Shown piece by piece: positions 1 through 58,425 of a stretch of DNA of 58,425 nt. A program made the position numbers and the translations under genes. Under the pieces are notes generated by a model. The model saw only the letters and a program-made list of their open reading frames with translations, ran no database searches and was not told the origin of the DNA. The stretch is from Beijerinckiaceae bacterium (GTDB lineage: Bacteria > Pseudomonadota > Alphaproteobacteria > Rhizobiales > Beijerinckiaceae). The stretch covers positions 1 to 58,425 of the forward strand of contig CANJVX010000016.1 in the NCBI GenBank assembly GCA_947478405.1, in the 5' to 3' direction. How positions within the stretch are numbered: position 1 is the stretch's first letter; each line of letters begins with the position of its first letter.

Positions 1-566
1 AAGAGAATATTCGTATTGCCGCGATAGCCCGAGACGACTTTGAACTTCATGCCGAGCACCGAGGCCAAGAGGCGCGGGGTGGCTTCCGTATCAGCCGCAA
101 CGCCTGCCCCACCAACAATCAGTTCTTTGGTGAAAAGATCCTGCGCCGTTTTCACTGGATGATTGTGCCAAGACACGACCATGCCGGTTTCTGTGGTGAG
201 ATTGCCGACCCAATTGATCAGCATCGGATCAAATTGCACACCCTCCATACGCGCGACTTTTGCAGTCAGCATGGTGCGCTGAATGATGCCCAGACTTGTG
301 CCATCTTTGGGGGCAACATTGGCGAGATAATTGGTCGCCACTATGGAGCCGGCTCCCGGCATGTTCTGCACAATGATCGTCGGATTACCCGCGATGAAAC
401 GAGCAAAATGGCGCGACATGACGCGCGCATGCGTGTCATAGCCACCACCCGATTCCGAGCCCACGATAATGGTGATGCGCTTGCCCGCATAAAAATCGCT
501 TTGCGCTTGTGCGGGGGCAGCGAATGTGGCGGCTGCAAGAGCGCCCAACAGGAGAGCGTGTTTCAT
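1..566 (-). CDS. TTT-family (Bug/TctC) solute-binding protein, C-terminus cut by window edge
   Basis: The first 188 residues are present; the gene runs off the left edge. The ATG at 566-564 opens a protein with a Sec signal peptide (MKHALLLG..., cleavage near AQA-QSDFYAG, residues 21-22). The mature N-terminus has the Bug/TctC pattern: DFYAGKRITIIVG, then GGGYDTHARVMSRHFARF, then IVQNMPGAGS. Members of this family are periplasmic binding proteins of tripartite tricarboxylate transporters and bind carboxylates. Its ATG overlaps the TGA of the upstream dehydrogenase (ATGA, 566-563), so the two are probably translationally coupled. The ligand cannot be read from the sequence. It is the first of three such proteins in the first 11 kb, none with a membrane partner in the window. 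Confidence 0.88.
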   Translation of the reverse strand, partial: MKHALLLGALAAATFAAPAQAQSDFYAGKRITIIVGSESGGGYDTHARVMSRHFARFIAGNPTIIVQNMPGAGSIVATNYLANVAPKDGTSLGIIQRTMLTAKVARMEGVQFDPMLINWVGNLTTETGMVVSWHNHPVKTAQDLFTKELIVGGAGVAADTEATPRLLASVLGMKFKVVSGYRGNTNIL

Positions 567-1354
567 GAGGAATATCTCTCCAGCGAGGAGCCTTTGAAGG
601 AGGTTTGTCCGCCATCGACCAACAGGTCCGTGCCCGTCACAAAGCCTGCCTCGTCAGAGGCCAGAAAGGCCGCAGCTGCAGCCACTTCTTCTACCGTTCC
701 CGTACGTCCGAGCACTTGGCCCACACCGCGCACGCGATTGGAATTTTCACGCGTGCCATAGCGGCGCAATGAGCGCTCGGTATCAATGGGGCCAGGCGAA
801 ATCGTATTGGCGCGGATGTTGTGTGGGCCGTAATCAATGGCCAGCACACGGGTGAAATGCATCACCGCCGCTTTGGTCGAGCAATAGGCTGAGCGCCCCG
901 GCAGACCGAAATGGCCGTGGCTTGAAGCAATATTGACAACGGCGCCACCCTCGCCCGCTGCACGAATATGCCCCATGACATATTTGCACATCAAAAACAC
1001 GCCCGTAAAATTAACATTGAGTGCGCGCTGCCAATCACCGAGCTCAATCTTTTCGACATTGCCATCGGGCGACACTGTGGCGGATGCATTGACGAGCGTG
1101 GTGATTTTTCCGAATTCAGCAACGGTGCGCGCGGCAGCAGCTTCGCATTGCTCAGGGCGCGACACATCCACTGCAATGGCAATCGCACGACCGCCATGAC
1201 TGCGAATTTCGCTGGCAACGATTTCGGCCTTTTCCAAGGAGACGTCACAAACAGCAATGGCCGCACCCTCTTTGGCGAAGCGACGGGCAATACCTCCGCC
1301 GATATCCCCACCGCCACCTGAAATGATCGCCACGCGGCCTTCGAGCAGAGCCAT
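563..1354 (-). CDS. short-chain dehydrogenase/reductase (classical SDR)
   Basis: This 263-residue NAD(P)-dependent oxidoreductase has the classical SDR layout. A glycine-rich cofactor motif (SGGGGDIGGG, residues 12-21) is followed by the NVNFTG helix-4 Asn (N113), Ser144/145 and the catalytic pair Y157-x-x-x-K161 (YCSTK). The C-terminal stretch SPGPIDTE and the ending FVTGTDLLVDGG are typical of the family. The usual NNAG motif reads NASA here, a small deviation. The TGA at 565-563 overlaps the start of the TTT binding protein. With the aspartate-dehydrogenase-like gene and the second SDR upstream it forms one leftward operon, probably for oxidising an imported carboxylate or hydroxy acid. 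The substrate is unknown. Confidence 0.9.
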   Translation of the reverse strand: MALLEGRVAIISGGGGDIGGGIARRFAKEGAAIAVCDVSLEKAEIVASEIRSHGGRAIAIAVDVSRPEQCEAAAARTVAEFGKITTLVNASATVSPDGNVEKIELGDWQRALNVNFTGVFLMCKYVMGHIRAAGEGGAVVNIASSHGHFGLPGRSAYCSTKAAVMHFTRVLAIDYGPHNIRANTISPGPIDTERSLRRYGTRENSNRVRGVGQVLGRTGTVEEVAAAAAFLASDEAGFVTGTDLLVDGGQTSFKGSSLERYSS

Positions 1355-1433
1355 GTATTTCTCCCTGATGTTTTTTGCAGTCTGGGAAATGCCGGCCTAG
1401 ATCGCAAGGAAAAAATGTAGTGAGATCCGCGCA

Positions 1434-2219
1434 CTAGATGCTGGCGAGATAGCCACCGTCCACGCGAATGACCGAGCCCGTGACATAAGAAGCCCGCGTG
1501 CTCGCCAAAAAGGCAGCCACATCACCATATTCACAAGGGTCGCCATAGCGACCGGCTGGGATCTGCGCCAAACTCTGCTTCACCACATCATCCATGGCGA
1601 TTTTCTCGCGTCCCGCGCGGGCTTGATCGAGCTGGGTAATGCGTGGTGTCGCGATGCGACCGGGCAAGATGATATTGGCTGTGATGCCATCGGCTGCCAC
1701 TTCACGTGCCAGCGTTTTTGACCAAGCAACCAGCGCCGAACGCAAGGCGTTGGACACGCCAAGATTTGGAATGGGTGCAATCACGCCCGACGACGCGCTG
1801 GTGATGATGCGGCCCCATTTACGCGCGCGCATCTGCGGCAAAGCACGATCGGTGATCTTGACTACAGACACGACCATGGCATGAAAATGTTGCTCCCAAA
1901 CCTCGGCCGCAACATTTGCTGCGGTGGAGGGTGGCGGCCCGCCCGTATTGTTGATCAAAATATCAACCGGGCCAAAAGCGCTTTCGATCTGCACGAAATT
2001 CGGCTCGATCACCGACAGATCAGCCAGATCCCACGCCAGCTCGAGAACCTCTGCGCCCTTGGCGCGCAATTCACCTGCAAGATTGGCAAGCGCTGCGCCA
2101 TTGCGCCCCGCCAGCACGACTTTCGCGCCCTCGGTTGCCAGCGTACTGGCCATGGCGCCACCCAATCCACCGCTCGCGCCAAAGATGAGCGCCACTTTGC
2201 CTTGCAAACCGAGATCCAT
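1434..2219 (-). CDS. SDR-family protein lacking the usual catalytic Tyr and Lys
   Basis: A Rossmann-fold SDR protein of 261 residues. The ATG at 2219 is preferred over upstream starts because GAGGAGAG lies just before it. The cofactor loop GASGGLGG (residues 14-21) and the helix-4 NNTGG (90-94) are normal, and Ser143/144 are present in SASSG. Where classical SDRs have YxxxK, this protein reads SNALR: Ser156 replaces Tyr and Arg160 replaces Lys. The C-terminal YVTGSVIRVDGGY is typical. The family and cofactor binding are clear, but whether it is a standard alcohol or ketone oxidoreductase is uncertain. It lies between the aspartate-dehydrogenase-like gene and the other SDR, about 80 bases from the latter. 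Confidence 0.87.
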   Translation of the reverse strand: MDLGLQGKVALIFGASGGLGGAMASTLATEGAKVVLAGRNGAALANLAGELRAKGAEVLELAWDLADLSVIEPNFVQIESAFGPVDILINNTGGPPPSTAANVAAEVWEQHFHAMVVSVVKITDRALPQMRARKWGRIITSASSGVIAPIPNLGVSNALRSALVAWSKTLAREVAADGITANIILPGRIATPRITQLDQARAGREKIAMDDVVKQSLAQIPAGRYGDPCEYGDVAAFLASTRASYVTGSVIRVDGGYLASI

Positions 2220-2229
2220 CTTTCTCTCC

Positions 2230-3018
2230 TCAAGAACCAATTCGTAAAGGCGCGCGCATGTTGCGCAAGAGTGCCAGAACGGAAAGGGCTGTCATTTTGC
2301 TGGTCTTCGGATTTTCACTGGGCACATTTTCAATCGTCATCGAAAATGTCGCGCTCTCAGACTCAACTTCAACACGATGGACGTTGCGTGTCACGCCCGG
2401 ATCGGCCCAGATTTCCACCTGCGTGCGATCAAGGCCAAGCCCCGCAAAGGCCAAGCTTGCGGCAACATTGAGATTGGCTGGAAATTTTTGTGCCGCCTCG
2501 CGCGCTGTGCCCGCAAACAAGCGTAATGGTGCATCAATCGCACCAACAGACAGGCCAAGAGGTGGCTTGCGGGTGACCAGACGCACTGAATGAATCTCAC
2601 CTTGCGCGGCAGCCACCACCCCATCAAGGCCGAGCAAAGCCCCACTGGGCACAAGGATTTGAGCGCCATGCGCGCGCGCAAGATCAATCAGCTCGGGATG
2701 AGCCGCCAAGGCGGCAACGCTGAGCACAACAACACTCTTGCCCTTGGCCAAAAAGGGGCGTGCAAAAGACGTAAGCAATGCTGCTGGGGCCGCCTCAATC
2801 AGCAAATCGGCATGCGCCTCAAGCTCAGCCGGCGGAAGCACGGGGATGGAGAGAGCGAGATCGCTCAGGCGCTGGGCCGCCGCTGCATGATCTTGCGCAC
2901 TCACGGCCACAAGTTCAAACCCCTCAATGCCGCGTGCAAAGGCACGCGCCAGCGTGAGGCCGATGGTGCCCAGCCCGCCAATCGCCACACGAATCTTTTG
3001 ATCTTGCTTCATGAGCAC
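2230..3018 (-). CDS. aspartate dehydrogenase-like NAD(P)-dependent oxidoreductase
   Basis: About 260 residues in the aspartate dehydrogenase (NadX) family. An N-terminal Rossmann fold carries GGLGTIG about a dozen residues in. The hallmark SGALLGLDG lies in the middle, and the C-terminal catalytic domain shows FPANLNVAASLA and then ADPGVTRNVHRV, with the family's conserved Asn-x-His. Characterised members oxidise L-aspartate to iminoaspartate or catalyse the reverse amination. No nadA or nadC is nearby; instead it heads an operon with two SDRs and a TTT binding protein. That points to catabolism rather than NAD synthesis and leaves the substrate open. Translation may start at GTG 3018 or ATG 3012; neither has a strong ribosome-binding site. 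Confidence 0.85.
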   Translation of the reverse strand: MLMKQDQKIRVAIGGLGTIGLTLARAFARGIEGFELVAVSAQDHAAAAQRLSDLALSIPVLPPAELEAHADLLIEAAPAALLTSFARPFLAKGKSVVVLSVAALAAHPELIDLARAHGAQILVPSGALLGLDGVVAAAQGEIHSVRLVTRKPPLGLSVGAIDAPLRLFAGTAREAAQKFPANLNVAASLAFAGLGLDRTQVEIWADPGVTRNVHRVEVESESATFSMTIENVPSENPKTSKMTALSVLALLRNMRAPLRIGS

Positions 3019-3055
3019 ATGGTCGTGGCAGGAGCTCTGTCAGGCAAGGGGAAAC

Positions 3056-4678
3056 TCACGAGCGCAGGCCCGGAGCCTCCTGCCCCGTGCGCGCGACATA
3101 TTCCGTATAGCCACCACCATATTGATGGATGCCTTCAGGTGTGAGTTCGAGCACGCGGTTCGACAAAGCGGCCAGGAAGTGGCGATCATGCGAAACAAAC
3201 AGCATGGTGCCTTCATATTCCGCCAGCGCCTTGATGAGCATTTCCTTGGTCATCATATCGAGATGGTTGGTCGGCTCGTCGAGCACCAGAAAATTCGGCG
3301 GGTCATAGAGCATTTTCGCCATAACCAGACGCGCTTTTTCACCACCCGACAAAACGCGGCATTTCTTCTCGACATCATCGCCCGAAAATCCAAAGCATCC
3401 TGCCAGCGCGCGCAAAGACCCTTGGCCTGCCTGCGGGAAAGAATCTTCGAGCGATTCAAAAACGGTGCGATCACCATCGAGCAATTCCATCGCATGCTGC
3501 GCGAAATAGCCCATTTTCACACTGCCACCGATGGTCACAGACCCCGTATCAGGGTTGGCGGCCCCCGCGATGAGCTTCAGTAAGGTCGATTTGCCAGCGC
3601 CATTGACACCCATGATGCACCAGCGCTCTTTGCGGCGAATGGCAAAATCAAAGGCCTCGTAAATGCTGCGCGTGCCATAGGACTTCGAGACGCTTTTCAA
3701 CATGGCGACGTCATCCCCAGAGCGCGAGGCCACGGGAAAATCGAATTGAACGGCTTCACGACGCTTGGGTGGTTCGACGCGTTCGATCTTTTCAAGTTTT
3801 TTCACGCGGCTCTGCACTTGGGCCGCGTGGGAGGCGCGGGCCTTGAAACGCTCAATAAATTTGATTTCTTTGGCGAGCATAGCCTGCTGGCGCTCAAATT
3901 GTGCCTGCTGCTGTTGTGCATTTTGTGCGCGCTGCTGCTCGTAGAATTCATAATCACCTGAATAGGTGTTGAGCGAGCCGGCATCGATCTCGATGATTTT
4001 ATTGACGATGCGATTCATGAATTCGCGATCATGCGAGGTCATGAAGATAGCGCCTTCATAGCCCTTCAGAAAACTTTCCAGCCAGATCAAACTTTCGATA
4101 TCGAGATGGTTCGAGGGCTCGTCGAGCAACATGCAATCTGGGCGCATGAGCAGAATACGGCCCAAGGCGACGCGCATTTTCCAGCCGCCTGACAGATTGC
4201 CGACATCGCCATCCATCATCTCTTCGGTAAAACTCAAGCCTGCCAGAACTTCGCGCGCACGCCCTTCGAGCGCATAGCCATCCAGCTCTTCGAAGCGACC
4301 CTGAACCTCGCCATAGCGCTCGACCAATTGTTCGATTTCATCGAGGCGGTCGGGATCGGCCATAGCCGCTTCAAGTTCTTTCAGCTCGGTCGCCACTTCG
4401 CTCACCGGCCCAGCGCCTTCCATGACCTCCGCCACAGCACTGCGACCCGACATTTCGCCCACATCCTGACTGAAATAACCAATCGTCACACCGCGATCGA
4501 CGCCAACCTGTCCTTCATCGGGCAGATCCTCACCAGTGATCATGCGAAACAAGGTCGATTTGCCTGCGCCATTAGGCCCGACAAGGCCGATCTTCTCGCC
4601 GCGCTGAAGCGATGCGGAAGCCTCGATGAACAGAATTTGGTGCCCGTTCTGGCGGGAGATGTTTTCTAGGCGGATCAT
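3056..4678 (-). CDS. ABC-F family ATPase (ribosome-associated translation factor type)
   Basis: A 540-residue soluble protein with two ABC ATPase domains and no membrane segments, as in ABC-F proteins (EttA, Uup, YheS, YbiT). The first domain has Walker A GPNGAGKST (34-42), signature LSGGWKMR (162-169) and Walker B LLDEPSNHLD (184-193). A charged, Gln-rich linker at about 240-320 corresponds to the P-site tRNA interaction motif. The second domain has GVNGAGKST (357-365), LSGGEKARL and LVLDEPTNHLD. The ATG at 4678 is chosen because MIRLENISR is the normal start of the first domain. It probably acts on the ribosome rather than in transport, and nothing ties it to the surrounding catabolic genes. 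Confidence 0.93.
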   Translation of the reverse strand: MIRLENISRQNGHQILFIEASASLQRGEKIGLVGPNGAGKSTLFRMITGEDLPDEGQVGVDRGVTIGYFSQDVGEMSGRSAVAEVMEGAGPVSEVATELKELEAAMADPDRLDEIEQLVERYGEVQGRFEELDGYALEGRAREVLAGLSFTEEMMDGDVGNLSGGWKMRVALGRILLMRPDCMLLDEPSNHLDIESLIWLESFLKGYEGAIFMTSHDREFMNRIVNKIIEIDAGSLNTYSGDYEFYEQQRAQNAQQQQAQFERQQAMLAKEIKFIERFKARASHAAQVQSRVKKLEKIERVEPPKRREAVQFDFPVASRSGDDVAMLKSVSKSYGTRSIYEAFDFAIRRKERWCIMGVNGAGKSTLLKLIAGAANPDTGSVTIGGSVKMGYFAQHAMELLDGDRTVFESLEDSFPQAGQGSLRALAGCFGFSGDDVEKKCRVLSGGEKARLVMAKMLYDPPNFLVLDEPTNHLDMMTKEMLIKALAEYEGTMLFVSHDRHFLAALSNRVLELTPEGIHQYGGGYTEYVARTGQEAPGLRS

Positions 4679-4860
4679 GAGAAGGCGCAGCTCGCGTGCA
4701 ATCGGGAGAAGGCGCCTGATTAGCCGCTTAAGACCCAAAGGTCACGCGCTTTTCACCCGCCCCACCCGACAAGCCAGCTCGGTTGGACAGGATTGCCCGA
4801 AACAGGCTAAAAACGGGGCTAATATGTCGGAAAAACCGGCCCGTCGAAAGGGAGAATCTT

Positions 4861-5862
4861 TTGAACAAGCTACTTTACACCATGTGCGCGATGGCCGCAC
4901 TCACGGCCACACCCGCGCTGGCGCAGGATTCCTTCTACAAGGGCAAGAATTTTACCGTGGTGATAGGCTATTCGCCGGGCGGCGGCTATGACAGCTATGG
5001 TCGCCTGCTTGCCCGCCATATCGGCCGCCATATTGATGGCAAGCCCGAAGTCATCGTGCAAAATCTTCCCGGCGCGGGTTCGCTCAATGCTGTTCGCCAG
5101 CTTGATGCCACACAGCCCAAAGACGGTACCTATTTGACTGCCTTCAATCCTGCGCTCATGCTGGAATCACTTGTCGACCCCAATCGTATCAAGGTGAACT
5201 TCACCGAGGTCGCCTGGATCGGCAGCATGGCACCCGAAGTGCGCGTTTGCTACGCATGGCACCAGACGGGAATCAAAAATTGGGATGATCTTGTCGCGCG
5301 CAAGGAGACCGTGTTTGGCAGCACTGCCAAGGGCACTGCCAATTACATGAATGCCTCGACCTTGCGCAATGTGTTCAATATCAAGATCCGCCATGTTCTG
5401 GGCTTCCCCGGTTCTGCTGAACAGAAACTGGCGCTGGAGCGCGGTGAACTCGACGCCGATTGCGGCTCATGGAGCAGCCTTCCGGTCGAATGGATCGCCG
5501 ACAAGAAGATCTATCCGCTCGTCTCCTTCTCGCCCTCGCGCGAAAGCTCGATGCCGGCCGATATTCCCTATGCGGGGCAGTTTGTGAAAACACAGCAGCA
5601 GAAAGAGATACTCGAAATTTTTGCGGCCTCCAGCGAGGTGGGACGCCCCTTCATCATGTCCAAGGCTGTGCCGGAAGATCGCCTGAAGATCGTTCGCCGC
5701 GGCTTTGATGCCATGTTGAAAGACGAGGCGCTTTTGGCCGATGCGAAGAAATTCAATCTGCCAATCCAGCCGATGACCGGCGAAGACGCCGCCAAAATCA
5801 TTGCGCATGTCTATGCGGCAAAGCCTGAAAGCATTGCCAAAGTGCGTGAGATCACCGAGTGA
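4861..5862 (+). CDS. TTT-family (Bug/TctC) solute-binding protein
   Basis: A periplasmic binding protein of 333 residues. The start is taken as TTG 4861, preceded by GGGAGA at 4850-4855. That choice gives a short Sec signal peptide (MNKLLYTMC...TPALA) cut before QDSFYKG. The mature part has the family pattern SFYKGKNFTVVIGYSPGGGYDSYGR, split by positions 23-47, then VIVQNLPGAGS. The C-terminus has the usual DAMLKDEALLADAKKFNLPI. It binds a carboxylate-type ligand in the periplasm; which one is unknown. Its TGA overlaps the GTG of the next gene (GTGA, 5859-5862), so it is co-translated with the cyclodeaminase-like enzyme. No TctA/TctB genes are linked. Confidence 0.9.
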   Translation: MNKLLYTMCAMAALTATPALAQDSFYKGKNFTVVIGYSPGGGYDSYGRLLARHIGRHIDGKPEVIVQNLPGAGSLNAVRQLDATQPKDGTYLTAFNPALMLESLVDPNRIKVNFTEVAWIGSMAPEVRVCYAWHQTGIKNWDDLVARKETVFGSTAKGTANYMNASTLRNVFNIKIRHVLGFPGSAEQKLALERGELDADCGSWSSLPVEWIADKKIYPLVSFSPSRESSMPADIPYAGQFVKTQQQKEILEIFAASSEVGRPFIMSKAVPEDRLKIVRRGFDAMLKDEALLADAKKFNLPIQPMTGEDAAKIIAHVYAAKPESIAKVREITE

Positions 5863-6950
5863 CACTGGTCCTCTCAACGCAGGACGCCGAACAGGTCCTT
5901 GACCTTGGCTCGGTGATCGCCTGCCTTGAAGAGACCTATGCTGATCTAGGATCAGGCAGCGCGGTCTATCGCGGCCGCACTGATCTTTTCCACCCAACAT
6001 CCGCGCCCATTGGCGCGGATGTGCCGGCCGCTCATCAATTCAAAACACTCGATGGCGCCATTCCACGCTGGCAAGTTGCCTCCATTCGCGTGACCTCTGA
6101 TGTTGTGGCCTTTCCACTGGTTGATGGCGCACGCCGCCGCATCAAAATTCCCGCCGCTGAAAACAACAGCTGGGTCGGGCTCGTCTTTTTGTTTTCCTCC
6201 GCCACAGGCGAGCTGATCGCCATTTTGCAGGATGGTATTTTGCAGAAATTTGCCGTGGGCGCGATCAATGCCATTGGCGCCAAATATCTTGCCCGCACGC
6301 ATGCGCGCAGCATCGGCCTGATCGGGGCTGGCAATCAGGCAGGGCCGCAAATCAAGGCTCTTTGCCACATCCGCCCCATTGAACAGTTGCGTGTCTTCAG
6401 CCCCAAGCGGCAAGAGACTGAAGCGTTCTGTGCACGGATGCGCGATGAACTGGGCCTTGAGGCCTCCGTGGCCGACTCGCCAGAAGAGGCTGTGCGCGGT
6501 GTTGATATTGCTGTCACAGCCACCAACAGCCGCGCGCCCTTCTTCAAGGCTGACTGGCTTGAGCCCGGCATGCATCTGTCATGCATGCAGCGCGATGAGC
6601 CAATGGATGAATGTTTCGCCAAGGCAGACATCAGCGTCTTTCATACGCGCATGAAAGAGCATGAATATGTCTCGACAGATTTTGCCGCAATGGAACGTCG
6701 CCACGACTTCACCATGCGCGACCATCCAGAAGGTGCGCTCGACTGGAATGATTTTCCAGATCTGGGCGAACTCGTCTCCGGCAAAGTGCGCAAGCGCAGC
6801 CGAGAGGACGAGATCACCCTCTTTCTGAATTCGACAGGTGTGGGCGCGCAATTCACCGCTGTGGCCCATTTGATCTATGAGCGCGCCCGAAAAGCTGGAC
6901 TGGGGACACAAATCCCGACGGCACTCTTCACCCAACCTATGCCGCCCTGA
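5859..6950 (+). CDS. ornithine cyclodeaminase / mu-crystallin family protein
   Basis: A 363-residue member of the OCD/mu-crystallin family, which includes ornithine cyclodeaminase, alanine dehydrogenase and imine reductases. The NAD(P)-binding core is clear: KYLARTHARSIGLIGAGNQAG, centred on GLIGAGNQAG, followed by VRGVDIAVTATNSRAPFF and GMHLSCM. Just before the core, where ornithine cyclodeaminases have a substrate-binding Arg in an RTxA motif, this protein reads KFAVGAINAIG. The carboxylate-binding site is therefore altered and ornithine is unlikely to be the substrate. It starts with GTG overlapping the stop of the binding-protein gene, and a ketopantoate-reductase-like gene follows 11 bases later. 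Role inferred: reduction or deamination step in the same pathway. Confidence 0.87.
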   Translation: MTLVLSTQDAEQVLDLGSVIACLEETYADLGSGSAVYRGRTDLFHPTSAPIGADVPAAHQFKTLDGAIPRWQVASIRVTSDVVAFPLVDGARRRIKIPAAENNSWVGLVFLFSSATGELIAILQDGILQKFAVGAINAIGAKYLARTHARSIGLIGAGNQAGPQIKALCHIRPIEQLRVFSPKRQETEAFCARMRDELGLEASVADSPEEAVRGVDIAVTATNSRAPFFKADWLEPGMHLSCMQRDEPMDECFAKADISVFHTRMKEHEYVSTDFAAMERRHDFTMRDHPEGALDWNDFPDLGELVSGKVRKRSREDEITLFLNSTGVGAQFTAVAHLIYERARKAGLGTQIPTALFTQPMPP

Positions 6951-6961
6951 GGACGAAACAC

Positions 6962-7945
6962 GTGAGCATGAAAATTTGCATTGTGGGCGCGGGCGCCATC
7001 GGCGGCATGCTGGCTGTGCGGCTTGCAGAAAGCGGCGCACAAGTCAGCGTTGTGGCGCGCGGAGCGCATCTAGAGGCCATCAAGACGCAAGGCCTCACAT
7101 TGATTGAAGCCGATGGCAGCCGCAAAGTCGCCCATATTGCAGCCTCTTCCGACATTCGTGACTTTTCCAGCCAGGATGCAATTGTGCTGGCGGTAAAGGC
7201 GCATCAGCTGGCGGCTGCATGTGCGGGCGTGACCGAAGCCTTGGCGCCCCAAGGCGTGATTGTCACGGCGCAGAATGGAATTCCCTTCTGGTATTTTGCT
7301 GGCGAAGATGGGCCCCACACCCATCGTCGGATTCATGCCGTCGATCCTGATGGCACGATTGCCGCCCGCCTGCCTGCAACCCGCCTCATTGGCTCTGTGG
7401 TCTATCCGGCTGCTGAAATCATTGGGCCAGGAGTCATTCGCCATATTGAAGGCTTGCGCTTTAGCCTTGGCGAATTGGATGGCAGCACGAGCCTGCGCGC
7501 CAGCGACCTCTCGGCTGTGTTTCGTGCAGCAGGATTCAAATCACCCGTTGTGCGCGACATACGCGCGGAAATCTGGACAAAGCTCTGGGGCAATCTGGCC
7601 TTCAATCCGATCAGCGCCCTCACGCGCGCCGATCTCGCCGCTATTTGCGCGGATGAAGGCACGCGCAACCTGGCCGCCACGATGATGGCCGAGGCGCAGA
7701 CCATTGCCGAGAAGCTCGGTATCACGTTCAAAATTCCGCTGGAAAAGCGCATAGCTGGCGCGGCTGAGGTCGGCGCGCATAAGACAAGCATGCTGCAAGA
7801 TCTGGAAGCGGGGCGTGCACTCGAAACCGAAGCACTCATTGGCGCTGTAGCCGAGCTTGGCCGTCTTGTGGACGTGCCAAGCCCGACCATTGATGCAGTT
7901 CTGGCCTGCCTGCGACTGTTCACAAAAACAAATCTAGCGAGCTGA
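6962..7945 (+). CDS. 2-dehydropantoate 2-reductase (ApbA/PanE) family protein
   Basis: A two-domain NADPH-dependent reductase of 327 residues. The N-terminal Rossmann motif is GAGAIGG within the first 15 residues. The conserved Lys lies in LAVKAHQL and the Asn in AQNGIP. The C-terminal domain has KLWGNLAFNPISALT and HKTSMLQDLEAGR, both family signatures. The GTG at 6962 is favoured because GAGGACG lies about 8 bases upstream; ATG 6968 is the alternative. Genuine ketopantoate reductase acts in pantothenate synthesis, but no pan genes are nearby. Paralogues of this family are frequent in catabolic clusters, and this one follows a binding protein and an OCD-family enzyme, so a catabolic 2-oxo or 2-hydroxy acid step is more likely. 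Confidence 0.85.
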   Translation: MSMKICIVGAGAIGGMLAVRLAESGAQVSVVARGAHLEAIKTQGLTLIEADGSRKVAHIAASSDIRDFSSQDAIVLAVKAHQLAAACAGVTEALAPQGVIVTAQNGIPFWYFAGEDGPHTHRRIHAVDPDGTIAARLPATRLIGSVVYPAAEIIGPGVIRHIEGLRFSLGELDGSTSLRASDLSAVFRAAGFKSPVVRDIRAEIWTKLWGNLAFNPISALTRADLAAICADEGTRNLAATMMAEAQTIAEKLGITFKIPLEKRIAGAAEVGAHKTSMLQDLEAGRALETEALIGAVAELGRLVDVPSPTIDAVLACLRLFTKTNLAS

Positions 7946-8806
7946 ATGGCCTTTGAGAAAGACAAGGCTCATGGCCTCGACTTGCGCCTGCGCATCCCAT
8001 GGCACGAGATGTTTGCAATTGTCGACGAGGTGAAGATTGAGCGAGGGCTCAAGCTCCTGCAAGAGACGCACACGTTGGGCTGCCTGCGCACGATCATTGG
8101 CGCCATAGATCATCAGCATCGGAACCGGCACGTCTTTGAGCTTTTGCCAGATCGGCACGTCTTCGCTGGCTTTTTTCTGACTGGCATCAGCCATGTCATT
8201 GCGCGCGACAAAAGCGGTAAAAGCCTGACCCAGACTGCGCGCATGACGCAATGCCAGTTCTTCATCAGTGATGAGTTCATGATGATAGAGATTGGCTTCG
8301 AGAAGCTTGCGCGTGTCCTCCAACATCGGCTCTTGGACCGCCATACGCCGTTCCAAACGCTGCTGAACTGCAGCCCCCTTGTCACCGCCGCCATCGAGTT
8401 TGGGCAATAAACTCCCCGTTCCCAGAATGATGAGATGACTGAACAAAGCGGGATGCTTTAACGCCAGCCGCACAGCCATGCCGCCAGCTTGCGAATGGGC
8501 CACACAGACCGGGCGCTCTAGCCCAAGCGCTGCGATGAATTTGGGAATGGCCTCGCGTCGATAGGCCCCCGAATGATCGGCAGGCAGATCAGACAGGCCA
8601 AAGCCCGGCTGATCGAAGGCAATCGCGCGATAACCGGCGGCGACGAAATCTCGCAAATTGCGGCGGAACACATCCGCCGATGATCCGAGCGATCCCCCAT
8701 GCAGAAAGATCACGGGATGACCTTGCCCCGCCTCGATATAGCGTAAGCGAAGGCCATCCACCGTGACGACATGATCCTCGTAAGACAGGCTCATGCCAAA
8801 ACTCAA
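7934..8806 (-). CDS. alpha/beta-hydrolase, possible C-C bond or ester hydrolase
   Basis: An alpha/beta-hydrolase fold protein of about 286-290 residues. The oxyanion region HGGSLGSSADVF, the nucleophile elbow AHSQAGGMAV (Ser in SxQAGG), an acid in IYGANDRAQ and a late catalytic His in DNCKHLVPWDAQ are visible. The arrangement resembles meta-cleavage product hydrolases (MhpC/BphD type). Such enzymes cleave the ring-fission product made by extradiol dioxygenases. It is the last gene of the operon that begins with the dihydroxyphthalate-decarboxylase-like protein. TTG 8806 overlaps the TGA of the dioxygenase-like gene (TTGA); ATG 8794 is an alternative start. It overlaps the reductase gene on the other strand by 12 bases, tail to tail. 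Confidence 0.85.
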   Translation of the reverse strand: MSFGMSLSYEDHVVTVDGLRLRYIEAGQGHPVIFLHGGSLGSSADVFRRNLRDFVAAGYRAIAFDQPGFGLSDLPADHSGAYRREAIPKFIAALGLERPVCVAHSQAGGMAVRLALKHPALFSHLIILGTGSLLPKLDGGGDKGAAVQQRLERRMAVQEPMLEDTRKLLEANLYHHELITDEELALRHARSLGQAFTAFVARNDMADASQKKASEDVPIWQKLKDVPVPMLMIYGANDRAQAAQRVRLLQELEPSLNLHLVDNCKHLVPWDAQAQVEAMSLVFLKGHSAR

Positions 8807-9612
8807 TGACGCTGCGAGACGGCGATCATCGTAAAGTCCGGATCGGAGAGAAAGAACTCACCCATCGGGCATTGCGACTTGAGAAGCTCAAGGCGCGCAC
8901 CCTGCTCCGGCCCGCCACCCACAGGAATGGGCTGCATGCAGGGATTGATACCAACCGCTTCTTCCAAATCTTTCTTCAAGGCATCAATGCTCTCGACCTC
9001 AAAACCAACATGATCCATGCCGGTGGGCAAAATGCTCTGGCCGATATAATTGCGGATCTTATAGGGAATGATGACGAGCTGCACTTTGCCATCGGTGAGA
9101 TAATGGTTGGGATCACCGGGGCGCGCATTGACCTCCTTCAGGCCAAAGACATCCGAATAGAAACGCGCCATTTCATCAGGGCGCAAGGTGCGCATGCCGA
9201 CATGACTGATCCGCCGATCCGCCTGTTGACCAGAATTTTCGACATAAATTGCATCACGGTTTTTCATTTGGCGTTGAGAAATGTCGAACACATTTCCATC
9301 AGGATCATTGGCCGAAATCCCGGCGAAGGGTCGCGTCGAGGGGCGCTGAACATAATCAGCGGCAGGAAAAGCTTTCATGCGTTCGAAAATCTCATTCACA
9401 TCATCGACTTCAATGCCGAAATGATCGAGGCCTCCGGGACGGCCAGCCTTGCGCGGATTGATGTTGAGGCCAACATAGCCATCACCCACCGTCACAGCGC
9501 GCACGGGGCGATCCTTGTCAGACTTCGCCATTTTGAAAATGGCGCGATAATAGGCGGCGAGCAAAGTATATTGCTGGCTGACGATGGCGACATGGTTGAT
9601 CTTGGAAGCCAT
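8803..9612 (-). CDS. two-domain VOC-family protein, extradiol dioxygenase-like
   Basis: A protein of 269 residues with two vicinal-oxygen-chelate modules pairs, as in type I extradiol ring-cleavage dioxygenases and hydroxyphenylpyruvate dioxygenases. Metal-ligand positions can be read in both halves. The N-terminal half has His7, His64 and Asp110 (NVFDIS). The C-terminal half has His137 and His201, but the third ligand position holds Ala264 (TMIAVS). In characterised two-domain dioxygenases the C-terminal half usually binds iron, so the apparent swap is unusual. It lies 14 bases after the TTT binding protein and overlaps the hydrolase gene. Role inferred: ring cleavage or a related reaction on an imported aromatic carboxylate. 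Confidence 0.83.
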   Translation of the reverse strand: MASKINHVAIVSQQYTLLAAYYRAIFKMAKSDKDRPVRAVTVGDGYVGLNINPRKAGRPGGLDHFGIEVDDVNEIFERMKAFPAADYVQRPSTRPFAGISANDPDGNVFDISQRQMKNRDAIYVENSGQQADRRISHVGMRTLRPDEMARFYSDVFGLKEVNARPGDPNHYLTDGKVQLVIIPYKIRNYIGQSILPTGMDHVGFEVESIDALKKDLEEAVGINPCMQPIPVGGGPEQGARLELLKSQCPMGEFFLSDPDFTMIAVSQRH

Positions 9613-9626
9613 TTTCTTATTCTCCG

Positions 9627-10664
9627 TTAATCCAGATTTGATCCTGTGAGATTCATGCTTTCATTGGCGAGGCGCACAATGTCGGGCGGCATGGAATAAG
9701 CGCGTGCAACAATCTGTGCGAGGCGCTCTCCCGAGACTTCTTCAATTTCGAGATTCTGCTTTTCAGCTTCATGAATAAAAGCGGGATCCGCCATCGCCTC
9801 ATGAAAAGCCTTGCGCAGTAGTGCGAGGCGATCAGCTGGCAGACCACCTGGCCCCACAATCGGCCGATCCATCTCTTGCGGCGAGAGCACAAGCTCCAGG
9901 ATGGAGCGGACTATTTCATCACGTGCGAATTCAATCACGGCCGGCACATCAGGAAATTGTTTGGAGCGTTCCATCGCGATTTGAATGGGCACATTGACCA
10001 TTTGTTTGGGGAACCATTCAGGCCGTGTCGAGCGGATCGAGGAGACCAGCCCCCCGCAGCGGCCATGCACTTCGCCCCGCTCCATCGCGAGGAAGACATC
10101 ATTGCCGCCTTTATAGCCCGAGATAATCTTGATCTTGGTGCCAAACAGGCTGTTCAGCATGGTCGGCAGGGTTTCCATCTGCGAGCCTGCGCCCGAGCCA
10201 CCGACAATGAACTGCCGCTCTCTCAGATCGGCAAATGTCGAAATGCCGGATTTTGCCCAAGAGACACACATAGCACTCGCCACAGCCAGCGAGCCGATCC
10301 AACTCATCTGACGCGGATCAAAATTCGCGGCTTTGACACCATAGAGAGGCGCAAACGGAACACTGGAATGGACAAGACCAAGCGCTGTGCCATCCTTGGG
10401 TAAATTATTGGCGAGCATATTCATCGCCCGAATACCGCCGCCACCGGGCATGTTCTGAATCACGATGGTCGGCTGGCCAGGAATACGGGCAGAAAAGTAA
10501 GGCGCAAAGACGCGCGCATAAGAGCCATATCCGCCACCCTCGCCTGCGCTCAGGATCAGCGAAACCTGTTTGCCTTTATAGAAATCAACACTCTCGGCGG
10601 CGCCGCAAAGCGATGCGCTGCATGCCAAAACGGCAATTGGCGAAATGAGACGTAACATCCCCAT
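9627..10664 (-). CDS. TTT-family (Bug/TctC) solute-binding protein
   Basis: The third binding protein of this family in the region, about 345 residues. The start is placed at ATG 10664 because GGGGAGAG precedes it; ATG 10658 and ATG 10679 are alternatives. A signal peptide ends near CGAAES, followed by VDFYKGKQVSLILSAGEGGG and IVIQNMPGGGGI, both family hallmarks. The C-terminus has the usual LRKAFHEAMADPAFIHEAEKQNLEI. It probably captures an aromatic or aliphatic carboxylate in the periplasm. The gap of about 150 bases to the upstream decarboxylase-like gene is large for this operon and contains TTGACG on the minus strand (10755-10750), which might be a -35 element. Confidence 0.88.
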   Translation of the reverse strand: MGMLRLISPIAVLACSASLCGAAESVDFYKGKQVSLILSAGEGGGYGSYARVFAPYFSARIPGQPTIVIQNMPGGGGIRAMNMLANNLPKDGTALGLVHSSVPFAPLYGVKAANFDPRQMSWIGSLAVASAMCVSWAKSGISTFADLRERQFIVGGSGAGSQMETLPTMLNSLFGTKIKIISGYKGGNDVFLAMERGEVHGRCGGLVSSIRSTRPEWFPKQMVNVPIQIAMERSKQFPDVPAVIEFARDEIVRSILELVLSPQEMDRPIVGPGGLPADRLALLRKAFHEAMADPAFIHEAEKQNLEIEEVSGERLAQIVARAYSMPPDIVRLANESMNLTGSNLD

Positions 10665-10827
10665 GCCATCTCTCCCCATCGGGCTCTGATGGCCCGCGCG
10701 TGCTCTTTTGAGCGTCCTGCAAGCGAAACGTGCCCTGCGCGGTCGAGGTCGTCAAGCAGATCGCGTAGAGCGGCGTTAGCGACCTAAGGAGAGCACGGCC
10801 AAATAGCCTGCCTGGCTCCGGGCTGCC

Positions 10828-11811
10828 TCAAGTATCCAGGGTCGAGGGCACGAAGAGCCGCTCGGGGGCGTATCTTTCTCTGATCAATCCCTGATCATGC
10901 GAATAGCGAATGAACTGCTCGAGATTGGCCCGATTGCGTTTGAAACCATTGACCCAAGGGTTGCCGAAAGCTGCCTCGGATTCTTCGTACAGATAGCGAA
11001 TCCAGGGCAGACGCGACCAATTTGGGTCAGTGTAATAATCGAGATTGATCTCATGGGCCTGATGAAACATACCCATCAACGCCTGTGGCAAAGCCGGATG
11101 TTGCGCAACCAGATCCTGATGCATGGCAACAATATGCATGATAGGCCACCATCCATATTTTTTAAAATAGCGCTGCTCTTCGGCCCGCGCATCCTTGAAC
11201 AGGCGGCGCGTGGGCACCTGCCCTTTCATGATGGACGGCGGCGGATGAGGCATGAACACGGCATCAATCTCGCCACACTCAAGCAAAAGACCGAGATCTG
11301 TACCCTTGGGCGCGCGATCAATCACAACACCGGGCTTGGGATCAAATTTCACTTTCTCATCGGTGGTGAGGAGCCATTTGATCTGCTCCCACTCAACACC
11401 ATATTCGAATTTCAGATCACCCTTGGCCAAGAGGGACAAAGTTGTCTGGAAAGACGACAAACCAACGCGGCGCCCCACCAGATCGCGCGGATGCTCAATA
11501 TCGCTATTTGCATGCACAAACATGCAGCTTTGTGAAAACAAGCGTCGCGGAAAGATCGGGATGCCAATCAAAGGAAGGCCACGATCAATGGCCATCAGAA
11601 ATGTCGACATAGAAAATTCGGATACATCGAACGCCTGATGATGGATCATCTGGCCATGGCGATCCGTCCCGTCGCGTAAATGATCGGACTGACCAACCTG
11701 CAAGGCCCGATAGGAGAAGCCCTCGGGCGCCTTCACCGTGCCGTCGAAAAAGGGGATGTGCCGATCATAGCGATCAAGCGCAATGGTGATCTCGACTGGA
11801 ATGGCCGACAT
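10828..11811 (-). CDS. 4,5-dihydroxyphthalate decarboxylase-like protein
   Basis: A soluble protein of 327 residues without a signal peptide. It resembles 4,5-dihydroxyphthalate decarboxylases of phthalate degradation, which are built on a periplasmic-binding-protein type II fold and are about this long. Recognisable stretches are DVSEFSMSTFLMA (about 62-74), IPIFPRRLFSQS (about 84-95), VGLSSFQTTLSL, ECGEIDAVFMPHPPPS and WPIMHIVAMHQD. The known reaction gives protocatechuate. Here it heads an operon with a TTT binding protein, a VOC dioxygenase-like protein and an alpha/beta hydrolase, an order that fits decarboxylation, ring cleavage and hydrolysis of an aromatic acid. A binding-protein role cannot be excluded because the fold is shared. 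It borders the AT-rich island. Confidence 0.82.
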   Translation of the reverse strand: MSAIPVEITIALDRYDRHIPFFDGTVKAPEGFSYRALQVGQSDHLRDGTDRHGQMIHHQAFDVSEFSMSTFLMAIDRGLPLIGIPIFPRRLFSQSCMFVHANSDIEHPRDLVGRRVGLSSFQTTLSLLAKGDLKFEYGVEWEQIKWLLTTDEKVKFDPKPGVVIDRAPKGTDLGLLLECGEIDAVFMPHPPPSIMKGQVPTRRLFKDARAEEQRYFKKYGWWPIMHIVAMHQDLVAQHPALPQALMGMFHQAHEINLDYYTDPNWSRLPWIRYLYEESEAAFGNPWVNGFKRNRANLEQFIRYSHDQGLIRERYAPERLFVPSTLDT

Positions 11812-12282
11812 GTTCCCAACCCCCGCATCTGCAGCTCAGCGCTGTCTGTTAGTTTGAAGGATCAACCAAAAAAGCCCACCAGGCAACCCGAACGGATGCG
11901 CTTAAAGATCAATGAAATTGACTTGGGAAGAAATAGAACGTCGTGCAGGATGGAGATGAAAAATTGTATCTAATTGAATTTACAGGATAATCCCGCGGCA
12001 CTGATCGGCCGCTGGCGGAAGTAAAAAGGCTACCGAAAACGAACATTAGTCTTGGACCACCAAGTCAAAGCCTTCAATTGCTCGAAAACTCCGCATCAAT
12101 CCGAACGACTCGTCAGGTGCAGACAAAAATTAAATCCACAAGTAATTTCAAGGAAATTAACAAAATAGCTGTAGTTTTTTTACAGACGGATTTTGGTATG
12201 AACCGTGTGTATCGAATTGATTCTATTTTTATGAGCGGAATGGCAGGGCTTGTCTGCATATTGGGGGCTTCGGGGCGTCGTC
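11812..12282. other. AT-rich intergenic stretch, left part of the low-GC island
   Basis: These 471 bases separate the decarboxylase-like gene from the YkgJ-like gene. Base composition turns AT-rich from about 11880. A long open frame without ATG runs from about 12000 to 12293 on the + strand, and a 15-codon frame (MKLTWEEIERRAGWR) begins at ATG 11918; neither is convincing as a gene. A short inverted repeat (ctgta at 12169-12173, tacag at 12181-12185) flanks a T run upstream of the YkgJ-like gene and may belong to its control region. No integrase, transposase end or direct repeat is visible. Confidence 0.5.
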
Positions 12283-12293
12283 ATGCTTTTTGA
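12198..12293 (+). CDS. possible 31-residue leader or small peptide overlapping the YkgJ-like gene start
   Basis: A short frame (MNRVYRIDSIF...GASGRRHAF) whose last 11 bases overlap the start of the YkgJ-like gene in another frame. The ATG at 12198 has only a weak GGA upstream (12188-12190). It contains a hydrophobic middle (MSGMAGLVCILGASG) and a basic end. It may be a translational leader, a small peptide, or chance: the frame is part of a longer open stretch without an upstream ATG. No family is recognised. Listed because its overlap with the first gene of a protein-modification-like cassette makes it worth testing. Confidence 0.2.
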   Translation: MNRVYRIDSIFMSGMAGLVCILGASGRRHAF

Positions 12294-12717
12294 TCATTGT
12301 GGAGTTTGCAAAAGATGTTGCGTCGTCGACCCTGGCTTCCCGCCGCTTGAGGTCTCACTTACAAGTGCTGAATCAAAGGTTATGAATTCGATTTGTATCG
12401 TCTCTGCCTGTCCGAATCTTGGCCCGACTGGATGCGAATTGGGTGAAACCAAGCCACTTTCGTGCTCGCTTTATCCGTTATCTTATAATCCGAAAAAGAA
12501 AAAATTCTCGATCGATAAAGAATGTCCGGTTGCTTCTGAATATATAAATCAGCTGAGCGAAGAAGGCACCGATGCCTCAATGCATTTGTCGACTATGAAA
12601 TCAAAAATACAAGAAATTGAAAATAGCGACATTAAGTTCCTGAAAGAAAATCATAGAGTGGATGTTTCCTACTTCGATTTACAAGAACTTCCTATCCGCT
12701 CGTCGATAATGGAATGA
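12283..12717 (+). CDS. YkgJ-family cysteine cluster (CxxCxxCC) protein
   Basis: A 144-residue protein with the cysteine pattern of the YkgJ/UPF0153 family. An N-terminal CGVCKRCC (residues 6-13) is followed by ACPNLGPTGC, then EXKP-like ETKPLSC and LYPLSY. This matches the family consensus of C-x2-C-x2-CC, a Cys pair and a Cys-Tyr-Pro segment. Such proteins are thought to bind zinc or an iron-sulfur cluster; their function is generally unknown. The C-terminal 60 residues are charged and carry no recognisable domain. Codon use and base composition are more AT-rich than in the flanking genes. The stop overlaps the ATG of the GNAT-like gene (ATGA, 12714-12717), so the two are coupled. ATG 12283 lacks a strong ribosome-binding site. 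Confidence 0.8.
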   Translation: MLFDHCGVCKRCCVVDPGFPPLEVSLTSAESKVMNSICIVSACPNLGPTGCELGETKPLSCSLYPLSYNPKKKKFSIDKECPVASEYINQLSEEGTDASMHLSTMKSKIQEIENSDIKFLKENHRVDVSYFDLQELPIRSSIME

Positions 12718-13640
12718 TTGTCATGTCTAGAAGCGTCCACAAGCTCGTAAAAAATAAATTTCAGGATCTGCCGAATTATACGGTTGGCTTCCAGTCTTGG
12801 AATGAAGACAATCTATTGGTTGAAAGCAATCACGAGGGCATTGTTTATTATACGACGCGTTGGGATGCGCTTTGTCCTTATATCAATGTCTCGGAAGAGA
12901 TGCTGTCTCAGGTGAAAAAACCCTTCGTTGTTTATGCCTTGCCACCAGATGGGCCTTTTGGCGTTCCCATTCGTGATTACTATGGAATGGCAGATGCGCA
13001 GTCCGAAGAGTTCTGGAGCGATGAGCGACGCAAACGTAAGTTTAGTTTGTACGACAAGCTATTTCGCAATTATCGTCTCGAGCAAACTGTCGTGCTGGGT
13101 AAGACTTTGTCACTTAGCGTAATGCAAACTTTAGGCGGGATGCATTTTGAGAAGTGCGAGATTGGGCCGCAAGAAATTGAGGGCTTCCTGGATTATGTGA
13201 AGGACCTGAATGTATTAATCCTTCAGGCATTCGACCAAGATGGGACGCTGATCTTCACCGATATTTCGATTTTGCTGCCGCATTACAATCAGGTTTATGG
13301 AAGTTTTTGCCAGTGGAATTCCGACTACAGGAATGACTCTCCCGGCATGTACGCTTGCCTTGCTGCCTGTAGATGGGCGGTTGAAAACGGGTTTAAGTAT
13401 TACAACATGGGCCCGATAAACGATTATGAATATAAATCTCTTTTTGTTACTGATTACGAGCCTATTTACTCGCTTGTCCTAACCGATACGGATCATCCGT
13501 TAACTCTCGACAAGATGTCGCCTCTTTATACGGATTTTAGAAAACGTGACTGGAATAGAGTTTATAGAAAAGTAGAACGTTTAAAATCCAACCCAACTGG
13601 CGAAAAAAACACGCGGTCGTTAAAAATTGTTACTGGGTAA
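12714..13640 (+). CDS. GNAT-fold protein resembling aminoacyl-tRNA-protein transferases (ATE1/FemAB-like)
   Basis: A 308-residue protein with no signal peptide or membrane segment. Residues about 165-255 read like the C-terminal GNAT domain of arginyl-tRNA-protein transferases and FemAB-like enzymes. VLILQAFDQDGTLIF and FTDISILLPHYN are followed by the DYRNDSPGMYACLAACR helix and GFKYYNMGPINDYEYKSLF, which is comparable to the ATE1 segment LKYYYLGYYIHSCPKMRYK. The first 160 residues are not recognised. Inferred role: transfer of an amino acid or acyl group to a protein or peptide; plain N-acetylation is also possible. It is coupled to the YkgJ-like gene by a 4-base overlap and ends in an 11-base tail-to-tail overlap with the SET gene. 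ATG 12723 is an alternative start. Confidence 0.72.
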   Translation: MIVMSRSVHKLVKNKFQDLPNYTVGFQSWNEDNLLVESNHEGIVYYTTRWDALCPYINVSEEMLSQVKKPFVVYALPPDGPFGVPIRDYYGMADAQSEEFWSDERRKRKFSLYDKLFRNYRLEQTVVLGKTLSLSVMQTLGGMHFEKCEIGPQEIEGFLDYVKDLNVLILQAFDQDGTLIFTDISILLPHYNQVYGSFCQWNSDYRNDSPGMYACLAACRWAVENGFKYYNMGPINDYEYKSLFVTDYEPIYSLVLTDTDHPLTLDKMSPLYTDFRKRDWNRVYRKVERLKSNPTGEKNTRSLKIVTG

Positions 13641-14070
13641 AATCGTGTTCCTCTCCGAATTCTTTGTCATAGTTGATTGTAAGCTCTTCACCGGCTTCAA
13701 TTTGGCGCAAAGCTCTTGCTGACCCGTCAGTCATAAGAGTTATGTTGGGCATTTTTGAGTGGTTTACATAAACCAAAAAACTCATCGTGTTTAAGCCCAT
13801 TGTCGAAACGAGCGCGCCATCATCATCACAATAACAAAAACGCTCAAGCTGAGCCATAATGGCGGGTGACAAATCACCCAAATCCTCTCGTGAAAGTCTT
13901 ATTTCTCTGTGCTTTTTCATCATTTGCATTGGGTTTATGCCGCTGGGAATTTCGCGGATCGCAAAAACTCCGATGCCATGAATCGGCGACGCCTTAAGCT
14001 GGCAATAAACTTCATTTTTAAGATGAGATAAGATTTTGGATTTTATTTGGGAGATTTTTTTTTCATCCAT
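13630..14070 (-). CDS. SET-domain protein, probable protein lysine methyltransferase
   Basis: A small SET-domain protein of 146 residues. ATG 14070 is preferred because AGGA lies 9 bases upstream; ATG 14079 is the alternative. The SET motifs appear in order. SPIHGIGVFAIREIPSG (28-44) is the SAM-binding first segment. YVNHSKMPN (101-109) is the NHS-x-x-PN motif of the pseudoknot. AGEELTINYD (126-135) carries the catalytic-region Tyr134. No cysteine-rich pre-SET or post-SET zinc module is present, but CYCDDD (79-84) sits before the NHS motif. Known SET enzymes methylate lysines using S-adenosylmethionine. It converges on the GNAT-like gene with an 11-base overlap and shares its AT-rich composition, suggesting joint acquisition. 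Confidence 0.82.
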   Translation of the reverse strand: MDEKKISQIKSKILSHLKNEVYCQLKASPIHGIGVFAIREIPSGINPMQMMKKHREIRLSREDLGDLSPAIMAQLERFCYCDDDGALVSTMGLNTMSFLVYVNHSKMPNITLMTDGSARALRQIEAGEELTINYDKEFGEEHDFTQ

Positions 14071-14079
14071 AATGAACAT

Positions 14080-14422
14080 TCCTAATTCGAGGCTTTTATA
14101 AACCTAAGAGAGGTTGACCTGCGTAATTGGCGCCCCCCTATTTCACTACCATTGGATGTTGATTTCTCTAATAGGTATTCCTGTCGCCCTCCCCTTTTAA
14201 TGTTCCGGTGATTTGAGGGGCCGATAAGATATCTTCAGTAATAGGCGGGCGCGAGGCTTGTGTCTCCAAGCTCGATGCAGAAATAGCTCGGCTGCGGGCA
14301 ACACGGGGCCGAAGGGCAAATCTGGAGGCGCTCTTTCCCGGATCAAAATCCGCGGGCAAAAGAGGCGCATCATCTCCGGTCACAGAACCCAAGCAAAAGG
14401 CGATCGCGGCTGTGTACGTAAA
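14080..14422. other. intergenic stretch between the AT-rich island and tRNA-Arg
   Basis: These 343 bases lie between the SET gene start and the 3' end of tRNA-Arg. The composition changes from AT-rich to GC-rich at about 14180-14220, so the right edge of the island is probably here. A 74-codon frame with a TTG start on the minus strand (14392-14168) has no recognisable motif and no clear ribosome-binding site, so it is not called as a gene. The segment should hold the promoter of the SET gene. No copy of the tRNA 3' end is seen as a direct repeat. Confidence 0.5.
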
Positions 14423-14499
14423 TGGCGCGCCCGAAAGGATTCGAACCTCTGACCCTCAGATTCGTAGTCTGATGCTCTATCCAGCTGAGCTACGGGCGC
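14423..14499 (-). tRNA. tRNA-Arg (anticodon ACG)
   Basis: A 77-base cloverleaf reading GCGCCCG-TA-GCTC on the minus strand. The 7-base acceptor stem (14493-14499 with 14427-14433) is perfect, and the D-stem GCTCAGCTGGATAGAGC and the T-arm GGTTCGAATCC are normal. The anticodon stem TCAGA/TCTGA holds the loop CTACGAA, so the anticodon is ACG, which reads CGN arginine codons after A34 is converted to inosine. The discriminator base is G and the terminal CCA is encoded (tgg at 14423-14425). Its 3' end points at the AT-rich island. Confidence 0.96.
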
Positions 14500-14601
14500 G
14501 TGCCGAGCCGCATCAAGCGGCATCGGCGCCCCGTTTAGCCGCTCCTCCGCATATTGGCAACAGCTGCGGGGCGCTTTTTTGTGCCATCGCCCACAAATCC
14601 A

Positions 14602-16086
14602 TTAGGATTCAGGGGAACGTGCAGGCTTGTCGTCCGTCGGAGCGCTATCCGCAATTGGCAGCGTGATACGGAATGTGGCGCCCTGCCCCGCATCGGAGGG
14701 CACCAGCGCAATCGTGCCGCCATGGGCACGCACAAGATCGGCCGCAATGGCGAGGCCAAGCCCCGTGCCACCTGGCCGGGCAGAGGCCTTGAAGGGTTCA
14801 AACAGGCGCTTGCGGGCGGCCAGCGGGACGCCTGGCCCATTATCGGCCACTTCCACAACGACGACGCCATTGCGCACGACCGCTGTGATGTTGATCTCGG
14901 CGGCGCGGCCGGGCTGCGGACCCGCCGTCTCCAGCGCCTCTATCGCATTGCGTAAAAGATTGAGGAACACGCGGAACATTTGCTCCGGATCGGCCTGCAC
15001 CTGAAGGCCCTTTTGCACATCATTACGAATATCGACCCGCCCTGAACCTTCGGGCATCAGCACTTCGGTGGCTTCACGGATCACGCCGCGCAGACCCATG
15101 GGGCGCATATTGGGTGCGCGCTCCACCGCGCGCCCATAGGTCAGTGTCGATTGGCAGAAGGCAATCGCGCGATCGAGTGTGGCGATGAGTTTGGGGGCGA
15201 GGCGCCTGGCAACCGGATCGGGCGATTCCACAAACCGGTCAGACAGCAATTGCGCCGAAGCTAGCATGTTGCGCAAATCATGACTGACTTTCGCCACGGC
15301 CAAACCCAAAGCCGCAAGATTTTTCTTCTCTGACAATTCACGCAAAAGCGTGCGCTGCATATCAGCCAGCGCCTGTTCCGCGCGACCGATTTCATGGCCA
15401 AGGCCTGAGGGGCGAATAATGCGCGAGGCATCTTCAGGCGCTGCACCAAAAGAAATAATGTTCGATGTGAGGCGGCGCATCGGACGCAGCACGAGCCAAT
15501 TGATCGACACGGCCGCGAGGCTTGCCACAATCAGCGAGATGAGCAGCGACAGCATCAAAAGATTTCGCGAATGAACCAGCATAGCCTGTCGCAGAGGGGC
15601 TTCGGACATAGTGATTTCGATAAACTCACCGCCCATCGGCGCCGACCCAATCACCGCTAATGTGCGATTGCGCCGCGTCGTCAACGTTCCGAAAGCGGCA
15701 TTCACGGATTCGAAAAAACCCGCGCTGCGCATGTCATAGCGCACATCGATGCGCGCAGGCGCATCACCCGCCGCCAGCAGACGGCGAGAATCCCGCATTT
15801 TTAAAACGATGGTACGCGCGCGCACGGCAGCCAGCGCGTCATCAATCAAACGGTCGGGCACTTGGGCTGCCGTTGCATCAAGCAGCAGCACGGCGGCCGA
15901 GGCCGCACTCAGACGGTCGCGCAACCAATTCTCCCGATAGAGCGCGATGGAGGGCACGTAAACTGCGATTTCGGCCAGCATAACAAAGGCGATAACAAGC
16001 AACAGGACGCGCCCCGCCAGACCCAGGCGCGGCCTCAGGGCAGGTTCAAGCCTCTCGGCCAAAGGATCGCGTCTCTCGTCACGCAT
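14602..16086 (-). CDS. membrane-bound sensor histidine kinase (orphan)
   Basis: A 494-residue two-component sensor kinase. A first membrane helix lies at about 25-45, a periplasmic sensor loop at 46-172, and a second helix at about 174-196. A HAMP-like linker beginning RPMRRLTS (201-208) follows. The dimerisation domain carries the phospho-acceptor in VSHDLRN (His269). The ATPase domain has the N box NLLRNAIEA, G1 DNGPGV and G2 GGTGLGLAI. No response regulator is adjacent, so its partner is elsewhere. The signal is unknown; the periplasmic loop has no recognisable sensor motif. The tail of about 15 residues is Pro/Ser/Asp-rich. Confidence 0.93.
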   Translation of the reverse strand: MRDERRDPLAERLEPALRPRLGLAGRVLLLVIAFVMLAEIAVYVPSIALYRENWLRDRLSAASAAVLLLDATAAQVPDRLIDDALAAVRARTIVLKMRDSRRLLAAGDAPARIDVRYDMRSAGFFESVNAAFGTLTTRRNRTLAVIGSAPMGGEFIEITMSEAPLRQAMLVHSRNLLMLSLLISLIVASLAAVSINWLVLRPMRRLTSNIISFGAAPEDASRIIRPSGLGHEIGRAEQALADMQRTLLRELSEKKNLAALGLAVAKVSHDLRNMLASAQLLSDRFVESPDPVARRLAPKLIATLDRAIAFCQSTLTYGRAVERAPNMRPMGLRGVIREATEVLMPEGSGRVDIRNDVQKGLQVQADPEQMFRVFLNLLRNAIEALETAGPQPGRAAEINITAVVRNGVVVVEVADNGPGVPLAARKRLFEPFKASARPGGTGLGLAIAADLVRAHGGTIALVPSDAGQGATFRITLPIADSAPTDDKPARSPES

Positions 16087-16181
16087 GGGCGCAAACTACA
16101 CTGACTTTGATGAATTTCACAGGTTGCCGACCGACCGGCAAAAAAATATTCTGAATGGTAAGTATTTACGATGCGGGAGGA

Positions 16182-16922
16182 TCAATGCAGGACGCGCCAA
16201 CGGCGACGCAAAAACACTGACAGTAAGGAAATGCCCGCGAGCACGAGGAGCGCGGCAATCAGCTCGGGCTGCAGAAGCGACAGCGGATGGCCCTCAAAAG
16301 CACAAGCCCAGCCCTGCGCGCCCGGACAGGCCCGCCAGTTTTCAATCTGGGCCGCCAATGCCTTGTCGAGCCCAGCTCCGGCAAAGGCGAAAGCGAACGT
16401 GACTGGCAAAATACCCACCGCCGTAGTCCAAAGAAAGGTTGACAGCCGCAGGTTCAAAAGCCCGGTCCCGATATTCACAAACCACGAGGGAAAGACGATG
16501 GCGACCCGCATGAACAACATGTAGCCCACAGCATCGCGATGAAAGCCTGCCGCGAGCGCCTGTAGGCGCGGTCCGAGCCGATCACGCAAGTGCCCAGCAA
16601 AGCCTATACGAGCGGCCAGAAACAGCAAAGCTCCGCCAAGCGTGGCTCCCGTGACAGACACAAGCACACCGGGCACAGGGCCAAACAGAAATCCCGACGA
16701 AATGCTGAGCAGGGGCGAAATAGGAAAAGCCATCGCCGCCAGCCCGATATAGACCAGAAGAAAAGCGCCCATCGCAACGATTGGCCGTCTCGCAATCAAG
16801 TCCTGCAACATGTCGCGCCCATCAACGAGACCCGCGATCGACACGTGCTGCACAAGCCCGCTCGACCAGAGGACGAACGCCAAGATCGCGAGCAGAAGAA
16901 CGGGCAGTATACGCAGGATCAT
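16182..16922 (-). CDS. TVP38/TMEM64 (VTT domain) membrane protein
   Basis: An integral membrane protein of 246 residues. An N-terminal helix (LRILPVLLLAILAFVLWSS) comes first, followed by the VTT/DedA-like core. Core marks are AFPISPLLSISSGFLFGPVPG, interrupted at about residues 63-83, then TLGGALLFLAARIGF and MLFMRVAIVFPSWFVNIGTG. A C-terminal helix precedes the basic tail FLRRRWRVLH. VTT-domain proteins are implicated in lipid scrambling or undecaprenyl phosphate handling, but bacterial TVP38 members are mostly uncharacterised. It follows the nnrU-like gene by 8 bases and may be co-transcribed with it. Confidence 0.88.
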   Translation of the reverse strand: MILRILPVLLLAILAFVLWSSGLVQHVSIAGLVDGRDMLQDLIARRPIVAMGAFLLVYIGLAAMAFPISPLLSISSGFLFGPVPGVLVSVTGATLGGALLFLAARIGFAGHLRDRLGPRLQALAAGFHRDAVGYMLFMRVAIVFPSWFVNIGTGLLNLRLSTFLWTTAVGILPVTFAFAFAGAGLDKALAAQIENWRACPGAQGWACAFEGHPLSLLQPELIAALLVLAGISLLSVFLRRRWRVLH

Positions 16923-16930
16923 AGAGGACT

Positions 16931-17509
16931 TCAGCCCGGCAAAAGCGCCACGCCGATCCAGGCAGCATGGCCGTAAATCAACATGACAGCATAAGCCGCC
17001 GTACCTATCACAAGCACCAGAATGTCATTCAACACTCCCCCGTGCTTCTCGCCCAGCGGACCAGAGGCTGCGCGCTTCTTCACCGAGATCCGGTCCACCA
17101 CGCCATAGGCCAGAAAGCTCGCGAAGAGAATCATGCCGACGAGATCGCCATTGGCCAGAAGATGCGCCAGCGCCCAGATTTTGATGGATGCAAGCATGGG
17201 ATGTTTGGCGCGTGTGCGAATGGTCGAGGGCACATAGGCAGCCACCATCAGCACAAAGGCCGGCCACATCAGTGCAAAAGCGACATGTTTCGTCCACAGC
17301 GGTGGCGACCAGATGACGCTGTTCCACGAAGCTGCGCGGGCCTCACCGAAGCCGTGGAGCAACAACAGAAAGGCTGCCAGTGACACGATGCTAAAGATGA
17401 TCTTGTATGCAGCCGCACCTGTCAGGGCGAGGAGACGCCCGCGCAACGCAGTGCGCGTTGGCAAAAGGTGGATGCCAAGAAAAAGGACAAGGCCCGCAAT
17501 GAATGTCAT
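16931..17509 (-). CDS. NnrU-family membrane protein
   Basis: A hydrophobic protein of 192 residues with five to six membrane helices. It has the NnrU pattern FLGIHLLPTRTALRGRL at the N-terminus, SPPLWTKHVAFALMWPAFVL in the middle (about residues 68-87) and RTRAKHPMLASIKIWALAHLLANGDL across about 97-121. NnrU was first found beside nitric oxide reductase genes in denitrifiers, and the family is related to the isoprenoid-modifying Isochrysis/MAPEG-like NnrU fold. Its biochemical role is unknown. No denitrification genes are present here; the TVP38 gene is directly downstream. Confidence 0.85.
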   Translation of the reverse strand: MTFIAGLVLFLGIHLLPTRTALRGRLLALTGAAAYKIIFSIVSLAAFLLLLHGFGEARAASWNSVIWSPPLWTKHVAFALMWPAFVLMVAAYVPSTIRTRAKHPMLASIKIWALAHLLANGDLVGMILFASFLAYGVVDRISVKKRAASGPLGEKHGGVLNDILVLVIGTAAYAVMLIYGHAAWIGVALLPG

Positions 17510-17581
17510 GGGTAATGGCTCCCGAACAAGACTGACGCGAGACTATTCGATTACCCGGCACAAGGCGAGGGCTTCGTCGTA

Positions 17582-18550
17582 TCAGCCAATCCGGCTGCTG
17601 AGCTTTTCGTAAAGCCCGTTTTTCGACGAAAAAATATAATCCATCTGCGCGACCGTCACGTGATCTGCGCCTTTAGAGATCAACCAATCGGCGAGATCGG
17701 CGACCTTCTTCTTGGGAACCACCAGCGTCAACGGGCCATCCTTGGCCAGTCCAAGCGGTAAGCGTACGCCAAAGATTTTTTGCGCTTCGGCCACAAGCTT
17801 GCTGCGATCGCCTGCAACAAGCGTGCGCACTTCGCGCGTCGTGCGCGCTTCTTCTTCAGCGGCAATACGGCCCAGAATGACGCGCGCAATATTTCGAGTG
17901 CGCTCATTCCAATCAGCTGTCAACGAGGCAACGAGATTGGCTTCTGAGCGCAGCATCACGCCATCGTCGAGAATTTTCAGCGCATTGGCGGCCAGCGTCG
18001 CGCCCGTCGTGGTGATATCGACAATCAGCTCTGCCTGTCCCGCCGCGGGCGCGCCTTCGGTCGCACCCAGGCTTTCAACGATGCGATAATCGGTGACGCC
18101 CTGTTCGGCAAAATACGACCGCGTAAGATTGATGTATTTGGTTGCCACGCGCATGCGCTCGCCGCGCCGCACGCGATAGGCGGCGGCGACATCTTCGAGA
18201 TCAGCCATATTGCGCACGTCGATCCAGGCCTGCGGCACAGCGACAACAACATTGGCGTGGCCAAAGCCCAGCGGCGTCAGCAGTTCTACCTTGGCATCGG
18301 CATCAGGAAGCGTCTCGCGCACGAGATCTTCACCGGTGACGCCCATATGCGCCGTACCGGCTGCCAGCTGGTTGACGATTTCTGAGGCCGACAGAAAAGC
18401 GATTTCCACCCCTTCAATACCAGCCAGCGTGCCGCGATAATCGCGCAAGCCACGACCGCGCACGACCTCAAGGCCAGCACGGGCAAAAAAGGCATTCGCA
18501 TTTTCCTGCAAGCGGCCTTTCGAGGGAACGGCAAGAACGAGATTGGACAT
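17582..18550 (-). CDS. hisG: ATP phosphoribosyltransferase catalytic subunit
   Basis: The first enzyme of histidine synthesis, joining ATP and PRPP. The 322-residue protein opens with [11 protein letters not shown] and has the PRPP-binding stretch [20 protein letters not shown] 18550 overlaps the last base of the hisZ stop (TGATG). The protein is much longer than the short HisG form of about 200-230 residues that normally works with HisZ. Its extra C-terminal part ([17 protein letters not shown], then GADHVTVAQ) looks like the regulatory domain of the long form. Both the extra domain and hisZ are therefore present. The gene is transcribed leftward as the second gene of a hisZ-hisG pair. Confidence 0.95.
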
Positions 18551-19692
18551 CAATTGCCTCCCTGCACGAGCAGTCGGTCACACCAGATTGCTGCGCCAAT
18601 GGCGGGAATTTCCACCGTCGCGCCCAGCGTTGTCATCAGACGGTCATAGCGTCCGCCGCCCACAACGGGGCGTGCATCGCCCTTGTCATCGAAAGCCTCA
18701 AACACAAAGCCGGTATAATAATCGAGATTGCGCGCAAAGCCTGCGGAGAAGGTCAGCCGCGAGGTTGCAACACCGCGCGCGGTGATGAATTTCAAGCGCG
18801 CATCAAAACCATCCAGCGCCACTGCGAGATCGAGCTTGGCATCTTTCGCCAGCTTGCGCATCGCAGCAGAGGCCTTTTCAGGATTGCCTTCAATTTTCAG
18901 AAAGCTTTCCAGAATAGCTCGCTTTTCAGGCGTCACGCCGCCACCCGCTTGCGCAGAGGCTTGCTCGAGATAGCGTTCCGCAATCTCATTGGCCGAACGG
19001 CCACCCACAGACGAAATGCCCGCAATCGATAAGAGATCTTGCACCAGCGCACGCGCGCCATTGCGATCTGCACCAGCCAGCGCGGCCAGCACACCGGAAT
19101 GATCAGCGGTCGAACCATTCTCTTCACGGTCGAAAATTTTGGTGAGATCCTGCCCCAAAGCGTGGCCGCGACGAATCCGACGCAGCCAGACCGACGGCAG
19201 ATCAAGTGCTTCAAGCAGTCTCGCGAAGAGACCTGCATCGCCGATGCGCACAGAGAGCATGCGGCCAAGCGCCTGTTCGGCGGCCTCTAACGCCAGCACC
19301 ATGACTTCGGCATCTGCCGCTTCGCGATCAGTACGGCCAAAACTTTCAAGACCGGCCTGATATTGTTCAGCCGCTGTGCCCGCACGGAAGCGGAAAACTG
19401 GACCCAGATAAGACGAACTGGCCGGCTTTCCGGCTTGCGCGGAGGCAAGGTATTCGCGGCAGACGGGAATCGTATATTCGGGGCGCAGGCAATATTCCGA
19501 ACCCGACGCATCGCTGGTCAGATAAATACGGCCGCGAATGTCCTCGCCTGCCAGATCGAGAAAGACCGCGGCAGGCTGCAGAATCGCAGGCTCGGTGCGG
19601 GCAAAACCGGCTGCAACGAGATGCGCCAGCACGGTCTCGCGCCGTCCTGCCGTCTCGGGCCCTGCGGCCATGCTTTGTCCGGTCGTGCTCAC
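18550..19692 (-). CDS. hisZ: ATP phosphoribosyltransferase regulatory subunit
   Basis: A 380-residue paralogue of histidyl-tRNA synthetase that lacks aminoacylation activity and partners HisG. It shows class II synthetase remnants: [14 protein letters not shown] (motif 2 region), YLGPVFRFR and the C-terminal [15 protein letters not shown]. The start is set at GTG 19692 because AGAGGG lies 8 bases upstream; ATG 19671 is a later possibility, and extension further upstream gives non-homologous sequence. Its stop overlaps the hisG start by one base. A strong terminator separates it from the cupin gene upstream, so it probably has its own promoter in the short space around 19700. Confidence 0.94.
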
Positions 19693-19704
19693 GGGTCTCA
19701 CCCT

Positions 19705-19743
19705 CTTAAAAAAGAAATCGCCCCGCTTGTAGCAAGCGGGGCG
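19705..19743 (-). terminator. intrinsic terminator downstream of the cupin gene
   Basis: A perfect 11-base-pair stem (19719-19729 with 19733-19743) with a 3-base loop. On the minus strand it is followed by ATTTCTTTTTTAA. It lies 23 bases after the cupin stop and just ahead of hisZ. Confidence 0.85.
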
Positions 19744-19765
19744 CATGCTTGCGAAGCCTATTAGA

Positions 19766-20302
19766 TCAATCGTGCTTAACGCGGGCGTCGACCCCTTCGC
19801 CCCGCAGAACGGGGTCGCCAAGGCCCAGCGGCTGCGCATCCACCAGCACAAAGGCCATGCGGCAGACATCCGGCCCCTTATTGCGCCAGGCGTGATAGGT
19901 GCCGCGCTGGATCATGACATCACCCGGGCCCATCGTGACCTTCTCGTCGCCATCGAGATCCATCTCCACCTCGCCCGACAGGACGATGATATAATCAATT
20001 GTCTCGGTACGGTGGCGGCGGGGCATATTGCCGGGCGGATATTCGGCAATCATGAAGCGGGTGCCTTTTTCCGGAGGATAAGTGCCGAGCTTGCGCTCGC
20101 CCATATCCTCGGCATCGAGCCCGACCGGCATGGGGGCCGGAGCCCCATCTGTGCACCAGAGCAAGGTCGAGAACTGGCCCGGCCGCGAGCTTTTGGTATT
20201 GCTCGCCACTTTGTCGACCAGGACGGTGGCGCGGCCGTCGGAATCATGGCCGGTGACGATACGGCGGATGGGTTGCGGCTGGCGCGCATTGGCGTCGGTC
20301 AT
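19766..20302 (-). CDS. cupin-domain protein
   Basis: A small protein of 178 residues. The ATG at 20302 is chosen because GAGGGAGGAG precedes it. The cupin core has ERKLGTYPPEKGTRF, then PRRHRTETIDYIIVLSGEVEM, split over about residues 98-117, and GPGDVMIQRGTYHAWRN. These supply the usual metal ligands (His in RHRTET and His in TYHAW). The beginning, RRIVTGHDSDGRATV, is shared with a group of alphaproteobacterial cupins sometimes annotated near aromatic or aldehyde metabolism. The substrate is unknown. It is monocistronic and ends at a strong terminator. Confidence 0.85.
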   Translation of the reverse strand: MTDANARQPQPIRRIVTGHDSDGRATVLVDKVASNTKSSRPGQFSTLLWCTDGAPAPMPVGLDAEDMGERKLGTYPPEKGTRFMIAEYPPGNMPRRHRTETIDYIIVLSGEVEMDLDGDEKVTMGPGDVMIQRGTYHAWRNKGPDVCRMAFVLVDAQPLGLGDPVLRGEGVDARVKHD

Positions 20303-20603
20303 TGTAGAGTCTCCTCCCTCACCCCAGATCGGGGCTTGTTTTTGGTTTGCATGGCTAATCTGGCACGGCAATGGGGCGGCCGGAACCCTCCATAATCGGC
20401 GGCAAGCGAATTGACTTCGCAACAGCTCTGCCCCTATATGCGCGCCAACGAATTCGGCCAGCGTCGACGTCGTCCCATCCCCTGTGCCGCAAGGCATTTC
20501 CAAGGGGGAGCGGATCCGGCGCTAACCTCGACCCCTTTGGAATAGCCTTAAGGGCCTGAAATCAGGGCACTTTTCGCTTTTTCGCAGTAATTGGAGCACA
20601 CCT
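20303..20603. other. intergenic stretch between the cupin gene and rpmH, with the rpmH promoter
   Basis: About 300 bases between two divergent genes. It contains the ribosome-binding site of the cupin gene at its left end and a good promoter for rpmH at 20411-20440. The remaining 160 bases upstream of rpmH would be an untranslated leader; no hairpin-rich regulatory element is recognised in it. Confidence 0.5.
20411..20440 (+). promoter_or_regulatory. sigma-70-type promoter for rpmH-rnpA-yidC
   Basis: TTGACT at 20411-20416 and TATATG at 20435-20440 are separated by 18 bases. This is the best housekeeping promoter match upstream of rpmH and would give a leader of about 155 bases. Confidence 0.55.
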
Positions 20604-20738
20604 GTGAAGCGGACTTATCAACCCTCCAAGATCGTGCGCAAGCGCCGTCATGGCTTCCGCGCTCGTATGGCCACCGTTGGCGGCCGTCGCGTGATCGCAG
20701 CCCGTCGCGCCCGCGGCCGCAAGCGCCTCTCAGCCTGA
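20604..20738 (+). CDS. rpmH: 50S ribosomal protein L34
   Basis: A 44-residue, very basic protein with the invariant L34 sequence: [20 protein letters not shown], then [23 protein letters not shown] in residues 22-44. It begins with GTG 20604, preceded by TTGGAG. L34 lies in the large ribosomal subunit near the tunnel. The order rpmH-rnpA-yidC is conserved across bacteria. It is too short for common length cut-offs and easily missed. Confidence 0.97.
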
Positions 20739-20778
20739 CGACAAGGCCCCTCGGGGCTCGCGAAGGGGGCCGACCCAT

Positions 20779-21213
20779 ATGACAGGCCAAATTGGCGGAT
20801 CTGTCGGCGCATCGGCCCGCAAAGCATCTTCAACCATCTTCGGGAGGTTGAAACAGCGCTCGGAATTCCTTGCCGCCGCCAAGGGCACACGCCTTCATGA
20901 GGCGGCTTTTTCCCTGCAGGCTAGGACGCGCACCGACGAAACAGACACCAGAGGGCGTCGTTTCGGCCTCACCGTCACGAAGAAGACCGGCAATTCGGTG
21001 GAGCGCAACCGCATCCGCCGCAGACTGCGCGAAGCACTTCGAGAAAATATGCGCGGCAGTCTGATCGAGAGCCCAGCTTGCGATTATGTGATCGTTGCGC
21101 GACGCGAATGTCTTTCCATTGGCTTCGCCGATCTGACACAGACACTGGGCAAGACACTTGCCCGCATCGACCAGCGGCTCGCCCGCAAACCAAAGATTCC
21201 GACGGCCGATTAA
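20779..21213 (+). CDS. rnpA: ribonuclease P protein component
   Basis: The protein subunit of RNase P, 144 residues, which helps the RNA subunit cut 5' leaders from tRNA precursors. It has the RNR signature [16 protein letters not shown] and the N-terminal [16 protein letters not shown] and [12 protein letters not shown]. The first 25 residues and the tail are less conserved. ATG 20779 has GGGGG about 11 bases upstream. It lies 40 bases after rpmH and 49 bases before yidC, all on the same strand. Confidence 0.95.
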
Positions 21214-21262
21214 ACGGCACCCACAGACACGAACGATCCGACAGACATCAGGCCAGACACAC

Positions 21263-23074
21263 ATGACCAGCGAACAAAAGAATCTCTTCCTCGCCATCGG
21301 CCTGTCGATGCTGGTGCTGTTCGGGTGGAATTATTTTTACGGTGCGCCCACCGTCGACAAGCAGCGGCAGGCGCAACAAGCAACCCCGCAAGGCGCCACG
21401 ACGCCAGGTGCGCCCGCTGCCAATATGAACCCGGGTGCGACGCCCGCCGCGACAGCTGAAACTGCAACAGCCACGCGCACACGCGCCGAAGCTCTCCCGC
21501 TCTCGCCGCGCATCACGATTGATACACCCACTCTGGCCGGCTCGATTTCGCTCAAGGGCGGCTTGATCGACGATGTGTCACTTAAGAACCATCACGAGAC
21601 GATTGATCCCAAGAGCGCGATGATCGAACTCTTCGCGCCCGTCGGCTCCATGCATGCCTATTATGCGGAAACCGGTTTCCGCACAGCCGCCGGCAGCACG
21701 CTCGCATTGCCCGATCTGAACACGATCTGGAAAGCCAATGGCACGAGCTTGTCAGTCGGCAAGCCGGTCGAGCTGACCTGGGACAATGGCAAAGGCCTTG
21801 TCTTCAAGCGCGCTATTTCCGTCGATGACCACTACATGTTCGCGGTGAAAGAAACGATCGAGAATAAGAGCGGCGCGCCGATCACCTTGCAGCCTTACTC
21901 TGCCATCACGCGCATCGGCAAACCGAAGACCGATGGCTATGCCGTGCTGCATGAAGGCCTGCTCGGTGTTGTCGGGGACAGCCGCGTCATCGAACTGACC
22001 TATGATGCTATTGAAAAAGAAACGCAGATGATGAAGCTTGCCGAAGGCACTTCAGGCTGGCTCGGCTTTACCGATAAATATTGGGCGACAGCCATTGTGC
22101 CGGCGCAAGATGTGAAGTTCGGCGGTCGCTTCTCGGCTTTCGGCCCGCAGGGCGCAAGCCGCGGCTACCAGACTTTTGTGCTTGAAGATGCGCGCACAAT
22201 CGACGCGGGTACAACGAGCGATGTGACGACCACGCGCATTTTCGCCGGCGCCAAAGAAGTACGCGCGATTGATAATTACCAGACCTCACTCGGCATCAAG
22301 AATTTCGATTTGATGATCGATTGGGGCTGGTTCTATTTCATCACCAAACCACTCTTCAAATTGATCGACATGATCTACCATTATGTCGGCAATTTCGGTG
22401 TTGCTATCCTGCTCGTCACTGTCATCGTGAAGGCCGTCTTCTTCCCGCTTGCCAACCGTTCCTATTTGTCGATGGCGAAGATGAAGGCTGTGCAGCCGGA
22501 AATGACGCTCATCCGCGAGCGCTTCAAGGATGACAAGCAGAAGCAGCAGCAGGAATTGATGGAGCTCTACAAGCGCGAGCAGATCAATCCGATTGCTGGC
22601 TGCCTGCCCATCATGGTGCAGATCCCCGTCTTCTTCGGCCTCTACAAGGTGATCTTCATCACGCTGGAAATGCGCCATGCGCCTTTCTTCGGCTGGATCA
22701 AGGATCTCTCGGCGCCCGATCCGACAACCGTGTTCAATCTCTTCGGCCTGCTGCCGTTTGACCCCACATCCCTGCCCATGGTGGGTCAGTTCCTCGCCAT
22801 CGGCATCTGGCCGCTGCTCATGGGCATTTCCATGTTCGTTCAGATGAAGATGAACCCGGAGCCGACCGATCCGGTGCAGAAGCAGATGTTCACCTGGATG
22901 CCGATCATCTTCACCTTCATGCTGGGCACATTCCCGGCGGGTCTGGTGATCTACTGGACCTGGAACAATCTGCTCTCCGTCTCGCAGCAATATTTCATCA
23001 TGAAGCGCGCAGGCGTGAAGGTGGAATTGTGGGACAATCTGACAGGCCTCTTCAACAAGAAGTCGTCGGCCTAA
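21263..23074 (+). CDS. yidC: membrane protein insertase YidC
   Basis: A 603-residue inner-membrane insertase that acts alone or with SecYEG. The N-terminal helix ([20 protein letters not shown]) begins at residue 7. A Pro/Ala/Thr-rich linker and the large periplasmic beta domain follow. The C-terminal core has the five-helix Oxa1 fold with [18 protein letters not shown] and [13 protein letters not shown] 21263 is chosen because [15 protein letters not shown] is the normal start; upstream sequence in frame is not homologous. The length is normal for alphaproteobacterial YidC. Confidence 0.97.
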
Positions 23075-23127
23075 CAAACAGCCTCGTGCGCTGAGCCAGC
23101 GCACGAGCCGCAACAGGGATTGGTTCC

Positions 23128-23790
23128 ATGATCGAGAGCGATCCCGAATTGTTTGAGCGCGCCCGCAAGCTATTTGCTGGCAATTGCGAATTCATCTGGG
23201 CGGCCGCCAAGATCGACGGGCTGCCGCCAATGGGGCCGGTTGAAATCGCCTTTGCAGGGCGCTCCAATGTTGGCAAATCATCGCTGCTCAACGCCCTGAC
23301 CGGCCGCAAAGCTTTGGCGCGCACGTCGAACACGCCCGGGCGCACCCAGCAGCTCAATTTCTTTGCCATGGGCACACCCGGTGAAGAGCCGATGCGCTTG
23401 GTCGACATGCCGGGCTATGGCTATGCCGCCGTGTCGAAAGAAAAAATCTCGACCTGGACCAAGCTGATGCACGCCTATCTGCGCGGCCGTGCCTCGCTGG
23501 CGCGCGTCTTCGTTCTGGTGGATGGGCGCCATGGGCTGAAGCCGCCAGATCTGGAAATGTTCGACCTGCTCGATTCCAGCGCCATGTCCTATCAGGTGAT
23601 CCTGACCAAAAAGGATGAGTGCAAAAAGTCGGAAGTTGACGCGCGGCTGGAAAGCGTCCGCGTCGCTTTGGCCAAGCGCCCCGCGGCTCACCCCGAGATC
23701 ATTTTCACTTCATCAGAAAATGGCGAGGGCATCGGCGAATTGCGCGAGGGCATTGCCCGCCTGATGAAAGAACGCGGCACGGAGTTTTAG
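23128..23790 (+). CDS. ysxC: ribosome biogenesis GTP-binding protein YsxC/EngB
   Basis: A 220-residue GTPase needed for 50S assembly. The G1 loop is GRSNVGKSSLLNAL, the G2 Thr lies in SNTPGRTQQLNFF, G3 is VDMPGYGYA, G4 is TKKDE and G5 is TSSENGEG. The start at ATG 23128 follows yidC by 53 bases. Length and motif spacing are standard. An intergenic palindrome follows its stop. Confidence 0.96.
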   Translation: MIESDPELFERARKLFAGNCEFIWAAAKIDGLPPMGPVEIAFAGRSNVGKSSLLNALTGRKALARTSNTPGRTQQLNFFAMGTPGEEPMRLVDMPGYGYAAVSKEKISTWTKLMHAYLRGRASLARVFVLVDGRHGLKPPDLEMFDLLDSSAMSYQVILTKKDECKKSEVDARLESVRVALAKRPAAHPEIIFTSSENGEGIGELREGIARLMKERGTEF

Positions 23791-23804
23791 GCTAGCCCCC
23801 TTCC

Positions 23805-23892
23805 CGTCATTGCGAGAGGGCCGTAGGCCGACGCGGCAATCCAGACGCCGCGCGTGAAGCCGCTGGATTGCTTCGCTTAGCTCGCAATGACG
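23805..23892. repeat. intergenic palindromic repeat, copy 1
   Basis: An 88-base element with inverted ends cgtcattgcgag (23805-23816) and ctcgcaatgacg (23881-23892). The inner parts also pair (caatccag near 23838 with ctggattg near 23872). The same ends recur at 32176-32253 and, shortened, at 38283-38323. It lies in the ysxC-argB gap and would form a long hairpin in transcripts of either strand. Elements of this type are scattered between genes in many Hyphomicrobiales. Confidence 0.85.
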
Positions 23893-23968
23893 GCTTTTTG
23901 CCTGCCACCCCTGTCTTGAGGCTGCCATAGGGACGGGCTAAACAGGAGCATCACGAAAGGATCCGCTC

Positions 23969-24835
23969 ATGACCGACACGCCAAAGGGCAGCCCGCAGGA
24001 ACAGGCCGAAATCCTGATGCAAGCGCTGCCGCATATGCTGCGCTATGACGAATCCATCATAGTCGTGAAATATGGCGGCCATGCTATGGGCGACGAGGAA
24101 GTCGCCCGGCGCTTTGCCAAAGACATGGTCCTTCTTGAACAATCGGGCGTGAATCCGGTGGTCGTCCACGGCGGTGGTCCGCAGATAGGCGACATGCTGA
24201 AGAAGCTCGGCATCAAGTCGGAATTTGCGGGCGGCCTGCGCATCACCGATCGCGCGACGGTCGAGATTGTCGAAATGGTGCTGGCCGGCTCGATCAACAA
24301 AAATCTCGTCGGCTATATCAATGCCGAAGGGGGCCGCGCGATTGGTCTGTGTGGCAAGGATGGCAATATGGTCACAGCCCGCAAAGTCATCGACAGCGAA
24401 GTCGATCTGGGCTTCGTCGGCGAGCCTGACAAAGTCGACACGACCGTGCTCGACCAGGTGCTCGGCCGCGAACTGATCCCGGTGCTGGCACCTGTGGCTA
24501 TGGGCGCGGATGGCGAAACTTACAATGTCAATGCCGACACATTTGCTGGCGCCATTGCCGGCGCGCTTGGTGCGAAGCGTCTGTTGTTCCTCACCGACGT
24601 CCCAGGCGTGCTCGACAAGAACAAGGAGCTCATCAAAGAGCTGAAGGTCGATGACATTCGGCGACTGATTGCTGATGGCACCATCACCGGTGGCATGATC
24701 CCCAAGGTCGAGACCTGCATTTACGCGCTTGAACAGGGGGTGGAAGGTGTTGTCATTCTTGACGGACAAACACCGCATGCAGTTCTCGTAGAACTGCTCA
24801 CCGATGGTGGCGCGGGTACGCTGATTACGAGGTGA
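23969..24835 (+). CDS. argB: acetylglutamate kinase
   Basis: A 288-residue kinase that phosphorylates N-acetyl-L-glutamate in arginine synthesis. Visible motifs are [34 protein letters not shown] and the C-terminal [15 protein letters not shown]. An N-terminal extension ([17 protein letters not shown]) is the helix used for hexamer formation in arginine-feedback-inhibited forms, so feedback control is likely. Its stop overlaps the GTG of the nucleotidase gene (GTGA, 24832-24835). Confidence 0.97.
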
Positions 24836-25605
24836 TTATCATTTCAGAGAAAGCCCCCGATTTCGATTTAGACGAGAAAGACGTGGCTTTCCCTCTGCTG
24901 CCAGAGAAAACGCGAGCTGCCTTTACTCATGTCGACACATGGGTCTTTGATCTGGACAATACGCTGTATCCGCCCTCGAGCGATTTATGGCCCAAGATTG
25001 ACCATCGCATCACGATCTTTATGGCGCATATGTTTGGACTGGATGGTCTTTCATCCCGCGCGCTGCAGAAATATTATTATCAGGAATACGGCACGACCAT
25101 GCGTGGCCTTATGGAAGAATATCACATCTCTTCCGATGAATTTCTCGAATTTGTGCATGACATCGACCGCTCTTCGATCCTGCCTGATCACGCCTTAGCG
25201 CATGCAATCACCACTTTGCCCGGGCGCAAACTCATTCTGACAAATGGTTCACACAAGCACGCGCTACAGACCGCCCGACATCTAGGCATCGCCCATCTGT
25301 TTGAAGATATTTTCGACATTGTCGCAGCCGATCTGGTGCCAAAACCTGCCGCCGAAACCTACCAGCGCTTTTTCGACAAGCATGCCGTGGATCCAGCCAA
25401 GGCCGCCATGTTCGAAGACATTGCGCATAATCTCGCTGTCCCACATGCGCGCGGCATGAAGACCGTGCTCGTCACGCCAAAAATTGGCGCGCATGACCAT
25501 CGCGAGCCGTGGGAAATAGCCGCTGGTGCCAAGGCAGCGCATGTCGATTATCTCACCGACGATCTGGCACGTTTCCTTGTAGGGCTGAACCTGTTGCGCG
25601 CCTGA
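24832..25605 (+). CDS. HAD-superfamily pyrimidine 5'-nucleotidase-like protein
   Basis: A 257-residue HAD hydrolase of the SDT1/pyrimidine 5'-nucleotidase type. Motif I is [11 protein letters not shown], with Asp40 and Asp42. The cap region carries [14 protein letters not shown], motif II is LTNGSHKH, the motif III Lys is in DLVPKPAAE and motif IV is FEDIAHNL. These enzymes remove phosphate from UMP, CMP or related metabolites; the exact substrate is inferred. Translation begins at GTG overlapping the argB stop, which fits translational coupling. A tail-to-tail arrangement with folK follows. Confidence 0.9.
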
Positions 25606-26085
25606 TCAGAGGCGGTGCAAACCGCTTGTGTCGGCCTGGGCCAGCCATTCGCGCACACGAGTGCCTGCAATGTGCAAATCGGGAGCAAGATCGGCGAGCG
25701 GTGCCAGCACGAAGCCGCGCTCATGCGCATGGGGATGGGGGACAGTCAGCCGCTCATCGGCAATCATTTCATCACCATAAGCGATGATGTCGAGATCAAT
25801 GGTGCGCGGGCCCCAGCGCAGATCACGCACACGCCCCGATGCGCGCTCAATCTCAAGGCAAAGATCAAGCAATTGATGGGCGGACAAAGACGTGTCGACC
25901 TCTGCTGCCATATTGAGAAAGTCAGGCTGATCGGTCACACCCCAAGGTGGCGTGCGATAGATCGGCGACACCTGCCTCACCGAAACCAGCGCATGCGCGC
26001 GCAATGCGTCAAGCGCCACGGCGAAGGCTTGCCGCACATCGCCCAGATTGCCGCCAAGTGCGAGATAAGCGCGGGTGGTGGCCAC
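25606..26085 (-). CDS. folK: 2-amino-4-hydroxy-6-hydroxymethyldihydropteridine pyrophosphokinase
   Basis: A 159-residue HPPK that transfers pyrophosphate from ATP to hydroxymethyldihydropterin in folate synthesis. It opens with AYLALGGNLGD. The substrate-binding VSPIYRTPPWGVTDQPDFLN and the signature RWGPRTIDLDIIAYG, followed by LTVPHPHAHERGFVLAPL, are intact. It starts with GTG 26085, only 3 bases after the folB stop, and is the last gene of folP-folB-folK. Length is normal. Confidence 0.96.
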   Translation of the reverse strand: MATTRAYLALGGNLGDVRQAFAVALDALRAHALVSVRQVSPIYRTPPWGVTDQPDFLNMAAEVDTSLSAHQLLDLCLEIERASGRVRDLRWGPRTIDLDIIAYGDEMIADERLTVPHPHAHERGFVLAPLADLAPDLHIAGTRVREWLAQADTSGLHRL

Positions 26086-26088
26086 GTG

Positions 26089-26454
26089 TCAGTCGCGCGC
26101 CAAGCGAAGATGGATGCCGACCGCTGACAGACGCTCGGGGATCGGCGGCTTCAGCTTGCGCACGCGCAGGTCAACCATCGTAACCGCCGGAAATTCTGCG
26201 AGCAGTCCCTTGGCCACAGCGGCAGCAGCGGTTTCCACCAGCTTGTAGCGCGTGTCGACAAAGAGATGGCGGACGGTTTGCACAATCTTGGCGTAATCGA
26301 GCGTGTCATGCAGATCATCGCTCGCAGCGGCGCGCGCAATATTTGTTTCGAGTTCGAGATTGATCAGGAAGGGTTGACCAAACTCGCCTTCGTGACGGTG
26401 CCAGCCATGATAGGCGTGAAGCTCCAGCGCCTCGATGAGAACCTGCGCTTTCAT
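26089..26454 (-). CDS. folB: dihydroneopterin aldolase
   Basis: A 121-residue aldolase that makes 6-hydroxymethyldihydropterin. It has the N-terminal LELHAYHGWHRHEGEFGQPF, the conserved Glu in VETAAAAVAKGLL and the C-terminal VRKLKPPIPERLSAVGI with the catalytic-region Lys. ATG 26454 overlaps the folP stop (ATGA). The order folP-folB-folK is a compact folate operon on the minus strand. Confidence 0.95.
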   Translation of the reverse strand: MKAQVLIEALELHAYHGWHRHEGEFGQPFLINLELETNIARAAASDDLHDTLDYAKIVQTVRHLFVDTRYKLVETAAAAVAKGLLAEFPAVTMVDLRVRKLKPPIPERLSAVGIHLRLARD

Positions 26455-27302
26455 ATGTTCTGCCGCCCTTCAATTCGGAATGCTGCCAAAACTTTCATAG
26501 CCTCAACATGCTCGGCCACATCATGCACACGCAGGATGTCAGCGCCAGCCTGCGCGCCCAAGAGATGCAAAGCCAGAGAGCCCGCCATCCGCTGCTGCGG
26601 ATCGCTGCGGCCCGTGAGGCTGCCAATGATACGCTTGCGCGAGGCGCCCAGCAAAACCGGACAGCCCAGCTGCTTCAGGCGACCGATCTCACGCACAGCC
26701 GTGAGATTTTGTTCGAGCGTTTTTCCAAAGCCAATGCCGGGATCGAGCACAATCCGATCCAGAGATATCCGGGCTTTTTGCGCAATGTCGAGTGAGGCTG
26801 AGAGAAAGGCCAGAATATCCTCGACAATGTCGATGCGCGTATCTTCGCTCTCGCGATTGTGCATAAGGACACAGGCAGCGCCATGTTCGCCCACCACATG
26901 CGCCATATCCCGATCGCGCTGAAAGCCCCACACATCATTGACGATCTGCGCACCCTGTTCGAGCGCGAAAGCCGCAACCTTGGCCTTCATCGTATCGACC
27001 GAGACAATCGTCTCTTTCGCCAAGGCGCCGATAAAGGGCGCAATGCGGGCGATTTCTTCATCTGCCGCCACGGGGGTGTGGCCAGGGCGTGTCGACTCGC
27101 CGCCAATGTCGATGATCTCGGCGCCCTCAATGATCATCTGCCGACCATGGGCAAGCCCGCGCGCAGCCTCATTATGCCGCCCGCCATCCGAAAAGGAATC
27201 GGGCGTCACATTGAGAATGCCCATGACTAGTGGCTGGCCGCGCAGATCGAGGCGGCGCCCATCGGGCAGTGGAATGAGGCGATTCACCATGACGGCGCCC
27301 AT
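26451..27302 (-). CDS. folP: dihydropteroate synthase
   Basis: About 283 residues; joins hydroxymethyldihydropterin pyrophosphate to p-aminobenzoate and is the sulfonamide target. The two family signatures are clear: PLVMGILNVTPDSFSDGG near the start and GAEIIDIGGESTRPGHTPV. NDVWGFQRD, LDPGIGFGKTLEQN and LLGASRKRIIG follow. ATG 27302 is used; ATG 27290 is a possible later start. The nudC-like gene lies 5 bases upstream, so it may be co-transcribed. Confidence 0.95.
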   Translation of the reverse strand: MGAVMVNRLIPLPDGRRLDLRGQPLVMGILNVTPDSFSDGGRHNEAARGLAHGRQMIIEGAEIIDIGGESTRPGHTPVAADEEIARIAPFIGALAKETIVSVDTMKAKVAAFALEQGAQIVNDVWGFQRDRDMAHVVGEHGAACVLMHNRESEDTRIDIVEDILAFLSASLDIAQKARISLDRIVLDPGIGFGKTLEQNLTAVREIGRLKQLGCPVLLGASRKRIIGSLTGRSDPQQRMAGSLALHLLGAQAGADILRVHDVAEHVEAMKVLAAFRIEGRQNI

Positions 27303-27307
27303 CAACG

Positions 27308-28267
27308 TCAGCCGCGCGCCTCTGTCAACGCGGGGAAGGACGGCTCACGCCCCTCGGCAAAGGCTTTCAGGAGGTGCCAGGCAATAGCAATGGGATTGGG
27401 CGTTACCAGACCTTGGGGATGGCGACCTGCAAACATGGCCTGCACCTCGCTGCGCGACAGCCAGCGGGCATCGTCCAGCTCTTTGCGCTCAACAATAATA
27501 TCGTCTGACAAAGCCTGAGCAAAACAGCCCATCATGAGCGAGGCCGGAAAGGGCCATGGCTGGGAGGCGTAATAGGTCACCTGCCCCACGGCAATGCCAG
27601 CCTCCTCGGCCACTTCACGCCGAACCGCAGCCTCAATCGTCTCGCCCGGCTCGACGAAACCCGCCAGCGCCGAATACATGCCCGGATTGAACCGCGACTG
27701 GCGACCTACGAGGCAGCGCTCGCCGTCAACCACCAGCATAATCACCACAGGGTCGGTGCGCGGGAAATGATGCGCGCCGCAGGCTGCACAACTGCGCTTC
27801 CACCCCGCCGATGTGACGGCGGTTCTGGCACCGCATTGGGCACAAAAGCCATGTCGGGCATGCCAATGCAAAATGCTCTTGGCCTGTGCCAACTGGCCAA
27901 GAACGGCTGCTGGCAGCCGCCCCTGCACCGCAAGGCTGCGCAAATCAATCTGGAGCGGCGCACCCTCTTGGGCGGTCTCGGGCACGGGCTGCGACAGCTG
28001 GCGGGCAAAGACCGCGCCGCCCTCATCGCTGCCCAGCAGCACGACATCGGAGAAAGACCCCAGCGCCTGCGCCTGCGGCCCGCTGAACCAAGCAGACAGG
28101 CCACTCCCCTCCTCGCGCAAGAGGGGAATCTCACCGCTGAACGCAATATGCCGCGTGTTGGGTGCCTTGAAGAGATGTGAGACGAAATCCGCATCGTCGC
28201 GGGCCATGCCAAGCCGGTCGAGCGGATTTTCGCCATAGCCCGTCCGGGCGGATGCATCATGTGTCAT
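27308..28267 (-). CDS. nudC: NADH pyrophosphatase (NudC family)
   Basis: A 319-residue Nudix hydrolase that splits NAD(H) and, in characterised members, removes NAD caps from RNA. The N-terminal domain is family-typical. A four-Cys zinc ribbon (HGFCAQCGARTAV and RSCAACGAHHFPR) precedes the Nudix domain. The Nudix box reads GFVEPGETIEAAVRREVAEE and ends in AGI. The SQPWPFPASLMMGC motif after the box is diagnostic of the NudC group. It is the first gene of a unit that runs into folP. Confidence 0.93.
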   Translation of the reverse strand: MTHDASARTGYGENPLDRLGMARDDADFVSHLFKAPNTRHIAFSGEIPLLREEGSGLSAWFSGPQAQALGSFSDVVLLGSDEGGAVFARQLSQPVPETAQEGAPLQIDLRSLAVQGRLPAAVLGQLAQAKSILHWHARHGFCAQCGARTAVTSAGWKRSCAACGAHHFPRTDPVVIMLVVDGERCLVGRQSRFNPGMYSALAGFVEPGETIEAAVRREVAEEAGIAVGQVTYYASQPWPFPASLMMGCFAQALSDDIIVERKELDDARWLSRSEVQAMFAGRHPQGLVTPNPIAIAWHLLKAFAEGREPSFPALTEARG

Positions 28268-28439
28268 TGGGAGTGTTCTAGGGCCCCGCGGCGAGATGGG
28301 GAAGGGCGGGTTGGAATCATCGCCATGCTGGAGCTAAGCTTGAGGCATTCTTTGTTCAATTTTGCATTCGCTAAGCCCCGGCCACCCCCCGAAAGCCCTT
28401 TGGACGCGAGTGGGACAGGCAACAGCCTCAGGCTTGCGA

Positions 28440-28460
28440 ATATAACACTTAGTGGTATAT
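28440..28460. promoter_or_regulatory. 21-bp palindromic operator upstream of the toxin-antitoxin pair
   Basis: atataacact-t-agtggtatat is an inverted repeat with 9 of 10 matching positions in each arm. It ends 3 bases before the toxin ATG and overlaps the AT-rich promoter region (TTGCGA at 28434-28439). This is where an antitoxin with a helix-turn-helix would be expected to repress its own operon. Confidence 0.7.
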
Positions 28461-28463
28461 TTA

Positions 28464-28844
28464 ATGCAGCGCATTTTCAAAATCCGCGCGTTCATCAGCA
28501 TCCTGAAAAAAATCCGCATATCAGATATTGCGCTGACAACAGCCGTTATCGAGCTTTCAAAAGGTCTGCATGACGGTGATCTTGGAGGTGGGCTTTACAA
28601 GAAGCGCATCGCTCTTCCGGGCAAGGGCAAGCGCGGCAGCATGCGGACGATCATCGCAACGCGCGCCGGAAAACATTGGTTTTATCTTTACGGGTTCCAA
28701 AAGAACGAACGTGCCGACATCACGCTAGGCGAGCAGGTCGCGTTGAAAGCCTTAGCAAAAGATCTGCTCGGGCTGGATGACACGGATTTACAGATAGCCC
28801 TGCAAGACGGGGCTATCCAAGAGATCGAATATGGCGAGGCTTAA
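28464..28844 (+). CDS. RelE-like toxin (PF06296 type, HigB-like) of a type II toxin-antitoxin pair
   Basis: A 126-residue protein matching the PF06296 RelE-like family. The motif run LHDGDLGGGLYKKRIALPG (about 41-59) is followed by GKRGSMRTIIATR and HWFYLYGFQKNERADI, then ALKALAKDLLG. Members are presumed mRNA-cleaving ribosome-dependent toxins. It begins at ATG 28464, right after a palindromic operator. The toxin gene comes first and the antitoxin second, the HigBA order. Base composition is near the local average, so a recent origin is not evident. Confidence 0.85.
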   Translation: MQRIFKIRAFISILKKIRISDIALTTAVIELSKGLHDGDLGGGLYKKRIALPGKGKRGSMRTIIATRAGKHWFYLYGFQKNERADITLGEQVALKALAKDLLGLDDTDLQIALQDGAIQEIEYGEA

Positions 28845-28845
28845 A

Positions 28846-29151
28846 ATGAAAAGTCCGATTTTGGATGCCGTTCACAAGACGGCCGGCGATCTCGCGCGCC
28901 TTGGCCTCATCGAAAAACGGACGATGCGCAAATATGACGCTCTCTGCCTCGCCCCTGTGGAGCCCTTCGATGCAGCTAAAATCAAAAAGCTGCGCAAGTC
29001 TCAGAATTTGAGCCAGACGGTTCTGGCCGCCGTTTTGAACACGAGCCCCTCGACCGTGCGCCAATGGGAAACAGGTGCTAAGCGCCCCAGTGGGCCTTCC
29101 TTGAAACTTCTGAACCTACTCGCCCGCAAAGGGCTGGAGGCTGTTGCCTGA
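28846..29151 (+). CDS. HTH (XRE/HigA-like) antitoxin
   Basis: About 101 residues. The C-terminal half holds a helix-turn-helix: IKKLRKSQNLSQTVLAAVLN, then TSPSTVRQWETGAKRPSGPSL and LLNLLARKGLEAV. ATG 28846 follows the toxin stop by one base and has GAGG 7 bases upstream; ATG 28831, overlapping the toxin, is an alternative that adds five residues. The N-terminal 45 residues probably bind and neutralise the toxin. It likely represses the operon through the palindrome at 28440-28460. Confidence 0.85.
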   Translation: MKSPILDAVHKTAGDLARLGLIEKRTMRKYDALCLAPVEPFDAAKIKKLRKSQNLSQTVLAAVLNTSPSTVRQWETGAKRPSGPSLKLLNLLARKGLEAVA

Positions 29152-29210
29152 GACGCCCAGTCATCCACACGCACCCCTTGCATCCAACCCTCCGGACTGC
29201 CAAATAGGTC

Positions 29211-29308
29211 GCGGGAGGTTGGCGGTGGACGCACCACTCGCCAACCGGGTCAGATCCGGAAGGAAGCAGCCCTAACGAGACCGGGCGGGTCTCTGTCCAG
29301 CCTCCCAC
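29211..29308 (+). ncRNA. ffs: signal recognition particle 4.5S RNA
   Basis: The conserved apical loop region reads GGTCAGATCCGGAAGGAAGC and continues AGCCCTAACGAGA, the invariant Ffh-binding site. The outer helix pairs GGGAGG (29213-29218) with CCTCCC (29301-29306). The position just upstream of dnaX is conserved in many alphaproteobacteria. The RNA pairs with Ffh to target membrane proteins to the translocon. Ends are approximate. Confidence 0.93.
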
Positions 29309-29358
29309 TTTCAAGCCTGCGCCGATCAGGCGAGGCTTTCCGCGAACTGGCTCCCGAA

Positions 29359-31233
29359 ATGACCGACGCGCCTCCGCCAAATTCCCCAAGCCCGGATGAC
29401 GGCGCCCTCTCGCTCGGCCTTGATCTGCCGCCCCAACCAAAACAGGTCGCCGGCGAGTATCGGGTGCTGGCGCGCAAATATCGCCCCTCCAGCTTCGACG
29501 ACCTCATTGGTCAGGAAGCCATGGTGCGCACGCTGTCGAACGCGTTCAAGCTCGACCGTATTCATCAGGCCTATATTCTCACCGGCGTGCGCGGCGTTGG
29601 CAAAACGACGACAGCCCGCATTCTCGCACGGGCCTTCAATTATGAAGTGGCCGCGCATGATGGCCAGCCCGCCATCACACGACCAACCGTCGATATGCCG
29701 GAGCTTGGCGTGCATTGTCAGGCCATCATCGAAAGCCGCCATGTCGATGTGATCGAAATGGATGCCGCCTCCCACACAGGCATCGACGACATTCGCGAGA
29801 TCATTGAGAGCGCGCGCTATCGCCCGGTGATGGCACGCTGCAAAGTCTATATTATCGACGAAGTGCACATGCTCTCGAAGGCCGCTTTTAACGGCTTGCT
29901 CAAGACGCTCGAAGAGCCCCCGCCGCATGTGCGTTTTCTCTTTGCAACGACAGAAATCGAGAAGGTGCCCGTCACAGTTCGGTCGCGCTGCCAGCGCTTT
30001 GATCTGCGCCGCATTGAATCACAAGTTCTCATTGATCATCTGGCTGGCATTTGCGCCAAGGAAGGCGTGAAAGTCTCTGCTGAAGCCCTGTCTCTGGTGA
30101 CACGCGCGGCCGAAGGCTCGGTGCGCGACGCACTCTCCCTGCTGGATCAAGCGATTGCCCATGGCTCGTCAGCCGGTGCTGAGGAGATTGGTGCGGCGAC
30201 CATTCGCGACATGCTGGGCGTGGCGGATCGCGCACGCATCGTCGACCTTTTTGAGCATGTCATGAAGGGCGATATTGCCGCGGCCATGACAATGCTGAAG
30301 GAACAATATGACCAAGGTGCCGACCCGGCGCTGGTCTTGTCCGACCTTGCCGAATTTGTGCATTTCGTCACACGCCTACGCCTTGTGCCGGATGCCAAGC
30401 CCGATGCTGCTGTGACGCCGGAAGAATTGAAACGCGGGCGCGAATTTGCCGCCGTCCTCACAGCGCCTGTTCTAACGCGCGCCTGGCAGATTCTCTCCAA
30501 GGGCATCGCAGATGTTCGCCATTCGCCACGCCCCCTGGCTGCTGCCGACATGGTGATGGTGCGCCTCGCCCATGCCTCTGATCTGCCCACACCCGAAGAT
30601 GTACTGAAGCGTTTGCAAAACGCCCCCCTTTCGTCAGGCGTACCCGCCTCTATGCCATCCGGCGGGGGCAGCGGTGGCGGGGGCGGTTCCGTATCGGCCA
30701 TAGCGCAAGGCGCGACCATGCGGATGCCGGCCGCCATTTCCATGCCGCAAAATGCACCCCGCGCCCATGCGGGCCCGCGTATTGCAAGCCTGCAAGATAT
30801 TGTCACGCTGGCGCAGACCAATCGCGACATTCAGCTGAAAATTGCGCTGGAATCAGATGTGCACCCCGTGCGCATTGAAGAAGGCAGATTTGAATTTGCA
30901 CTGGCCAAAGGCGCTTCAGCTGCGATCGTGCAGCAAATCACCAACAGACTGAAGGAATGGACTGGCAACCGCTGGATTGTCACCATTTCCAACGAGGCCG
31001 GCGAGCCCACCCTCAGGGAATTACGCGACGCAAAAGATGCTGAACGTATGCGCGGCGTGCGTGCGGAACCGCTCGTGCGTTCCGTGCTTGAACGCTTTCC
31101 CGGCGCAGAAATTGTGGCTGTGCGCACTATTGGCGATGTCGAACCCGTCGCAGCCAGCTATGCCCCGCAACAGATAAATGAAGATGTCATTTATGCCGAT
31201 ACGGAAGTCGGCGAGGATGACGAAGATCTCTGA
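29359..31233 (+). CDS. dnaX: DNA polymerase III subunits gamma and tau
   Basis: The 624-residue clamp-loader ATPase. Walker A is TGVRGVGKTTTAR (about 73-85) and Walker B is VYIIDEVHMLSK. The sensor-1 region reads FLFATTEIEKVPVTVRSRC, and the start LARKYRPSSFDDLIGQ is typical. The zinc module of other DnaX proteins is reduced here to a single Cys in LGVHCQAI, as is usual in alphaproteobacteria. A Gly/Ser/Pro-rich linker (about 430-445) separates the ATPase from the tau-specific C-terminus. No A-run frameshift signal is seen, so a separate gamma form is not predicted. ATG 29359 follows the 4.5S RNA by 50 bases. Confidence 0.95.
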   Translation: MTDAPPPNSPSPDDGALSLGLDLPPQPKQVAGEYRVLARKYRPSSFDDLIGQEAMVRTLSNAFKLDRIHQAYILTGVRGVGKTTTARILARAFNYEVAAHDGQPAITRPTVDMPELGVHCQAIIESRHVDVIEMDAASHTGIDDIREIIESARYRPVMARCKVYIIDEVHMLSKAAFNGLLKTLEEPPPHVRFLFATTEIEKVPVTVRSRCQRFDLRRIESQVLIDHLAGICAKEGVKVSAEALSLVTRAAEGSVRDALSLLDQAIAHGSSAGAEEIGAATIRDMLGVADRARIVDLFEHVMKGDIAAAMTMLKEQYDQGADPALVLSDLAEFVHFVTRLRLVPDAKPDAAVTPEELKRGREFAAVLTAPVLTRAWQILSKGIADVRHSPRPLAAADMVMVRLAHASDLPTPEDVLKRLQNAPLSSGVPASMPSGGGSGGGGGSVSAIAQGATMRMPAAISMPQNAPRAHAGPRIASLQDIVTLAQTNRDIQLKIALESDVHPVRIEEGRFEFALAKGASAAIVQQITNRLKEWTGNRWIVTISNEAGEPTLRELRDAKDAERMRGVRAEPLVRSVLERFPGAEIVAVRTIGDVEPVAASYAPQQINEDVIYADTEVGEDDEDL

Positions 31234-31245
31234 GGATCATATAAC

Positions 31246-31569
31246 ATGAAAGACATGTTCGGACTGATGAAACAGGCGCAGGCCATGCAGGAGAAAATGG
31301 CTGACCTGCAGGCAGAACTCGATAATGTCATCGTCGAAGGGCAAGCGGGCGCAGGCATGGTGCGCATCACCATGACAGCCAAAGGCATCATGCGCGGTGT
31401 CACCATTGATCCCACGCTCATGAAGGAAGACGAAAAAGAAATCGTCGAAGACCTCATCGTCACTGCGCATGAAGATGCACGCCGCAAGGGCGAGGCACTG
31501 GTGGCTGAAAAAATGCAGGCGATCACAGCCGGCCTGCCGCTGCCTCCGGGCATGAAACTGCCGTTCTGA
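31246..31569 (+). CDS. YbaB/EbfC nucleoid-associated protein
   Basis: A 107-residue DNA-binding protein of the YbaB/EbfC family. It begins [18 protein letters not shown] and contains the central [18 protein letters not shown] and the C-terminal [12 protein letters not shown]. The family forms dimers that bind and bend DNA. It lies between dnaX (12 bases) and recR (1-base overlap), its conserved position, and was historically linked to recombination and replication through this context. Confidence 0.95.
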
Positions 31570-32174
31570 TGGCTGAGCGTGTTGCCGGGCCCGAAATCCA
31601 GCGCCTGATCCAACTGCTTGCGCGCTTGCCCGGACTTGGGCCGCGCTCAGCGCGCCGTGCTGCGCTCCATCTCATCCGCAAGAAAGATGAATTGCTGGGG
31701 CCGCTGGCGGACGCCATGCAAGTGGCACGTGACCGCATCATCACCTGCACCGCCTGCGGCAATGTCGATACGGTGGATCCTTGCACGATCTGCCGCGATG
31801 AGCGGCGCGATACTTCTGTGATTGTGGTTGTGGAAACGGTTGCCGATCTCTGGGCGCTGGAACGCGCGGGTGCCATTCGTGCGCGCTATCATGTGCTGGG
31901 GGGCACGCTCTCTCCGCTCGACGGTGTGGGCCCAAAAGATCTCAATCTCGGATCGCTGGTAGAGCGCGTGCAGAAAGATGGCGTTCGCGAAATCATTCTG
32001 GCGGTCAATGCCACCGTGGATGGCCAGACAACGGCCCATTATGTGACAGACCTTCTGAGCGCACAGGCGATCCGCGTCACCCGCCTCGCCCATGGCGTGC
32101 CCGTGGGTGGAGAGCTTGATTATCTCGACGATGGCACCTTGGCGGCCGCGATCAGAAGCCGCACGGATTTCTAG
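31569..32174 (+). CDS. recR: recombination protein RecR
   Basis: A 201-residue protein of RecFOR-type repair. It has the helix-hairpin-helix [19 protein letters not shown], the four-Cys zinc finger CTACGN...CTIC (about 58-75) and the Toprim domain ([29 protein letters not shown]). ATG 31569 shares its A with the ybaB stop (TGATG). An intergenic palindrome starts two bases after its stop. Confidence 0.96.
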
Positions 32175-32175
32175 C

Positions 32176-32253
32176 CGTCATTGCGAGCGAAGCGACGCAA
32201 ACCAGAAGCCACGCATGAGGCCTCCGGATTGCTTCGCTTCGCTCGCAATGACG
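32176..32253. repeat. intergenic palindromic repeat, copy 2
   Basis: A 78-base element with ends cgtcattgcgagcgaagcg and cgcttcgctcgcaatgacg, a 19-base perfect inverted repeat. The middle differs from copy 1. It occupies the gap between the convergent recR and rmuC genes, where the hairpin could act as a two-way transcription barrier. Confidence 0.9.
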
Positions 32254-32255
32254 AG

Positions 32256-33383
32256 CTAATCTGCCGCCGGCAACAAAGGCAAATCATCTTCGTCTTTGAA
32301 GTCGACCTTTTCGATCTTCTCACCATGCTTCAGAATCTTTGTCGTGGACACTGTGATCTCTTCCACGTCTTTCGACACAAGCCGGAAATGCTGGTCGAGT
32401 TTGCCGACGCGATCTGAAAGACGCTGCACATCCATCATCAAAACGCGCACTTCTTTCTGGATGACATGGGCCTGCTGGCGCATTTTGGCATCGCGCACCA
32501 GAGTCTGCATGACCTGTACGGCCATCATGAGCAAGGATGGCGAGACGATGATGACATTGTCACGATGGGCTTTTTGCACGACATCATCAAAAAATTCGAC
32601 GAGATCGGCATATAGCGATTCCGAGGGCACAAAGATCAGCGCCATCGGCTGCGTTTCATCCGGGATGAAGTATTTCTCGCGGACATCTGCGACATGTTTC
32701 GAGACATCCGTGCGCACACGCGATTCCGCCTGTTTACGCGCACCATCATCCTTGGCATCACGCAGAGCCGTAAAGGCTTCGAGCGGAAATTTGCTATCGA
32801 TGACCATAAGCCTTTTGTCGCCGGGCAAATGCAGCACACAATCGGGCCGCTTGCCGTTGGACAAGGTGGCCTGAAATTCATAGGCGCCTGCGGGCATGCC
32901 ATCACGGATGATGGTCTCCATGCGACCCTGACCAAAGGCACCGCGGCTTTGCTTATTGGCCAGAATATCCTTCAGCGACACGACCTCTTGCGTAAGGCCT
33001 GAAATCTTGGCTTGTGCAGCATCGATCACGGCCAGTCGCTCGCCCAGTGCGGTGAGCTTTTCAGCGGTTGTATTGGTTGTCGCCTCCATGGAATCGCCCA
33101 CGCGCTTGCTCACGCTATCGAGGCGCTCTGCCAGAGTACGGGTGAGTTCCGAATGGCGCTCATTGAGCTGCTGCTGCATTTGCAGCATCTGGCCCGCCAG
33201 CTGCGCATTGATGCGATTGAGCTCGCCAACCTTGTCGTCGAGCCCGCGCTCGCGCTCGGCCGAGGTGGCCGAGGCAATTTCTTGCGAGCGCTGCGCCTGG
33301 CCTTGCGCACGGCTGATGACGAAAACAAGGGCGAGGGTGACGCCTGCAAAGGCGAGACCGAGAATGATGAGGGTCGTATCCAT
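32256..33383 (-). CDS. rmuC: DNA recombination protein RmuC homologue
   Basis: A 375-residue protein. ATG 33383 is chosen because the N-terminal helix (TLIILGLAFAGVTLALVFVI) begins right after it, as in other RmuC proteins. A long coiled coil (about 30-140) leads to the RmuC nuclease-like core: SRGAFGQGRMETII, PDCVLHLPGDKRLMVIDSKFPLEAF, split over about 180-205, and FVPSESLYADLVEF. The role is inferred from E. coli, where RmuC limits rearrangements at inverted repeats. It converges on recR with a palindrome in between. Confidence 0.94.
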   Translation of the reverse strand: MDTTLIILGLAFAGVTLALVFVISRAQGQAQRSQEIASATSAERERGLDDKVGELNRINAQLAGQMLQMQQQLNERHSELTRTLAERLDSVSKRVGDSMEATTNTTAEKLTALGERLAVIDAAQAKISGLTQEVVSLKDILANKQSRGAFGQGRMETIIRDGMPAGAYEFQATLSNGKRPDCVLHLPGDKRLMVIDSKFPLEAFTALRDAKDDGARKQAESRVRTDVSKHVADVREKYFIPDETQPMALIFVPSESLYADLVEFFDDVVQKAHRDNVIIVSPSLLMMAVQVMQTLVRDAKMRQQAHVIQKEVRVLMMDVQRLSDRVGKLDQHFRLVSKDVEEITVSTTKILKHGEKIEKVDFKDEDDLPLLPAAD

Positions 33384-33495
33384 AAGACCGAACCTAGCGC
33401 GATTCGGCAGGCTTGCGAACAGAAGATGAACGTCATTGACCCTGTGACACTTCCTGACTACATCCAAACCACGTTTTCTCGAAAGTCACGACGCC

Positions 33496-34014
33496 ATGGC
33501 CATCCTGCCCATCATCGAACTGCCCGATCCGCGCCTGCGCCTCGTCTCAGAGCCCGTATCAAAAATTGACGCGGCCATTCGCCAGCTCATGGATGACATG
33601 CTGGAGACCATGTATGACGCGCCCGGCATTGGGCTTGCCGCCATTCAGGTGGCCGTGCCCAAGCGTGTGCTGGTCGTTGATGTCGCGCGCGAAGGCGAGG
33701 AGCCGACCCCGCTCTGCGTGGCCAATCCCGAGATCGTGTGGGCGTCGGAAGAAAAGAACATCTATCAGGAAGGCTGCCTGTCGATCCCCGAATATTACGA
33801 GGACGTGGAGCGCCCCGAAAAAGTGCGCATGCGCTACCTCGACCGCGATGGCAAGACGCAGGAGATCAATGCCGATGGCCTGCTCGCCACCTGCTTGCAG
33901 CATGAGATCGACCACCTCAACGGCGTGCTCTTTATCGATCACCTCTCGCGCCTGAAGCGCGAGCGCGTGCAGAAAAAATTCGTGAAAGCTGCGCGTCTGC
34001 GCAGCGACGAGTAA
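33496..34014 (+). CDS. def: peptide deformylase
   Basis: A 172-residue iron or zinc enzyme that removes the formyl group from nascent proteins. All three motifs are intact: GIGLAAIQ (44-51), EGCLS with metal-ligand Cys94, and HEIDH (136-140) with the two His ligands and catalytic Glu. It is the first gene of def-fmt-truA on the plus strand. Confidence 0.97.
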
Positions 34015-34020
34015 AAGCCC

Positions 34021-34956
34021 ATGCGCGTCATCTTCATGGGGACACCCGATTTCTCCGTCCCCGTGATGACGGAAATTTTGGGCCAGGGTCACCAAATCGT
34101 CGCCGTCTATACGCGCGCGCCCAAGCCAGCAGGCCGCGGCATGGATCTACGCCCCTCCCCCGTGCATGCGCTGGCCGACAAGTTCGCCATTCCTGTCTTC
34201 ACACCCAAAACGCTTCGCAATGACGAAGAGATTAGGCGCTTTACAGCACTTGAGGCCGATGTTGCTGTTGTCGTCGCATACGGGCTTATCCTGCCCAAGG
34301 CTGTGCTGGATGCACCGCGTCTGGGCTGTCTCAATCTCCATGCCTCGCTTTTGCCGCGCTGGCGGGGTGCCGCGCCCATCCAGCGCGCGATCATGGCCGG
34401 TGACAAAGAGACCGGCGTAATGGTGATGAAAATGGAAGAAGGGCTTGATACAGGGCCCGTGGGCATGGCCGAGCGTATGACCATCACGCCCGACATGAGC
34501 GCCTCTGATCTGCATGATCGCCTGTCTCTGATCGGTGCCGATTTGATGGTGCGCGCACTCGCAGCTCAATCGCGCGAAAGCCTGCATTTCACGGTGCAAT
34601 CGGAAGACGGCGTGACCTATGCCCACAAGATCGAAAAAGCGGAAGCGCGCATCGACTGGAAGCGTAGCGCCGCCGATCTAGACAATCATATACGCGGACT
34701 CTCGCCCTTTCCCGGCGCTTTCTTTGAAGTGGATTTCGGCAAAGGTGCAGAGAGGATCAAAGTTCTGCGCTCGAAACTGGTTTCAGGACACGGCGTGCCC
34801 GGCACATTGCTTGACGATGCACTGACCATTGCCTGCGGCGATGGCGCTCTGCAGATTATGGATGTGCAGCGCGCAGGCAAGGCGCCGATGAAGGCCGATG
34901 AGTTTTTGCGCGGCGCGCGTCTCTCGAAGGGCATCATTCTGCCCTCGCCGGCGTGA
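34021..34956 (+). CDS. fmt: methionyl-tRNA formyltransferase
   Basis: A 311-residue enzyme that formylates initiator Met-tRNA. The N-terminal domain has [12 protein letters not shown] and the catalytic set Asn105, His107 ([19 protein letters not shown], 105-123) and Asp143 (EEGLDTGP). The C-terminal OB domain, with [14 protein letters not shown], is present. It starts 6 bases after def and its stop overlaps the GTG start of truA. Confidence 0.97.
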
Positions 34957-35699
34957 CCACAATGGCGCGCTATCGTCTCGATATTGAATATGATGGCACG
35001 CATTTTTGCGGCTGGCAGCGACAGGCCAACGGGTTGGCTGTGCAGCAGGTGATTGAAGATGCGCTGAGCGTCGTTGAGGGCACGCGCATCATCATCAAAG
35101 GTGCGGGGCGTACCGATACAGGCGTGCATGCGACAGCACAGGTCGCTACATGCGATCTCACCAAAGACTGGATGGGCGACAAATTACGCGACGCGGTCAA
35201 TGCGCATATGCGCCCGCATCTGGTGGCAATCCGCAAGGCTGAGCGCGTGGCAGACGATTTCGATGCGCGCTTTTCAGCCACGCGCCGCCATTATCTCTAT
35301 CGCATCATCAATCGCCGTGCGCCCCTCACCGTTGACTTCAGCAAGGCTTGGCTGGTCAAGCGCCCGCTGAATGCCGATGTGATGCATGAAGCGGCCCAAC
35401 AACTTCTTGGCCGCCACGATTTCTCCACCTTCCGCGATGCCGATTGTCAGGCCGAAAGTCCGGTCCGCACGCTGGAACGGCTCGATGTGTCGCGGGTGGG
35501 AGATGAGATTCATATCTACACGTCGGCGCGCTCCTTCCTGCATCGGCAGGTGCGCTCGATGGTCGGCTCCATCGAACATGTGGGCTCGGGCAAATGGCAG
35601 GCGCGGGATTTGAAAGCCGCCCTTGAATCGAAAGATCGTGCACGCTGCGGACAGGTTGCTCCCGCTGCCGGCCTTTATCTCATCGGTGTCGATTACTGA
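34953..35699 (+). CDS. truA: tRNA pseudouridine(38-40) synthase
   Basis: A pseudouridine synthase of about 245-248 residues acting on the anticodon arm. The catalytic Asp is in [30 protein letters not shown] opens the protein, RRHYLYRI and [17 protein letters not shown] follow. GTG 34953 overlaps the fmt stop (GTGA); ATG 34962 is the alternative start. It meets dapE tail to tail with 6 bases between. Confidence 0.96.
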
Positions 35700-35705
35700 T
35701 CGCCT

Positions 35706-36854
35706 TCAGGCGAAATAGGCCTTCAGCACACGCTGATAAATGGCAGCCAGCTGTTCAAGCTCCGCGACAGGCGTGCGCTCATCCACCGCATGCATGGTCT
35801 GGCCAACAAGGCCAAATTCCAGCACCGGGCAATAAGCCTGAATGAAACGCGCATCAGATGTTCCGCCTGTGGTCGACAAAACCGGGCGACGCCCGGTCTC
35901 AGCCTCAACGGCATCTGACACAAGATCAACAAAGGGGCCGGGCGATGTCAGAAAAGCAACCGCATTGGTAGGATCAAACGTCAGCTCGAACGTGCCCACG
36001 ATCGATACGGCATGCACACGCCTCTCGATTTCCTGCGCCAATGACGCGGGCGTCCAAAGATCGTTGAAGCGAATGTTGAATGTCGCGCGCACAGAAGCGG
36101 GAATAACATTCGTCGCGCCATTGCCGGTGTCGACTGTGGTCACTTCCAGATTGCTGGCATCGAAATGCTCGGTGCCTGCATCAAGCGGGCTGGCTTTCAG
36201 CGCAGCAAGAATGGCAACCATGCGCGGCACAGGATTGTCAGCCAGATGCGGATAGCCGACGTGGCCCTGCTTGCCATGCACGACAAGACGGCCGGTCAGC
36301 GAACCGCGACGGCCGATCTTGATCATGTCGCCGAGCTTTTCGGGATTGGTCGGTTCACCCAGAATGCAATGATCGAAATGCTCGCCACGCGCCTTGGCCC
36401 AGTCGAGCAATTTCACGGTGCCATTGACGGCGGGGCCTTCTTCATCGCCGGTGATGAGAAAGGCAATCGAGCCTTTACCCACGCCATGGTCTCGCACATG
36501 CGCGATGGCTGCCGCGATACAGGCCGCCAAGCCGCCCTTCATATCAACTGCACCGCGCCCCCACAGCTGGCCGTCCGCGACTTCTGCCGAGAAAGGATCA
36601 AAGCGCCATTGGCTCGCATCACCGGGTGGCACGACATCGGTATGGCCTGCAAACATCAGGCAGGGAGATCCTGTGCCGATCTTGGCGTAGAGATTGTCAA
36701 TGTCGGGCGTATTGGCATCTGAAAAGCGCACGCGCTCAATGCTAAAGCCAGCGTCCTTGAGATAGCGTGCAACGACATCAAGCGCGCCTTCGTCGCTTGG
36801 CGTCACAGACGCACACGTGATGAGATCGCGTGCAATGTCGAGCGCACTGGTCAT
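35706..36854 (-). CDS. dapE: succinyl-diaminopimelate desuccinylase
   Basis: A 382-residue zinc peptidase-family (M20) enzyme of lysine and diaminopimelate synthesis. Metal and catalytic motifs are [25 protein letters not shown] and [12 protein letters not shown]. The dimerisation domain and the late [11 protein letters not shown] with a His-bearing C-terminus ([12 protein letters not shown]) follow. ATG 36854 overlaps the stop of the DUF805 gene (ATGA). It is the last gene of dapD-DUF805-dapE. Confidence 0.96.
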
Positions 36855-37336
36855 TCTGTCTCTTGGTCCTGAGCCCGCAGGCCACATTCAAAGGCTGTCC
36901 AGACAAGCATAAGCACAAGGCCTGTGTCGACCAACCAAGCTGACCACAAGGGCACCATCTCCGGCAAGCGAGGGGATGTCCAATGCGCGGCACCAGCCAG
37001 AAGCGCCAGAACAAGCGGCAGGCCTGCAAGCGCAGGCGCAAGTCCGCGTGCGCGCAAACGCTTGGCCGTCAAATTATACCAGCACACACCTGTCAGCAGG
37101 ATCAGGAAGGCATAAACCGCGAGATAGACATGCACACCCAAGGTTGCGGGGTCGATCAGACCGCGCTCGGCAAGACCATGTTTTGCCAAAGGTGAAATGA
37201 CCAGCCAGATGGTTGTTGCCACCAGAGCCACGGCGCCTGTCAGCGCCGTGCCCAGCCACCAAACGTCGCGCGTGATCACGCCCTTATCCGTGCGGAACAG
37301 AAAACGAAAACCCTCTGCCGAAAGAAGCGCGGCCAT
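36851..37336 (-). CDS. DUF805-like inner-membrane protein between dapD and dapE
   Basis: A 161-residue membrane protein with four helices: about 28-50, 70-88, 100-118 and 128-150. It resembles DUF805-type proteins in helix layout and in the [10 protein letters not shown] and [15 protein letters not shown] segments. The function is unknown. It overlaps the dapD stop by one base and dapE by four, so it is translated with the diaminopimelate genes. Such a placement is recurrent in the order but does not prove a role in lysine synthesis. Confidence 0.8.
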
Positions 37337-38193
37337 CAATCCCTCAAAAGCTCATTGATACCGGTCTTGGAGCGCGTCTGCGCATCGACCGTTTTCACGA
37401 TCACCGCGCAATAGAGCGAGGGGCCGGGATTGCCATCGGGTAAAGGCTTGCCAGGCAGATTGCCCGACACAACCACAGAATAAGGCGGCACATAGCCGAC
37501 GTGCACCTGGCCGGTGGCGCGATCAATGATCTTGGTGGAGGAACTGATGAACACGCCCATGGCGAGCACCGAGCCTTCGCCCACAACAACGCCTTCGACA
37601 ACTTCCGAGCGCGCGCCGATGAAGCAATTGTCTTCGATGATCGTGGGATTGGCTTGCAACGGCTCAAGCACGCCACCAATGCCCACGCCGCCCGACAGAT
37701 GCACATTCTTGCCGATCTGTGCGCAAGAGCCCACGGTCGCCCATGTGTCGACCATCGTGCCTTCGCCCACATAGGCGCCCAGATTGACGAAAGAGGGCAT
37801 CAGCACAACGCCGGGCGCAATAAAAGCCGAGCGGCGCACGATGCAATTGGGCACAGAGCGGAAGCCAGCAGCTGCATGTTCAGCCGCGCCCCAGCCTTCA
37901 AATTTTGAGGGCACCTTGTCCCACCAGAATGAGCCACCGGGGCCACCCGAGATCGGGGCCATATCATTCAGGCGGAAAGAGAGCAGCACGGCCTTCTTCA
38001 GCCATTGGTGAACGGCCCAGCTTTCGGGGCCGCTCTTGCCAGCGATCTTTTCCGCCACGCGCGCCTTGCCGCTGTCGAGCAGGTTCAAAGCTTCATTGAC
38101 CGCATCACGAACCTTGCCCTGCGTCTGGGCATTGACGTTGTTGCGGTCCTCGAAAGCGGCTTCGATGGTCTGGGCAAGATCGGCGATGGACAT
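37336..38193 (-). CDS. dapD: 2,3,4,5-tetrahydropyridine-2,6-dicarboxylate N-succinyltransferase
   Basis: A 285-residue succinyltransferase of the diaminopimelate pathway. The left-handed beta-helix is built of hexapeptide repeats, for example [20 protein letters not shown] (about 131-150) and [20 protein letters not shown]. The C-terminal VVSGNLPG and [12 protein letters not shown] are typical. ATG 38193 has GGGGAG about 7 bases upstream. It heads the dapD-DUF805-dapE unit. Confidence 0.96.
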
Positions 38194-38282
38194 GAAAACT
38201 CCCCTCACGGCGATGGCGCTGAAAACAGCGGTTTTTTCTCGTGCCGCTGTCTAGCAAGCGGGGGGCGGCCTGTCACCCGCTT

Positions 38283-38323
38283 CGTCATTGCGAACAGGGC
38301 GCCAGCCTGACGCCGCAATGACG
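38283..38323. repeat. intergenic palindromic repeat, shortened copy 3
   Basis: A 41-base element with ends cgtcattgcg and cgcaatgacg. It looks like a deleted version of copies 1 and 2. It sits between the pheA stop and the dapD start, both on the minus strand, where it would form a hairpin in a read-through transcript. Confidence 0.75.
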
Positions 38324-38340
38324 GACAGAAACGATCAGGC

Positions 38341-39198
38341 CTATTCCGCTGCCTTCTGCGTCTCAATACGGAAGGCATGAGCCGGATAGACGCCCAATAT
38401 CCGCACTTCGCGGGTGAAGAAGGCCAGCTCTTCCAACGCGCGTGCGAGAGCCGGATCCTCCGGATGGCCATCGACATCACATAAGAACTGCGTCGCGGCG
38501 AATTCGCCCTCGACCATATAGCTCTCAATCTTCGACATATTGACGCCATTGGTGGCAAAACCACCCAGCGCTTTGTAGAGCGCAGCCGGCACATTGCGCA
38601 CACGGAACATGAAACTCGTCACCACCGGGCCATTGCCGGGCTTGGCCCAACTCGGGTCTTTCGACAGAACGACAAACCGCGTCGTATTATGGGCTGCATC
38701 CTCGACATCGCGCGCGAGAATATCGAGCCCGTAAATACCGGCTGCCATGGCGGGTGCAAGCGCGGCGCGTGTGGGATTGTTCCACTCAGCCACTTGGCGC
38801 GCAGAGCCCGCCGTATCGCCGCCATTATGTGCCTTCAGGCCCATCTTCTTGATGATTTTACGGCATTGGCCCAAGCCATGAATATGGCTGTAGACCTCTT
38901 TAATGCCTGACAGCGGCGCACCTTTGATCGCCATCAGCTGGAAGTGAATGGGCAGGAAATACTCGCCGATCACATGCAGGGCTGAAGCTGGTAGCAGCTG
39001 ATGAATATCAGCCACGCGACCAGCCAGCGTATTTTCAATCGGAATCATGCCCAGCTGCGCCGATCCATCCTGAATGGCACCCAGCGCATCTTCAAATGTC
39101 TCGCAAGGCAAAGGCTCCCAATCAGGATAAACATCCATACACGCCATGTGCGAATTGGCGCCCGGCTCGCCCTGATAGGCGATCATTTTCTTCGACAT
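38341..39198 (-). CDS. pheA: prephenate dehydratase
   Basis: A 285-residue monofunctional prephenate dehydratase of phenylalanine synthesis; no chorismate mutase domain is attached. It begins IAYQGEPGANSHMA and has GMIPIENTLAGRVADIHQLL, DTAGSAR and the catalytic NTTRFVVLSK. The C-terminal ACT domain shows GGFATNGVNMSKIESYM, so phenylalanine feedback inhibition is likely. ATG 39198 lies 4 bases after the kdsB stop; upstream in-frame sequence is kdsB in another frame. Confidence 0.95.
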   Translation of the reverse strand: MSKKMIAYQGEPGANSHMACMDVYPDWEPLPCETFEDALGAIQDGSAQLGMIPIENTLAGRVADIHQLLPASALHVIGEYFLPIHFQLMAIKGAPLSGIKEVYSHIHGLGQCRKIIKKMGLKAHNGGDTAGSARQVAEWNNPTRAALAPAMAAGIYGLDILARDVEDAAHNTTRFVVLSKDPSWAKPGNGPVVTSFMFRVRNVPAALYKALGGFATNGVNMSKIESYMVEGEFAATQFLCDVDGHPEDPALARALEELAFFTREVRILGVYPAHAFRIETQKAAE

Positions 39199-39202
39199 GT
39201 TT

Positions 39203-39940
39203 TTATTCCTTGGGAGCGAGCAGCGCGCGCGCGCGCTCAAGATCATGCGGTGTATCAACGCCCAGCGGCACAGCATCGACAAGTGAAACATCAATCCGCA
39301 TGCCGGCTTCGAGCGCGCGCAATTGTTCCAGCTTTTCACGCTTTTCCAGCGTTGACGGCGGCAATTGCACAAAGCGCTGCAGCGCCTTGCGGCGATAGGC
39401 GTAAAGCCCGATGTGATGATAATGCGGCCCATCATTGGAGGGCACAGTGGCACGCGAGAAATACAACGCGCGCATGCGACCAGCCGAAAGCGGGGAGGCG
39501 ACAATCTTCACGACATTGGGATCATGCCGCTCATCCTCACGCGTGATTTCAACCGCCAAAGTGGCAATATCGACGGATGGATCGGCGAGCGGTAAAAGCG
39601 CAGCCTGAATGGCATAAGGCTCAATCGTCGGCAGATCGCCCTGCACATTGACGATCACATCATGGCGACCTTCGGGGTCGAACAATTCGACTGCTTCCCA
39701 GATACGGTCGGAGCCTGATTCATGATCGGCGCGGGTCAGCACGGCCTGGCCGCCCGCTTGGCGTACCGCCTCGACGATCTCGGGCGCATCTCCTGCCACC
39801 AGAACCGGCCCAATGCCAGCCTCGCAGGCACGGCGCCAGACATGAACAATCATCGCCTCACCGTGGATATCGGCGAGCGGCTTGCCCGGGAGGCGGGTCG
39901 AGCCCAAGCGGGCCGGAATTAGGACAATTGGGTCTGACAT
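39203..39940 (-). CDS. kdsB: 3-deoxy-manno-octulosonate cytidylyltransferase
   Basis: A 245-residue enzyme that activates KDO as CMP-KDO for lipopolysaccharide. It has [18 protein letters not shown] at residues 7-24, the substrate motif [11 protein letters not shown], and [17 protein letters not shown], split over about 175-191. The organism therefore makes KDO-containing LPS. It is divergent from the cytochrome gene and pairs with pheA downstream. Confidence 0.96.
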
Positions 39941-40201
39941 GATTGATTTATATAGGTTTTCTATGATCCGACAGGCATGGCCAGCGGCTTATTCTCTGTT
40001 CTACAGCGGAAAGCTGCGGGACAGATACGGGCCAACACGAGCCAAGCGGCAAAAGGTAACAGTGCGCGGGCACTTATACTCTGTTGCCAAGACCGCGGCA
40101 AAGCGGGTAATCACGTCCCGCGCGAGCCTCGGATCGAGGCGATGGCGCATGGCCGCCACATGCGCGGTCGATTGATTAAGATCATGCGGAGCCCCAGAGA
40201 C

Positions 40202-40744
40202 ATGGATTCCTTTGAATTCAACAAAATAGCCGGCGCAGTGCTTGGCACGCTTCTCTTCATCATGGGTCTTGGCATCCTGTCCGATGCAGTTTTCAAGGGC
40301 GGCGTGCCCAAGCAGTCGGCCTATGCCCTACCTGCCGCCGAAGAAGCGCCTGCCGGCGGCGCCGTTGCCGCTACTGCCAACGCAGTGCCAATCGCTGATC
40401 TCCTCGCCAAGGCGGATGCCAAGAAGGGCGAAGGCCTTTTCAAGCCCTGCACAGCCTGTCACGTCGCTGAAAAGGGCGGCGCCAACAAGGTTGGCCCGGC
40501 GCTCTACAATATTGTGAACCGTCCCATCGGCTCTGTCGCGGGTTTTGCTTATTCCGACTCGATCAAGGGCAAGGGCGGCAATTGGTCCTATGACAATATT
40601 GACCATTTCATCGCCAATCCGAAAGGCTTCGCCTCGGGTACGAAAATGGCCTACGGCGGCGAGAAAGATGCCGGCAAACGCGCCGACATCATCGCCTATC
40701 TGCGCGCTCAGGCCGACGCTCCGGCGCCGTTGCCGGGCAAATAA
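40202..40744 (+). CDS. cycM: membrane-anchored class I cytochrome c (CycM-like)
   Basis: A 180-residue c-type cytochrome. An uncleaved N-terminal helix (about 9-29) anchors it in the inner membrane. An Ala/Pro-rich linker (40-62) leads to the heme domain with CTACH (Cys83, Cys86, His87) and the distal ligand in GTKMAYGG (Met149). CycM of rhizobia passes electrons to an aa3-type oxidase. ATG 40202 is preferred, with GGAG about 10 bases upstream; ATG 40184 is an alternative. It ends 22 bases before a strong terminator. Confidence 0.92.
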   Translation: MDSFEFNKIAGAVLGTLLFIMGLGILSDAVFKGGVPKQSAYALPAAEEAPAGGAVAATANAVPIADLLAKADAKKGEGLFKPCTACHVAEKGGANKVGPALYNIVNRPIGSVAGFAYSDSIKGKGGNWSYDNIDHFIANPKGFASGTKMAYGGEKDAGKRADIIAYLRAQADAPAPLPGK

Positions 40745-40765
40745 GCCGAACTGAACTTCCATTCA

Positions 40766-40794
40766 AAAGGCCGGGCTTGTCCCGGCCTTTTTTG
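40766..40794 (+). terminator. intrinsic terminator after the cytochrome gene
   Basis: A 10-base-pair stem (aaaggccggg, 40766-40775, with cccggccttt, 40781-40790), a 5-base loop and a trailing T run. Confidence 0.88.
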
Positions 40795-40883
40795 TTTGAG
40801 CCACCACGCTGCTGGTCACCCCCCGAAAAAGCGACATAATCGGCCCGAATCATTGCGCGCCTGTCACCGCCTAGAGGACCAGC

Positions 40884-42752
40884 ATGAATTTCACCCGCCG
40901 CAGATCGCTGACCTTGGCTGCAAGCGCCACAGCCGGACTTGTGCTGCCGCGTGGGCTCAATCATGCGCTGGCCGCAGATGAGGCAGAGACGCATGGCCTC
41001 TCCACTTTCGGTGAACTCGCACTACCCGCTGATTTCACCCATTTCGCCTATGTGAATCCGCAAGCGCCCCGCGGCGGGATGCTTGCCATTCAGATCAAGA
41101 ATACGAGCGGCAACCAGAATTTCGAAACCTTCGACACGCTCAATATTTTCGTCTTCAAGGGCGATGGTGCAGCGGGCATGGACATGACGTTTGATACGCT
41201 CATGGCGGGCTCAGCCGATGAGCCAGGCTCCATGTATGGTCTTGTCGCCGACAAGGTACGCATTGCTGCGGACAAGCTTACCTACCGTTTTCACATTCGC
41301 CCGCAAGCGCGTTTTCATGATGGCTCAAAGCTTACCGCGCGCGACGCCGCCTTCTCTTTCAATCTGCTGAAAGAAAAAGGCCACCCTGTCTATCGCAGCA
41401 TCCTGACGGAATTTTTAGGGGCCGAAGCTGAAAGCGATGACATGCTCATCGTGCGCTTTTCTAAAAACCGCTCGCGTGATCTCCATCTGGTCATCGCAGG
41501 ACTGCCTATTTTGTCTGAAAAATATTGGCACGGCCGCGACTTTGAGTCCTCCACTCTCGAAGCGCCGCTGGGTTCGGGCCCCTATAAAATGTCGCGCTTC
41601 GAACAGGGCCGCTATATCGAATTTGAACGCTTTCGCGATTATTGGGCTGAGAAACTGCCCGTGAACATTGGCCAGAATAATTTCGATCGTATCCGCTATG
41701 AATATTATCGCGAGCGGCAGGTCGCATTTGAAGGCTTCAAATCCGGCCAGATCAATTTTAATGAGGAGTATACGGCTCGCCTCTGGGCCACCGCTTATGA
41801 TTTTCCCGCTGTACGCGATGGGCGCGTGAAGCGTGAGGAATTGCCCAATGGCGCGCCCACCCCAAGCCAAGGCTGGTATTTCAACACACGTCGCGGAAAA
41901 TTCAAAGATGCGCGCGTGCGCGAGGCTTTCGGTCTGGCATTCGATTTCGAATGGACGAACCGTAACATCATGTATTCTGCGTATAAGCGGATGGCCTCAT
42001 TCTTTGAAAATTCCGATATGAAAGCGACGGGCCTGCCCTCAAAATATGAGCTTGCTTTGCTCGAGCCATTCCGCAGCGAACTGCCCGCGGAAACATTCGG
42101 TGAACCCTATGTGCCACCCGCCTCCGATGGCTCGGGGTCTGACCGAAATCTGCTTCGCCATGCTGATGAGCTCCTGCGCGCCGCTGGCTGCAAACGTGAC
42201 GGAGCACGCCTGTTGCTGCCCGATAGCGCGCCCTTTGAAGTGGAATTCCTCGATTCATCAGGCGCGCTGAAACCGCACACTGAACCTTTGCAGGGAAATC
42301 TGCGTAAGCTTGGGATTGTGTCGACCTTTCGCACGGTGGATGCCGCGCAATACAAGCGCCGCCTCGACAATTTTGATTTCGATATTGTCACCATGGCACT
42401 CGGCGGATCTTTTACCCCGGGCGACGGCTTGCGCCTCACTTGGTCGTCGGAGGCGGCGAAAACGCCTGGCACGCGCAATGTCGCGGGCGTCGAGAGCAAG
42501 GCTATCGATTTTCTCATCGATACCATCTCACGGTCGCAAACGCGTGACGAACTGACCATGGCCTGCCGCGCGCTCGACCGCGTGCTGCGCGCAGGTCGCT
42601 ACTGGATCCCCATGTGGTACAAGGACAAGAGCTTGATCGCTTATTGGGATGTTTTCTCGCGTCCTGAAAAGACACCACGCTATTCAACAGGCGCGCCCAA
42701 CACCTGGTGGTGGGATGCACAAAAAGCCAAGCGCATCGACTATAAGGGCTGA
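40884..42752 (+). CDS. yejA: peptide ABC transporter substrate-binding protein (YejA-like)
   Basis: A family 5 extracellular solute-binding protein of 622 residues. It has a twin-arginine signal (FTRRRSLTLAAS, near residues 3-14, cleaved about ALA-ADEA), suggesting export in folded form. Core features are YRFHIRPQARFHDGSKLTA, PLGSGPYKM and WYFNTRRGKFKDARVREA, all typical of the YejA/oligopeptide group. In E. coli YejABEF imports peptides including microcin C. It starts the importer operon yejA-yejB-yejE-yejF. Confidence 0.93.
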   Translation: MNFTRRRSLTLAASATAGLVLPRGLNHALAADEAETHGLSTFGELALPADFTHFAYVNPQAPRGGMLAIQIKNTSGNQNFETFDTLNIFVFKGDGAAGMDMTFDTLMAGSADEPGSMYGLVADKVRIAADKLTYRFHIRPQARFHDGSKLTARDAAFSFNLLKEKGHPVYRSILTEFLGAEAESDDMLIVRFSKNRSRDLHLVIAGLPILSEKYWHGRDFESSTLEAPLGSGPYKMSRFEQGRYIEFERFRDYWAEKLPVNIGQNNFDRIRYEYYRERQVAFEGFKSGQINFNEEYTARLWATAYDFPAVRDGRVKREELPNGAPTPSQGWYFNTRRGKFKDARVREAFGLAFDFEWTNRNIMYSAYKRMASFFENSDMKATGLPSKYELALLEPFRSELPAETFGEPYVPPASDGSGSDRNLLRHADELLRAAGCKRDGARLLLPDSAPFEVEFLDSSGALKPHTEPLQGNLRKLGIVSTFRTVDAAQYKRRLDNFDFDIVTMALGGSFTPGDGLRLTWSSEAAKTPGTRNVAGVESKAIDFLIDTISRSQTRDELTMACRALDRVLRAGRYWIPMWYKDKSLIAYWDVFSRPEKTPRYSTGAPNTWWWDAQKAKRIDYKG

Positions 42753-42782
42753 CGCACCCGCGCGCCTCCAACAAGGACAAGC

Positions 42783-43886
42783 ATGCTCGCCTATATCGCC
42801 CGCCGCATAGCGCTGATGGTGCCCACAATCTTCGGCATCCTGCTCATCTCTTTTGTCATCGTTCAATTTGCGCCCGGTGGTCCGGTGGAGCGTGTGCTCG
42901 CGCAATTGCAGGGGCTGGATGCCGGCGCCACCGCGCGCTTTGGCGGCGGCGCAAATGATCTGGGTGCCGCAGCTCAAGCGGGGGGCAGTGGCGGCGCGGA
43001 TTCGCGCTATCGCGGCGCGCAGGGGCTTGACCCGAAATTCATTGCGGAACTCGAAAAACAATTCGGCTTCGACAAGCCCGCCTATGAACGCTTCTTCATC
43101 ATGCTGAAGAATTACGCGACCTTTGATTTTGGCCGCTCCTATTTTCGTGACACACCTGTCTTGCAACTCATCAAAGAAAAACTGCCCGTCTCGATTTCCC
43201 TCGGGCTCTGGATGACGCTGCTGTCTTACGCCATCTCCATTCCGCTTGGCATCCGCAAAGCCGTGAAAGACGGCTCGCGCTTTGACACATGGACAAGCGC
43301 TGTAGTGATCGTGGGCTATGCGATCCCCAGTTTTCTCTTTGCCATTCTGCTCATCGTGTTGTTTGCCGGCGGTTCATTCTGGCAAATTTTTCCGCTGCGC
43401 GGATTGTGGTCTGAAAATTTCTCTGACCTGTCGTGGCCCGAAAAAATCCTCGATTATCTCTGGCACATTGCATTGCCTGTGACCGCCATGGCGATCGGTG
43501 CATTTGCCACCTCGACCTTCCTGACAAAAAATTCTTTTCTGGAAGAGATACGCAAGCAATATGTGCAGACCGCGCGCATGAAAGGCCTGACAGAACGACA
43601 AGTCCTCTATGGTCATGTCTTTCGTAATGCCATGCTGATTGTCATTTCCGGTTTTCCGGCTGCTTTCGTCCATGCTTTTTTCACCGGCTCCCTGCTAATC
43701 GAAAGCATTTTCTCGCTAGATGGGCTTGGGCTCCTCTCTTATGAATCCATCATCAATCGCGATTATCCGGTGGTCTTTGCCAATCTTTATATTTTCGCGC
43801 TTTTGGGCCTTGTCGTGAATCTCGTTTCGGATCTGACATATACATGGATTGATCCGCGCATCGATTTTGAAACGCGGGAGGTGTGA
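42783..43886 (+). CDS. yejB: peptide ABC transporter permease (YejB-like)
   Basis: A permease of 367 residues with six helices. The N-terminal [19 protein letters not shown] is typical of the OppB/DppB type. A Gly/Ala-rich insert at about 50-80 lies in the periplasmic loop. The EAA-like loop facing the ATPase reads [22 protein letters not shown], interrupted at about 260-281. It starts 30 bases after yejA and ends just before yejE. Confidence 0.94.
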
Positions 43887-43887
43887 G

Positions 43888-45045
43888 ATGAACACGCCTG
43901 CTTTGCAAAACGAACTAACCAGCACCGCCTCTGCCCCACTCGCACCGGTGCAAAGTCAAAATGGCTGGCTGCAGCTCACCCCGATCAATCGCCGCCGCTT
44001 TGATAATTTCAAACGCAACAAGCGTGGCTTTTGGTCTTTCTGGATTTTCATCACACTCTTCATTTTGTCGCTGTTTGCCGAATTCATCGCCAACGATCGG
44101 CCTATCATTGCCTCCTATAGGGGCGAAATTCTCTTTCCTGTGGCCGTCAACTATCCGGAAGAAAAATTCGGCGGCTTTCTGGCCGAGACCGATTATCGCG
44201 ACCCCGAAATTGCGCGCGAAATTGAGGCTCACGGCTGGATGCTTTGGCCGCCGATCCGCTTTTCCTATCGCACACATCAGCGCGATCTACCCACGCCCGC
44301 ACCCTCACCACCCAGCTGGTGGCTGAGCGATGCCCAATGCAAAAGCGTGGCTGACAGCTGCCATACGATGGAATGGAATTGGCTTGGCACCGACGATCAG
44401 GGCCGCGATGTTGTCGCCCGCCTCATTTATGGCTTCCGCATTTCCATTCTCTTCGGCCTCATTCTGGCGGGCGTCTCGTCCATGATCGGGATAGCGGCGG
44501 GCGCGGTGCAGGGTTATTTCGGTGGGTGGATCGATCTCGTCTCGCAGCGCTTCATCGAAATTTGGTCGTCGCTTCCCCATCTCTATCTGCTGATCATCGT
44601 CTCATCGATCATTACACCGGGCTTCTTCGTACTCTTGGGCATTCTGCTCCTCTTCTCATGGGTGTCTCTGGTGCATGTGGTGCGCGCGGAATTTCTGCGG
44701 GCGCGCAATTTTGAATATGTGAATGCGGCGCGCGCGCTGGGGCTCTCTGATCGCAAGATCATGACCCGCCATCTCCTTCCCAATGCCATGGTGGCAACCC
44801 TGACCTTCCTGCCCTTCGTGCTGAACTCCTCGATCACGACGCTCACCTCGCTTGATTTTCTGGGCTTCGGCTTGCCACCGGGCTCACCATCGCTCGGGGA
44901 ATTGCTGCTGCAGGGCAAAGCGAACCTGCAGGCACCCTGGCTCGGGCTCGCAGGGTTTTCCATCATTGCAACCATGCTGTCGCTCTTGATCTTCATCGGC
45001 GAAGCCATCCGCGATGCCTTTGATCCACGAAAGACTTTCTCATGA
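43888..45045 (+). CDS. yejE: peptide ABC transporter permease (YejE-like)
   Basis: A second permease, 385 residues; ATG 43888 follows the yejB stop by one base. It has the OppC/DppC-type N-terminus and a long periplasmic loop (about 70-165) after the first helix, characteristic of YejE. NWLGTDDQGRDVVARLIYGFR marks the permease domain start and NAARALGLSDRKIMTRHLLPNA the ATPase-contact loop (both split by domain boundaries). Its stop overlaps the yejF ATG. Confidence 0.94.
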   Translation: MNTPALQNELTSTASAPLAPVQSQNGWLQLTPINRRRFDNFKRNKRGFWSFWIFITLFILSLFAEFIANDRPIIASYRGEILFPVAVNYPEEKFGGFLAETDYRDPEIAREIEAHGWMLWPPIRFSYRTHQRDLPTPAPSPPSWWLSDAQCKSVADSCHTMEWNWLGTDDQGRDVVARLIYGFRISILFGLILAGVSSMIGIAAGAVQGYFGGWIDLVSQRFIEIWSSLPHLYLLIIVSSIITPGFFVLLGILLLFSWVSLVHVVRAEFLRARNFEYVNAARALGLSDRKIMTRHLLPNAMVATLTFLPFVLNSSITTLTSLDFLGFGLPPGSPSLGELLLQGKANLQAPWLGLAGFSIIATMLSLLIFIGEAIRDAFDPRKTFS

Positions 45046-46667
45046 GCGCGCCTCTGCTCGAGATTTGCGATCTCTCCATCGCCTTCCATCAAGGCGGGCG
45101 TGAGACGTTGGCTGTCGACAAGGTCTCTTTCAGTCTAACGCGCGGACGCACTCTGGCCTTGGTGGGAGAATCAGGTTCGGGTAAATCCATCATCGCTTTG
45201 TCAATTGTGAAGCTGCTTGGCAGCACGTCCGCGACCTATCCTTCGGGACAAGTCTTGTTCAAGGGTGATGATCTTCTGCAGGCCGGCGACGACAAGCTGC
45301 GCGCAGTGCGCGGCAATGAAATCACCATGGTCTTTCAAGAGCCCATGACGTCCCTCAATCCGCTCCACACGATCGAAAAACAGGTCGGCGAAATTCTGGC
45401 CTTACACGGCATGCGTGGCGAGGGGGCGCTACGCGCACGCGTGGTTGAATTGCTCCAAGAAGTGGGGATTCCCGATCCTGCAACACGGCTGTCGGCCTAT
45501 CCGCACCAATTGTCTGGCGGACAACGCCAGCGCGTGATGATTGCCATGGCGCTCGCCAATCGGCCTGATCTCTTCATCGCCGATGAGCCAACCACTGCAC
45601 TCGATGTCACCGTGCAGGCGCAAATACTGAAATTGCTGAAAGAACTGCAAGCCAAACTCGGCATGGCCATGCTTTTCATCACGCATGATCTGGGCATTGT
45701 TCGGCGCATTGCTGATGATGTGTGCGTCATGCAAAAGGGCCGCATTGTTGAGGCGGGCCCTGTCGAGCAGGTTTTTGGCCATCCGCAACATGCCTATACA
45801 AAGGCGCTTCTGGCGGCCGAGCCGAAAGGCGCTCCCGCATCTGCCAATCCGCAAGCCAAGCCTATTGTCACAGCTGAGAATGTCCGCGTCTGGTTTCCTA
45901 TCAAACGCGGCTTCATGCGCAAGACCATAGGTCATGTAAAAGCGGTGGACGGCATTTCTCTTATCGTGCGCGAAGGCGAGACCGTGGGTGTGGTGGGTGA
46001 ATCAGGCTCCGGCAAGACGACGTTGGGCCTTGCCTTATTGCGGTTGATCCGCTCCGAAGGCCCTATCGCTTATCTTGGAAAACGCATTGACGGGCTTGGC
46101 TCGAAAGAGATGCAGCCTCTGCGCCGCGACATGCAAATCGTCTTTCAAGATCCCTATGGCTCGCTGTCACCACGCATGTCGGTGGCTGAGATTGTTGAAG
46201 AAGGCCTAGCCATTCAGCAACCACTACTGTCTGCCGCGCAACGGCGCGAGATTGTTGCTCAATCGCTTGCCGATACAGGGCTCGATCCCTCAGCTATGGA
46301 TCGTTACCCGCATGAATTTTCAGGCGGCCAACGCCAACGCATCGCCATTGCGCGCGCCATGGCGCTGAATCCGAAATTCGTCGTCTTGGATGAACCCACC
46401 TCTGCGCTGGATATGTCTGTGCAGGCACAGATCGTCGACCTGCTGCGCGACCTGCAAAGAAAGCGCAATCTCGCCTATCTCTTCATCAGCCATGATCTGA
46501 AAGTCGTGCGCGCCCTCGCCAGCGAACTGATTGTGATGCGCCAAGGCAAAGTGGTGGAATCTGGCCCCGCGACGCAAATCTTTGCCGCCCCACAAAATGA
46601 ATACACGCGCGCACTCTTTGCCGCTGCTTTTTCTATGGAAGCCACTCATGGAGTGAAAAGCACATGA
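45042..46667 (+). CDS. yejF: peptide ABC transporter ATP-binding protein, fused double ATPase (YejF-like)
   Basis: A 541-residue protein with two ABC domains in one chain, as in YejF. The first has Walker A GESGSGKS and signature [10 protein letters not shown] with [10 protein letters not shown]. The second has [19 protein letters not shown] and [10 protein letters not shown]. It energises the yej importer. ATG 45042 overlaps the yejE stop, and its own stop overlaps the start of phosphopentomutase, tying peptide import to nucleoside catabolism in one transcript. Confidence 0.95.
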
Positions 46668-47887
46668 GCCGCGCTCTCATTCTCTTGCTGGATTCTTTTG
46701 GCTGTGGCAACGCGCCCGATGCGGCCGCCTTTGGCGACACAGGCGCCGATACATTGCTGCATATTGCGCAAGCTTGCGCGCAAGGGCTGTGTAACACGGA
46801 TGAGCGCCAAGGCGCGCTGCACATGCCTCACCTTGATGCGCTGGGCCTTGGCCTTGCAGCCCATGCTTCAAGCGGCATTCTGCCTCCGGGATTTTTGGGC
46901 GCGCCAGCTACGGGCGCTTATGGCTGCGCCAGTGAAATTTCGCCTGGAAAAGATACACCCTCTGGCCATTGGGAGATTGCTGGCGCGCCAGCTGATTTTG
47001 CTTTCGGCTATTTCCCTGCCGTGACGCCCGCCATTCCGGACGATCTGGTCGCAGCCCTTGTGAAGCAAGCTGGTCTTCCCGGCGTAATCGGTCGCACCCA
47101 TGCCTCCGGCACACAGATCATCGAAGAACTTGGCGATGAGCATGTGCGCAGCAGCAAGCCCATTCTCTACACATCCGTTGATTCTGTTTTGCAGATCGCC
47201 GCCCATGAAGAGGCCTTTGGTCGCGACAGGCTTTATGCACTCTGCGAAATTGCGCGCCGTCTGTGTGATCCGTTGCACATCGGCCGGATTATCGCGCGCC
47301 CTTTCTTAGGCAACAGCGCTCAAACGTATAAGCGCACACCCTACCGCAAAGATTATTCCATGCCCCCGCCTGAGGGTTCGATCTTTGATCGCGCGGCGGA
47401 AGATGGCCGCGCTATTTTTTCTATCGGCAAGATTGGTGATATTTTTGCCCATCGCAACACGGGCACGGAGATCAAAGGTCGCGACGACATGGACCTTTTT
47501 TCAAAAACACTGGAAGCCTTAAAGACCCTGCCAGATGGCGGCTTCCTCTTCGCCAATTATGTTGATCTCGACACGGATTTTGGACATCGGCGTAACGTGG
47601 CGGGCTATGCAGCAGGTCTTGAGCGATTTGATGCGCGCATGCCAGAGCTGCTGTCAGCCCTGCAACCGGGCGATCTCTGCCTGTTCACAGCCGATCACGG
47701 CAATGACCCGACGTGGGCGGGCACAGATCACACGCGCGAAAATGTCCCCGTCTTGGCTTTTGGCCCGAGCATCAAACCGCGCGCTTTGGGGCGGCGCAAT
47801 TCGTTTGCTGACATGGGCGCAAGTGTCGCGCGCCATCTGGATCTGCGCGCCACTGCGCAGGGCCATGCTTGGCAAGAGGATCAATAG
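46664..47887 (+). CDS. deoB: phosphopentomutase
   Basis: A 407-residue manganese enzyme of the alkaline phosphatase superfamily. It interconverts ribose or deoxyribose 1-phosphate and 5-phosphate. The metal-binding Asp10 is in LLLDSFGCGNAPDA. ASEISPGKDTPSGHWE holds the phosphorylated Thr region, and DHGNDPTWAGTDHTRE the late metal ligands. It starts inside the yejF stop (ATGA). The downstream steps (deoC) and upstream phosphorylases (punA, deoA) lie 3-5 kb away on the same strand. Confidence 0.96.
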   Translation: MSRALILLLDSFGCGNAPDAAAFGDTGADTLLHIAQACAQGLCNTDERQGALHMPHLDALGLGLAAHASSGILPPGFLGAPATGAYGCASEISPGKDTPSGHWEIAGAPADFAFGYFPAVTPAIPDDLVAALVKQAGLPGVIGRTHASGTQIIEELGDEHVRSSKPILYTSVDSVLQIAAHEEAFGRDRLYALCEIARRLCDPLHIGRIIARPFLGNSAQTYKRTPYRKDYSMPPPEGSIFDRAAEDGRAIFSIGKIGDIFAHRNTGTEIKGRDDMDLFSKTLEALKTLPDGGFLFANYVDLDTDFGHRRNVAGYAAGLERFDARMPELLSALQPGDLCLFTADHGNDPTWAGTDHTRENVPVLAFGPSIKPRALGRRNSFADMGASVARHLDLRATAQGHAWQEDQ

Positions 47888-49614
47888 CCGACGGCGGCTG
47901 TGCCCATCTGGCGTGTATCGGCCGCGCCTTGAAACTCGCCTTTTACACGCTGGATCGTCTGCGTCGAGCCCATGACACGCTGCTCGCGCACGACATGGCC
48001 CTTTTGCTCCAGCAATTTCACCGTATCAGGTGAAATGCCACGCTCGATGCGCAATTCATCAGGATAGAGCTGGTGATGGACACGCGCCGCTTCGCTCGCT
48101 TCCGCGACATTCATATTATGATCGACCACATTGCTGATCACCTGCAACACAGTTGTGATAATTCGTGAGCCACCGGGTGAGCCCGTCACAAGCTCAAGCT
48201 CACCATTGCGAAACAACATGGTCGGACTCATGGACGACAGCGGGCGCTTGCGTGGTCCCGGTGCATTCGCATCGCCGCCCATCAGACCAAAGGCATTAGG
48301 CACGCCGGGGGCTGCAGCAAAATCATCAAGCTCATTATTAAGCAAGACGCCTGTGCCGCTGGCCACCAGCCCCAAGCCATAGGAAAAATTAAGCGTATAT
48401 GTATTGGCGACTGCATTACCCTGCGCATCGATGACGGAGAAATGCGTCGTTTGATCGCTTTCATAGGCTAAAGGGTCACCTGCTTTAATGTCTTTGGAAG
48501 GCGTCGCGCGATCAGGTGAAATACGCTTCCGCAATTCTGTTGCATATTTTTTGGATGAGAGCCCTGCGACAGGGTTTTTCACAAAGTCAGGATCACCCAG
48601 CCATTTTTCGCGATCTGCATAGGCCAGCTTCATGGCCTCGGCCATCAAATGGATGGTTTGCGCCGAATTGGGGCCGGATTTGGCAATCGGAAACCCTTCA
48701 AGCATGTTGAGGATCTGCACGATATGTAAGCCACCTGATGAGGGGGGTGGCATGGAAACGATCTCGCGATCACGATAGGTGCCACGCACCACATCGCGTT
48801 CGATCGCTTTGTAGTCGCGCAAATCGTCGGTGTTCATAATGCCGCTTTCATTGCGCACCGCCGCAACAATGCGCTCTGCCGTCTCGCCTTCGTAAAACCC
48901 CTGTGGGCCTTTCTGAAAGATACGATAAAGCGTGGTTGCAAGATCCGGCTGCACGAACACATCACCGTCGCGCAACGGTGTACCATTGACATGCATGAAA
49001 ATGGCACGGCTAGAGGGATAGCGCGCCAGACGATCTTTCACTTCCTCTAGCGACAAGACAAGGTCGCCCTCAACTTTGATACCATCACGCGCCAAAAGCA
49101 TGGCGGGGCGCACGAGATCAGAAAACTGGAATTTGCCGGAACCATATTTTTGCCAAGCAAGATAAAGACCGGCGACCGTGCCGGGAACACCCACAGCAAG
49201 GCCGCTAGCCTGTGCTTTTGCTGGCACAAATTTTCCGGTCTCATCAAGGAAGATGGCTTTTGTCATCGCGCCCGGCGCCGTCTCGCGATAATCAATCGCA
49301 ATGGTCTTTTTCTGCGCGGCGAGATGCACCAGCATGAAACCGCCGCCACCCAGATTGCCCGCACGCGGAAAGGTGACCGCGAGCGCCAAGCCGGTCGCTA
49401 CCGCCGCATCGACTGCATTGCCGCCTTGTTTGAGAATATCGACGCCAATGCGCGCTGCCACAGCCTCTTGCGCCGCGACCATGCCGTTCTTGGCGACCAC
49501 AGGCAACGTTCGCGCATAACCCGCCACAATCGGTTCGGCGACATTTGCCGTTTGCGCTTGCGCCAAGGGCGCAACACAGAGGGCCCCACACAGGCCATAA
49601 ATAACTAGCTTCAA
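47881..49614 (-). CDS. ggt: gamma-glutamyltranspeptidase
   Basis: A periplasmic Ntn-hydrolase precursor of about 577 residues that cleaves gamma-glutamyl bonds of glutathione. A signal peptide ends near AQAQTAN. The large subunit carries AVDAAVATGLALAVTFP and LGGGGFMLVH. Autocleavage should occur before the Thr of TTHFSVIDAQGNAVANTYTLN (cleavage site at the first Thr pair). PGGSRI and DDFAAAPG are also typical. TTG 49614 overlaps the DUF1194 stop (TTGA) and has AGGTGG 5 bases upstream; GTG 49635 is the alternative. It converges with deoB by 7 bases. Confidence 0.93.
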   Translation of the reverse strand: MKLVIYGLCGALCVAPLAQAQTANVAEPIVAGYARTLPVVAKNGMVAAQEAVAARIGVDILKQGGNAVDAAVATGLALAVTFPRAGNLGGGGFMLVHLAAQKKTIAIDYRETAPGAMTKAIFLDETGKFVPAKAQASGLAVGVPGTVAGLYLAWQKYGSGKFQFSDLVRPAMLLARDGIKVEGDLVLSLEEVKDRLARYPSSRAIFMHVNGTPLRDGDVFVQPDLATTLYRIFQKGPQGFYEGETAERIVAAVRNESGIMNTDDLRDYKAIERDVVRGTYRDREIVSMPPPSSGGLHIVQILNMLEGFPIAKSGPNSAQTIHLMAEAMKLAYADREKWLGDPDFVKNPVAGLSSKKYATELRKRISPDRATPSKDIKAGDPLAYESDQTTHFSVIDAQGNAVANTYTLNFSYGLGLVASGTGVLLNNELDDFAAAPGVPNAFGLMGGDANAPGPRKRPLSSMSPTMLFRNGELELVTGSPGGSRIITTVLQVISNVVDHNMNVAEASEAARVHHQLYPDELRIERGISPDTVKLLEQKGHVVREQRVMGSTQTIQRVKGEFQGAADTRQMGTAAVGY

Positions 49615-50426
49615 TTGCCCCACCTGTTGCGCCACAACTCCTCGCCGATCATGCAGGAGATGCGGGGCTCACGTAAAGACGCCGGCTGCACCAGGGGACG
49701 CGGGGGAGCGGGCAAAGAGGCGATCTCGCGCACCAATTTGGTGCGCGTGGCCTCGACGAAGGAGCTGGCATCCCGAATGGGCACCATAAAGGCATCGAAA
49801 CCGCCGATGACACAATCCTCGTAATAGACATCGAGTTCGGCAATATCGGCGGGGCTGATATAGCGGCGAATGCCTACAAGTGGCAGCCCGTTAATGGTTA
49901 CGCCCTGCGCCAAGGCATCATCGCGCGCCTGCGTCACCGCCCGCCCGCTGTTGTTGGGCCCATCACCCGAAACATCGATGACCTGCCGGGCTGATGAAAA
50001 ACCATTGTCATCGAATAATTTCATCGCCGTATCGATGGCACCCGAAATCGACGTGCGCTGTGCGCGGCGATAAGGTGCGGCCGCCAGCCGATCAGCAAAG
50101 ACGCTGGCACTGGCTGGCCCATCGATCAATGTCCAGGGCACAAGCACATCCTGATCGAGCTCAGATGCCCATTGCAGATAGACAACAGCAATACGACCAC
50201 TGCTGCCCGATTTCAGCGCATTCAAAAAAGGCCCGGAGCGCAAGGCCTCGACATAGCCCTGCCTTTGCAGGCGCTGTTCTTCCGTATCCATAGAATAGGA
50301 AATATCGACCGCAAAGACGAGTTCGACATCTACTTCATCGGCACCATTGCGGGCCACCACGGGGTTTGCAAAAAGGGCCCCCAGGAGCCCCGCCATGCCA
50401 AACATCCCGATCCGCGAAAAGGCCAT
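49611..50426 (-). CDS. DUF1194 von Willebrand factor A-like secreted protein
   Basis: A 271-residue exported protein. ATG 50426 has GGGAGC upstream, and the signal peptide ends near VVARNGADE. A VWA fold follows, with the MIDAS motif in FAVDISYSMD, SISGAIDTAM and the third segment DVSGDGPNNSG. DUF1194 proteins are common in rhizobia; the function is unknown, and metal-dependent protein binding is inferred from the fold. It overlaps ggt and is probably co-transcribed with it. Confidence 0.87.
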   Translation of the reverse strand: MAFSRIGMFGMAGLLGALFANPVVARNGADEVDVELVFAVDISYSMDTEEQRLQRQGYVEALRSGPFLNALKSGSSGRIAVVYLQWASELDQDVLVPWTLIDGPASASVFADRLAAAPYRRAQRTSISGAIDTAMKLFDDNGFSSARQVIDVSGDGPNNSGRAVTQARDDALAQGVTINGLPLVGIRRYISPADIAELDVYYEDCVIGGFDAFMVPIRDASSFVEATRTKLVREIASLPAPPRPLVQPASLREPRISCMIGEELWRNRWGN

Positions 50427-50536
50427 ATGCCTGCTCCCTTGCCAGAGAGTCCCAGTTTGACATGCCCGCACGAGAAGGCAATTGGCGCGGAAGCATTCGC
50501 ATTGTACGGTCGGAAAAAGTGATTACGGGGCCTTAC

Positions 50537-50956
50537 ATGGATGACAGCATGATCGCGGCGCTTTTCGATGCCGCCGCCAAAGTGCGCCAGCAGGCGCATG
50601 CGCCCTATTCCGGTTTTGCAGTCGGTGCGGCCCTGCGCGCGGATGATGGCCAGATCTATACGGGCTGCAATGTTGAGAATGCTGCCTATCCCTCCGGCAC
50701 ATGTGCGGAACAAGGGGCTATTTCCGCCATGGTGGCAGCCGGCGCCAGACGCATTGAAGCCATCGCGGTTCTAGGCGATGGCACGCGCCCCGTCACACCG
50801 TGTGGTGCATGCCGCCAGCGCATCAGCGAATTTGCCACCGCCACAACAATGATTGTCGCTGCCAATCTGGCGGGTACGCAGACGCGTTTTACTTGTGCTG
50901 AACTCTTACCCGATTCTTTCCGCGCTGATCTTTTGCCCAACGGTAAGCGCGGATGA
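50537..50956 (+). CDS. cdd: cytidine deaminase
   Basis: A 139-residue zinc enzyme that deaminates cytidine and deoxycytidine. Zinc and catalytic residues are Cys56 and Glu58 (TCAEQ) and Cys89 and Cys92 (PCGACRQ). The substrate motif is CNVENAAYPSGTCAEQGA, split at 44-61. ATG 50537 is used because upstream in-frame sequence is not homologous. Its stop overlaps the purine nucleoside phosphorylase start. It opens the cdd-punA-deoC-deoA operon. Confidence 0.95.
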   Translation: MDDSMIAALFDAAAKVRQQAHAPYSGFAVGAALRADDGQIYTGCNVENAAYPSGTCAEQGAISAMVAAGARRIEAIAVLGDGTRPVTPCGACRQRISEFATATTMIVAANLAGTQTRFTCAELLPDSFRADLLPNGKRG

Positions 50957-51738
50957 AAAACCTGCGCGACCATCTGGGCACCGCACGCCTGCGTCACGCC
51001 ATTGTTCTTGGCACGGGGCTCGCTTCTGTTGCAGGCACGCAAGCCGATGATCACATCATTCCTTATTCAGAGATTGCAGATTTTCCGTCCGTGGATGTGT
51101 CTGGCCATGCGGGCGCGCTTCTGCTGCGCCGCGCGGGTGAACTCTATGATGCCTATCTGCTGGGCCGCGCGCATTATTATGAATCAGGCAATGCGGCCGT
51201 CATGAAGGGTGCAATTGGCGCTTTGGCAGCATGTGAGGTCCAAAGCCTGATACTCACCTGTGCGGCAGGCTCCACACGCGCGCATCTGGCACCCGGTGCC
51301 ATTGCACTGATTGAAGACCACATCAATCTCTCCGGCACCCATCCGCTCATCGGCGAGACAGGTGACCGCCGCTTTGTGCCCATGGTCGATGCTTACGATC
51401 CAGCTTTGCGCGCACGACTGAAAGCGGCTGCGCAAGAGTCACATATGGCTATGCAAAACGGCATCTATATGTGGTTTTCCGGCCCCTCTTTCGAAACGCC
51501 TGCGGAAATCCGCATGGCTTGTGCCATGGGCGCTGATCTGGTTGGCATGTCGACTGTGCCTGAAGTCATTCTCGCGCGGTTTTTTGGTCTGCCTGTGGCT
51601 GCGCTTGCCCTTGTCACCAATTTTGCCGCGGGCATTTCTGGCGGCGCGCCCACGCATGAGGAAACCAAACGCGTCGCCGCGCAAGGCGCGCAAAATGTCG
51701 CGCATCTTCTCACGGCCTTTCTAGCGCAGGAGCCATGA
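50953..51738 (+). CDS. punA: purine nucleoside phosphorylase
   Basis: A 261-residue trimer-type (PNP/MTAP family) phosphorylase that splits purine nucleosides to base and ribose 1-phosphate. HAIVLGTGLASVAG binds phosphate. GRAHYYESGNAAVM, the base-site ILTCAAGS, and MWFSGPSFETPAEIRM with TVPEVILARFFGLPV, split by position, match the family. It is a little shorter than the usual 270-290. ATGA overlap with cdd; deoC follows without a gap. Confidence 0.93.
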   Translation: MKNLRDHLGTARLRHAIVLGTGLASVAGTQADDHIIPYSEIADFPSVDVSGHAGALLLRRAGELYDAYLLGRAHYYESGNAAVMKGAIGALAACEVQSLILTCAAGSTRAHLAPGAIALIEDHINLSGTHPLIGETGDRRFVPMVDAYDPALRARLKAAAQESHMAMQNGIYMWFSGPSFETPAEIRMACAMGADLVGMSTVPEVILARFFGLPVAALALVTNFAAGISGGAPTHEETKRVAAQGAQNVAHLLTAFLAQEP

Positions 51739-52461
51739 ATGACTCTGTCTGCTTTCGCCAAGCATGCTGTGACCCTCGTTGACCTCACCGACCTGTCGGA
51801 TGAATGTGAGGCGCATGCGGTTGAGGCTCTCGCGCAGCGCGCTTTGTCTTTGTCTGTGCCCGTAGCCGCCTTGTGCATCTGGCCGCGCTTTGTGACGCAA
51901 GCTCGCAAAATGCTTGGTACGTCGTCGATCCAGCTGGCCACTGTCGTTAATTTTCCTCATGGCGAGGAGAATATTGCGGTCACCTGTGCGCAGACCGAGC
52001 GCGCTTTGAGAGATGGCGCTGATGAGATTGATCTCGTGCTTCCCTGGCGCGCTTTTTTGGCGGGGCGCCACGATGAAGCGGCCCGCATGATCCACGCAGT
52101 GCGCCAGAAAACAAAAAATGCGCATCTCAAAGTCATTCTTGAGACGGGTGAATTGCGCGATGAGCCACAGATTCGCGCGGCCTCACGTCTGGCGCTGGCC
52201 GAAGGGACAGATTTTCTGAAAACGTCCACCGGCAAGACGCCAATCTCCGCTACGCCCGAAGCCGCGCGCATCATGCTGGAAGAAATTCACGCCAGCGGGC
52301 AAGATGCCGGCTTCAAAGCCTCCGGTGGATTGCGAACCATTGAGCAAGCAAAAATCTATTTCGATCTGGCTGAGACCATTATGGGCTCGGGCTGGGCGAC
52401 ACAAAATCATTTTCGTTACGGCGCAAGCGGACTTTTGGACAATCTGCTCGCCCATTTCTGA
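51739..52461 (+). CDS. deoC: deoxyribose-phosphate aldolase
   Basis: A 240-residue class I aldolase that cleaves deoxyribose 5-phosphate to glyceraldehyde 3-phosphate and acetaldehyde. The Schiff-base Lys is in DFLKTSTGKTP. LCIWPRFV, VVNFPHGEE, DEIDLVLPW, KVILETGEL and FKASGGLRT mark the barrel strands. It lies between punA and deoA. Confidence 0.95.
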   Translation: MTLSAFAKHAVTLVDLTDLSDECEAHAVEALAQRALSLSVPVAALCIWPRFVTQARKMLGTSSIQLATVVNFPHGEENIAVTCAQTERALRDGADEIDLVLPWRAFLAGRHDEAARMIHAVRQKTKNAHLKVILETGELRDEPQIRAASRLALAEGTDFLKTSTGKTPISATPEAARIMLEEIHASGQDAGFKASGGLRTIEQAKIYFDLAETIMGSGWATQNHFRYGASGLLDNLLAHF

Positions 52462-52472
52462 AAGGTCTTTTC

Positions 52473-53795
52473 ATGTTCCTGCCGCAGGAAATCATCCGCA
52501 GGAAGCGCGACGGCGAGACACTCTCGACCAACGAGATTGATTTTTTTATTCAGGCACTCACCGCAGGGCGGTTGAGTGAAGGGCAGACAGCCGCCTTTGC
52601 TATGGCCGTTTTTTTTCAGGGCATGAGTGCTTTGGAATGTGCCGCACTCACGCGCGCCATGACCTGCTCAGGCCGCGTGCTTGACTGGAGCGGCGAATTT
52701 TTGGGCGGGCCAGTGCTCGACAAACATTCCACCGGAGGCATTGGCGACAATGTCAGCCTTATCCTCGCGCCAGCGGTTGCGGCCTGCGGCGGTTTTGTGC
52801 CGATGATTTCCGGTCGCGGCCTTGGCCATACAGGCGGCACGCTCGATAAATTGGATTCCATACCCGGCTATTGCACCACACCCGACATGACGCGCTTGGC
52901 CCGCACAGTGCGCAATGCAGGCTGCGCCATTATCGGCCAGACAGATGAATTGGCACCCGCCGATCGCCGCCTCTATGCCATTCGTGATGTCACCGCGACG
53001 GTGGAATCCATTCCGCTCATCACCGCGTCCATTCTATCCAAGAAATTGGCGGCAGGGCTTGGCGGCCTCGTGATGGATGTGAAGACGGGGTCTGGTGCTT
53101 TCATGCGGGATCTTCGTGATGCAGAGGCGCTCGCGCAATCACTGGTCAGCGTGGCGCGGGAAGCGGGCCTGCGCACCCATGCCTTGATCACAGATATGAA
53201 CCAGCCGCTGGCTAGCGCTGCAGGCAATGCACTCGAAGTCAGTCATGCCATTGCACACCTCACAGGCGCAAGACGTGAGCCGCGTATGCAGGAGATTGTC
53301 TGCGCCTTGGGTGCTGAAATGCTGCTGATTGGCGGGCTTGTGGGCAATCGTGTTGAGGGCTATGGCCAAATCGAAGCTGCTTTGACAAGCGGGCAGGCAG
53401 CTGAACGCTTTGCGCGCATGGTGCATGAACTAGGCGGACCCGCTGATCTTCTCGACAGGCCGGCCGCCCATTTGCCGCGCGCCACAATGAATGTGCCCGT
53501 GCCCGCGCGCGCCAGCGGCTATGTGCAAAATCTGGCGACGCGTGACATTGGTTTGATTGTTGTGGAATTGGGCGGCGGCCGTCGTCGTGCTGAAGATGCC
53601 ATCGACCCATCTGTCGGATTGACCGCTATGGTGCACATCGGACAAGCGGTGACAAAAGGCGAGCCACTCGCCTATGTCCACGCATCGACACCCGATGCTG
53701 CAACTTGGGCAGCTGGCCTTTTGGCGGAGGCAATCGAGATCGCTTCGCATCCGGTTCAGCTCTCACCTGTGGTGATTGATCGGATCGTGCCTTAA
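52473..53795 (+). CDS. deoA: thymidine phosphorylase
   Basis: A 440-residue pyrimidine phosphorylase. The phosphate site is KHSTGGIGDNVSL, followed by PMISGRGLGHTGGTLDKLDS, split around 110-129, and MDVKTGSGAFM. The N-terminal EIIRRKRDGETLSTNEIDFF and C-terminal biotin-like domain are standard. It ends the nucleoside operon and overlaps the NlpC/P60 gene tail to tail by 4 bases. Confidence 0.95.
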   Translation: MFLPQEIIRRKRDGETLSTNEIDFFIQALTAGRLSEGQTAAFAMAVFFQGMSALECAALTRAMTCSGRVLDWSGEFLGGPVLDKHSTGGIGDNVSLILAPAVAACGGFVPMISGRGLGHTGGTLDKLDSIPGYCTTPDMTRLARTVRNAGCAIIGQTDELAPADRRLYAIRDVTATVESIPLITASILSKKLAAGLGGLVMDVKTGSGAFMRDLRDAEALAQSLVSVAREAGLRTHALITDMNQPLASAAGNALEVSHAIAHLTGARREPRMQEIVCALGAEMLLIGGLVGNRVEGYGQIEAALTSGQAAERFARMVHELGGPADLLDRPAAHLPRATMNVPVPARASGYVQNLATRDIGLIVVELGGGRRRAEDAIDPSVGLTAMVHIGQAVTKGEPLAYVHASTPDAATWAAGLLAEAIEIASHPVQLSPVVIDRIVP

Positions 53796-54634
53796 AGCCG
53801 CTTGATCGCGACGATCTCGCCAAAAGATTTGTCACCAATGCGTTGGCGCGCATCCGCGAAGGGCTCGGAGACAACTTGCATGTGATGGCCATTGGCATGC
53901 AGCAAGCGATGAGCATCTTGCAACAGGCCGACATGGCCTTTCCAGAAAACCAGATCACCGCGCCGCAGCCCCGCACCATCAGGCACGGTCTCGCCAAGTT
54001 CGGCCTGCATCATATCCGTATCGCGCGGCGCCGCTATGCCCGCTGTCTGCAAAGCAATTTGTACGAGGCCCGAGCAATCGAGCCCTAAGCAGGTTTTACC
54101 GCCCCAGAGATAGGGCATGCCAATGAAACTCTCTGCGGTTGCAACAAAATCGGGGCGCATTTCTTCGCGCAAGCTCAAATGCGAGGCCCAAATGAAAAGA
54201 CCGCTTGTGACTTGCACAAAGTCGCCGCGCAGCATGCGCATTTCGACTTTTGCGCCCATGGGCAAAGCACAGATAGGCGGCGACTTCATATCGGGTGTCG
54301 CGTAAAGAAATGTGCGCGGTACATGAACATAATGGGTCGGATTGACCGGCATAGTATGCAGGGAATCGGCAGCCATATAGCCAACATAACCATCACTGAC
54401 GAGCTGCCCCCAGGCCCAGCCCTCGTCAATGTCATAGATGATGACCTCTTCGCCATGCAGCACTTGCGTATCAAGGCTGCAATCACTCGCCGGGCGTGCA
54501 CGCAGCGCGATGGCCTCATCGATGACGCGCATGCTGCGGCCCTCGACATAATGTTTTGCGGGCACAAAACCCTTCAGATGAATGGCAGCAAGATCCTCGC
54601 GCGCAGGCGTGCGACGACGGTCGTAATCGCTCAT
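53792..54634 (-). CDS. NlpC/P60 cysteine peptidase with N-terminal SH3 domain
   Basis: A 280-residue peptidase predicted to cut murein peptides. An SH3-like region (about 45-160) precedes the NlpC/P60 domain. In that domain GLDCSGLVQIAL holds the nucleophile Cys, GHVGLLQDAHRLLHANGHHM, split over two strands, the catalytic His and a following His. No signal peptide is seen, which fits the cytosolic murein-peptide recycling members. ATG 54634 overlaps the MarR stop by one base (TAATG). Length is normal. Confidence 0.92.
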   Translation of the reverse strand: MSDYDRRRTPAREDLAAIHLKGFVPAKHYVEGRSMRVIDEAIALRARPASDCSLDTQVLHGEEVIIYDIDEGWAWGQLVSDGYVGYMAADSLHTMPVNPTHYVHVPRTFLYATPDMKSPPICALPMGAKVEMRMLRGDFVQVTSGLFIWASHLSLREEMRPDFVATAESFIGMPYLWGGKTCLGLDCSGLVQIALQTAGIAAPRDTDMMQAELGETVPDGAGLRRGDLVFWKGHVGLLQDAHRLLHANGHHMQVVSEPFADARQRIGDKSFGEIVAIKRL

Positions 54635-55008
54635 TACACCTCTTCTCCAGTTTCTAATTCCGCTGCTTTGCGTGCCACCATATCACCCAGTTTTTCGACA
54701 TAGAGCGCACCTTTCACCGTGCGCTGGATGATGACATTGCGCATATCCGTCTCATCACGGCGCCGCGCAATGATGGCTTGCTTGCCCATGGCATCAAGCG
54801 CGCGTGTGATGACGGGCTTGGTGACACCAAGCTTTTGGGCAAGTCCGCGCACTGTATGCGGTGGGCGCTCCAGATAGACCGTGAGCAGAATGGCTAATTG
54901 GCGATGGGTAAAATCTGCCATGCCATCGGGCTTGGTCTCGCGCACCATAGCCAGCGTAATGTCATGCAACAGGTCGAGGCCCTGTTGCGGCTTCATCTCG
55001 ATCGACAT
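54634..55008 (-). CDS. MarR-family winged-helix regulator
   Basis: A small transcription factor of 124 residues. The winged helix-turn-helix reads FTHRQLAILLTVYLERPPHT, then VRGLAQKLGVTKPVITRALDAMG and the wing IARRRDETDMRNVII. It may control its own operon with the NlpC/P60 peptidase and, possibly, leucyl aminopeptidase; the ligand is unknown. It starts 33 bases after the aminopeptidase stop. Confidence 0.9.
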   Translation of the reverse strand: MSIEMKPQQGLDLLHDITLAMVRETKPDGMADFTHRQLAILLTVYLERPPHTVRGLAQKLGVTKPVITRALDAMGKQAIIARRRDETDMRNVIIQRTVKGALYVEKLGDMVARKAAELETGEEV

Positions 55009-55041
55009 GGCAGCTCCGCTTGGCTCACACTCATTACACGA

Positions 55042-56430
55042 TCAGCCATAGCGCTTTTCAAGCAGCGCATAGAGAAGACGCGCTGTTTGTGTCTCACCGC
55101 CTTCCGGTCGACCCGGCTTGGTGGATGGGTTCCACCCATAAAGATCGAAGTGAACCCAAGCGCCAGCGCCTTCCACAAAACGGCGCAGGAAAAGCGCGGC
55201 TGTGACCGAACCCGCGAATGGCCCGCTCGACACATTATTTAGATCGGCTACTTTGCTGTCGAGCAGAGAATCATAAGCCTCCCAAAGCGGCAAGCGCCAG
55301 ATGGGATCATGCTCCGCCATGCCAATCTCGGCCATCTCGGCAGCCAGCGCATCATCTGCTGTGTAAAATGGTGGCAGGTCCGGCCCAAGTGCCACCCGCG
55401 CTGCGCCCGTCAATGTGGCAAAATCCAGCAGCAAATCCGGCTTTTCTTCCACCGCCAGCGCGAGCGCATCGGCCAAAATGAGGCGGCCTTCCGCATCCGT
55501 ATTACCAATCTCGACATTCAGTCCCTTGCGGCTGGCAACCACATCCCCCGGACGGAAACTATTCGCCGACACAGAATTTTCAACAATGGGAATCAGGACA
55601 CGCAGGCGCACAGGCAATTTTGCGTCCATGACCATATGCGCCAGAGCGAGAGCCGTCGCTGCGCCGGCCATATCTTTTTTCATTAACAACATGGCGCTGG
55701 AGGGCTTGATGTCGAGCCCGCCCGTATCAAAGCATACGCCCTTGCCCACAAGAGTGACCTTGGGTGCATCGGGTGGGCCGAAAACAAAATCCACCAGACG
55801 CGGCGCTTCGGCCGCGGCCCGCCCCACTGCATGGATGAGCGGAAAATTATATTTCAGCAGATCATCCCCCTCGATAACACAGGGCTTCAGTCCGTAACGC
55901 TTGCCCAATTCGCAGGCGGCTTTTTCAAGCGCGGAGGGCCCCATGTCATTAGCGGGTGTGTTGACAAGATCTCGCGCGAGCGTGACGCCCGCAATGATAC
56001 GGCGCAAGCGCACACCATCCACCCCCGACGGGCACACAAGTTGTGGCTGCTCACCCGACGCTTTGCGATAGCGCGTGAAACGATAGGCCGACAGGCACCA
56101 AGCCAATGCAGCAAGCTCGGCAGCTTTCGCCCCACCGGGCAGATCGGCGAATTCATACGTGCCCGCGGGCAGAAGTGTGGCGAGTTTGCCTGGCAAAAAT
56201 GTATCGGCCTTCGGCGCGCCCACGTGATCCAACCCAAAGAGCACGCAAGCCAGCGTTCCATCTGGAGCTGGCAACAGACAATGGCGGCCCGCTTTAGGCT
56301 CAAACCCGCTGGCTTTGGCAAAAGCCAATGCCTGACCACCCAATGCTCCTGAGGTCGCCTCCCATGTATCGGCTGTGACAAAGCGGATCGGAGTCACAGG
56401 CCCGGCCGGGCGTTGGTCAATGAGCAGCAT
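55042..56430 (-). CDS. leucyl aminopeptidase family (M17) protein
   Basis: A 462-residue M17 zinc aminopeptidase. The catalytic core is VTLVGKGVCFDTGGLDIKPS, split at about 226-245, with MKKDMAGAA and the signature NTDAEGRLILADAL. The N-terminal domain is divergent, as in PepB-like members. It releases N-terminal residues from peptides in the cytosol. With the MarR regulator and an NlpC/P60 peptidase it forms a peptide-processing operon on the minus strand. Confidence 0.93.
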   Translation of the reverse strand: MLLIDQRPAGPVTPIRFVTADTWEATSGALGGQALAFAKASGFEPKAGRHCLLPAPDGTLACVLFGLDHVGAPKADTFLPGKLATLLPAGTYEFADLPGGAKAAELAALAWCLSAYRFTRYRKASGEQPQLVCPSGVDGVRLRRIIAGVTLARDLVNTPANDMGPSALEKAACELGKRYGLKPCVIEGDDLLKYNFPLIHAVGRAAAEAPRLVDFVFGPPDAPKVTLVGKGVCFDTGGLDIKPSSAMLLMKKDMAGAATALALAHMVMDAKLPVRLRVLIPIVENSVSANSFRPGDVVASRKGLNVEIGNTDAEGRLILADALALAVEEKPDLLLDFATLTGAARVALGPDLPPFYTADDALAAEMAEIGMAEHDPIWRLPLWEAYDSLLDSKVADLNNVSSGPFAGSVTAALFLRRFVEGAGAWVHFDLYGWNPSTKPGRPEGGETQTARLLYALLEKRYG

Positions 56431-56533
56431 GTGCTTTTCCCTCTTTACTTTTGGGCAGATACTTTAAGAGATCGTTAGGGTTAATTTTTTATTGTCGTCT
56501 GGTTCTTTTCTTCATTTTCGGCGGGATTTCGCC

Positions 56534-57412
56534 ATGCTCTTCTCCGCGCGGTTTCGCGCACAGGCTAAAATAATATGTCTTGCCTCTCTCTTGGCGGCCC
56601 CACTCACGGGCTGCGGCTCACTCGCGCTCACGACCCCGCTGACAGAGCAGATTAACGCAAGCCTACCCTCAGATGAAAGCGGCCTTCGACGCTATTCCGA
56701 CGAACTTGGTCGCCGCTATGATAGCAACCCGGCTGATCGCGAAACCGTGCTCGCCTATGCGGCCGTGCTGCGCAAGCTACGGCAAACAGCCCAGGCTGTC
56801 GCCGTGCTGCAGCGCGAGGCGGCGCGCAACCCAGAAGATCTCGACGTGCTCGGTGCCTATGGCAAAGCCTTGGCCGATGTCGGGCGATTTCAGGAAGCCG
56901 CGGATGTTTTAACCCGCGCCCATACGCCCGAGCGACCCAACTGGTCGATTCTCTCCGCACAAGGCTCCGTTGCCGATCGCCTTGGCGATCATGCACAAGC
57001 ACAGGCTTTTTATGAGGCCGCGTTGGCCATCATGCCGGATGAGCCCTCGATCCTCTCCAACCTCGGCCTGTCCTTCGCGCTGTCACGTGATCTGGAGCGC
57101 GCCGAAGACGTGTCACGGCGCGCCGCCAATCTCCCCGCCGCCGATATGCGCGTGCGACAAAATTTTGCACTCGTTCTCGCCCTACGCGGAAAATTTGTTG
57201 AGGCCGAGGACATCTCACGCCGCGATTTACGACCAGAAGAGGCTGCACAGAATATAGCCGACATTCGCGCCAGCATGGCGCAATCCGACACGTGGAAAAC
57301 ACTGCGTCAATCAAGCCGGAATGAGCCGCCCCGCATCAATCTCTCGACCGCGCCCAAGCGCGCCGCACAACCCGCCCGCAGCAATAGCCCCGAATTACGC
57401 AAGGGCCTTTAA
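56534..57412 (+). CDS. tadD: TadD-like tetratricopeptide lipoprotein of the tad pilus
   Basis: A 292-residue lipoprotein. The lipobox LTGC lies near residue 26 after a hydrophobic signal. TPR repeats run from about 60 to 200 (NPEDLDVLGAYGKALADVGR, AQAFYEAALAIMPDEPSILS). The C-terminal 50 residues are Pro/Ser-rich. TadD is a pilotin-like protein for Flp pilus secretin assembly. ATG 56534 is chosen because it gives the lipoprotein signal. It ends with a 4-base tail-to-tail overlap with tadC. Confidence 0.88.
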   Translation: MLFSARFRAQAKIICLASLLAAPLTGCGSLALTTPLTEQINASLPSDESGLRRYSDELGRRYDSNPADRETVLAYAAVLRKLRQTAQAVAVLQREAARNPEDLDVLGAYGKALADVGRFQEAADVLTRAHTPERPNWSILSAQGSVADRLGDHAQAQAFYEAALAIMPDEPSILSNLGLSFALSRDLERAEDVSRRAANLPAADMRVRQNFALVLALRGKFVEAEDISRRDLRPEEAAQNIADIRASMAQSDTWKTLRQSSRNEPPRINLSTAPKRAAQPARSNSPELRKGL

Positions 57413-58374
57413 AAGAAATTTTCCATCCCCTGCGAAATAGCAGGGCCAAGGATAACAACGAAGAGAACCGGCAAAAAGAAGATAATCATCGGCACTGTGG
57501 GTTTAGGTGGCAAAGCAGCTGCCTTCCGTTCCGCTTCAGCCATGCGCGTATCACGACTTTCCTGAGCGACCATGCGCAGGGCATTCGCCAACGGCGTGCC
57601 ATAGCGCTCAGCCTGATTGAGCACGGTCACAATCTGGCGCACTGATTCAATATCCACCCGTCGCGCCAGATTTTCATAGGCAAGCCGACGATCAGGCAAA
57701 AAAGAAAGCTCCGCTGTGGTGAGTATCAGCTCCTCTGCCAAAGCCACCGATTGGCGCCCGATTTCTTCTGATACCCGACGGAACGCATTTTCAATCGAAA
57801 TGCCGGCTTCCACACAAATGAGCAGAAGATCGAGAGCATCGGGGAAGGCGCGGCGGATCGTTTCGCGCCGCTGCGCGGTGATCTTGTCGAGATAAAGCTC
57901 AGGAATTTTGATGCCAATATACAAGATAGCGATCAAAGCACTGATCCGAATGAGCGCTGAATAGCCCATATCATTGAAGAAAAAGAGATAGACGAGCCCC
58001 ACAAGAAACAATCCAAAGGGGACAATCGCCCGAAACAGAATAAAGGCTGATTGAGCTGAAGAACCGCGATAACCCGCCGCGGCCAATTTCACAGCTGCAT
58101 TTTCAATACCAAACCATTGCGCCAAGCGGAACGATTTGACGATGCCTTTCATAAAGGGTTTTTCTTCCACACGAAGGCTATGTCCGCGCACCAGACGATC
58201 ACGCTCACGCAGCCGGATGCGATCGCGCTCGAAAGTAACCGATTTCAAACGCTTTTGCAGCGGATCAGACGCGATAAAGGGCATAGCAATAGCCACTACA
58301 CTTGCCCCCGCGCAGGTGAAGACCAGAATCTGCACCAAAAGATCAGGGTCTTTGAAAAGATCGATCAGAAACAT
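57409..58374 (-). CDS. tadC: TadC-like type II secretion F-domain protein of the tad pilus
   Basis: A 321-residue inner-membrane platform protein of the Flp/Tad pilus. An N-terminal helix (about 14-34), a pair of helices at about 118-160 and a C-terminal helix flank the T2SSF domain. The domain contains RAFPDALDLLLICVEAGISI, ENAFRRVSEEIG, LNQAERYGTPLANALRMVA and RKAAALPPKPTVPMIIFFLP. It follows tadB by 7 bases. Confidence 0.92.
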   Translation of the reverse strand: MFLIDLFKDPDLLVQILVFTCAGASVVAIAMPFIASDPLQKRLKSVTFERDRIRLRERDRLVRGHSLRVEEKPFMKGIVKSFRLAQWFGIENAAVKLAAAGYRGSSAQSAFILFRAIVPFGLFLVGLVYLFFFNDMGYSALIRISALIAILYIGIKIPELYLDKITAQRRETIRRAFPDALDLLLICVEAGISIENAFRRVSEEIGRQSVALAEELILTTAELSFLPDRRLAYENLARRVDIESVRQIVTVLNQAERYGTPLANALRMVAQESRDTRMAEAERKAAALPPKPTVPMIIFFLPVLFVVILGPAISQGMENFF

Positions 58375-58381
58375 CGGCGCC

Positions 58382-58425
58382 CTAGAAATCGAAAGAGATC
58401 ATGCGCTTCATCACAAGAATGCCCA
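58382..58425 (-). CDS. tadB: C-terminal end of TadB-like protein, cut by the right edge
   Basis: The last 14 codons (GILVMKRMISFDF and stop TAG at 58384-58382) are seen. A hydrophobic end followed by MKRMISFDF is the usual TadB terminus, and tadB precedes tadC in tad operons. The rest lies beyond the window. Confidence 0.65.
   Translation of the reverse strand, partial: GILVMKRMISFDF

Follow-up and report, generated by a model that had tools for sequence, protein, structure and literature searches.

The cassette occupies positions 12283-14079 of a 58,425-nucleotide stretch of DNA from a Beijerinckiaceae bacterium, which as a whole is called the window here. It comprises three open reading frames (ORFs), and a tRNA gene lies nearby:

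12283..12717, + strand: YkgJ-like (CxxCxxCC) cysteine-cluster protein, 144 aa, counted from the ATG at 12283
12714..13640, + strand: transferase of tandem-GNAT type, probably aminoacyl-tRNA-dependent, 308 aa, coupled by ATGA to the cysteine gene
13630..14079, - strand: small SET-domain methyltransferase, 149 aa, convergent with the transferase gene
14423..14499, - strand: tRNA-Arg(acg), found by ARAGORN and Rfam, with its 3' end towards the cassette

For the cysteine gene, a longer ORF starting from a TTG at 12250 is also possible. The ATGA at 12714-12717 supplies both the stop of this gene and the start of the transferase gene, while the transferase and SET ORFs overlap tail to tail by 11 bases (13630-13640); an earlier note on this DNA had claimed both arrangements, and the ORF coordinates confirm them. 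The same note had described the block as AT-rich, and it is: the G+C content is 42.4% across the three genes against 57.5% in the rest of the window, where the lowest stretch of equal length reaches 53.0%. Third-position G+C values follow the same trend, being 0.41, 0.48 and 0.43 in the cassette genes in comparison with 0.58-0.66 in six neighbouring genes.

The tRNA-Arg(acg) gene is possibly an old insertion site outside the module, and at another locus (L022) a tRNA-Arg(acg) likewise points its 3' end at the trio. Repeats of its 3' part were absent from the window when searched as exact words of 14, 16 and 18 bases. No RNA element was found in the cassette leader, Rfam at gathering scores returning only the tRNA and an SRP RNA in the window.

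Recurrence and neighbourhood of the trio

Transferase loci were sought in 84,980 species genomes in one scan with short exact peptide patterns, by which at least 77 were found, each in a separate assembly; this number is a floor, since such patterns miss far relatives. The cysteine gene adjoins the transferase gene in 76 of the 77 loci (two of these cut by a contig end), a SET gene lies near it in 74, and the trio is complete in 73. In three of the four incomplete loci (L023, L039 and L065) the missing partner falls off the contig end, and L078 is the only locus lacking SET in the stretch examined. Records carrying the trio bear the titles Alpha-, Beta- and Gammaproteobacteria, and an arrangement shared so widely is beyond chance. 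The earlier note had named non-recurrence in other genomes as the outcome that would refute it, and this neighbourhood survey gave the opposite result. It had also known of no described system with this trio, and no description was seen among the titles and abstract openings listed from the open-licence PMC literature.

The cysteine and transferase genes, as a same-strand pair, overlap by four bases in 41 of 76 loci and lie at most 100 bases apart in 75 of 76, with ORF starts called mechanically. The orientation of the SET gene is more varied, namely convergent in 65 loci, upstream and divergent in 5, and downstream on the same strand in 4. That this gene moves in place and strand and yet stays argues for function and against frozen synteny. 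Among 101 near genomes, the transferase occurs in 3, the cysteine family in the same 3, and a SET protein above 200 bits again in the same 3, the next best scoring 60 bits. Distances between the proteins correlate across 71 of the 77 loci, incomplete sets being dropped (Spearman 0.63, 0.56 and 0.38; Mantel p 0.001 each); these values carry no correction for descent, and shared descent alone may be their cause. In a 398-genome sample of the phylum, the transferase was found only in the window's own genome, and in the order sample seven of nine matches were weak (E 5e-5 to 8e-4) and were not counted as trio transferases. The carriers are dozens of bacteria, many apparently lake-derived, and one of them (L088) has a strain name in its title, Polynucleobacter bastaniensis AP-Basta-1000A-D1.

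A fourth conserved gene was not found, as the widest flanking families occur in 24, 23 and 13 of the 77 loci, which we read as clade synteny. Judged by eye, the commonest two are RND-efflux-type genes, and a TctC-like family, a neighbour in the window, recurs in 8 of 77 loci. A precursor peptide was sought within 1 kb of the trio, where the 77 loci have 2,546 ORFs of 18-110 aa, and none was seen among the 15 widest small-ORF families listed, each present in at most 18 of 77 loci; by eye these look like clade-specific neighbours or shadow frames of efflux genes. On that listing, the locus lacks the precursor beside its enzymes that marks a RiPP cluster. A known anti-phage defence system was likewise rejected, since none of the three proteins matched a PADLOC family at E<=0.1. 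PHROGs returned just two weak matches, both to SET (E 0.02-0.03).

Three proteins and their relatives

The window's transferase scores below the Pfam cut-offs for both ATE_C (22.2 bits, E 2.3e-4; cut-off 25) and Acetyltransf_6 (20.7 bits, E 4.9e-4; cut-off 22). At E<=1, ATE_C matches 28 of 29 homologues (best 4.7e-6) and Acetyltransf_6 matches all 29. An AlphaFold2 model (pLDDT 88, pTM 0.84) was compared with known structures by Foldseek, and among the best 50 of 68 matches at E<=0.001, ranks 1-34 are chains of MprF, A-PGS/L-PGS (5vrv only putatively), FemX, Sbb17/Sba18 and ATE1, with E values of 2e-7 to 9e-5. The TM-scores of the model to tRNA-dependent enzymes are modest (0.3-0.47), and a profile search of PDB sequences returned nothing under E 0.2. 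In the model, the protein has the two GNAT lobes of the Fem/MprF/ATE-group fold. The earlier note had assigned a GNAT fold, with a non-GNAT model as its named refuter, and an ATE-like C-terminus; the first agrees with the model, and the second with the homologues and with ATE1 among the Foldseek matches, even if the window's protein alone stays under the cut-off.

The likeness to ATE/Bpt enzymes (PF04376 and PF04377) lies in a GNAT C-lobe with an SxGxY...LG...YK stretch and in ATE_C as the best Pfam match, whereas the transferase differs by its ATE_C score under the curated cut-off, by about 50 additional residues and by ATE_N, which is absent from the Pfam matches listed for the window's protein and its homologues. 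S[LP]Gx[YF], a stretch of the C-lobe of ATE, occurs in 29/29 trio transferases and 22/30 canonical ATEs, and the profile alignment with canonical ATE coincides with it (E 0.003-0.005), at an hhalign probability of only 7-11%. A longer, custom combination of ATE-lobe patterns matched 6/29 trio transferases and 0/30 canonical ATEs. With the MprF/A-PGS synthase domain, FemX and Sbb17/Sba18, which fill Foldseek ranks 1-25, the protein shares the two-lobed GNAT fold, but at 10-16% identity and a TM-score of at most 0.47; at 308 aa against about 800 in MprF chains, it is too short for the membrane part of MprF. According to PMC2922099, in which neither 'SET domain' nor 'cysteine cluster' was found, the Fem, MprF and arginyl/leucyl transferases are one GNAT family that evolved to work with tRNA. 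From the modelled fold and the SPGxY stretch, we infer that the trio transferase would use aminoacyl-tRNA.

The earlier note had labelled the cysteine protein YkgJ-type. The window's protein alone is below the Pfam cut-off (PF03692, CxxCxxCC; 15.6 bits, E 0.028; cut-off 23), yet 40 of 40 aligned homologues give a hit at E<=1, the best reaching 4.9e-4. Nine cysteines, those of the CxxCxxCC motif included, are conserved in all 40. Its AlphaFold2 model (pLDDT 83) had no PDB match at E<=0.001, the best being E 3.3. In FliB, a PF03692-like motif, there CX4CX3CC, goes with a [4Fe-4S] cluster, as stated in PMC8598068. With FliB/YkgJ-type PF03692 proteins the trio protein shares the CxxCxxCC motif and additional cysteines; it differs as a distinct family with nine invariant cysteines, scoring under the Pfam cut-off in the window, and, unlike them, it is encoded together with a SET protein and a transferase of tRNA type.

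For the third protein the SET label of the earlier note was readily upheld (Pfam SET 33.4 bits, E 6.5e-8; cut-off 22.4). The domain is present in 38 of 38 homologues, of median length 144 aa, as are the GxGV and NHS motifs (38/38 each), and G[EDQ]ELxx[DNS]Y, the region of the catalytic Tyr, is found in 30/38. By its domain, GxG, NHS and Tyr region, the protein is classed from sequence as a SET-domain methyltransferase. Against PDB sequences, its profile ranks the lysine methyltransferases KMT2C/2D (KMT2C, E 7.6e-8) above BurB (3.8e-4, over profile positions 72-138), which is among 18 distinct sequences under 5e-4. PMC12542666 describes BurB as a methionine S-methyltransferase of SET fold. The likeness to KMT2-type enzymes and BurB consists of the SET domain, GxG, NHS and, in 30/38, a GEELxxDY-type motif; in contrast to these, the trio protein is short, stands alone and has no post-SET cysteines (NHSC 0/38, NHSK 36/38).

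Proposed function and competing explanations

We give about an even chance to the proposal that the trio is a single self-contained cassette for aminoacylation and methylation, patchy in its distribution. The transferase would take an amino acid from aminoacyl-tRNA and attach it to an acceptor, encoded or made outside the cassette; the SET protein would use SAM to methylate either this acceptor or the residue attached to it; and the cysteine protein would bind an Fe-S cluster or zinc and partner the transferase, serving as scaffold or as sensor of redox state or oxygen, a partnership suggested by the coupling or adjacency of the two genes. As the trio recurs and its middle protein is GNAT-like near aminoacyl-tRNA-dependent transferases, tagging together with methylation is the natural reading. 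The earlier note had suggested protein tagging or methylation: recurrence and fold fit the enzymatic part of this suggestion but do not single out a protein substrate, given that the acceptors of the top fold matches are lipids, peptidoglycan precursors, small molecules or proteins. Between a protein and a small molecule or lipid as acceptor, a protein is slightly favoured. An inspection made without a profile search revealed no paralogous aminoacyl-tRNA synthetase next to the trio, and this was counted against the proposal.

The alternatives are not mutually exclusive, and the likelihoods given for them overlap. Less likely than the proposal above is a small-molecule or lipid pathway, in which the transferase joins an aminoacyl group to a metabolite or lipid and the SET protein S- or N-methylates an amino acid, as BurB does with methionine on the way to DMSP. 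The best fold matches, namely MprF/A-PGS (lipid), FemX (peptidoglycan precursor) and Sbb17/Sba18 (complexed with streptothrisamine), are in keeping with this, as are the presence of BurB below 5e-4 and, among the widest families listed for the 77 loci, the lack of a precursor peptide or a recurrent neighbouring protein substrate. However, KMT2C/2D outrank BurB, and any gene for biosynthesis, export or resistance recurs in at most 24 of the 77 loci.

It is unlikely that the trio is a split ATE-like enzyme, in which the YkgJ protein would stand in for the N-terminal Fe-S domain of ATE and act as oxygen sensor for a tRNA-dependent enzyme that tags proteins. The earlier note had suggested such a split, with the function of ATE's cysteine cluster possibly moved to a separate protein. 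The coupling of the two genes suits this idea, and so does the distribution of CxxC, which is missing from the trio transferases (0/29, against 30/30 canonical ATEs) and present in the partner protein; CPY[LIV] is found in 29/29 trio transferases and 30/30 canonical ATEs, and PMC9884297 describes the Fe-S cluster at the N-terminus of eukaryotic ATE1 as sensitive to oxygen. Profile comparison nevertheless left the split unsupported, since the YkgJ family and the N-terminal part of 30 canonical ATEs share only a 10-column CxxC match (E 0.1), and the CPY stretch common to both transferase families scores 13.3, outscored by at least 10 of 40 column-shuffled controls (13.6-22.2). Moreover, the CPY and CxxC motifs were picked after looking at the data, the YkgJ-like protein has nine conserved cysteines of its own, and the window's genome encodes a canonical ATE at another site (a 249-aa frame with ATE_C at 131 bits).

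Equally improbable is an acylation-methylation pathway that involves no tRNA, with the middle protein acting as a conventional tandem GNAT acyltransferase that depends on CoA. Such a role is consistent with Acetyltransf_6 in all homologues and with 2wpw, a tandem GNAT of another pathway (Foldseek ranks 35, 38 and 40), and acetyl-CoA-bound VipF (rank 46), but the 34 better-ranked chains are all from aminoacyl-tRNA-dependent families. The CoA-loop pattern [RQ]xxGx[GA] occurs in just 2/29 trio transferases, a near-absence that is weak evidence because 9/30 canonical ATEs carry it too.

A role of the cassette in anoxygenic phototrophy, for instance by modifying part of the photosynthetic apparatus, appears rather doubtful in spite of a marked statistical excess. 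PufL/M was tested in the genomes of 62 of the 77 loci and in the window's own, and PF00124 (reaction-centre L/M) was found in 46 of these 63 trio genomes (7/9 and 39/54). By comparison, 25 of 98 genomes related to that of the window but lacking the trio have it, as do 47 of 298 further members of G813's family, themselves without a trio test. Fisher p values were 1e-16 for non-alphaproteobacterial trio genomes (38/51 vs 47/298) and 0.006 for alphaproteobacterial ones (8/12 vs 25/98). These samples are unmatched for family, habitat and descent, so sunlit lakes may explain the excess, which is not significant within the window's genus (2/3 vs 12 of about 48, p ~0.18). PF00124 is missing from 17 of the 63 trio genomes, including that of the window (95% complete) and G387 (100%), and the PpsR-type site TGTN12ACA is not enriched upstream (8/75 vs 8.3 expected). 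Rhodopsin was seen in just 3 of 50 trio genomes.

Finally, that the genes are passive neighbours of no common function, kept by chance or by a mobile element, is highly improbable: the low G+C of the window's block and the nearby tRNA gene suggest foreign origin, but the linkage outlasts changes in SET place and strand across three classes, and no match was found to the transferase in phages, plasmids and viral contigs or to the cysteine protein in plasmids.

Possible significance of the trio

To our knowledge, few substrates are known for bacterial SET proteins outside pathogens, and tRNA-dependent transferases have repeatedly been found with unexpected acceptors. The near-obligate link of transferase, SET and cysteine genes offers a concrete handle on function, and with one carrier titled as a strain, gene removal and mass spectrometry look possible. 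Tentatively, the trio may represent a new kind of bacterial system, in which an Fe-S-protein-assisted, tRNA-dependent aminoacyl tagger is followed by a dedicated SET enzyme that would lysine- or S-methylate the product or the acceptor; freshwater bacteria, preferentially anoxygenic phototrophs, would carry this system as a cassette of three genes.

A recurrent three-gene module

The trio is a real, recurrent three-gene module made of known folds. In the window, the three open reading frames, the ATGA junction between the first two and the 11-base tail overlap of the last two were all found as the earlier note had described them. The block is also AT-rich, as claimed there, with a G+C content of 42.4% vs 57.5% in the rest of the window, which lies 4.8 standard deviations under the mean of sliding window stretches of the same length. 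The block and its neighbours are as follows.

Left of the block: TctC receptor gene
10831-11811, left of the block: open reading frame without Pfam match
12283-12717 (+): YkgJ-like cysteine protein (CxxCxxCC, PF03692)
12714-13640 (+): tandem-GNAT transferase
13630-14079 (-): small convergent SET methyltransferase
14423-14499, right of the block: tRNA-Arg(acg), 3' end toward the trio
Right of the block: histidine-kinase-type gene

Elsewhere, the window carries a bacterial small SRP RNA (29213-29309, Rfam RF00169) and, at 17582-19869, hisG beside a histidyl-tRNA-synthetase-like gene, perhaps HisZ.

Of 101 near genomes, three carry the transferase. A profile of the cysteine family finds these three and no others, and the SET family exceeds 200 bits in these three, other SET genes reaching at most 60 bits. 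A four-row alignment, used in a single scan across 84,980 species genomes, picked out 77 transferase loci, each in a separate assembly as judged by accession prefix. The cysteine gene lies directly upstream of the transferase in 76 of them, a SET gene is nearby in 74, and 73 hold the complete trio, so that the recurrence in other genomes for which the earlier note had called is evident. Three loci (L023, L039 and L065) meet a contig edge on the side where the partner is missing; L078 alone lacks SET in the available stretch, even with a deeper profile. In 65 loci the SET gene runs convergently, in five it is upstream and divergent, and in four it lies downstream on the same strand; being shuffled yet keeping its company, it follows the pattern expected of a functional module. 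A TctC-like family was recognized by eye in 8/77 loci. In another carrier (L005 of genome G032, 2851-5046), the stretch just upstream of the trio encodes a long, repetitive protein rich in glycine and aspartate that by eye resembles RTX proteins. The literature searched gave no published description of the trio, in agreement with the earlier note, which knew of no such system.

Predicted functions of the three proteins

The window transferase matches ATE_C (aminoacyl-tRNA-protein transferase, ATE; 2.3e-4) and Acetyltransf_6 (4.9e-4), both below curated cut-offs. Its AlphaFold2 model, built from 29 sequences, reached pLDDT 88 and pTM 0.84, and was compared with the PDB by Foldseek. Within the top 50 (of 68 with E<=0.001), every chain at ranks 1-34 belongs to an aminoacyl-tRNA-dependent family: MprF, A-PGS/L-PGS synthase domains (5vrv putative), FemX, the Sbb17/Sba18 synthases or ATE1. 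Rank 35 goes to a tandem GNAT from the clavulanic acid pathway and rank 46 to acetyl-CoA-bound VipF, with more ATE1 and MprF chains around. The GNAT fold proposed for the middle protein is thereby upheld, and TM-scores of 0.3-0.47 over ranks 1-34 leave the fold class clear but the nearest family not. Fem, MprF/VlmA-like and arginyl/leucyl transferases have been described as one tRNA-working GNAT family (PMC2922099). Against a canonical ATE profile (n=30, from the window's genome and relatives), 50 columns align around S-P/L-G-x-Y...LG...YK, with E 0.003-0.005 and a probability of 7-11%. An ordinary ATE_C gene occurs in 35 of 41 genomes searched, including the window's (131 bits), and the trio transferase is an extra beside it.

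In the cysteine protein, nine cysteines are kept in 40/40 homologues, all of which weakly match PF03692. Its model (pLDDT 83) found a best PDB match of E 3.3. In FliB, a related CX4CX3CC motif accompanies a [4Fe-4S] cluster (PMC8598068), and for the trio's protein we infer Fe-S or zinc binding. The earlier note had suggested that this protein may stand in for the N-terminal cysteine cluster of ATE. In favour, CPY[LIV] is common to 29/29 trio transferases and 30/30 canonical ATEs, and CxxC, missing from the transferases, is found in the partner, both motifs having been chosen post hoc. Against this, shuffling outscored the local CPY profile match (13.3) in at least 10 of 40 controls, with a top value of 22.2, and the cysteine-protein profile matched the ATE N-terminal part over CxxC only (E 0.1). 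The suggestion is regarded as a lead.

The SET domain of the window protein scores above the Pfam cut-off. GxGV and NHS motifs occur in 38/38 homologues and a GEELxxDY-type motif in 30/38; post-SET cysteines are absent from these homologues, and NHSK replaces NHSC in 36/38. The SET profile matched KMT2C/2D first and also BurB, whose methylation substrate is methionine (PMC12542666); the substrate here could be either a protein lysine or a small molecule. Fold and linkage are the grounds for reading the trio as an aminoacyl-tRNA-dependent modification cassette, whose three proteins would presumably act jointly on an acceptor.

Carriers, spread and upstream region

By record titles, the 77 loci and the window comprise 56 betaproteobacterial, 12 alphaproteobacterial (Beijerinckiaceae/Hyphomicrobiales), seven gamma-labelled and three other rows. 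Lakes or ponds are named in several titles, and we infer that the remaining carriers are also freshwater. On a quick transferase tree the alpha and gamma labels each require one change, so recent between-class jumps are not evident; within-genus patchiness points to transfer inside classes or frequent loss. Three trio-bearing records called MAGs (L067, L069 and L085) are titled Rickettsia typhi, Bordetella parapertussis and Klebsiella pneumoniae; they group with Burkholderiales or a gamma-labelled clade, and the species names look wrong.

Cassette G+C is below that of the flanks in 73/77 loci, by a mean of 4 points. A tRNA scan covering 44 of the 77 loci found tRNA genes in three: tRNA-Arg acg in L022 (4880-4956) and tRNA-Ser in L021 (4027-4118, ~900 bases away), both with the 3' end facing the trio, and, in L074, tRNA-Gly with its 5' end facing the trio plus tRNA-Leu farther out. 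The 3'-facing arrangement of the window, L022 and L021 resembles island insertion sites; together, the three loci and the window give at most a hint of tRNA-linked insertion.

Upstream, TTTCTTGAC occurs 123-193 bases ahead of the cysteine-gene start in 18/75 regions (shuffled expectation 0.1/75), followed by an AATAATT box in 17/18. All 18 loci (L026, L031, L033, L036, L040-L042, L046, L048-L050, L054, L059, L065, L067-L069 and L075) fall in a single 20-row clade of the transferase tree. The spacer contains GTCAA in eight, giving a TTGAC-N-GTCAA dyad (inverted repeat), GACAA in nine and neither in one. The element resembles a sigma-70 promoter, to which some members of the clade may add an operator.

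Association with phototrophy

The photosynthetic reaction-centre L/M family (PF00124) was followed on a hunch in 63 trio genomes, which cover 62 of the 77 loci and the window's own genome. It was positive in 46/63, compared with 25/98 trio-free relatives of the window's genome and 47/298 further members of the family to which G813 (a genome titled Comamonadaceae) belongs, these last taken without trio screening. The excess is strong in non-alpha trio genomes (38/51, several families), moderate in alpha ones (8/12) and not significant within the window's genus (p ~0.18). PF00124 is absent from the window's genome and from a second genome, G387, each at least 95% complete; PpsR-type sites showed no enrichment upstream of the trio, and rhodopsin was found in 3/50 trio genomes. 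Lake habitat may explain the entire excess, which stands as the most useful observation still without an explanation.
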